Source: Parcubacteria group bacterium (lineage in GTDB: Bacteria > Patescibacteriota > Minisyncoccia > Phycocordibacterales > JACNGX01). From it: 32,683 bases of DNA. The translations under genes were made by a program, and so were the position numbers. The notes under the pieces were generated by a model. That model had not been told where the DNA came from. It saw nothing but the letters and a program-made list of their open reading frames with translations, and did not search any database. Of this stretch, positions 1-32,683 are shown one piece after another. The first letter of the stretch is position 1. Each line of letters opens with the position of its first letter. Where the stretch lies: the NCBI GenBank assembly GCA_014383885.1, contig JACNGX010000031.1, forward strand, positions 1-32,683, written 5' to 3'.

Positions 1-17
1 GCCGACAAGTTCTATTC

Positions 18-94
18 TGGTGGGTGCACCAGGACTTGAACCTGGAACCGCCAAGGTATAAGCTTGGTGCTCTAACCACTTGAGCTATGCACCC
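18..94 (-). tRNA. tRNA-Ile(UAU), 3' CCA encoded
   Basis: Reverse strand GGGTGCA-TA-GCTC...GAGC-A-CCAAG CTTATAC CTTGG...CCAGG TTCAAGT CCTGG TGCACCC-A-CCA gives a full cloverleaf; loop CTTATAC has anticodon TAT. Confidence 0.9.
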
Positions 95-120
95 ACATAT
101 GTTTTCATCCTCTCTTGAAA

Positions 121-159
121 TTAAAAGCTCTGTGCTCTAACCGATTGAGCTATATGCCC
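121..159 (-). pseudogene. tRNA-Lys(UUU)-like 5' half, ends at the anticodon loop
   Basis: Reverse strand GGGCATA TA GCTC AATCGGTTA GAGC A CAGAG CTTTTAA, then no matching 3' anticodon stem, T arm or acceptor strand. Confidence 0.7.
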
Positions 160-201
160 ATAAGGGGTATTCAGTATCGTACTATAAAACATCCTTTTTT
201 T

Positions 202-2376
202 CTACTCCAAATGCGGGGCGTCCATGGTGTCTACCGCTTTCTTGATTTCAGGGTGATTGGTGAGATGAGGGTCTTTCTCAAGAAGCAGAGTGGCTTCTTT
301 GCGCGCTGCTTCCACAAGCGGGAGGTTTTTTATGGCTTCCATGCCGATATCGGAAATGCCCCATTGTTTGTCACCGGAGAGCTCGCCCGCGCCGCGGAGA
401 GAAAGGTCCATTTCCGCGAGTGCAAATCCGTCGCGCGCTGAAACGAGTGCGTTGAGTCGATCAAGAGATTGAGATGCATTGGTGTCGGTAAAAAGATAAC
501 AATACGCTTGGTGAGAGCTTCTTTGCACGCGACCGCGAAGCTGGTGAAGCTGGGCTAAGCCAAAGCGCTCCGCGCCCTCAATCACGATGAGCGTGGCATT
601 TGGGACATTCACACCCACTTCCACCACCGATGTCGCCACCAAGATATCTATTTCACCTGATGAGAAGCGTGCCATCACGGAGTCTTTTTCTTTCGGTTTC
701 ATTTTACCATGGAGGATATCAATGGTGTGGTCAGGGAAGATGTTGTGGGAAAGACGCGCGGCCTCGGCTTTCACTGATTTTGTATTAAGTGCCAAGCGTT
801 TGTCTGGATCAGGTTCATCAATCCGCGGACAAATCACATATGCTTGTCTGCCGGCGGCGAGCTCTGTTTTTATATGATCATATACCTTCTCGCGCATGTC
901 GGGTGTAATGATTGAGGTGTGTACACTCTTGCGTCCGGCGGGAAGCTCATCTAAAAGAGTGAGGTCTAAATCACCGTAGATAGTGAGGGCGAGTGTACGA
1001 GGAATGGGAGTTGCCGTCATGGAAAGAAGATGTGGTGCACGATTGTCGCCGTCGCGATGGACAAGTTTCTCACGTTGAGCGGTGCCAAAGCGATGTTGTT
1101 CATCAATAATAGCGTATCCGAAATGCTTGAATGACACACTTTTTTGAATCAGCGCGTGGGTGCCGAAGAGAATGGCGATTTCGCCATTTGCCACCCATTT
1201 CAAAAGCTGCGCACGAGAAATATTAGTTGCTTCCTCTGGATTGCTCTTGGAAGGAAAAACCTTGCAACCACTGCCGGTAATGAGGCCGATACGAATGGGA
1301 AGGTGTTTGAAATATGTTTGAAATGAGGTGAAGTGTTGCGACGCTAAAATCTCAGTCGGTGCCATGTAGGCGACCTGGAACGTTCCGAAATCTTGCCCCT
1401 CGGGGCTGGTGATGACAACGGCGTAGGCTGTGGCTGCCGCGACAACTGTTTTCCCTGAACCGACATCACCTTCAAGGAGCCGGGTCATTGGCTCGTCTTT
1501 TCCCATGTCTTCTATGATTGCCACGATGGCGTGTTCTTGCGCGGTGGTGAGAGGGAAGGGGAATGTGTCGGTAAATGCCACGATAGTGTTTTCATCTGGC
1601 GCGATGCTATATGCACCGAGCGAGTGATACATGGCGCGCGCTTGCGCGCGCGCCACCTGAATCATAAAAATTTCCTCAAACGCAAAACGCTTGCGCGCCG
1701 CGCGCGCATCGGCTTCTTTCTCCGGTGTGTGAATCCACACCAAGGCGGTTGCAAGAGAGGGAAGATTGTAGCGTTTAAGTACGTCGGTAGGAATGGGATC
1801 GGCAAGAAGCTCGTGAGCGCCAAGTGAAAAAAGTTTTTTTACCGCATGCATAATGAAGCGCGACGTAATGCCTTTGGTCTCTGGATACACTGGTGCAGCA
1901 AATGCCTGTATGTCCTCACCTTCGGAAAAAAGCGAATCACCCACATCAATTGGCAGCGCTTTCGTTTTCTCAAATTCGGGATTTCCGAGATAGAGTACGC
2001 CACTCTTCTTTTCCTGCACTTTGCCGGCAAGCTTCACCGACGTGCCGACGGTAAGCACGCTTGCTGCAAACGCTTGATGAAACCATGTGGCGGTGATTTT
2101 TCCACTGCCGTCGTCCACGACGATTTCCCCGACAGGGACATTTGTCTTGAATGTCTTTTTTGTTTTTGCCGAAACGACAGTGCCGTAAATAATTACTTCA
2201 TCACCCTTCTGTAAGTCCACGATACGCTTCATATTTGCGATATGATGATAGCGGGCAGGGAAGTGGTATAAGAGATCAGCGACCGTATCAATACCAAGTC
2301 GCACGAGTGCTGTTTTGTGCGACCCTTGCAGACGAACATGCGCGCCGAGAGAGTTCGAAGGAGAAATATCTGACAT
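202..2376 (-). CDS. recG: ATP-dependent DNA helicase RecG
   Basis: Motifs LLEGDVGSGKT, DEQHRFGTAQREKL, SMTATPIPRTLAL, QLRGRVQRSSHQAYC; start chosen at MSDISPSNSLG. Confidence 0.95.
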   Translation of the reverse strand: MSDISPSNSLGAHVRLQGSHKTALVRLGIDTVADLLYHFPARYHHIANMKRIVDLQKGDEVIIYGTVVSAKTKKTFKTNVPVGEIVVDDGSGKITATWFHQAFAASVLTVGTSVKLAGKVQEKKSGVLYLGNPEFEKTKALPIDVGDSLFSEGEDIQAFAAPVYPETKGITSRFIMHAVKKLFSLGAHELLADPIPTDVLKRYNLPSLATALVWIHTPEKEADARAARKRFAFEEIFMIQVARAQARAMYHSLGAYSIAPDENTIVAFTDTFPFPLTTAQEHAIVAIIEDMGKDEPMTRLLEGDVGSGKTVVAAATAYAVVITSPEGQDFGTFQVAYMAPTEILASQHFTSFQTYFKHLPIRIGLITGSGCKVFPSKSNPEEATNISRAQLLKWVANGEIAILFGTHALIQKSVSFKHFGYAIIDEQHRFGTAQREKLVHRDGDNRAPHLLSMTATPIPRTLALTIYGDLDLTLLDELPAGRKSVHTSIITPDMREKVYDHIKTELAAGRQAYVICPRIDEPDPDKRLALNTKSVKAEAARLSHNIFPDHTIDILHGKMKPKEKDSVMARFSSGEIDILVATSVVEVGVNVPNATLIVIEGAERFGLAQLHQLRGRVQRSSHQAYCYLFTDTNASQSLDRLNALVSARDGFALAEMDLSLRGAGELSGDKQWGISDIGMEAIKNLPLVEAARKEATLLLEKDPHLTNHPEIKKAVDTMDAPHLE

Positions 2377-2491
2377 GAGCATATTGTAGCACGAAATCCG
2401 CACCTTCTTTTCTTGCGCGACACTTCAATATATGATACTTTTTTCTGGTTGTTGTACTTTATATATTTTTGAACCTCTGATTTTTTATGAA

Positions 2492-2803
2492 ATGGAAGAA
2501 ACACTTATTACTCAGACAAAACGTCTGAGAGCAAGTTTTTTAACTTGCATGAGGATTGCCCCTACCCCCATCAAAGGGGAAGACTATCTTGTCGATTTCA
2601 GGCGGCTATGCGACGTTCCTCTTGTCGTATGTGTCGATAAAAAATCTGTCTCCATTTCCAACGACAGTGGTATTGAAATAGGATACTACTTGCCGACTAA
2701 TGAAGACAGGGAGTTTTTTACGGGATTAAAAAATCCGGTAATCCATGAACATACGGGAAGTGATGGAAAGTCGATTTTCATCCTCGAAGAAGGGAAGAGG
2801 TAG
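2492..2803 (+). CDS. hypothetical small protein
   Basis: ORF with internal ATG (MEETLITQTKRL...) followed by a terminator-like hairpin. Confidence 0.5.
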   Translation: MEETLITQTKRLRASFLTCMRIAPTPIKGEDYLVDFRRLCDVPLVVCVDKKSVSISNDSGIEIGYYLPTNEDREFFTGLKNPVIHEHTGSDGKSIFILEEGKR

Positions 2804-2820
2804 GTCAGAGAGTGTGTAAG

Positions 2821-2845
2821 GGTCCCTCGGGACCCGTTTTTTTAT
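2821..2845 (+). terminator. rho-independent terminator
   Basis: GGGTCCCtcGGGACCC followed by GTTTTTTTATT. Confidence 0.75.
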
Positions 2846-2946
2846 TGAGAAAATATGCTATACTCTGAAAACACATGTGTGTATATAAAGTTAATTAATT
2901 AATAAAATATATAATTCTTTTGTGGAACACGATGTTTTACGGCTAA

Positions 2947-2998
2947 ACCGAGCACCACTTTTATTTTGAATGTATTCAAAATAAAAGTGGTGCTCGGT
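2947..2998. repeat. perfect 25-bp inverted repeat with 2-nt spacer
   Basis: ACCGAGCACCACTTTTATTTTGAAT-gt-ATTCAAAATAAAAGTGGTGCTCGGT. Confidence 0.95.
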
Positions 2999-3004
2999 CG
3001 CCCG

Positions 3005-3027
3005 AACATTTTGAAGGGCAAAATGTT
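3005..3027. repeat. short inverted repeat just upstream of tRNA-Ser
   Basis: AACATTTTG-aaggg-CAAAATGTT. Confidence 0.7.
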
Positions 3028-3031
3028 TTAG

Positions 3032-3118
3032 GGAGAGTTGCCAGAGCGGTCGAATGGGGCACCCTGCTAAGGTGTTAGGCGAGCAATCGCCTCGAGGGTT
3101 CGAATCCCTCACTCTCCG
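3032..3118 (+). tRNA. tRNA-Ser(GCU)
   Basis: GGAGAGT...ACC CTGCTAA GGT...long variable arm...GAGGG TTCGAAT CCCTC ACTCTCC G; anticodon GCT. Confidence 0.92.
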
Positions 3119-3341
3119 CCCGTACAAAAATCAGCATCCTTTGGGATGCGATTTTTTGTTGGGCGGAGAGGAGGAAGCCGACTGCTCGGCTTCCGTGAGG
3201 GATTCGAAAAGGTTCTCCCATATTTTTGAGGAGCTTTGCTCCGAAAAAATGGGAAACCTGCACTGCTCCCGTAGGGAGAGAATCCCTCCGCACAAATAAT
3301 GAGCCGGACGGGAAACCGTCCGGCGATTATATTTGTGCAGG
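3116..3341 (+). repeat. repeat B, left copy (direct repeat with 10195..10418)
   Basis: Near-identical sequence CCGCCCGTACAAAAATCAGCATC...ATTATATTTGTGCAGG at both sites; several internal hairpins. Confidence 0.92.
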
Positions 3342-3604
3342 TGTTTTCTGGACGAAGTTCGAACATTGTATGAACAAAATCCACAGGATTTTGATTAACT
3401 TCGCACGCGCGGAGCGCGTGGTGGCTTTGAACCAAATCGTACGCTCGGATTTTGTGGCAATGCTGACAATCCGCGCCTCGCGCTCCTTCCAGTCGCGAAC
3501 CAAAACCAAAAATTTCCTTACCTTTCCTTTTAAAACGGCGGGGGGGTGCAGGGGGGAGCCGCAAAAAATTGAAAGGAAATTTTATGGTTTTGTTTTCGTC
3601 GCTT
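3340..3604 (+). repeat. repeat A, left copy (265-bp inverted repeat with 9932..10196)
   Basis: GGTGTTTTCTGGACGAAGTTCG...GTTTTGTTTTCGTCGCTT equals the reverse complement of 9932..10196 by eye. Confidence 0.95.
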
Positions 3605-3627
3605 ACAATTTGTTTGTGAAAATTCAA

Positions 3628-3675
3628 GATAACTGTTATCATTATATTGAAAGTGTAACACATCAGTATAATACT
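3628..3675 (+). promoter_or_regulatory. candidate control region of the RM operon
   Basis: Palindromes GATAACTGTTATC, GTGTAACAC, AGTATAATACT; the last contains TATAAT, 20 nt before the XRE gene start. Confidence 0.5.
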
Positions 3676-3692
3676 ATCAAATTATTGAAACC

Positions 3693-3899
3693 ATGGCAAA
3701 AGAAATAGAAATCGGCAAAAATATAAAAAAGTACCGCAACAAACTGGGTTTGTCGCAAGAAGACTTTGCAAAAAAGTCTGATGTGAAATATACGACACTG
3801 ACGAAAATTGAAAGCGGAGTGATAAAAAAACCATCCGTTATGGTTATGGCACAAATTGCCAAAACACTTGGCGTTTCGATTGAGGATTTAATAAAATAA
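3693..3899 (+). CDS. XRE/HTH_3 family regulator, possible controller (C) protein
   Basis: 68 aa: GKNIKKYRNKLGLSQEDFAKKSDVKYTTLTKIESGVIKKPSVMVMAQIAKTLGVSIEDL. Confidence 0.9.
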   Translation: MAKEIEIGKNIKKYRNKLGLSQEDFAKKSDVKYTTLTKIESGVIKKPSVMVMAQIAKTLGVSIEDLIK

Positions 3900-3901
3900 T
3901 T

Positions 3902-4858
3902 ATGACTACACAACAAACAATTACAAAACTAGCAGACGATTTGAACATCAACCGAATTTACGCTCGACATGTTTTTCATATTGCGGACAAAGAACAATTG
4001 TTTGAAGATGCTTCTCGCATTGTGAGCGAAAAACCAAAGCCATTTGTAAAATGGGTTGGTGGAAAAAGACAACTCCTCAAGCAATTTCGCGAAATGGGAT
4101 TGTACCCACCCGACGATTTTAATCCTCTTACTAACACATACTTCGAGCCATTTGTCGGTGGAGGTGCTGTCTTTTTTGACCTACTCCCCAAGAAAGCTGA
4201 GCTTTCTGATCTCAATAACGAACTCACCACGACATACAATGTTATAAAAACTGATGTTGACTCACTGATTAAATCACTCAAAAAGCACAAGTACGAAAAA
4301 GAGTATTATCTTAAAATACGAGCAAAAAATCCAAAAAAATTATCAGATGTTGAAGTTGCTTCACGTTTTATTTTCCTAAACCGCACAGGATTCAACGGCA
4401 TGTATCGTGTTAATAGCAAAGGAGGTTTCAATGTACCGTTCGGGAAATATACAAATCCGATAATCTGCGATGAGGAAAACTTACGCAAAGTATCTAAAGT
4501 ATTACAAAAAGTCACAGTAAAAGAACAAGACTACAAAGCAGTCCTAAAAAAAGCAAAAAAGGGCGATTTTGTATATTTTGATCCACCATACTATCCAGTA
4601 AGCAGGACTGCTTCTTTTACTTCATACACAGCAGACTCGTTTCTAGAAAAAGAACAAACAGAGCTAAGGGACACATTTGTGGAACTTCACAAGCGAGGTT
4701 GTTTTGTAATGCTCTCAAATTCAGACACTCCTTTTATCAATGAACTCTATTCAGGTATTAAAGGTGTGAAAGTATCGAAAGTATCTGCTGGACGCTCGAT
4801 AAACTCAAACGCTGCAAAACGTGGAAAGATTAACGAAGTATTAGTAACTAATTATTGA
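3902..4858 (+). CDS. D12-class N6-adenine DNA methyltransferase (Dam/DpnM type)
   Basis: FVKWVGGKRQLL, YFEPFVGGGAVFF, FIFLNRTGFNGMYRVNSKGGFNVPFG, DFVYFDPPYYPVS. Confidence 0.95.
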   Translation: MTTQQTITKLADDLNINRIYARHVFHIADKEQLFEDASRIVSEKPKPFVKWVGGKRQLLKQFREMGLYPPDDFNPLTNTYFEPFVGGGAVFFDLLPKKAELSDLNNELTTTYNVIKTDVDSLIKSLKKHKYEKEYYLKIRAKNPKKLSDVEVASRFIFLNRTGFNGMYRVNSKGGFNVPFGKYTNPIICDEENLRKVSKVLQKVTVKEQDYKAVLKKAKKGDFVYFDPPYYPVSRTASFTSYTADSFLEKEQTELRDTFVELHKRGCFVMLSNSDTPFINELYSGIKGVKVSKVSAGRSINSNAAKRGKINEVLVTNY

Positions 4859-5724
4859 ATGATATGAATAAAACATTTACCGAATTGGCGGACAGTTTCA
4901 AAAGTTCCATAAAAACATGGGATTACTTTGTGAACTGGGATAAGGTATCAACAAATGCTGCCAATCTTGAAATTTCCCTCAACAAACTCAACTACCTGCT
5001 CGGAAAAGAGAACTTGAAAGACGAGTTTGCAAAACTTTATGAATCAAATCCCGACATTGTAAAAGCGTTGCCTGTTTTACTTGCGGTGCGCGAAAATAAA
5101 TTGGAGGTTTTTGATAAAGTGACAAAAGATTCGGAGTTTTTTGATTTCGCCAATAGTGAAGATGGTGCAGAAAAGTATTTTGAGTTTCTTGAAAAATCTG
5201 GGCTTGCTCGTTTGTTCCAAAAAGACGGTATCAAAAACCTTGTTGATTATGCAATGGGTGTTGAAGTTGGCTTGGACAGTAACGGTCGCAAAAATCGTGG
5301 TGGCACGCTTATGGAAGAAATTGTTGAATCGTGCATCAAAGACTTTTCGGAGAGGCTTGGTTTTGAGTATCTTGCACAGGCACGAGCAACTGAGATAAAA
5401 GCAAAATGGGGTTACGAAATAAAGGTTGATAAATCAGAACGAAGTTTTGATTTCGCCGTTTACAATCCTCAAACTAAAAATCTCAAATTGTTTGAAACAA
5501 ACTTCTACAATGGTGGTGGCTCAAAACTGAAAGCGGTTTGTGGCGAATTCCGCAGTTTGTATGACGAACTAACAGAGCAAGATATTGATTTTGTTTGGAT
5601 CACTGACGGACTCGGCTGGGAGACAACAAAACGACCACTTGAAGAAACTTTTAATCACAATAACGGGCAAGTATTTAACCTCAACATGCTCGAGGACGGT
5701 GTTTTGGAGGAATTAACATGGTAA
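4855..5724 (+). CDS. DpnII/MboI-type restriction endonuclease (predicted GATC)
   Basis: GGTLMEEIVESCIKDF...KSERSFDFAVYNPQTKNLKLFETNFYNGGGSKLKAVCGEFRSLYDEL...FVWITDGLGWETTKRPLEETF; directly after a Dam-type methylase. TTG start at 4855 or ATG at 4864. Confidence 0.88.
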   Translation: MNDMNKTFTELADSFKSSIKTWDYFVNWDKVSTNAANLEISLNKLNYLLGKENLKDEFAKLYESNPDIVKALPVLLAVRENKLEVFDKVTKDSEFFDFANSEDGAEKYFEFLEKSGLARLFQKDGIKNLVDYAMGVEVGLDSNGRKNRGGTLMEEIVESCIKDFSERLGFEYLAQARATEIKAKWGYEIKVDKSERSFDFAVYNPQTKNLKLFETNFYNGGGSKLKAVCGEFRSLYDELTEQDIDFVWITDGLGWETTKRPLEETFNHNNGQVFNLNMLEDGVLEELTW

Positions 5725-5730
5725 AAAATA

Positions 5731-6480
5731 ATGACAAAGGAATTAAAACTACATCCCGATGAATTTGATCTAGAATGCACGACAGTGTGGGCTTTTCCTC
5801 GACGCGGAAATTGGGCAACGCATAAATCAGATTGGCGTGGCAACTGGTCGCCAGAAGTTGCACGCAATCTTATGCTTCGCTACTCAAAAGAGGGCGATGT
5901 TTTACTTGATCCAATGATTGGTGGCGGCACAACGGCAATCGAAGCAAAAATACTCAATCGCAATATCATTTGTTCGGATATAAACGATGTGGCACTCAAA
6001 CGCACGCGAGAGAGTCTGAAATTTGATACAGATAACAAAGCATGGCAAAAAGTTGTGAAACGCGATGCGCGTAACCTCGGCAAAGCTGAGAATGAAAGTA
6101 TTGACTTCATTCTCACGCACCCGCCCTACGCCGATATTATCAAATATAGCGAGGGAGAAATTGACGAAGATCTTTCAAATATTCACGAGCTAGACGAGTT
6201 TGCAGATGAAATGGAGAAAGTAGCAAAAGAATTGTATCGAGTCCTGAAACCTGGAAAATTTTGTGCAATTTTGATTGGCGACACGCGCCGCAAGAAAATG
6301 TATCAACCACTTGCGTATAAAGTGATGGATCGTTTTTTGAATGCGGGTTTTGAACTTAAAGAAGACATAATCAAACGACAATACAATTGCAAAGCTACAG
6401 GATTTTGGGTCAACAAATCAAAAGAGAGCAATTTCTTGCTCATTATGCACGAGCATTTGTTTGTGTTTCAAAAAATATGA
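5731..6480 (+). CDS. second DNA methyltransferase, N4/N6-type
   Basis: TVWAFPRRGNWATHKSDWRGNWSPEVARNLMLRYSKEGDVLLDPMIGGGTTAIEAK and FILTHPPYADIIKYS. Confidence 0.85.
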   Translation: MTKELKLHPDEFDLECTTVWAFPRRGNWATHKSDWRGNWSPEVARNLMLRYSKEGDVLLDPMIGGGTTAIEAKILNRNIICSDINDVALKRTRESLKFDTDNKAWQKVVKRDARNLGKAENESIDFILTHPPYADIIKYSEGEIDEDLSNIHELDEFADEMEKVAKELYRVLKPGKFCAILIGDTRRKKMYQPLAYKVMDRFLNAGFELKEDIIKRQYNCKATGFWVNKSKESNFLLIMHEHLFVFQKI

Positions 6481-8477
6481 TTACAAAAACTTCACAATTC
6501 AAAGAACTGTCAAAAAATAGGTTTATAATATTTTTTGGTTTTGTTGCGGTTTTTGTTTTATCCAATTACATTTTTACGGGAAGTTTGTTGCCGAGTACAG
6601 AAACAAAAGATCTGTGGTTCTATTCAGGGCTGTTTATGGCAATTTTTTCTATCTTGTTTATTGAGCCATACTATACATCTCCCAAAAATGTAATCACAAA
6701 CGCAATACCTCTTTTACTTGTTTTTCTGGCAATAAAAAACCTTTTTGAAAATCCTGTTTTTTGGTGGTTCGCAGCTTCTGTATTAATTACTTTGATTGTT
6801 GCTTCTGTGATATCTATGTCGACAGAAGACAAAAACAAAAGCCCTGAGCATTGGAAAAATAAACTTTCGGAGCTTCTCAAAAAGTGGGTTGTAATTATTG
6901 GACAGGGCAAGGTTTTATATTCGTCTGTTTTTGTGTACTTCTTACTTACATACTATTCGATACAAAGTTTTTATACTTTGTCACTTTTCATTTTATGGTT
7001 CTTTATAGTATCCATAAATCCCAAGAGTATTAGAAGCACCTTTGCGATTTCAAGAAAAGAACATGATAAAAATGCACTTGGGGAAATATTCGGAGTCCAA
7101 TCAAGAAAAATCTTCCTAGTCAAATTATTTGAAGACCGCAAGGATATTAAGAAGTTTGATATTGTGGAATTTCAATACTCCATGCAAGAATCAGATGATT
7201 TTCTTATGTCTGGGATTGTTTTCGATACTTATCTGCTCAATCAAGAGAAGTGGGCAAAAGTTTTGCAATTGGGCAGAATAGGAGAATCAAAAGTTAAATC
7301 GGACAAAAACATTGTATACAAAGTGTCAAATAAAGAACGAGTAACCGAACTTGAGAAAGAACTAAACACCGATAATTTTGTTGGTGTTGTTATAGAGAGG
7401 TCAAATATCGGAAAAATAAAGTTTGAATACTCAAAGAAACAGGATGATTTACAAGAGGGTGATTTAATCGAACTCAAGACAAACGGCAAGCGATTGTTTT
7501 ACCAGGTTGTGAATGGAGTTACTGAAAAAGAAAGTCTCGAACAACGAAATGAAACGGGTTTCATTAAAGGCGAAGCAATTCAGCTTGGGGAATGGAAAAA
7601 TAATGAGTTATCATTTCAAAAATACGGCTGGGTTCCCTCAATTAACACACCTATTTTCAAAGCGAACACTACCGATATTGAGGTGGCAAATTTTGAATAT
7701 CCTGAATACAAACTAGGCGTAATTCCAAACACTACTTTACCGTCTGTAATAAATCTTTCAGAAGCGGTTAGTTACCATATGGCAGTCTTAGGGGTTACAG
7801 GCTCTGGAAAATCTTTCATTACTCGTGAAGTAATTAGACAATTACAAAACGATACGAAAATTATTTGTGTTGATTTTACAGGTGAATGGAAAAAAGAATT
7901 CGATTCAGAAAGTATTGAGAATTTTGACACTATCGACAATGCAATAGCAAATGACAAAATATCTGTAATTGAGTTGAATGATGTAAGCAACACCACTCAA
8001 TCATTAGAAGAAACGAACAAAAAACTTCAAGAAATATTTGCATACGCAAAGGAAAATGAAGATTGCAAGAAAATATGTTTGGTTTTGGAAGAAGCTCACA
8101 CCATTGTTCCTGAAACAACATTTTTAGGCGACTATGGCGATTATAGTGCGAACAAGGCACTTGTTAATAAAATGAGCCAGATTGCATTGCAGGGCAGAAA
8201 ATATAATGTCGGTCTTTTGGTGCTTGCGCAAAGAACAGCAAATGTATCAAAAACTGTTTTAACACAATGCAATACAATTGTTTGCTTTCAAGCATTTGAT
8301 GAAACAGGATTCAATTTTTTAAGTAACTACATCGGAAAAGATTTAGTCCAAGCAATGCCAAATCTATCGCAATATCATGCAATTATTGTTGGCAAAGCCT
8401 CAAAATCAAATATTCCAATGATTGTCGATCTGACACGAGAACAAAAAGTTGAAAAAGACACAGAGGAAACAGATTAA
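6477..8477 (+). CDS. HerA/DUF87-like P-loop ATPase with N-terminal transmembrane segments
   Basis: Several N-terminal hydrophobic stretches; Walker A GVTGSGKS, Walker B KICLVLEEAH, ALQGRKYNVGLLVLAQR; ATG overlaps upstream TGA (ATGA). Confidence 0.85.
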   Translation: MITKTSQFKELSKNRFIIFFGFVAVFVLSNYIFTGSLLPSTETKDLWFYSGLFMAIFSILFIEPYYTSPKNVITNAIPLLLVFLAIKNLFENPVFWWFAASVLITLIVASVISMSTEDKNKSPEHWKNKLSELLKKWVVIIGQGKVLYSSVFVYFLLTYYSIQSFYTLSLFILWFFIVSINPKSIRSTFAISRKEHDKNALGEIFGVQSRKIFLVKLFEDRKDIKKFDIVEFQYSMQESDDFLMSGIVFDTYLLNQEKWAKVLQLGRIGESKVKSDKNIVYKVSNKERVTELEKELNTDNFVGVVIERSNIGKIKFEYSKKQDDLQEGDLIELKTNGKRLFYQVVNGVTEKESLEQRNETGFIKGEAIQLGEWKNNELSFQKYGWVPSINTPIFKANTTDIEVANFEYPEYKLGVIPNTTLPSVINLSEAVSYHMAVLGVTGSGKSFITREVIRQLQNDTKIICVDFTGEWKKEFDSESIENFDTIDNAIANDKISVIELNDVSNTTQSLEETNKKLQEIFAYAKENEDCKKICLVLEEAHTIVPETTFLGDYGDYSANKALVNKMSQIALQGRKYNVGLLVLAQRTANVSKTVLTQCNTIVCFQAFDETGFNFLSNYIGKDLVQAMPNLSQYHAIIVGKASKSNIPMIVDLTREQKVEKDTEETD

Positions 8478-8540
8478 TTTTTTAAGGGAGTTCCGCTTGC
8501 GCGCGCATGGGTGGGTTGGGGCAAGCGCAACATGATTTGT

Positions 8541-8568
8541 TTGTGCTATCCGTTGTGTGATAGCACAA
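8541..8568. repeat. 10-bp inverted repeat hairpin
   Basis: TTGTGCTATC-cgttgtgt-GATAGCACAA. Confidence 0.75.
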
Positions 8569-8593
8569 CCATTTTCCTTTTCGGTACAATTAC

Positions 8594-9705
8594 GGGGCTT
8601 TGTTGAATAATTCCCGCTGACAAACGGAATCCCCCGTTTGTATCCGGGATTTATGCAACAACGTAGCTTTCCGGCATACCAAGCATCGTTATCCGATTGA
8701 GTGCCTTCAATCGGAGGAGAAGCGAAGAACGCTGATTTTCGAATGTTCGTGCCGATACCGTATCCCCGAAGACGGTCTTGTATCGAAACATCGCGGTTTC
8801 CGACAGACTCCGACGATGATACCCGCTCTCCTCTTTCCATCCCGATCGTCCATGCTTCCTGATCTGCCTCAGATTCTCATCTCATATATGACGATCTCCT
8901 TTTGTATTCCCGTGTTTCCAGATCTTCGCGTTCTTCTGCGGAGGGATGGTGAAAGTCGATACGTCCCGTTCTTTGAGTGCTAAATAGCACTGCCTCGTAT
9001 CATAGGCCCCGTCTCCGGAGCACTGGTCGATGTTCGTCTCTTCGGGAATGTGATCCAAAAGTACCGGGAGTATGGTTCCGTCATGGACATCGTTTCTGGT
9101 CACGTCTCCGACGATGATGTCTCCCGTCTTCTCGTCGGCGTCGATATGTAGCTTCAGCCAACTCCGGCGTTTACTCCATCCGTGCTTGCGCACTTTCCAC
9201 TCTCCTTCTCCACACACCTTGATACCCGTCGAATCGACCACGAGATGCAGGTCTTCTCGAATCGGACGGATACGGATATCGACGTTCAGTGTCTTGCCTC
9301 GGAGGGAGAGCGTGGAGTAGTCAGGAGACTGGCATGAGGAATCGAGTCTTGCAAGGATATCCGACATCAACCCCTCGGTCGACCGGAGTGGGAGACGGAG
9401 GATTTGTCCTAAAGTAAGCGTCGTCTCAATGGCGATATCGCTGAACTTCTTCGGTCTTCCTCTCTTCTTGTCCCGTTCCTGCTCTTCCCACTGTTGTAGT
9501 GCCTCATCGGTAATATGGAAGATAAGTCTTCCTCGGTTTACCAATGCTTCATTATATTCCTTCCAGTTCCTGACCTTGTACGTTTTCTTCTTCCCATTCT
9601 TCTTTTTCCCTTCTTTTGCTTTTTTTGGCATAGCGTTTATATTGCTTTTGCCTTCATTATAGCGGAAGAAGAGAGAATTGGGAGGGGGAATTATTCAACA
9701 ATGCC
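8594..9705 (-). mobile_element. IS5-family (IS903-like) insertion sequence
   Basis: Terminal IRs GGCTTTGTTGAATAATTCCC (8596..8615) and its near-complement GGGAATTATTCAACAATGCC (9686..9705); 9-bp TACAATTAC on both sides; IS5-type transposase inside. Confidence 0.9.
8651..9631 (-). pseudogene. IS5-family transposase interrupted by an in-frame TGA
   Basis: RGRPKKFSDIAIETTL...VVDSTGIKVCGEGEWKVRKHGWSKRRSWLKLHIDADEKTGDI...GDRHI, TGA at 8882..8884, then same frame DENLRQIRKHGRSGWKEESGYHRRSLSETAMFRYKTVFGDTVSARTFENQRSSLLLRLKALNRITMLGMPESYVVA*. Confidence 0.92.
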
Positions 9706-9931
9706 TACAATTACCACAAAACTCTTATCGAAGCCGACGAGCGAGCCACGCGAACACCGAGCAGGCATTGGCGAAGTATGAGCCAGCCAGTGTGAGGTAT
9801 TTCTCGTGAGCAAGCGGACTGACGATTTACCACAGGCGTAGCGCCTCGGGTCGGCGCAAGCGACGGAGAAAAAGGCGACTTACTGCCACCGTCATGCTAT
9901 ATTTTATTTACAAGCCTTTTTTGGAGTAGTG

Positions 9932-10196
9932 AAGCGACGAAAACAAAACCATAAAATTTCCTTTCAATTTTTTGCGGCTCCCCCCTGCACCCCCCCGCCG
10001 TTTTAAAAGGAAAGGTAAGGAAATTTTTGGTTTTGGTTCGCGACTGGAAGGAGCGCGAGGCGCGGATTGTCAGCATTGCCACAAAATCCGAGCGTACGAT
10101 TTGGTTCAAAGCCACCACGCGCTCCGCGCGTGCGAAGTTAATCAAAATCCTGTGGATTTTGTTCATACAATGTTCGAACTTCGTCCAGAAAACACC
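9932..10196 (-). repeat. repeat A, right copy
   Basis: Reverse complement of 3340..3604, same length. Confidence 0.95.
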
Positions 10197-10418
10197 GCCC
10201 GTACAAAAATCAGCATCTTTTGAGATGCGATTTTTGTTGAGCGGAGAGGAGGAAGCCGACTGCTCGGCTTCCGTGAGGGATTCGAAAAGGTTCTCCCATA
10301 TTTTTGAGGAGCTTTGCTCCGAAAAAATGGGAAACCTGCACTGCTCCCGTAGGGAGAGAATCCCTCCGCACAAATAATGAGCCGGGCGCATGTCGCCCGG
10401 CGATTATATTTGTGCAGG
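10195..10418 (+). repeat. repeat B, right copy
   Basis: Direct copy of 3116..3341 with paired differences in hairpin stems. Confidence 0.92.
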
Positions 10419-10436
10419 AGAGTGAGGGATTCGAAC
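10417..10436 (-). repeat. inverted 20-nt copy of the tRNA-Ser(GCU) 3' end
   Basis: GGAGAGTGAGGGATTCGAAC is the exact reverse complement of 3098..3117. Confidence 0.85.
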
Positions 10437-10539
10437 GGCGGAGCAGCGGGTCCCCGCTTGCGGGGCTGCGAGCCGCGTCCAGGAGTACTTAGCGGATTGC
10501 GAGCTTTAGCGAAGCAATACGCTTAGTAACTCCGGGACG

Positions 10540-10577
10540 AATCCCTCCGCAAAACAATGAGCCGGGCGCATGTCGCT
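10540..10577 (+). repeat. third, partial copy of part of repeat B
   Basis: GAATCCCTCCGCAAAACAATGAGCCGGGCGCATGTCGC vs GAATCCCTCCGCACAAATAATGAGCCGGGCGCATGTCGC in the right B copy. Confidence 0.8.
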
Positions 10578-10631
10578 TTTTGACTCTTGTTGCGCTATGG
10601 AAATTTTTTCAGTAATCTGTATCATATTCGT

Positions 10632-11375
10632 ATGAACACTCCTCCCTTATACGATCTCAATACAATAAAGTATGCCGTGGATGATGGTATGTGGAAACGT
10701 GCCATCGCTCTCTACGAAGGTGGGAAGGTTGTGGATTTCAAAGAAACGGTAAACGAGTACACAGCGCGTGTGCTCGGTGGCTCACCGTATCGGGTGAGTG
10801 TTTCGAATAAATCTGTAGATCGTGGAGACTGCGATTGTTATATGGGTCAGCAAGACGAATTATGTAAGCATATGATTGCCGTCGCTGTGTATGCAGTGTG
10901 TGATGGGCGTCCTCTCGCTTTGGAAGAAAAACAACACATTTCCGAGCCGGTGTATTCAGGCATTGTGGGTGATATAACGGAGGAGGAGATGAAAGAACTG
11001 AAATGGAACATCAACGCCGGTATGCGGTGTATAAAATCATACGAAGGTCCGTCACGGACATGGTTTGCGTATCAGAACAAACTTGATGAGGGGTGCGCAC
11101 GAATAGCAACTGCAGTTGCGACAGTACCGGCGAATGCAAAGACGGCAAAGCTTTTGGTCAACACGCTTTTGAAGCTTGATACGAAACTGGCAACAGGTGG
11201 GGTGGATGACTCCAATGGTACGGTTGGGCATTGTATGAGTGGGATTGTTGAGGTGCTTTTGTCATTTGCTGATGCCGACCCTATGTGTATAAAAGTATTT
11301 AAGGTACTTGAAGGGAAGAAGACATGTTTTGAATGGCAGGAGCCGCTTGTACGATATATGAAAAATCGCGCGTAA
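10632..11375 (+). CDS. SWIM zinc-finger protein
   Basis: DCDCYMGQQDELCKHMIAVAVY (CxC...CxH); start at MNTPPLYDL. Confidence 0.75.
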   Translation: MNTPPLYDLNTIKYAVDDGMWKRAIALYEGGKVVDFKETVNEYTARVLGGSPYRVSVSNKSVDRGDCDCYMGQQDELCKHMIAVAVYAVCDGRPLALEEKQHISEPVYSGIVGDITEEEMKELKWNINAGMRCIKSYEGPSRTWFAYQNKLDEGCARIATAVATVPANAKTAKLLVNTLLKLDTKLATGGVDDSNGTVGHCMSGIVEVLLSFADADPMCIKVFKVLEGKKTCFEWQEPLVRYMKNRA

Positions 11376-11417
11376 CATGCTATACTGTTTTTATTATACG
11401 TTAATGTTATATATATC

Positions 11418-11816
11418 ATGAAAGGATACGTAGTAAACATTGAAGAAGCCACCAAAGAAAATGAGAATTTTCGTAAAGTATTGTACACGGCGCCGAATAG
11501 TCAGCTTGTGGTGATGGCGATTGCCTCGGGTGATGATATCGGTGAAGAGGTACATGAGCTTGATCAGTTTATTCGTCTTGAAGAGGGAAAAGGACAGGCG
11601 ATTTTGAACGATGAAGTGCATGAAATTGAAGACGACTGGGCAGTAGTGATTCCTGCCGGCGTGAAGCATAATATCGTAAACACCGGCGAGGGCGTGATGA
11701 AGCTCTATAGCGTGTATTCGCCAGCGGAACATAAAGATGGTACGATTCACGAGACGAAAGCCGATGCCATGGCACACGAAGAGCATTTTGATGGCGTGAT
11801 CACGGAGCAAGAATAA
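11418..11816 (+). CDS. cupin-domain protein
   Basis: EEVHELDQFIRLEEGKGQAILND...WAVVIPAGVKHNIVNTGEGVMKLYSVYSP. Confidence 0.88.
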   Translation: MKGYVVNIEEATKENENFRKVLYTAPNSQLVVMAIASGDDIGEEVHELDQFIRLEEGKGQAILNDEVHEIEDDWAVVIPAGVKHNIVNTGEGVMKLYSVYSPAEHKDGTIHETKADAMAHEEHFDGVITEQE

Positions 11817-11837
11817 TAGTGTGAGAAGGAAGGATAA

Positions 11838-11871
11838 AAGCGGCGCGGTCCTAAAAGACCGCGCCGCTTTG
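11838..11871 (+). terminator. terminator hairpin
   Basis: AAGCGGCGCGGTC-ctaaaa-GACCGCGCCGCTT. Confidence 0.75.
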
Positions 11872-11908
11872 CTTTGTGGCTTTGTGTCCACGACTCGTGT
11901 TTCGTGGC

Positions 11909-11959
11909 ATAGCAACAGCCGCCGGAATGCGCTTTGCGCATTCCGGCGGCTGTTGCTAT
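11909..11959. repeat. perfect 24-bp inverted repeat, 3-nt loop
   Basis: ATAGCAACAGCCGCCGGAATGCGC-ttt-GCGCATTCCGGCGGCTGTTGCTAT. Confidence 0.92.
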
Positions 11960-11968
11960 ACTTACCGT

Positions 11969-12832
11969 ATGAACATTAATGAGCTTGATAAAAATCAGAT
12001 TGTCCTCCTCGTTCTTTTGGTGAGTTTTGTCACGTCGATTGCAACCGGTATTGTGACGGTTACGCTCATGGATCAGGCGCCGCCGGGGATTACACAAACG
12101 ATTAACCGCGTGGTAGAGCGCACGGTGGAGACGGTTGAGAAGGTGGTGGTGGATGACTCGGGGACGACGAAGATCGAGGAAGTAATTGTGTCGGAAGAAA
12201 ATGCTATCGCCGACGCTGTTGCTGGCGCGACACCTTCACTGGTGCGTCTGTATACTAAAGTGGGAGAGACGGAGACATTTTCCGCACTTGCGTTTCCCGT
12301 ACCGGAATACGGAGTATTGGTGACGGATGCGGGTCTTGTTCTTGCCGACGGGCAGTATGACGCGCGTGATGGCGCGGGGCGCACCTATACGGCAGGTGTT
12401 ATTGCCGAAGATGGAGAGAATGGTATTGCAATCCTCCGTACATTCTCGGAAGGGGAGATGACGGTTGCCGTCCCTTTTGGGAATGAAACAAATTTCAAGC
12501 TCGGTCAGCGGGTGATTGCACTCGGAGGGAAAGAAACAAATGAAATCGCATCCGGTATGATTGTGAGCGATCCTACGCTTTCGCCGTTTTCAACAGATAT
12601 TATTCGCGGAAGCAGGTTTGTGGGCGGTATGGCACTCACTCTCGGGGGAAATGTTGCGGGTATGATACGGTCTCTTGAGGGGAGTGTTGTTATTGTCTCG
12701 CCATCGTCAATTCTTTCCGTAGTCCGCGCCACGCTTGGTATTGAAGAAGGGGGTAGTGAGCTTAGCGAAGAAACGCACGGTACGTCTCCCGAAGACGCTC
12801 TTTCTGCCGCGGTTGTTGAGGCGGTTGAGTAG
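11969..12832 (+). CDS. membrane-anchored DegP/S1C-like trypsin-fold protein, probably catalytically inactive
   Basis: N-terminal TM; EYGVLVTDAGLVLADG, ENGIAILRTF, NFKLGQRVIALGG, GGMALTLGGNVAGMI follow the DegP layout without the triad. Confidence 0.65.
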   Translation: MNINELDKNQIVLLVLLVSFVTSIATGIVTVTLMDQAPPGITQTINRVVERTVETVEKVVVDDSGTTKIEEVIVSEENAIADAVAGATPSLVRLYTKVGETETFSALAFPVPEYGVLVTDAGLVLADGQYDARDGAGRTYTAGVIAEDGENGIAILRTFSEGEMTVAVPFGNETNFKLGQRVIALGGKETNEIASGMIVSDPTLSPFSTDIIRGSRFVGGMALTLGGNVAGMIRSLEGSVVIVSPSSILSVVRATLGIEEGGSELSEETHGTSPEDALSAAVVEAVE

Positions 12833-12935
12833 ATATTGACTCTCATAATAAAATATTGTAGACTAAAAGCATATACAACGGTGCTTTTTGGATGTATATA
12901 TTTTTTAATTCTCTAATAGGTAGTCTCCTGAACAT

Positions 12936-15641
12936 ATGATGCCACCAATGAACAATTTCACTACGAAGGCGAAGGAAGCAATTCGTCGTGCTCATGAGCT
13001 TGCTATTGAGCGCGGGCAAAATCATGTCTCACCACTTCACCTTATGACCGCTCTTCTTCTAGAAGAAGAGGGTGTGATTATTGCCGCCCTCGAGCGCATG
13101 GAAGTGGATATCATTTTACTTTCTGATACGTTACTTGATGTAATTGAATCGGAAGGGAATGCGAGTGTGTTGTCGCCATCGTATCAGATTTACCTCACGC
13201 CGGAACTCGCGCAGGTTTTGGAAGCGTCGGTGCGTTTCGCTCAGCATATGAAGGATGAGTTTGTGTCCACGGAACATCTCTTTCTGGCGATGCTTGACGT
13301 GGCAAGTCCCGCGCGTGAAGTGATTGCCCGATTTCGTATTGATAAAGATGAGGTGATGCGGGTGGTTGAAGAGTTGCGAGATCAGCATATTACTGATGCA
13401 ACACCACCGAAGAAAGCACGTGCGCTTATGAAATACGCACGCAATCTCACGGCGCTCGCAGCTGAGGATAAGCTTGATCCGGTTATTGGTCGCGACAATG
13501 AGATTCGGCGTATCATGGAAATTCTCTCACGTCGCACGAAGAATAATCCGATTTTGATTGGTGAGCCGGGAGTGGGAAAAACGGCGATTGCCGAAGGACT
13601 CGCGGTGCGTATTGCCAAGGGTGATGCACCGGATAGCTTGAAAGATAAAGAAATTGTCGGACTTGATCTTGGTCTTCTCATTGCCGGAACAAAATTCCGC
13701 GGTGAGTTTGAGGAGCGTTTTAAGACGGTGATGAAAGAGGTGGAGCGTTCCGAGGGGAAAATCATTCTCTTTATCGATGAGCTTCACACGATTGTGGGCG
13801 CCGGTGCGGCTGAAGGGTCGATTGACGCTTCAAACATGTTGAAGCCCGCGCTCGCGCGCGGGGAACTCCGTGTGATCGGTGCTACCACGCTCAAAGAATA
13901 TCAAAAATATGTGGAGAAAGACGCGGCGCTCGCGCGCCGCTTCCAGCCGGTGTATATTGATGAGCCCTCGCTTATTGATACCACGGCGATTTTGCGTGGC
14001 CTTAAAGAAAAATATGAGCTGTATCATGGTGTGCGTATTACCGATGATGCAATTATCTCAGCTGTGGAGCTTTCCTCTCGCTACATTACCGGACGCTTTT
14101 TGCCGGACAAGGCGGTTGATCTCATTGATGAGGCGGCATCGTCACTGCGTATTTCACTCGAAAGTATGCCTCCTGAGCTTGAAGAAACACACCGCGCGGT
14201 GATGCGTTTGGAAGTGGAAAAAGAGGCGCTCAAGAAAGACACCGGCTCGGGTATTGATGCGACTGTGGTGAAGAAAGCGAAAATGCGCTTGCGTGCGATT
14301 GAAAAAGACATTGCCGATTTGAAAGAAAAAACGCGCGAGGTGGAGCTTAAATGGAAAAATGAAAAAGAACTTTTGAATGATATTCGCACGCTTAAAAAAA
14401 ATCTCGAGAGCTTGCGCTTGGAAGCCGAGAAGGCGGAACTTCATTCCGATTTGGGAACTGCCGCTGAAATCCTCTACGGTAAGATTCCGGTACTTGAAGG
14501 TGAACTTGCGACTAAGACAAAACGCTTGAAGGGTTTGCAGAAGCGCCGTCGTATTCTCAAAGAAGAAATCACCGAAGAAGAGATTGCTTCCGTGGTGGCG
14601 CGTTGGACTGGTGTGCCTGTCTCGCGCATGCTTGAAGAAGAGACGAAAAAACTCTCTCGCATGGAAGAGGAATTGCAGAAGCGCGTGATTGGTCAGGAGA
14701 TCGCGGTCAAAAAAGTGGCTGATGCGGTGAAGCGTTCGCGTGTGGGGGTAGGAGATCCGAATCGTCCGATTGGTTCATTCATGTTTCTCGGGCCGACAGG
14801 TGTTGGGAAAACCGAGCTCACCAAAGCACTTGCATCGTTTATGTTTGATGATGAGAAAGCGCTGGTGCGGGTTGATATGTCGGAATACATGGAGCGACAT
14901 TCCACCGCAAAGCTTCTTGGCGCGCCTCCTGGATATGTGGGGCATGAGGAGGCAGGGCAACTCACAGAAGCGATTCGACATCGTCCGTATTCGGTTGTGC
15001 TTTTTGATGAAATCGAGAAGGCACATCCGGAAGTGTTTAATGTGTTGTTACAAGTGTTGGATGAAGGGCAACTCACTGATTCCAAGGGAAGAAAAATCAA
15101 TTTCAAGAATACGATTGTGATCCTCACATCCAATATTGGCTCCGAGCATATCGATCGCATGCAGACGATTGGCTTTTCCAACGGTGATGAGAAGGAGGAA
15201 TACGACGACGCGAAAGACAAGGTGATGAACAGCTTGCGTGATCATTTTCGTCCGGAATTTTTGAATCGTCTCGATGATATTGTGCTTTTCAACATTCTTT
15301 CCAAGGAAACGGTGCGTGGTATTGTGGACGTGCAGATTGCTATTGCCGAGAAGCGACTCGCGGAAAAAGATATTGTGCTTTCGGTAACACCTCTTGCGCG
15401 GGAGCTTTTGGCGAAGAAGGGATATAATCCGCAATACGGAGCACGACCACTGAAACGTTTGATTCAGACCGACATCCTGACGCCGATTGCAAATGCTATG
15501 ATTGATGAGGGAATTATGAATGGCGGAAAAGTGACGGTGGATGTGAAAGGCGATGAATTGGTGGTGGCTGCTGAGGCGAAGAAGAAGACACGGAAAGCGG
15601 TGAAAAAACCGGAGGTAAAGAAAACAGCGAAGGTGGGATAA
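12936..15641 (+). CDS. clpB: AAA+ disaggregase ClpB (Clp_N, two AAA modules, long coiled middle domain)
   Basis: [36 protein letters not shown], ~130-aa coiled M region, [36 protein letters not shown]. Confidence 0.88.
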
Positions 15642-15665
15642 ACACATAAAAAAAGAGAAGGTATG

Positions 15666-15692
15666 AAACGCGAGCCCTTCGGGCTCGCGTTT
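15666..15692 (+). terminator. terminator hairpin
   Basis: AAACGCGAGCCC-ttc-GGGCTCGCGTTT. Confidence 0.75.
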
Positions 15693-15734
15693 CTCTTGCG
15701 ACATATGAAAAACATGTTACAATATTCTCTACTT

Positions 15735-15818
15735 GCGTCGGTGGCGGAGTGGTCAATCGCAGCAGACTGTAAATCTGCCGGCTTTATGCCTACGTTGGTT
15801 CAAATCCAACCCGGCGCA
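15735..15818 (+). tRNA. tRNA-Tyr(GUA)
   Basis: GCGTCGG...GCAGA CTGTAAA TCTGC...long variable arm...CCGGCGC A; no CCA encoded. Confidence 0.92.
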
Positions 15819-15942
15819 CAGTAAAAAATCCCTGAAAGGGGATTTTCTGCTATACTATATCTGGTAATCTGGTACTCACAAGAGTGGAGGAGCCACTTGT
15901 GTACTCGTTTTCTCACTTACTAGCATTCTCACTTTCTAACAT

Positions 15943-16386
15943 ATGTCTATTATCACAGAGTTCAAAGAGTTTGCCGTGAAAGGTAATGCTATTGATATGG
16001 CTGTTGGTATCGTTATTGGGTCCGCATTTGGCACCATTGTCAATTCACTCGTCAACGATATCATCATGCCGCCAATTGGGCTTCTTCTCGGTGGTGTTGA
16101 CTTTACGAATCTGTTTGTGAATCTCTCTGGCGAGAAATATGCCACACTTACTCTTGCACAAGAGGCGGGTGTAGCAACCATCAATTACGGTCTTTTTGTG
16201 AATGCCCTCATTTCATTCCTCATTATTGCATGGGCACTTTTTATGATTGTGAAGATGATGAATAAGCTCAAGAAAGAAGAGCCGATGGCAGAAGAGACGC
16301 CGACAACGAAAGAATGTCCGTTCTGTAAGTCATCTATTCATATTGAGGCAACACGTTGCTCAGCGTGTACGGCGGAGTTGAATTAA
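15943..16386 (+). CDS. mscL: large-conductance mechanosensitive channel MscL with C-terminal zinc ribbon
   Basis: [44 protein letters not shown]-terminal CPFC-X11-CSAC. Confidence 0.95.
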
Positions 16387-16407
16387 AACGAGAGAAGAAA
16401 GAAAAGA

Positions 16408-16443
16408 AAAAGTCGTGGCTCCCGAAGGGAGCCACGACTTTTT
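16408..16443 (+). terminator. terminator hairpin
   Basis: AAAAAGTCGTGGCTCCC-gaa-GGGAGCCACGACTTTTT. Confidence 0.8.
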
Positions 16444-16480
16444 CTTTTCGGAAAGACCTTGATGTTGTATGATAAAGGAA

Positions 16481-17260
16481 ATGAAAAAAGCGAATACAGT
16501 TACTCTTCTTGCCTATCTCCGCAAAACAGCAGCGTTTGTTTTTTTAATTGCGCTTCTTGCTATTACTGCCGATGTGTTGCGATTTGTGACGATTATCGTT
16601 GCGTCTCCCTCAATCGGTGTGGCAGGTACTGCGGGTGATCGTCCATACGAACGAGAAGTACCTGAAGCGGACATGCGAATTCTCATTGCCGGTGACAGCA
16701 CCGCTGTGGGTGTGGGAGCTTACACACCGAAAGAGACAATTGCCGGTATGTTTGCGAGTGATTTTCCCGATATTGCGATTAAAAATATTGCTGTTTCAGG
16801 TGCCAGGGTATCGGATGTAGTGGATCAGCTTGAAAGTGTGGAAGGGTGGTACGATATGGCGCTTGTGCAAGTTGGCGCCAATGATATTGTTCTTTTTTCC
16901 AACGGACGAGAAGTGAGAGAAAACACTGCACGCATGATGGATAGTGCACTACTTCGGAGCGATACGGTGATCGTTGTTGCACCATTTGACGTCGGCATTG
17001 TGCCGCTTATTCCGCGCTTTACCGTTCCTCTTTTTTCAATGCGCTCCGCCGATATTCTCTCTACGATGCGTGATATTGTAGAAGAGAAAGGAGGTATATT
17101 TATTGATTTGTATAAGAGTGATGAAGAAAAACAATTCGCATCCGATACTGATACCTTTTTCTCCGCCGATTCGTTTCATCCGAGCAGTGACGGCTATGCA
17201 CTTGCCTATGAACGCATCAAAAGAGAACTGTGCGAGCGTGAGATTGTATGTGTGGAATAA
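16481..17260 (+). CDS. SGNH/GDSL-family hydrolase
   Basis: ILIAGDSTAVGVGA, VQVGANDIV, DSFHPSSDGYALAYERI; N-terminal hydrophobic anchor; start may be 16469. Confidence 0.85.
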   Translation: MKKANTVTLLAYLRKTAAFVFLIALLAITADVLRFVTIIVASPSIGVAGTAGDRPYEREVPEADMRILIAGDSTAVGVGAYTPKETIAGMFASDFPDIAIKNIAVSGARVSDVVDQLESVEGWYDMALVQVGANDIVLFSNGREVRENTARMMDSALLRSDTVIVVAPFDVGIVPLIPRFTVPLFSMRSADILSTMRDIVEEKGGIFIDLYKSDEEKQFASDTDTFFSADSFHPSSDGYALAYERIKRELCEREIVCVE

Positions 17261-17303
17261 TCGTGTTTGGTGTGGTATTGTATGATGATTGTAAGGGATA
17301 TAC

Positions 17304-17374
17304 GGGAGATTAGTTAAGTGGTATAACGGCGGTCTCCAAAACCGCGGTCGGGGGTTCGATTCCCTCATCTCCCG
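17304..17374 (+). tRNA. tRNA-Trp(CCA)
   Basis: GGGAGAT...GCGGT CTCCAAA ACCGC...ATCTCCC G; anticodon CCA. Confidence 0.92.
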
Positions 17375-17380
17375 CTTGAG

Positions 17381-17438
17381 AAAACACACACGCCGCGTTT
17401 CGCCCTTTAACGGGCGAAACGCGGCGTGTGTGTTTTTT
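17381..17438 (+). terminator. terminator hairpin after tRNA-Trp
   Basis: ACACACACGCCGCGTTTCGCCC-tttaac-GGGCGAAACGCGGCGTGTGTGT-TTTTT. Confidence 0.85.
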
Positions 17439-17511
17439 ATTTGCGTCAATCAAACGTATGGTGTATAACAGAAGAAGAATAATCAAAAACTGAATAAATA
17501 AGGGGAACGAG

Positions 17512-18102
17512 ATGAGGAAAAAGAAAAAATCGATTCCCATTCATATTCGGGATACGTTCGGACGATGGGAAGTTGTTCGAGAAATTCCCGGAAGCAGAAG
17601 GGGAAAGAAATATCTCTGCAAGTGCGAGTGTGGCACTGAACGCCCTGTGCTTGCTTCAAGCCTGCGCTCAAAAAGGTCCCGGAGTTGTGGGTGCGCAAAA
17701 GTAAAACACGGTATGAGTTATTCCAAAGTATATCGTGCATGGGTTGATATGATTCAGCGATGTGTCAACAAGTATCATACTGCATATCCCGATTACGGAG
17801 AGCGCGACGTACAAGTGTGTGACGAATGGAGAAAAAATTTTAAGTTATTTTATATCTATATTGGCGCCCCTCCTGATGAAGAAGATCATTGGAGTATTGA
17901 CCGAATAGATGTTAACGGGAATTACGAACCCGGGAATGTTCGCTGGGCAACGGCGAAAGAACAGGCGAATAATCGTCGACCGCCGAAAAAGCACTCCGCT
18001 AGACGACGGAATCAGTACGTTCCTACGCAAGAACAGCATGACGATGCAGCGAGAGTCACGGACATTCTTGATGGCATCCCAAGAGAATATGCTCCTTTTT
18101 GA
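17512..18102 (+). CDS. phage-type HNH/AP2-like DNA-binding or homing-endonuclease-like protein
   Basis: YLCKCECGTERPVLASSLRSKRSRSCGC; VYRAWVDMIQRC; WSIDRIDVNGNYEPGNVRWATAKEQANNRR. Confidence 0.7.
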   Translation: MRKKKKSIPIHIRDTFGRWEVVREIPGSRRGKKYLCKCECGTERPVLASSLRSKRSRSCGCAKVKHGMSYSKVYRAWVDMIQRCVNKYHTAYPDYGERDVQVCDEWRKNFKLFYIYIGAPPDEEDHWSIDRIDVNGNYEPGNVRWATAKEQANNRRPPKKHSARRRNQYVPTQEQHDDAARVTDILDGIPREYAPF

Positions 18103-18128
18103 GATCCCGCTCTAGTGGCGGGGTTTTT
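18103..18128 (+). terminator. terminator hairpin
   Basis: CCCGC-tctagtg-GCGGG followed by TTTTTTT. Confidence 0.7.
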
Positions 18129-18140
18129 TTGTTTGAAGAG

Positions 18141-18187
18141 ATCAGCCACGCGAAAAGACCCTCCAAGGGTCTTTTCGCGTGGCTGAT
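18141..18187. terminator. probable bidirectional terminator between convergent genes
   Basis: ATCAGCCACGCGAAAAGACCCT-cca-AGGGTCTTTTCGCGTGGCTGAT (22-bp arms). Confidence 0.75.
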
Positions 18188-18198
18188 ATGTGTTGGTA

Positions 18199-19191
18199 TT
18201 ATACAATTTTCTTTGGTTCGTAATCTGCCGGGCGGTTTGCCAGATATTCTTCCAGTTTTTCGCGACTGAGGAGTCCTTCTTGGGCACCGATACTTTGAAC
18301 AACCGACATGGAATTGATTGGTCCCCATGCGAGTGCTTCGTCCACGGTTTTTCCGAGAGCGAGCGCCGAAGTGAAGGTGCTTGAGAATGAGTCACCGGCA
18401 CCGGTACGTTCATACGGCGGAGCAGGATCCGGATACGGCGGCATAAACCATACCGCTCCTTCTTCTGCCGCATAGGCGCCGCGCGGACCATCGGTAATCA
18501 CCGCAATATTGGGGCCAAGTGCGCGCATGTTTTGAGCGAGTTCTTCGGGCTTACTTTTTTCATCGCTGAGAATGAGTCGCGCTTCTTCCACATTACAAAA
18601 GAATACTTCTGTTTGCGCGTATAAGTCTTTTAGCTTTTCATGACCGAGCTTGATTTGAAACGTGCCCGGCTGAAATGCCATTTTTACGCTCGGATGCTCT
18701 TTGCAATATGTTGCAATCGCATGGTGATAGTCCATTGAATTTTCACCAACGGAAGAAAAGTACAACCACTTCGGCTCGCCAAAATCAGGAAGTGTATACT
18801 CATATTCCTCGTGTTTAATGAGAATGGTGCGCTCTGCTTTGTGCCAGAGCACATAGTGGTAGTTGCTTACTTTCCCGGGATGGACGGTGATAAAATCGGT
18901 TGCAACACCATTGCCACGAATTGTTTCTTCATCTTCTTTTCCATACATATCGTCGCCGAGATCGGTAACGAGTGCCGAACGCAAACCAAGGCGTGCGGCA
19001 GACACAGCGGCGTTTGCGCTGTTGCCCACGGCAGGGACAACGGTTGCCGATTCATACGGTATCTTTGAGCCATTGGTAAGACAAATCTTTTCTTCTTTAT
19101 CGTCTTCGTCGTAATAGACACTTGCGTGATTGATACGAATAAAGACATCAGTAACAGTGTCGCCGATTGCGACGAAATCGAATTGTTCCAT
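18199..19191 (-). CDS. PfkB-family carbohydrate/nucleoside kinase
   Basis: GNSANAAVSAARLG, ERTGAGDSFSSTFTSALALG. Confidence 0.9.
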   Translation of the reverse strand: MEQFDFVAIGDTVTDVFIRINHASVYYDEDDKEEKICLTNGSKIPYESATVVPAVGNSANAAVSAARLGLRSALVTDLGDDMYGKEDEETIRGNGVATDFITVHPGKVSNYHYVLWHKAERTILIKHEEYEYTLPDFGEPKWLYFSSVGENSMDYHHAIATYCKEHPSVKMAFQPGTFQIKLGHEKLKDLYAQTEVFFCNVEEARLILSDEKSKPEELAQNMRALGPNIAVITDGPRGAYAAEEGAVWFMPPYPDPAPPYERTGAGDSFSSTFTSALALGKTVDEALAWGPINSMSVVQSIGAQEGLLSREKLEEYLANRPADYEPKKIV

Positions 19192-19289
19192 AGTATATAA
19201 GGAAGGGATTAGTTTGTATAACCTCTCTATGGTATCATAAAGTAGCCTATATTGCAGAGTTTTATTTTTTAACCATTCATCGTTTGTCT

Positions 19290-20150
19290 ATGCTTTCACT
19301 CCGCGAAGCAATTCAGAAAGCCGAGAAAGAAGGTCGCGCCATCGGACACTTTAATATCACCACGATTGATATGGTGCACGCTATTGTGCGAGCAGCGCAA
19401 AAGGTGGGTGATCCGGTGATTATTGGCGTCTCCGAAGGGGAGCGGGATTTTTTTGGCGTGAGGCAAATTGCTGCCGTAGTGGAAAGCGTGCGAGAGGAGA
19501 CAAAACATCCGGTGTATCTCAATGCCGATCATACCTATTCTGTGGAACGGGTGAAAGAGGTGATTGATGCCGGGTTTGATGCGGTGATTTACGATGGCGC
19601 AAAACTCTCGCTTGATGAGAATATTGCCAATGGAAAAGCGTGTGTGGATTATGCTCGTGCATCAGGACGTGATGTGCTTATTGAGGGAGAACTTGGCTAT
19701 ATTGGCTCGTCGTCGAAGATGCTTGATGAGATTCCTGAGGGAGTGTCGCTTGAGCATTTGACGACACCTGAACAAGCGGCTCGCTATGCGAAAGAGACGG
19801 GCGCTGATTTGCTTTCCGCGGCGGTTGGGAATATTCATGGTATGTTGAAGCACGCCAAAAATCCGAACCTCAACATTGAGCGGATTAAAGAGGTGCGCGA
19901 AGCGGCGGGGATCCCGCTTGTGCTTCATGGTGGTTCGGGTGTGTCGGACGAAGACTTTATTGCAGCAATAAAGGCAGGGATTAGCACGGTACATGTGAGC
20001 ACGGAGCTTCGTCGTGCATATCGGAAAGAAATTCAGGAGACGCTCGTAGAAAATCCGGAAGAAGTCGCGCCATATCGCTATTTGCGCCCGGCAGGGGAAG
20101 CGGTGGAGAGAATTGTGGAAGAGAGGATGCGGTTGTTTGGAGGGAAGTAA
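19290..20150 (+). CDS. fba: class II fructose-bisphosphate aldolase
   Basis: GHFNITT, NADHTYS, EGELGYIG, VLHGGSGVSDEDF, VHVSTELR. Confidence 0.88.
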   Translation: MLSLREAIQKAEKEGRAIGHFNITTIDMVHAIVRAAQKVGDPVIIGVSEGERDFFGVRQIAAVVESVREETKHPVYLNADHTYSVERVKEVIDAGFDAVIYDGAKLSLDENIANGKACVDYARASGRDVLIEGELGYIGSSSKMLDEIPEGVSLEHLTTPEQAARYAKETGADLLSAAVGNIHGMLKHAKNPNLNIERIKEVREAAGIPLVLHGGSGVSDEDFIAAIKAGISTVHVSTELRRAYRKEIQETLVENPEEVAPYRYLRPAGEAVERIVEERMRLFGGK

Positions 20151-20166
20151 AGAGTAAGAAGTTAAG

Positions 20167-20239
20167 AGTTGAGAGATGTGGTTGTTGGGGTGTGGTGAAA
20201 GAACAGCGAAGTTTTTAGTTGGTAGTTTTTAGTTTTTAG
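20167..20239 (+). repeat. dispersed intergenic repeat R, copy 1
   Basis: AGTTGAGAGATGTGGTTGTTGGGGTGTGGTGAAAGAACAGCGAAGTTTTTAGTTGGTAGTTTTTAGTTTTTAGAA. Confidence 0.85.
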
Positions 20240-20264
20240 AAACGGCGCGCTAACGCGCGCCTTA

Positions 20265-20297
20265 AAGAAAAAAGCCGGCACTGGCGTGCCGGCTTCT
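20265..20297 (+). terminator. terminator-like hairpin
   Basis: AGCCGGCA-ctggcg-TGCCGGCT. Confidence 0.6.
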
Positions 20298-20324
20298 GTG
20301 CCCCCAATGGTGTTTACTACCCCA

Positions 20325-20606
20325 CTACTCCTCAAGTAGGGAGAAGTCATTGTCCCCGTATGTAACTCCTGGGCTCCCATCCAGGAGAACCCAGACGACA
20401 GCCTCTCTGCAGTCGCCCAGGTAGGTGGCGTGCCTAACGCCTTTGACAGTACCTTTTTTCCGTATGCAGTTCACTCGAACTCGCATCCCGTATCGCAGGG
20501 ACACGCCTTCAGTGGTTTTGTATTTCCTGAGTGCCTCATCTGAGGCATCAAGAATTACTTTTTCCCCACTTCTTGTTCTTGCTTCGTACTCTTTTTTCAT
20601 TTCCAT
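20325..20606 (-). CDS. hypothetical protein
   Basis: 93-aa ORF MEMKKEYEARTRSGEKVILDASDEALRKY... with plausible composition. Confidence 0.55.
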   Translation of the reverse strand: MEMKKEYEARTRSGEKVILDASDEALRKYKTTEGVSLRYGMRVRVNCIRKKGTVKGVRHATYLGDCREAVVWVLLDGSPGVTYGDNDFSLLEE

Positions 20607-20842
20607 TCTCCTTTTTTTGTTTTAGGTATTAGGTAAGTGCGTACTTGTGTGAAAACTGAAATCAACCTATCGCATACGGTTCATTTTGTCAACAATTGAC
20701 CCGCGTCTCAAAATGTGTACAATACTGGGCACTGATACATTGATATATCCTACCGTTTACATTTGTTGTTTTCGGTTCAGTATTTATTTTTATTGCTTTT
20801 TGTTTTAACGTTTAATTTTTTAATCTCCTAATCTCCTAACCT

Positions 20843-21490
20843 ATGACACTCACTCTTGAAGCAACTGCACGTCCGATGACACGTAAAGCTGAGGCACTCC
20901 GAAAGGAAGGGCGTGTACCGGCTGTTGTGTATGGTCCGAAGACGGAAAATATTCCTCTTTCCGTGGACGCACGCGCGTTTCAGAAGGTATGGAAGGAGGC
21001 CGGTGAAACGACCGTGATTGGCGTATCTGTTGATGATAAAACCATTGACGTGCTTGTGCAGGAAGTGGCGGTGCATCCGGTATCCGGTGATCCGATGCAC
21101 GCTGATTTTTATGCGGTGGATAAAACGAAGAAAGTGGAAGTGAATATTCCGCTTTCATTTGAAGGTGTGGCACCTGCGGTGAAAGACTTGGGTGGAACGC
21201 TTGTGAAGGTGCTTCATGAAATTACCGTGAGTGGTCTTCCCGGCAACCTTCCGAATGAGGTTGTTGTGGATACCGTGCTCTTGAAAGAACTCGATAGCGT
21301 GATTACTGTGAAAGATGTGGTATTGCCGGAAGGAGTCGTTGCGGCGATGCCTGAGGATGACGTGGTTGTATCCGTATCCGTGCAAGAAGAAGAGCCGGAA
21401 GAAACGACCGAGGAAGTGGATCTTGAATCCATTGAGGTAGAGCAGAAGGGTAAGAAAGAAGAGGGTGAGGGAGAAGAAAAGGGAGAATAG
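20843..21490 (+). CDS. rplY: 50S ribosomal protein L25
   Basis: LTLEATARPMTRKAEALRKEGRVPAVVYGP...HPVSGDPMHADFYAVD; acidic C-terminal tail. Confidence 0.92.
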   Translation: MTLTLEATARPMTRKAEALRKEGRVPAVVYGPKTENIPLSVDARAFQKVWKEAGETTVIGVSVDDKTIDVLVQEVAVHPVSGDPMHADFYAVDKTKKVEVNIPLSFEGVAPAVKDLGGTLVKVLHEITVSGLPGNLPNEVVVDTVLLKELDSVITVKDVVLPEGVVAAMPEDDVVVSVSVQEEEPEETTEEVDLESIEVEQKGKKEEGEGEEKGE

Positions 21491-21514
21491 GGAGTTGCGA
21501 GTTATGAATGCAAA

Positions 21515-21545
21515 AAAGCGGCGGCACCGAAGGTGCCGCCGCTTT
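21515..21545 (+). terminator. terminator hairpin, identical to the one at 23185
   Basis: AAAGCGGCGGCACC-gaa-GGTGCCGCCGCTTT. Confidence 0.8.
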
Positions 21546-21617
21546 GTATATCCGCATGTTTTATGCACTCGTCAACTCTCCTTGTCGGTGTGCTTTTCTG
21601 GTACAATAAGGTGGTCT

Positions 21618-23054
21618 ATGAATATGAAGACACTCTGTTCTCTGCACGCCTCTCGGCTCTTTCTTGTGCTGGTGATTGCCGTGTTTGTTGGCGGCGTGTT
21701 TCTTGTGGGGTCTTCATTTGTGTTGGCTAATGATACAGACGCGCGACGTGCCGAGCTTGAAGCAGAGCTTGCCGAGGTACAGGCGGAGTACGATGCGCTG
21801 GAACGGCAGAAAAACGCACTGGAGCGCGAGAGTGTTTCCTATGAGCGTGATTTGGAGATTCTTAACTACCAAATCAATCAGGCGGCTGCAGTCATTCGTT
21901 CGCTGAATCTTGGTATTGAAGAGCTCAGTATTGATATCGATAAAAAAGAAGAAATCATCGGCTTACTCTCAAATAAGCTTTCGCGGCAAAAACGTTCGCT
22001 CGGTCAGCTTATCAAAAAGACAGATGAGCTTGATGCGTTTTCACTTGTGGAGGTGATGCTCTCCAATAAAAATATCTCTGAGTTCTTCATTGATCTGGAT
22101 TCGTTTGACGCGATTGAAAAGTCGCTCAATGAATCGTTTCGAGAAATTGAAACAACGAAAGATTTTACTCATGAGCAAAAGACCGCTCTTGAAAGTACGC
22201 TTGAAGAGCAGATTGAACTTCGCAATATGGAGCTGTTTGAGAAAGCACAGATTGATGAGAAACAAAAAGAAAAATCGGAACTTCTGAATCTGAAAGAAGA
22301 GGAGATTGATTCCTACGAATCAACACTGAAAGAAAAGGAGCGGACAATTGCCGAAATTAAAGCGGCGCTCTTCTCCCTTCGCGACTCTACCGATATTTCA
22401 TTCGGTGAGGCGGTTGAATTTGCCAAGACGGCTTCTGCAAAGACAGGTGTCCGTCCGGCGCTTATTCTTGCAATCTTCAAACGCGAATCGGATATGGGAA
22501 AGAATATCGGTACGTGTAATCGCCCGGGCGATTCACGTGATTGGAATGAAATCATGCCGGGTCCGGTGCATTACCGCAATTATGTTGCCAATGGCAAGTC
22601 CTGTATCGGTGCTGCTTCACCTTGTTCATGGCGCGACGACCAGACTACATTTCTTGATATAACAGACCGCCTTGGTATTGATCACAATTCTGTGCCGCTT
22701 TCGTGTCCGGCGGGAGCGAGTTTGTGGGGTGGCGCGATGGGTCCGGCGCAATTCATCCCAACGACTTGGAGCTTGCTTGAAGATCGTATAGGACAACTTA
22801 CAGGGCATACTCCGCCATCACCATGGGACCCGTATGATGCGTTTGTTGCCTCTGCCATGCTCCTGAAAGACAACGGTGCGACGAAATCATATTCAGGATG
22901 CAATCAGACGACCAGTGCGGAGAAATGCGCGGCATTGCGCTACTTTGCTGGTTGGGGTCAGCCGTATTCACTCGGCGAACTTTCATACGGAAATTATGTC
23001 ATGGAGTGGGCAGCCGAATACCAGAGCCAGATCGATATACTTGACGGTGAGTAG
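21618..23054 (+). CDS. secreted coiled-coil protein with C-terminal lytic transglycosylase-like domain
   Basis: Signal peptide/TM, long coiled coil, then ALILAIFKRESDMGKNIG...GGAMGPAQFIPTTW...NPWDPYDA-like SPWDPYDAFVASAMLLKDNGA. Confidence 0.85.
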   Translation: MNMKTLCSLHASRLFLVLVIAVFVGGVFLVGSSFVLANDTDARRAELEAELAEVQAEYDALERQKNALERESVSYERDLEILNYQINQAAAVIRSLNLGIEELSIDIDKKEEIIGLLSNKLSRQKRSLGQLIKKTDELDAFSLVEVMLSNKNISEFFIDLDSFDAIEKSLNESFREIETTKDFTHEQKTALESTLEEQIELRNMELFEKAQIDEKQKEKSELLNLKEEEIDSYESTLKEKERTIAEIKAALFSLRDSTDISFGEAVEFAKTASAKTGVRPALILAIFKRESDMGKNIGTCNRPGDSRDWNEIMPGPVHYRNYVANGKSCIGAASPCSWRDDQTTFLDITDRLGIDHNSVPLSCPAGASLWGGAMGPAQFIPTTWSLLEDRIGQLTGHTPPSPWDPYDAFVASAMLLKDNGATKSYSGCNQTTSAEKCAALRYFAGWGQPYSLGELSYGNYVMEWAAEYQSQIDILDGE

Positions 23055-23143
23055 AGAGTTGAGAGTGAATGGCTGAGAGATGTGGTTGTTGGGGTGTGGT
23101 GAGAGAACAGGGGAAGTTTTTAGTCGGCAGTGTTTAGTTTTTG
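23055..23143 (+). repeat. dispersed intergenic repeat R, copy 2
   Basis: GAGAGATGTGGTTGTTGGGGTGTGGTGAGAGAACAGGGGAAGTTTTTAGTCGGCAGTGTTTAGTTTTTGG. Confidence 0.8.
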
Positions 23144-23184
23144 GTTAAGTGCGACTACGCCACGCTCTAAAGGAGAAGAAAGAA

Positions 23185-23215
23185 AAAGCGGCGGCACCGA
23201 AGGTGCCGCCGCTTT
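23185..23215 (+). terminator. terminator hairpin, identical to the one at 21515
   Basis: AAAGCGGCGGCACC-gaa-GGTGCCGCCGCTTT. Confidence 0.75.
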
Positions 23216-23240
23216 GTATCTATTTCTAAATCTTAATATG

Positions 23241-23322
23241 CCTGCCATCCCGCACTGTCGTTCAGATTTTGATTTTGTTTTGATCTTTGAAAAGATCCCG
23301 CATCAAGTGCAGGATGACAATG
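23241..23322 (+). repeat. split/composite CATCCCGC palindromic repeat
   Basis: CTGCCATCCCGCACTGTCG...AAAAGATCCCGCATCAAGTGCAGGATGACA. Confidence 0.55.
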
Positions 23323-23387
23323 AAAAGGTGTTGTGCGCGCGGAGCGGTTGACTTTCTCTTCTTTTTCCTCTATACTCCTTTACACAT

Positions 23388-23612
23388 ATGAAGACAGACA
23401 TCCATCCTGATTTCCATACTGATACAAAGGCGAAGTGCTCATGTGGCGCGGAGTTTGTTGTTGGATCTACGAAAGATGCGATTTCCGTGGAGATTTGCAG
23501 TCAATGCCATCCGTTTTACACCGGAAAAGAGAAGGTGCTCGATACTGCCGGTCGCGTGGATAAATTCAAGCAGCGCATGGCTAAGGCCACTGCCAAGAAA
23601 GGTGCAAAATAA
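23388..23612 (+). CDS. rpmE: 50S ribosomal protein L31 (zinc-type)
   Basis: MKTDIHPDFHTDTKAKCSCGAEFVVGST...ICSQCHPFYTGKEKVLDTAGRVDKFKQR. Confidence 0.95.
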   Translation: MKTDIHPDFHTDTKAKCSCGAEFVVGSTKDAISVEICSQCHPFYTGKEKVLDTAGRVDKFKQRMAKATAKKGAK

Positions 23613-23627
23613 CGTTGTACGAATACG

Positions 23628-23665
23628 AAATCGCGCTTTTCCTATGGGAAAAGCGCGATTTCGTC
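23628..23665 (+). terminator. terminator hairpin
   Basis: CGAAATCGCGCTTTTCC-tat-GGGAAAAGCGCGATTTCG. Confidence 0.7.
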
Positions 23666-23684
23666 TGTATATCTGTATAGTAAG

Positions 23685-23750
23685 TATAATAACTCTTGCT
23701 AGGTTTAACCTAGAAAAATTATCCACATTTCTGTACCAAGGTTTAACCTT
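23685..23750 (+). promoter_or_regulatory. prfA promoter region with two palindromic sites
   Basis: TATAAT at 23685; CTAGGTTTAACCTAG (23699..23713) and AAGGTTTAACCTT (23738..23750). Confidence 0.55.
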
Positions 23751-23768
23751 AATACAGAGTAAAGAGAT

Positions 23769-24740
23769 ATGGACAATACATTGCCACCAATTGAAGAGTT
23801 GAAAGAAAGTCAAAAAACTGCATTTCTTGCGAGCGAGCTTGAGCGTGTGGTAGGGGAGATAGAAAACACTCGGGCACTTGCTGAGGAAGACCCTGCTATG
23901 GCGGAGCTTGCCGAGAGTGAACTTTCCGACTTGGAAACACAGAAAAAAGGTATTGAAGAGCAAGTGAGGAGAATTGTGAAAGCCGAGCAAGAAGAAGAGC
24001 TCTTCCCCAATGAGCTTATTTTGGAAGTGCGTGCCGGTGCCGGTGGAGAAGAGGCGGCGCTCTTTGCCCAAGAACTTGCCGAGATGTATGAGAAATACGC
24101 CGAAGCGAAGGGTTGGCAATTTCGGAAGTTGGACATATCGGAAAGTGAGCTCGGCGGATATAAAGAAGGGACGTTTGAAATAAAAGGACTCAGCTGCTAT
24201 AAAGATTTACGGTATGAAATGGGCGTGCATCGTGTCCAGCGTATTCCGGCAACGGAAAAGCAGGGTCGTATTCATACCTCCACGGCATCGGTGGCAATTA
24301 TGCCGGTACGAAAAAAGACAACAATCGCAATTGACCCTTCAGAGCTTGATACTGAATTTTCTCGATCAGGTGGCGCCGGCGGACAAAATGTGAACAAGGT
24401 TGAAACGGCTGTGCGACTTATTCATAAACCAACCGGCATTGCGGTGCGGTGTCAATCCGAGCGGACACAGCAAAAGAATCGTGAGAAGGCGCTTGGTATG
24501 CTTAAAGCCCGTATTCAAGCGGAGAAGGACGAGGTAGACGCAAAACAGCATGCCGATACCCGTCGCGATCAGATCGGCACCGGTGATCGTTCTGAAAAAA
24601 TTCGTACCTATAATGTGCCGCAAAATCGCGTGACGGACCATCGTATTAAGGAATCCTGGCACAATATTGAAGGGATATTGGCAGGTGATTTGGACGATAT
24701 TGTAGAGGCGTTTCAATCAGTAGGGGAGCAGGCGAAATAA
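23769..24740 (+). CDS. prfA: peptide chain release factor 1
   Basis: [69 protein letters not shown] tripeptide fits RF1. Confidence 0.95.
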
Positions 24741-24858
24741 CTATAAAAAGATGAGACACATAGGTAACACCCCTCATTCCAGGATGTAGAGTATGGTCGT
24801 GGTCATCTCGTACATTTGCTTGCACTTCTTACCAATATCTGCTATCATTTCACACCAT

Positions 24859-25599
24859 ATGAACGATACTGTAAGCATTTCCGATATGTTTAATGCAGGT
24901 GCCCATTTTGGGTACTCCAAGGCGCGTCGTCATCCTTCGATGAAAAAATTTATTTTCGGTGTGAAGAATAAGACGGAGGTTTTTGATCTTGAGAAAACTG
25001 TCGGTTGCCTTTCTGATGTTGAGACGTATATCGCCGAGCTTGCTGAAGGGGGGAAGAAGATTCTTTTTGTGGGAGGGAAGCCAGAGGCACGAAAAGCCAT
25101 TGAATTAGCCGGAACAACGCTTTCCATGCCGTATGTGGCATCGCGGTGGATCGGTGGCACCCTTACAAATTTTTCCGAAGTGAAAAAGCGTGTGGCGCGT
25201 TTGGAAGATCTCACCGAAAAGCGTGAAAAAGGTGAACTTTCCGTATATACCAAAAAAGAGCGTCTGCTCTTTGATCGTGAGATTGAAGATTTGGAAGCGC
25301 GTTTTGGCGGTCTGCGTGGTATGAGAGAGATGCCTGCCGCGATGTTTGTTGTTGATCCGAAAGCCGAAGAAATTGCCGTGCTTGAGGCAACGAAGAAGGG
25401 TATTCCGGTTGTTGCGCTCGCTTCGTCGGACTGTGATGCAAAGATGGTGAAGCGTGTGATTCCCGCAAATGATTCTTCACGAGGAAGTATTGAGCTTTTT
25501 GTGAATGAAATTGTTGAAGCATATAAAAGCGGACAAGGAAGGAAAAAAGAAGAGAAGACAGAAGAGAAGAAGAGTGAAGAAAAAACAGAGAGTAAGTAA
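24859..25599 (+). CDS. rpsB: 30S ribosomal protein S2
   Basis: MFNAGAHFGYSKARRHPSMKKFIFGVKN...WIGGTLTNFSEVKKR; start trimmed from the supplied ORF. Confidence 0.95.
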   Translation: MNDTVSISDMFNAGAHFGYSKARRHPSMKKFIFGVKNKTEVFDLEKTVGCLSDVETYIAELAEGGKKILFVGGKPEARKAIELAGTTLSMPYVASRWIGGTLTNFSEVKKRVARLEDLTEKREKGELSVYTKKERLLFDREIEDLEARFGGLRGMREMPAAMFVVDPKAEEIAVLEATKKGIPVVALASSDCDAKMVKRVIPANDSSRGSIELFVNEIVEAYKSGQGRKKEEKTEEKKSEEKTESK

Positions 25600-25605
25600 T
25601 ACAAT

Positions 25606-25717
25606 GGGTACGAAGTACGAATAAATACGAACATACGAACTCATTGTGTAGCGACAGACTCATTTTCTAAAGCAGTCCCCATCCTCGTATGTTCGACTGA
25701 CGCGTAGTTCGTAACCC
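25606..25717. repeat. TACGAA-rich imperfect inverted repeat element
   Basis: GGGTACGAAGTACGAATAAATACGAACATACGA ... CTCGTATGTTCGACTGACGCGTAGTTCGTAACCCC. Confidence 0.65.
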
Positions 25718-25780
25718 CTTAATTCCCTCACTTACTTCCAGGATGATTTACTAAACTTCTAACATACTAACCTCCTATCT

Positions 25781-26368
25781 ATGGTAACCACAGACAGTAT
25801 TAAAGCATTGCGTGAAAAAACCGGTGTATCGGTGATGCAGTGTAAAAAAGCACTTGAAGAAGCGGGTGGCGACATGGAAAAAGCAACTATTCTTCTTCAC
25901 AAATTGAGTAGTGCAGCGGCCGAAAAGAAGGCAGGTCGTGAGCTTGGTGCCGGAACGGTAGCAAACTATACCCATACAAACGGAACAGTTGGCGCCATGG
26001 TGGAGCTTTTGTGTGAGACAGATTTTGTAGCAAAAAACGAGGAGTTTAAGGCGCTTGCATACGATATTGCCATGCATATTGCAGCGACAAACCCCGCATA
26101 TCTTTCCATGGATGACGTGACGGAAGAAGAACGCACGAAAGCACAAGAAGCGTTTAAGAAAGAGGTGGAAGAGTCTGATAAGCAGGAAGATATTAAGGAA
26201 AAAATGCTTGAAGGAAAGATTACAAATTACCTCAAAGAAAAAGTGCTTCTCGAACAGCCGTTCATCAAAGACCCGAATGTGACCATTGGCGGATTGGTTG
26301 ATGGTGCAGTACAGAAATTCGGAGAAAAGACACAAATCGGTCGTTTCGCACGATTCTCAATTGACTAA
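25781..26368 (+). CDS. tsf: elongation factor Ts
   Basis: IKALREKTGVSVMQCKKALEEAGGDMEKA...ELLCETDFVAKNEEFKALAYDIAMHIAA. Confidence 0.95.
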   Translation: MVTTDSIKALREKTGVSVMQCKKALEEAGGDMEKATILLHKLSSAAAEKKAGRELGAGTVANYTHTNGTVGAMVELLCETDFVAKNEEFKALAYDIAMHIAATNPAYLSMDDVTEEERTKAQEAFKKEVEESDKQEDIKEKMLEGKITNYLKEKVLLEQPFIKDPNVTIGGLVDGAVQKFGEKTQIGRFARFSID

Positions 26369-26398
26369 ACACGGTGTTCTCTTATTGAGAGACTCTCT

Positions 26399-26857
26399 AT
26401 GGATATCGTTCTCTTCATCGCTTTCATAACGGCATTTGCATGTGTGGGAGTCTGTGCCGCGCTTTTCTATCGCGGATGGGAATTGTCGCGTGAGGATATG
26501 CCCGAGCATATTCATACCCATCGTGTAGTGCGTACCTATGCCGAGGATAGCGTTGATCGGATGGTTACTGTCCTTAGAGTCGGTATTGCACGAATGTGGC
26601 GATCTCAGATTGTTCCCATGGGAACACGTGTGAAAAAATATGTTGTTCAGGTTGCTGCGAATTTTGCGCCAACAGCGTATCTTATACGAGTATATAGAGC
26701 AATCAGAGGCCTTCATGCGACACAAGGAGAAGAAGAGGATAAGTCATCATTTCTTCAAGAAGTGAACGCACATAAAAGTACTTCGGAAACACGTGATTTT
26801 TCTGTCGATGCTCAGGAACCAGCTCCTGACACAGAGAAAACAAAGACGCCGATGTAG
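26399..26857 (+). CDS. hypothetical single-pass membrane protein
   Basis: 152 aa with N-terminal TM (VLFIAFITAFACVGVCAALFY); stop codon lies inside the tRNA-Thr gene. Confidence 0.6.
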   Translation: MDIVLFIAFITAFACVGVCAALFYRGWELSREDMPEHIHTHRVVRTYAEDSVDRMVTVLRVGIARMWRSQIVPMGTRVKKYVVQVAANFAPTAYLIRVYRAIRGLHATQGEEEDKSSFLQEVNAHKSTSETRDFSVDAQEPAPDTEKTKTPM

Positions 26858-26920
26858 CTCAGTTGGTAGAGCAACGGTTTTGTAAACCGTCGGTCGTCGG
26901 TTCGAGTCCGACCATCGGCT
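26848..26920 (+). tRNA. tRNA-Thr(UGU)
   Basis: GCCGATG TA GCTC...ACGGT TTTGTAA ACCGT...GTCGG TTCGAGT CCGAC CATCGGC T; anticodon TGT. Confidence 0.92.
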
Positions 26921-26930
26921 CAGTACACAA

Positions 26931-26962
26931 TTGTCATCCCGCATCAAGTGCGGGGTGACAAA
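26931..26962. repeat. GTCATCCCGC palindromic repeat
   Basis: TTGTCATCCCGCA-tcaag-TGCGGGGTGACAA. Confidence 0.7.
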
Positions 26963-27013
26963 GGGTAGATAGAGTATCCGCTCCTTGTCTTCGTTGTTGT
27001 GGTACCAAAAAAG

Positions 27014-27040
27014 AAAAGCCCCGGAAGGGGCTTTTCTTTA
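27014..27040. terminator. terminator hairpin
   Basis: AAAAGCCCC-ggaa-GGGGCTTTT. Confidence 0.7.
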
Positions 27041-27046
27041 TGGGCT

Positions 27047-27757
27047 CTATTCTTCGCTGCTATTGTCATCAGTTGTTGTGGCAGTTTCCTCCTCAGCGGG
27101 GATTTTAAGTGATTCGGGAAGAAGACTTTCAATGACTTCTTTGCTTTGGAAGCCGGCAAAGACGGTATCGTTGAGAATGATCGCAGGCAACGTTTCGGCT
27201 GAAATATCATGCAATGCGACAAGTGTTTCCACTGCCGAGAGATCAATATGGTAATCAAACGCATACACACGTACGCCGGGATAGTGTTCGCGGAGGTAGG
27301 TCAGCACATATCCCTCCCTTTCACAATCAGCACAATCTCCTTCATTGGAATAAAAATAAAGAATGGAAACGGGCTCGTCGCCACAGGCACGACCGATTTT
27401 TTTCATGAGAAGGTAATCTTTAATCTGGAGGAGGGAGTAGTATTCTTTGAGCCGGATTACCTCTTCATCGTCCGAGCCACGACGCGCTTCCATGTAGGCG
27501 AGTCGGCTTGCGAGCGAATTGATTTCGCGGGAGAGAACGGAATTATCAATATCGTCGCAGGACACTTCTGCCAAAAGATCGAATTGTGTTTCGATAGAGA
27601 GGATATCAATGGAGATATTATCCTCAATAGACTTAATTTCACTCAAGCGGCGCTCTTGGAAGAGACCGGAAATCCACATGGCGATAATGAAAACAAGGAC
27701 TGTGATAAGAAGCGCAAGCGCGTATTTTTTCCAATCAATTATGCGAGAATGTTCCAT
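27047..27757 (-). CDS. membrane-anchored coiled-coil protein with thioredoxin-like domain
   Basis: N-terminal TM; SILYFYSNEGDCADCEREGYVLTYLREHYPGVRVYAFDYHIDLSAVETLVALHDISAETLPAIILND. Confidence 0.65.
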   Translation of the reverse strand: MEHSRIIDWKKYALALLITVLVFIIAMWISGLFQERRLSEIKSIEDNISIDILSIETQFDLLAEVSCDDIDNSVLSREINSLASRLAYMEARRGSDDEEVIRLKEYYSLLQIKDYLLMKKIGRACGDEPVSILYFYSNEGDCADCEREGYVLTYLREHYPGVRVYAFDYHIDLSAVETLVALHDISAETLPAIILNDTVFAGFQSKEVIESLLPESLKIPAEEETATTTDDNSSEE

Positions 27758-27786
27758 AGTGTTGGTATGCTAACATAAAGTGCTTT

Positions 27787-29043
27787 TCAGCGCCACGATA
27801 CTTTTCGTGAAGCAAGTGTTTTATACAGAGCAACGGTATTCCATGAGAGAGCGACAATGCCATAAATAAGAAGAAAGAGAACAATGTCGGGAGAAAATCG
27901 CATCTTTTCTCCGGCGAGTTTTTTGCCAATGAGGATGAGTACAATAGTGAGAATCATCACAAAGACTGAAAGAAAGAGAAGTGCATCGGTATTGAAGAAA
28001 AACCAGTCCGGAGAGGTGAGTGAGGCGGGAACGTCAACGCCGACAGTACGAATACGAGAAATACCTTTTGCGAGCGACGTGCTTGTTGAGGAAATGAGTG
28101 TGCTGAAAAGTACAAACGATCCGATAAGAAAAACAACTGCCGACGGCAACATAAGGAGTGAAAGATCACCATAACGTGGTGTGAAAAAGAGATGTTTGTA
28201 ATCACGGGCATTGTTCAAAAAACCATATATCCAACGAAGGCGTTGTTTGAAAAGTCCTTTGGGATCAGCTGGACCGACAGTATACACATACGCATCATGG
28301 CGATTGGCGATTGTATAGTGATGTGATTGCATGCGCATGGCGTATTCCATGTCTTCGGTCAGATAGGCGTGTTTGTATTCTCCGAGAGATTTGAATACTT
28401 CGGTGCGGATAAAAGAAAACGGTCCGGGGATGACATAGAGCGCGCCCATCGCAGCGCTGGTCTTTCGCATAAAAATGGCAAAAAAGTATTCGGTGCGTTG
28501 CAGGACACGTGCAAGAGTATTGGCATTGTGAATAGTCATTGCTGGCGTGACCGCTTTTGTTTCCGGTTCTTTGAGGAAGGTGTCGACGATACGCATAAGT
28601 GCTTCTGTATGCACAAATGAATCAGCGTCGAGAAGGCCGACAAGATCGCTTTTCACATGCTCAAGCCCGAGATTCACAGCGGTGTGTTTGCCACCGTTTT
28701 CTTTTTGGAAGAGGGTAATTTGCGGATGACTGTTATATGTCTGAATAATATTCCAGGTGCCGTCGGTACTGCCGTCGTCGATAATAAAAATGTCCAGCTT
28801 CTCTTTCGGATAATTGAGATTCAGGAGAGAATCGATGGTGCCTTTGACGGTCGTTTCCTCATTCCAACATGGGACGATAATGGTGGCAGAGGGAAGGTTT
28901 TCAGGGCGCGTATAATCAACCCCTTTCTTTTCTTTTGATTCCTTTTTTGTCCAGTCTTCGAAAAAAGAGATAAGGAAATACACCTCCAGAAAGAGAGAGA
29001 TGAAAAGTAAGATATATGTGACGACCAGAATAAAGCTAGACAT
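27787..29043 (-). CDS. membrane glycosyltransferase family 2
   Basis: ATIIVPCWNEETTVKGTIDSLL, IIDDGSTDGTW, GLLDADSF, YLTEDMEYAMRMQ, KQRLRWIYG; several TM segments. Confidence 0.9.
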   Translation of the reverse strand: MSSFILVVTYILLFISLFLEVYFLISFFEDWTKKESKEKKGVDYTRPENLPSATIIVPCWNEETTVKGTIDSLLNLNYPKEKLDIFIIDDGSTDGTWNIIQTYNSHPQITLFQKENGGKHTAVNLGLEHVKSDLVGLLDADSFVHTEALMRIVDTFLKEPETKAVTPAMTIHNANTLARVLQRTEYFFAIFMRKTSAAMGALYVIPGPFSFIRTEVFKSLGEYKHAYLTEDMEYAMRMQSHHYTIANRHDAYVYTVGPADPKGLFKQRLRWIYGFLNNARDYKHLFFTPRYGDLSLLMLPSAVVFLIGSFVLFSTLISSTSTSLAKGISRIRTVGVDVPASLTSPDWFFFNTDALLFLSVFVMILTIVLILIGKKLAGEKMRFSPDIVLFLLIYGIVALSWNTVALYKTLASRKVSWR

Positions 29044-29117
29044 GTATCTAACAATAGAGCAAAAGAGAGAAAAAGACAATCTCGCACCGTATACCCTTTT
29101 GTGCTATGCTTTTTTGT

Positions 29118-29849
29118 ATGGAAACAAAGGAAAACTCTCATATGCATCCGCTCACGCGCGTGATAAACGATAGCACTCGCGCATTTGTGGAGCTTAGATT
29201 TGAGGTGGCGACAGGGCCGGAATTGGAGGATGGCTATCACAATTTTGACGCGCTCAATGTGCCAAAGAATCATCCGGCGCGCGATATGCAAGATACGTTT
29301 TGGATAAAAGGCATGGAGAATATGCTTCTTCGCACGCATACATCACCGGTGCAGGCGCGATATATGGAGAACCATGAGCCGCCGTTTGCTATTGTGGTGC
29401 CGGGGAAGGTCTTCCGCAATGAAGCAACTGATATGACTCATGAGGTGCAATTTTTTCAAACGGAAGGGTTGGTTGTAGGGGAAAATATCTCTCTCGCAAA
29501 TCTCAAATGGACACTAGAGCACTTCCTAAAAAAGCTCTTTGGTGACGATATCGCCATTCAGCTTCGTCCGGGATATTTTCCGTTTGTGGAGCCAGGGGTT
29601 GAGATTGATATGCGCTGTTTTCGATGCGGGGGAAGCGGGTGTCCGTCGTGTAAGGGTTCAGGATGGATTGAGATTCTCGGTGCTGGTATGGTACATCCAA
29701 ATGTGCTCCGTGCCGGTGGCATTGATCCAGACGTATGGCAGGGGTTTGCATTTGGTATTGGCGTTGATCGTATTGCCATGCTGCGCTACGGCATTCCCGA
29801 TGTAAGGTTGCTGTATAGTGGGGATCTTCGTATCAGTGATCAATTCTGA
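29118..29849 (+). CDS. pheS: phenylalanyl-tRNA synthetase alpha subunit (short form)
   Basis: HPLTRVINDSTRAFVELRFEVATGPELEDGYHNFDALNVPKNHPARDMQDTFWI; HEVQFFQTEGLVV; GMVHPNVLRAGGI; FGIGVDRIAMLRYGIPDVR. Confidence 0.93.
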   Translation: METKENSHMHPLTRVINDSTRAFVELRFEVATGPELEDGYHNFDALNVPKNHPARDMQDTFWIKGMENMLLRTHTSPVQARYMENHEPPFAIVVPGKVFRNEATDMTHEVQFFQTEGLVVGENISLANLKWTLEHFLKKLFGDDIAIQLRPGYFPFVEPGVEIDMRCFRCGGSGCPSCKGSGWIEILGAGMVHPNVLRAGGIDPDVWQGFAFGIGVDRIAMLRYGIPDVRLLYSGDLRISDQF

Positions 29850-29855
29850 GAAATG

Positions 29856-30007
29856 ACGAATTACGAATAACGCGAATATACGAATACACAATATCACTTT
29901 TAATTTGTATGTTACGCCATTGTGGAATATAACGCTGTGTATGAAAATCGTAAGTCCGGAGCAAATGTATAGTGCATTCGTATATTCGTATCATATTCGT
30001 AATTCGT
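29856..30007. repeat. ~150-bp element with ACGAAT-rich inverted ends, between pheS and pheT
   Basis: ACGAATTACGAATAACGCGAATATACGAAT ... ATTCGTATATTCGTATCATATTCGTAATTCGT. Confidence 0.8.
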
Positions 30008-30019
30008 AATGTATAGCTT

Positions 30020-31978
30020 ATGCTCGTATCCTACAACAAACTCCAAACATACTTTTCCGAACCGCTGCTAAAGCCGGTTGATTTGAAAGACGTGCTGACT
30101 CGTCGGGCGTTTGAAGTGGAAGAAATATATGAGAAAAATAGCGACACGCTCATCGATATTGATGTCTTACCTAATCGTGCTCACGATTGTCTTTCGCACC
30201 GTGGTATTGCCAAAGAGATTGCCGTATTGACCGGGCTTGCATATGCAGAACCAGAGACTATTTCTGTGTCGGAAGACATCACCGCAACGATTGACGTTGA
30301 TGTGCGGGAACCGCGTTTGTGCAGGCGGTATATGGGGCGTGTGGTGGAAGGTGTGGCTGTGGTTTCGACACCTGAGGAAGGGAAAGTGTTTCTTGAAAAT
30401 CGTGGAGACCGTTCTATTAACAATATCGTGGATGCTACCAATGTGACACTTTTTGATATCGGTCAGCCACTCCACGCGTTTGACGCCGATAAAGTGGAAG
30501 GGGGCATTGTCGTTCGCCATGCCGAAAAGGGGGAGCGTATGACTACACTCGACGGAAAAGAGCTTGAGCTTTCTGAAAAAGATGTGGTGATTGCCGATCA
30601 AGGAGGCGTGCTTGCTCTTGCTGGCGTGAAAGGAGGAAGGAAAGCCGAGGTGAATGAAGGGACGACACGCATCATTCTTGAATCAGCGAACTTTGATCCC
30701 GTTTCTGTGCGGAAGAGCGCGAATCGACACGGCATCAAAACAGACGCGTCAAAACGCTTTGAAAATGAGCTGTCTGCTGAGACGGCACGTGTTGGCATGA
30801 ATGAAGTGTCAGCGCTCATTAAGGAATGGATACCGAAAAGTGTCTTTGGTCCCATGACAGACGTGTATCCGAATCCGGAAGAAGATGTAAAAGTGGAAAT
30901 GTCGCTCGAGAAGATCAACAGTATTCTTGGCTCCACCATAGCTACTGAGACCGTGGAGGAGATTTTTGGTAAGCTTCATTTTGCATATAAAAAAGAAGGG
31001 GGTGTGTATACGGTGACACCGCCGAAAGAGCGTTTGGATATTCGTATCGCCGAGGACGTGGCGGAAGAAGTGGGGCGTGTGTATGGATATGAACATATTG
31101 TGGGTGTGCCGCTCCCGACACTTCCTGAGTCGGTGGTGGAGAAAGAGTTTTTCTTCATAAATCGCATCAGACAGGAGCTTTCGCGTGCGGGATATACCGA
31201 GATTATGACATCGTCGTTTCGCGCGAAGGGTGAGATGGAGGTGACATACCCTGCGGCGAGCGATAAGGGTTTTTTGCGTTCTACGCTTATGGATATGATG
31301 CAGGATCGGCTTGTCTTCAACGCGCGCAATACCACTCTTTTTGGAAAAGATGATGTGCGTCTCTTTGAAATTGGGCACGTCTTTGATAGAGAAAGAGGAG
31401 AGCGACTCATGTGCGTCCTTGGTGTGGTGTATCCGAATATGAAGCCGGGGAAGGCAACGGAGAAGGCGAAAAGTGATGTGAAAGATATAGTGGCCGCGAT
31501 TGCCTATAACTGTGGTGGAGATGAAGAGATGATGGATGCAAAGTATATTTCTTTAACGAGTGGGGTTGTTTCGCAAGATGGGGCAAATCTTTTTGGTGGT
31601 CATATAGTTGAGTTGGATCTCGGCGCATTTATAGACAAGCTTGAAACGCCTGCCGGATACGGCAACGTGCTCGATACGCCAAATGATATCCCGGTGTATA
31701 CAGATTTTTCAGTGTATCCTTTTATGACCCGCGACGTGGCATTTTGGACACCGGGCGATGTCTCGGAAGAGGAGGCACGAAAAGAGGTGACGGGAGAGGG
31801 GGATGAACTTCTCGTGCGCACGGATCTTTTTGATGTCTTTGAAAAAGAAGGACGTACATCGTATGCGTTTCGTATGGTGTTTCAGGCAATGGATCGCACG
31901 CTCACCGATGAAGAGGTGAATAAAATCATGAACGATGTCTACGCACATATTGAAGCGAGGGGGTGGGAAGTACGATAA
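30020..31978 (+). CDS. pheT: phenylalanyl-tRNA synthetase beta subunit (short form)
   Basis: IDIDVLPNRAHDCLSHRGIAKEIAVLTG, INNIVDATNVTLFDIGQPLHAFDADK, C-terminal FDX-ACB-like YPFMTRDVAFW...YAFRMVFQAMDRTLTDEEVN. Confidence 0.93.
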   Translation: MLVSYNKLQTYFSEPLLKPVDLKDVLTRRAFEVEEIYEKNSDTLIDIDVLPNRAHDCLSHRGIAKEIAVLTGLAYAEPETISVSEDITATIDVDVREPRLCRRYMGRVVEGVAVVSTPEEGKVFLENRGDRSINNIVDATNVTLFDIGQPLHAFDADKVEGGIVVRHAEKGERMTTLDGKELELSEKDVVIADQGGVLALAGVKGGRKAEVNEGTTRIILESANFDPVSVRKSANRHGIKTDASKRFENELSAETARVGMNEVSALIKEWIPKSVFGPMTDVYPNPEEDVKVEMSLEKINSILGSTIATETVEEIFGKLHFAYKKEGGVYTVTPPKERLDIRIAEDVAEEVGRVYGYEHIVGVPLPTLPESVVEKEFFFINRIRQELSRAGYTEIMTSSFRAKGEMEVTYPAASDKGFLRSTLMDMMQDRLVFNARNTTLFGKDDVRLFEIGHVFDRERGERLMCVLGVVYPNMKPGKATEKAKSDVKDIVAAIAYNCGGDEEMMDAKYISLTSGVVSQDGANLFGGHIVELDLGAFIDKLETPAGYGNVLDTPNDIPVYTDFSVYPFMTRDVAFWTPGDVSEEEARKEVTGEGDELLVRTDLFDVFEKEGRTSYAFRMVFQAMDRTLTDEEVNKIMNDVYAHIEARGWEVR

Positions 31979-31990
31979 AATATTTTACCA

Positions 31991-32020
31991 CTGTCATCCC
32001 GCACTCGAAGCGGGATTTCG
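31991..32020. repeat. GTCATCCCGC palindromic repeat, half-degenerate copy
   Basis: CTGTCATCCCGCACTCGAAGCGGGATTTCGG. Confidence 0.55.
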
Positions 32021-32030
32021 GTGTATGCGG

Positions 32031-32075
32031 CACAGAACAGGGAGGTTTTTAGTTGGTAGTTTTTAGTTTTTAGAA
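32031..32075 (+). repeat. dispersed intergenic repeat R, copy 3
   Basis: CACAGAACAGGGAGGTTTTTAGTTGGTAGTTTTTAGTTTTTAGAA, followed by GGCGCGGCttgcGCCGCGCC. Confidence 0.8.
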
Positions 32076-32146
32076 GGCGCGGCTTGCGCCGCGCCTGAGA
32101 AAACAATATCCAGCGGCGCCTTTGGTACCGATATGTGATACAAAAA

Positions 32147-32172
32147 AACCGGACGCAGGGTGCGTCCGGCGA
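32147..32172. terminator. terminator-like hairpin
   Basis: CCGGACGCA-ggg-TGCGTCCGG. Confidence 0.65.
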
Positions 32173-32191
32173 AAGTGGTATCAGGAGGTGC

Positions 32192-32524
32192 TTACATTGA
32201 GTAAGTCCCCCACCTCCTCCTGTCTGTTGCGGAGTAATGCACACGCAGCGCTTTACGCCACACTTTGACGTGCGCGCGCATGAGTACCAGAAAAACTATA
32301 ATGGCACTAACGTGCCAGTACTCAATGGCGGTGACGATCAAGCTCGCAAGTCCCCAGAAGAAAAACAAAACCAGAAAAATGGTTAATAAAAAAGAGATTA
32401 GGGAAGCGAGAAACTTTTCTCCCGCCTTGAGCACCCCCCCAACCGCTACTGCGCAGGGGTCAACGTCCTCGACGTTGACAGGAGTGGCCAATATTTCCTC
32501 GGACATTCTCTTTTTTGCTCTCAT
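32192..32524 (-). CDS. hypothetical membrane protein
   Basis: MRAKKRMSEEILATPVNVEDVDP... with two hydrophobic segments; start trimmed to exclude the promoter repeat. Confidence 0.6.
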   Translation of the reverse strand: MRAKKRMSEEILATPVNVEDVDPCAVAVGGVLKAGEKFLASLISFLLTIFLVLFFFWGLASLIVTAIEYWHVSAIIVFLVLMRAHVKVWRKALRVHYSATDRRRWGTYSM

Positions 32525-32579
32525 TACATTCTCCGATGTGTATCCCGAAGGGATACGGTTTTTTGAATCGTTACTTCTC

Positions 32580-32678
32580 CACTCCCCACCTTTAAATACG
32601 AAGACATGTGGTACACTTGTCACATATGCCACTCCTCACCTTTAAATACGAAGACATGTGGTACACTTGTCACATATG
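32580..32678 (+). repeat. 50-bp tandem duplication containing promoter-like sequence and ATG
   Basis: CACTCC(C/T)CACCTTTAAATACGAAGACATGTGGTACACTTGTCACATATG(C/G) occurs twice with 50-bp period. Confidence 0.9.
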
Positions 32679-32683
32679 GCGAA

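Follow-up and report, generated by a model that had tools for sequence, protein, structure and literature searches.

The window, by which we mean the whole stretch of 32,683 nucleotides analysed, is contig 11 of a 648-kb Parcubacteria group genome. It carries two copies of a sequence, termed B, that belongs to a widespread family of hairpin elements matched to the 3′ ends of the tRNA genes they adjoin. The family is previously unrecorded as far as we have searched, and the literature covered, which mostly excludes subscription papers and preprints, holds no description of elements with such tRNA arms. Our best explanation as a whole, to which we assign a probability of about 0.5, is that B is a copy of a structured element of roughly 180 bp that resides at tRNA 3′ ends, moves as a folded strand, and has its arms rewritten to fit the local tRNA.

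Members of the family, hereafter called units, follow a common layout. The 3′ end of a tRNA gene is followed by a linker hairpin, an inverted copy of that tRNA's own 3′ end, a structured core, and a direct copy of the tRNA 3′ end. There are at least three core types within this frame, and the window has type I twice and type II once. B adjoins the 3′ end of a tRNA-Ser gene, and its relatives adjoin tRNA genes of 36 anticodons. Among 147 genomes from the order, a similarity search found relatives of B in 48, and R1, a covariance model built from 26 type-I relatives, has matches in 103, reaching at least 24 in a genome. In other orders of the class, 11 genomes match as well, and most of the loci read there have the same frame and side hairpin. 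A same-strand tRNA is located within 1.5 kb upstream of 100 of 110 type-I cores, and within 60 nt for 78 of the 110. The exceptions without an upstream tRNA, among those inspected, are contig ends, an intron-split tRNA, and array members.

Several loci depart from the simple arrangement. At L157 (upstream of 836, minus strand), the tRNA is split by an apparent intron and was missed by ARAGORN, and the unit lies directly after the 3′ exon. At tRNA-Gly(TCC) (L244) and tRNA-Phe(GAA) (L252) of one genome (G001), a longer palindromic repeat with ends CCAGCCCTACTTTCAT stands in place of the linker hairpin, and tRNA arms still flank it on both sides. At L026 (400-950), the 5′ half of tRNA-Ser (GGGAGAGGTGCTAGAGCGGTCGAATAG) is repeated upstream of the intact gene with hairpin-rich sequence between the two, and L022 is similar.

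The two B copies in the window span positions 3116-3341 (copy 1) and 10195-10419 (copy 2) and lie 7.08 kb apart. All features of both copies are on the plus strand. Copy 1 begins at the end of tRNA-Ser(GCT) (3032-3120, plus strand; identified by ARAGORN and from the sequence), whose 3′ end TTCGAATCCCTCACTCTCCGCC serves as template for the arms. A terminator-like linker hairpin (h1, CCGCCCGTACAAAAATCAGCATCC-TTT-GGGATGCGATTTTTTGTTGGGCGG; 3116-3166) leads into the acceptor arm GGGCGGAGAG (3161-3170), which is the reverse complement of the tRNA acceptor 3′ strand plus the first trailing bases. Next is a side hairpin (GGAAGCCGA-CTGC-TCGGCTTCC; 3173-3194) with a loop of the ACTGCT type, seen also in units from other orders, and then the T-arm copy GAGGGATTCGAA (3197-3208), the reverse complement of the tRNA T-stem 3′ strand and T-loop, which matches the adjacent tRNA at 12 of 12 positions. 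The type-I core hairpin (AGGTTCTCCCATATTTTTGAGGAGC...GCTCCGAAAAAATGGGAAACCT; 3210-3259) carries tandem G.A mismatches and is followed by a small hairpin (CTCCC-GTA-GGGAG; 3266-3278), whose stem covaries freely around a near-invariant GTA triloop. The right arm GAATCCCTCCGC (3280-3291) is a partly deleted direct copy of the tRNA T-stem/acceptor 3′ strand, and a second linker hairpin with a GA/GA internal loop (h2; 3290-3338) completes the copy.

Copy 2 has h1, acceptor arm, side hairpin, T-arm copy, type-I core, right arm, and h2 in this order. A type-II unit comes directly after it (10414-10550, plus strand), of a type found also at other tRNAs, with the T-arm copy GAGGGATTCGAA (10424-10435), a core that includes GAGTACTTAG and CTTAGTAACTC, and the right arm CGAATCCCTCCGC (10538-10550). 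This unit is followed by a truncated third copy of h2 (AAAACAATGAGCCGGGCGCATGTCGC; 10551-10575, plus strand), whose hairpin letters are identical to those of h2 in copy 2. Elsewhere in the window, an identical 37-nt hairpin AAAAAGCGGCGGCACCGAAGGTGCCGCCGCTTTGTAT is found at 21513-21549 and 23183-23219, 1.67 kb apart, and related repeats of 73-80 nt are located at 20137, 20200, 23041, 23105, and 32034. The end of the window (32579-32678) holds 50-bp repeats CCACTCCYCACCTTTAAATACGAAGACATGTGGTACACTTGTCACATATG as a tandem pair.

The arms of a unit nearly always fit the local tRNA. The inverted arm is the reverse complement of nucleotides 54-73 of the adjacent tRNA, and is often split by the side hairpin at the acceptor/T-stem junction. 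Its T-stem letters match the unit's own tRNA at 5/5 positions in 62 of 74 units, as against 3% for other tRNAs, and its acceptor letters match at 7/7 positions in 41 of the 74, as against 0.4%. T-arm positions are Watson-Crick with the adjacent tRNA in 869 of 888 cases, and the variable T-loop letters match as well. Beyond the core, a direct copy of the T-stem and acceptor with at least 10 of 12 letters is found for 47 of the 74 units (control, 1/74). A census of T-arm copies that is independent of the core detects them at 12 of 36 tRNAs in the window's genome and at 23 of 39 in a congener (4/75 with another tRNA's letters as control). The original prediction recognized the structure of B, but the decisive fact, the match of the arms to the adjacent tRNA 3′ end, had gone unnoticed.

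The fold of the B family is real and conserved. The original prediction that B is composed of structured elements had proposed to look in more copies for stem changes that lack compensation; this comparison was run, and compensatory changes in about 100 relatives bear the prediction out. In an alignment of 108 distinct units, which is fitted to the structure and whose sample was chosen with a model that includes the T-arm columns, compensatory double changes occur at 32 of 32 stem pairs and 97.3% of cells are paired; the safer figure, from an independent MAFFT alignment of the 26 type-I units, is 23 of 32 pairs. The covariation score for the 108 units is 0.76; shuffles score 0.17, with 0 of 500 reaching the observed value, and slid controls do not exceed 0.13. 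The folding energy of B corresponds to z = -10 as RNA (plus strand) and z = -12 as DNA (minus strand). Only tRNA families reach the Rfam gathering score in the window, units at six loci gave no convincing Rfam match, and the phage and plasmid record collections hold no DNA similar to the units.

The differences between the two B copies are few. About 158 nt in the middle of B are 99% identical, and both hairpins for which pair-preserving differences had been noted are present at the stated coordinates. The first such difference replaces C3139/G3144 in h1 of copy 1 with T10218/A10223 in copy 2, and the second replaces A3308/T3319 in h2 with G10386/C10396. The prediction had overlooked one stem change without compensation (G3162 to A10240), the deletion in copy 2 of T3152 and of G3310, and, in hairpin 2 of that copy, a stem shortened at the top and a changed loop. 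The full tally comprises two compensated stem pairs, one uncompensated stem change, and a remainder of indels and loop letters. By themselves, the two copies are insufficient as proof of selection. They probably record divergence between lineages, and this would be the reason their differences respect the fold. The h2 letters of copy 2 recur at 10551-10575, so that its right part appears to be the resident sequence and the h2 of copy 1 to be an import.

Conserved irregularities point to the strand that folds. On the tRNA-sense strand, the core of 74 of 110 units carries a tandem G.A mismatch, which is replaced in about 13 units by two Watson-Crick pairs (TA/TA, CA/TG, TG/CA, or CG/CG). G.T mispairs on this strand outnumber A.C mispairs by 30 to 9 (one G.U-rich pair excluded), where the p-value of 0.001 serves as a guide only, since related sequences are not independent. 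Given that the opposite strand would carry T.C mismatches, the tandem G.A and the excess of G.T indicate that the folding strand is the tRNA-sense strand. The overall wobble content of the units is 1.8%, versus 3-5% in tRNA stems at the same loci. Thus, a single strand of tRNA sense folds, and the low G.T counts and strand bias fit RNA as well as single-stranded DNA.

The cores are related in a manner that does not follow the tRNAs. The nearest core relative is in the same genome for 33 of 63 units (4.4 expected), and in no case is it at the same tRNA in another genome. Vertical inheritance along with each tRNA is unsupported by this distribution. Rather, the element spreads or is homogenised within a genome across unrelated tRNAs.

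A functional RNA has several characteristics in common with the units. Under this explanation, each unit is a structured 3′ trailer of a pre-tRNA, a mimic of an acceptor/T-arm minihelix with a role in the control of tRNA 3′ processing, stability, or termination, and the arms match because they need to pair with that tRNA or to compete with its folding. The position of the unit on the tRNA's strand, the prevalence of G.T over A.C and the conserved tandem G.A on that strand, the strong folding, and a right arm that recreates a tRNA-like 3′ end are all consistent with such a role. However, units are patchily present both within a genome and between congeners (12/36 versus 23/39 tRNAs), and 32 of 74 linker hairpins are terminator-like and would stop transcription before the unit. 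The grouping of cores by genome and never by tRNA, together with the existence of units in arrays away from tRNAs (L021 and L023), further dampens our enthusiasm for this explanation, which we consider unlikely.

The two B copies flank a restriction-modification cassette. A left terminal inverted repeat of 265 bp (3340-3604, plus strand), whose outer end GGTGTTTTCTGGACGAAGTTCGAA is similar to a tRNA 3′ end in reverse complement, is 100% complementary to a right repeat of the same length (9932-10196, minus strand). Between them are genes for a D12 DNA methyltransferase, a DpnII endonuclease, a second DNA methylase, and a HerA-like ATPase (3902-8477, plus strand), as well as a DDE transposase (PF13737/PF01609; 8882-9631, minus strand). 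Inverted pairs of the same cassette ends flank other cargo in the order, including HpaII, MvaI/BcnI, and EcoRI-type systems, candidate defence genes, glyoxalase-like genes, and genes without known function. The cassettes of this family (window 3340-10196; L279-L288 and L293) have near-perfect terminal inverted repeats of 95-345 bp, and their cargo is often a type II restriction-modification system or candidate defence genes. A transposase was not recognised in most of the cassettes scanned. Some cassettes carry fused open frames, such as RadC with a C5 DNA methylase (L280:1547-3217) and a LexA/S24 peptidase with a DNA methylase (L281:1460-3322).

Another explanation is an integron-like system in which the tRNA 3′ end serves as attI, the units serve as attC sites, and the genes between them are cassettes moved by a serine or tyrosine recombinase. 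At one locus (L021), five successive genes of the same orientation are separated by units beside tRNA-Ser. Moreover, the outer cassette end GTTCGAA...CACCGC resembles a tRNA-Ser 3′ end and stands in place of the tRNA end before several units, and in 14 places, where 0.8 are expected, a large serine recombinase domain lies at a fixed distance of 0.8-1.2 kb from a cassette end. However, most units have no attached gene, and seven unit-rich genomes (G004, G012, G015, G017, G023, G026, and G042) lack a match to PF07508, which indicates that the large serine recombinase is not needed for units. The only tyrosine recombinase found in the window's genome (PF00589) is Xer-like, with SAM-like N-terminal and catalytic domains, and is encoded beside an exonuclease gene. 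An integron-like system therefore has a small chance of being correct. The genes of the L021 array (G001:C1:153500-161500) code for an SDR, a methyltransferase, and three proteins without family, one of them lipoprotein-like, with units and hairpins in between; two of the genes have a common left end with a TTGACA promoter-like box.

Among the candidates tested by distribution, there is no enzyme whose occurrence explains the elements. Extra tyrosine recombinases were rejected as the engine because one genome (G003) has five matches yet no unit. The Y1/RAYT transposase is not a sufficient engine, as it correlates loosely with unit number and 7 of 39 unit-rich genomes have no Y1 match. Reverse transcriptase shows no correlation with the units (p = 0.18). 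Twelve RAYT loci of the order have no unit, and those read carry other hairpins. At L203-L213, RAYT-type Y1 transposase genes are flanked by their own short palindromes, for example CTTGGAGGTTCAACCTCCAA or TTGGACATCCGATGTCCAAC. A recombinase may recognise the folded strand, as originally suggested.

Although the units resemble several known systems, each comparison breaks down in some respect. Like the attC sites used by IntI, they are imperfect palindromes with conserved irregularities and little conservation of stem sequence, and they form gene arrays in one genome. We also count as a likeness the recognition of a folded single strand by its structure, which for the units we infer. Unlike attC sites, their arms copy the adjacent tRNA 3′ end, and many tRNAs are occupied rather than one attI. 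No integron integrase was found in the window's genome with PF00589, whose only match there is XerC/D-like. The RYYYAAC and GTTRRRY boxes were not recognised by eye, and the outermost conserved core letters (GGTT..AACC) are in the opposite order.

REP/BIME elements mobilized with RAYT (Y1) are likewise short non-coding palindromes with many intergenic copies, but the twelve RAYT loci of the order lack units, and REP/BIME elements offer no counterpart to the tRNA-matched arms. Islands and phages that integrate at tRNAs also occupy the 3′ end and leave a direct copy of it on the far side (attL/attR). In contrast, the units are about 180 bp with no room for an integrase gene, have an extra inverted copy of the tRNA end, and accept any tRNA within one genome. 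MITEs share the small size, non-coding nature, inverted ends, and high copy number, but the terminal inverted repeats of the units are not fixed and copy the target. A retroviral primer binding site likewise corresponds, in reverse complement, to some 18 nt at the 3′ end of a tRNA, whereas the inverted arm is split by a hairpin and adjoins the gene for the same tRNA, and reverse transcriptase does not track the units.

A pair of congener units illustrates how the arms may come to fit. The units of tRNA-Arg(TCT) and tRNA-Ser(TGA) have cores identical at 106 of 112 positions and near-identical side hairpins, and in each unit the acceptor arm, T-arm copy, and right arm fit its own tRNA. Thus, two arm segments that flank an unchanged hairpin were altered, which suggests that arms are rewritten locally. 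In 13 of 13 cases in which the inverted arm departs from the tRNA sequence, the right arm agrees with the tRNA. It was therefore duplicated directly from the tRNA, and a chain in which the tRNA is copied into the inverted arm and the inverted arm into the right arm is rejected. A different hairpin usually follows the right arm; in several cases it is a clear terminator, probably the original one of the tRNA. At tRNAs that lack a unit, a terminator alone is often present, and these positions fit insertion between tRNA and terminator. No excised form, clean pair of empty and filled alleles, or transposition event was seen.

Mutation without function, in which arms and stems are by-products of single-stranded DNA palindromes kept perfect by template switching (quasipalindrome correction), would account for the exact Watson-Crick arms, the few wobble pairs, and the joint conversion of the arms on both sides of the side hairpin, but it is improbable because it would erase bulges and mismatches, yet the tandem G.A and core bulges persist from genus to genus (74/110), the GTA triloop hardly varies, and the spread of the core is left unexplained.

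We favor a mobile element that acts as a folded single strand of tRNA sense, and lean toward single-stranded DNA as in integron attC sites. The tRNA 3′ end would pair with the inverted arm to form one long hairpin from which the side hairpin bulges out. A structure-specific enzyme might insert the element between the tRNA and its terminator, and this insertion would duplicate the tRNA end to produce the right arm. Copying of the recipient tRNA end across the long hairpin would rewrite the inverted arms and leave the side hairpin and core untouched. The copying step is proposed from the pattern of arms, which could also result from strong selection for pairing. The DpnII-type cassette with its 265-bp inverted ends may have entered the array later and brought its B copy from a related lineage, which would account for the compensated changes between the two B copies.

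tRNA genes are classic landing sites of mobile DNA, and each integrase normally recognises one tRNA. In the very small genomes studied here, a single core accompanies tRNAs of 36 anticodons, and its arms fit the neighbouring tRNA in nearly all cases. The chances are roughly even that the units represent a class of mobile elements that builds its target-recognition arms from the target, copying the tRNA 3′ end on arrival so that one core can colonise most tRNA genes. The family offers about 100 natural variants for structure work, along with the R1 covariance model that detects it. The finding would be new in either case, be it a mobile element that re-templates the arms with which it recognises a target or a structured RNA that goes with a large share of the tRNA genes in these bacteria.
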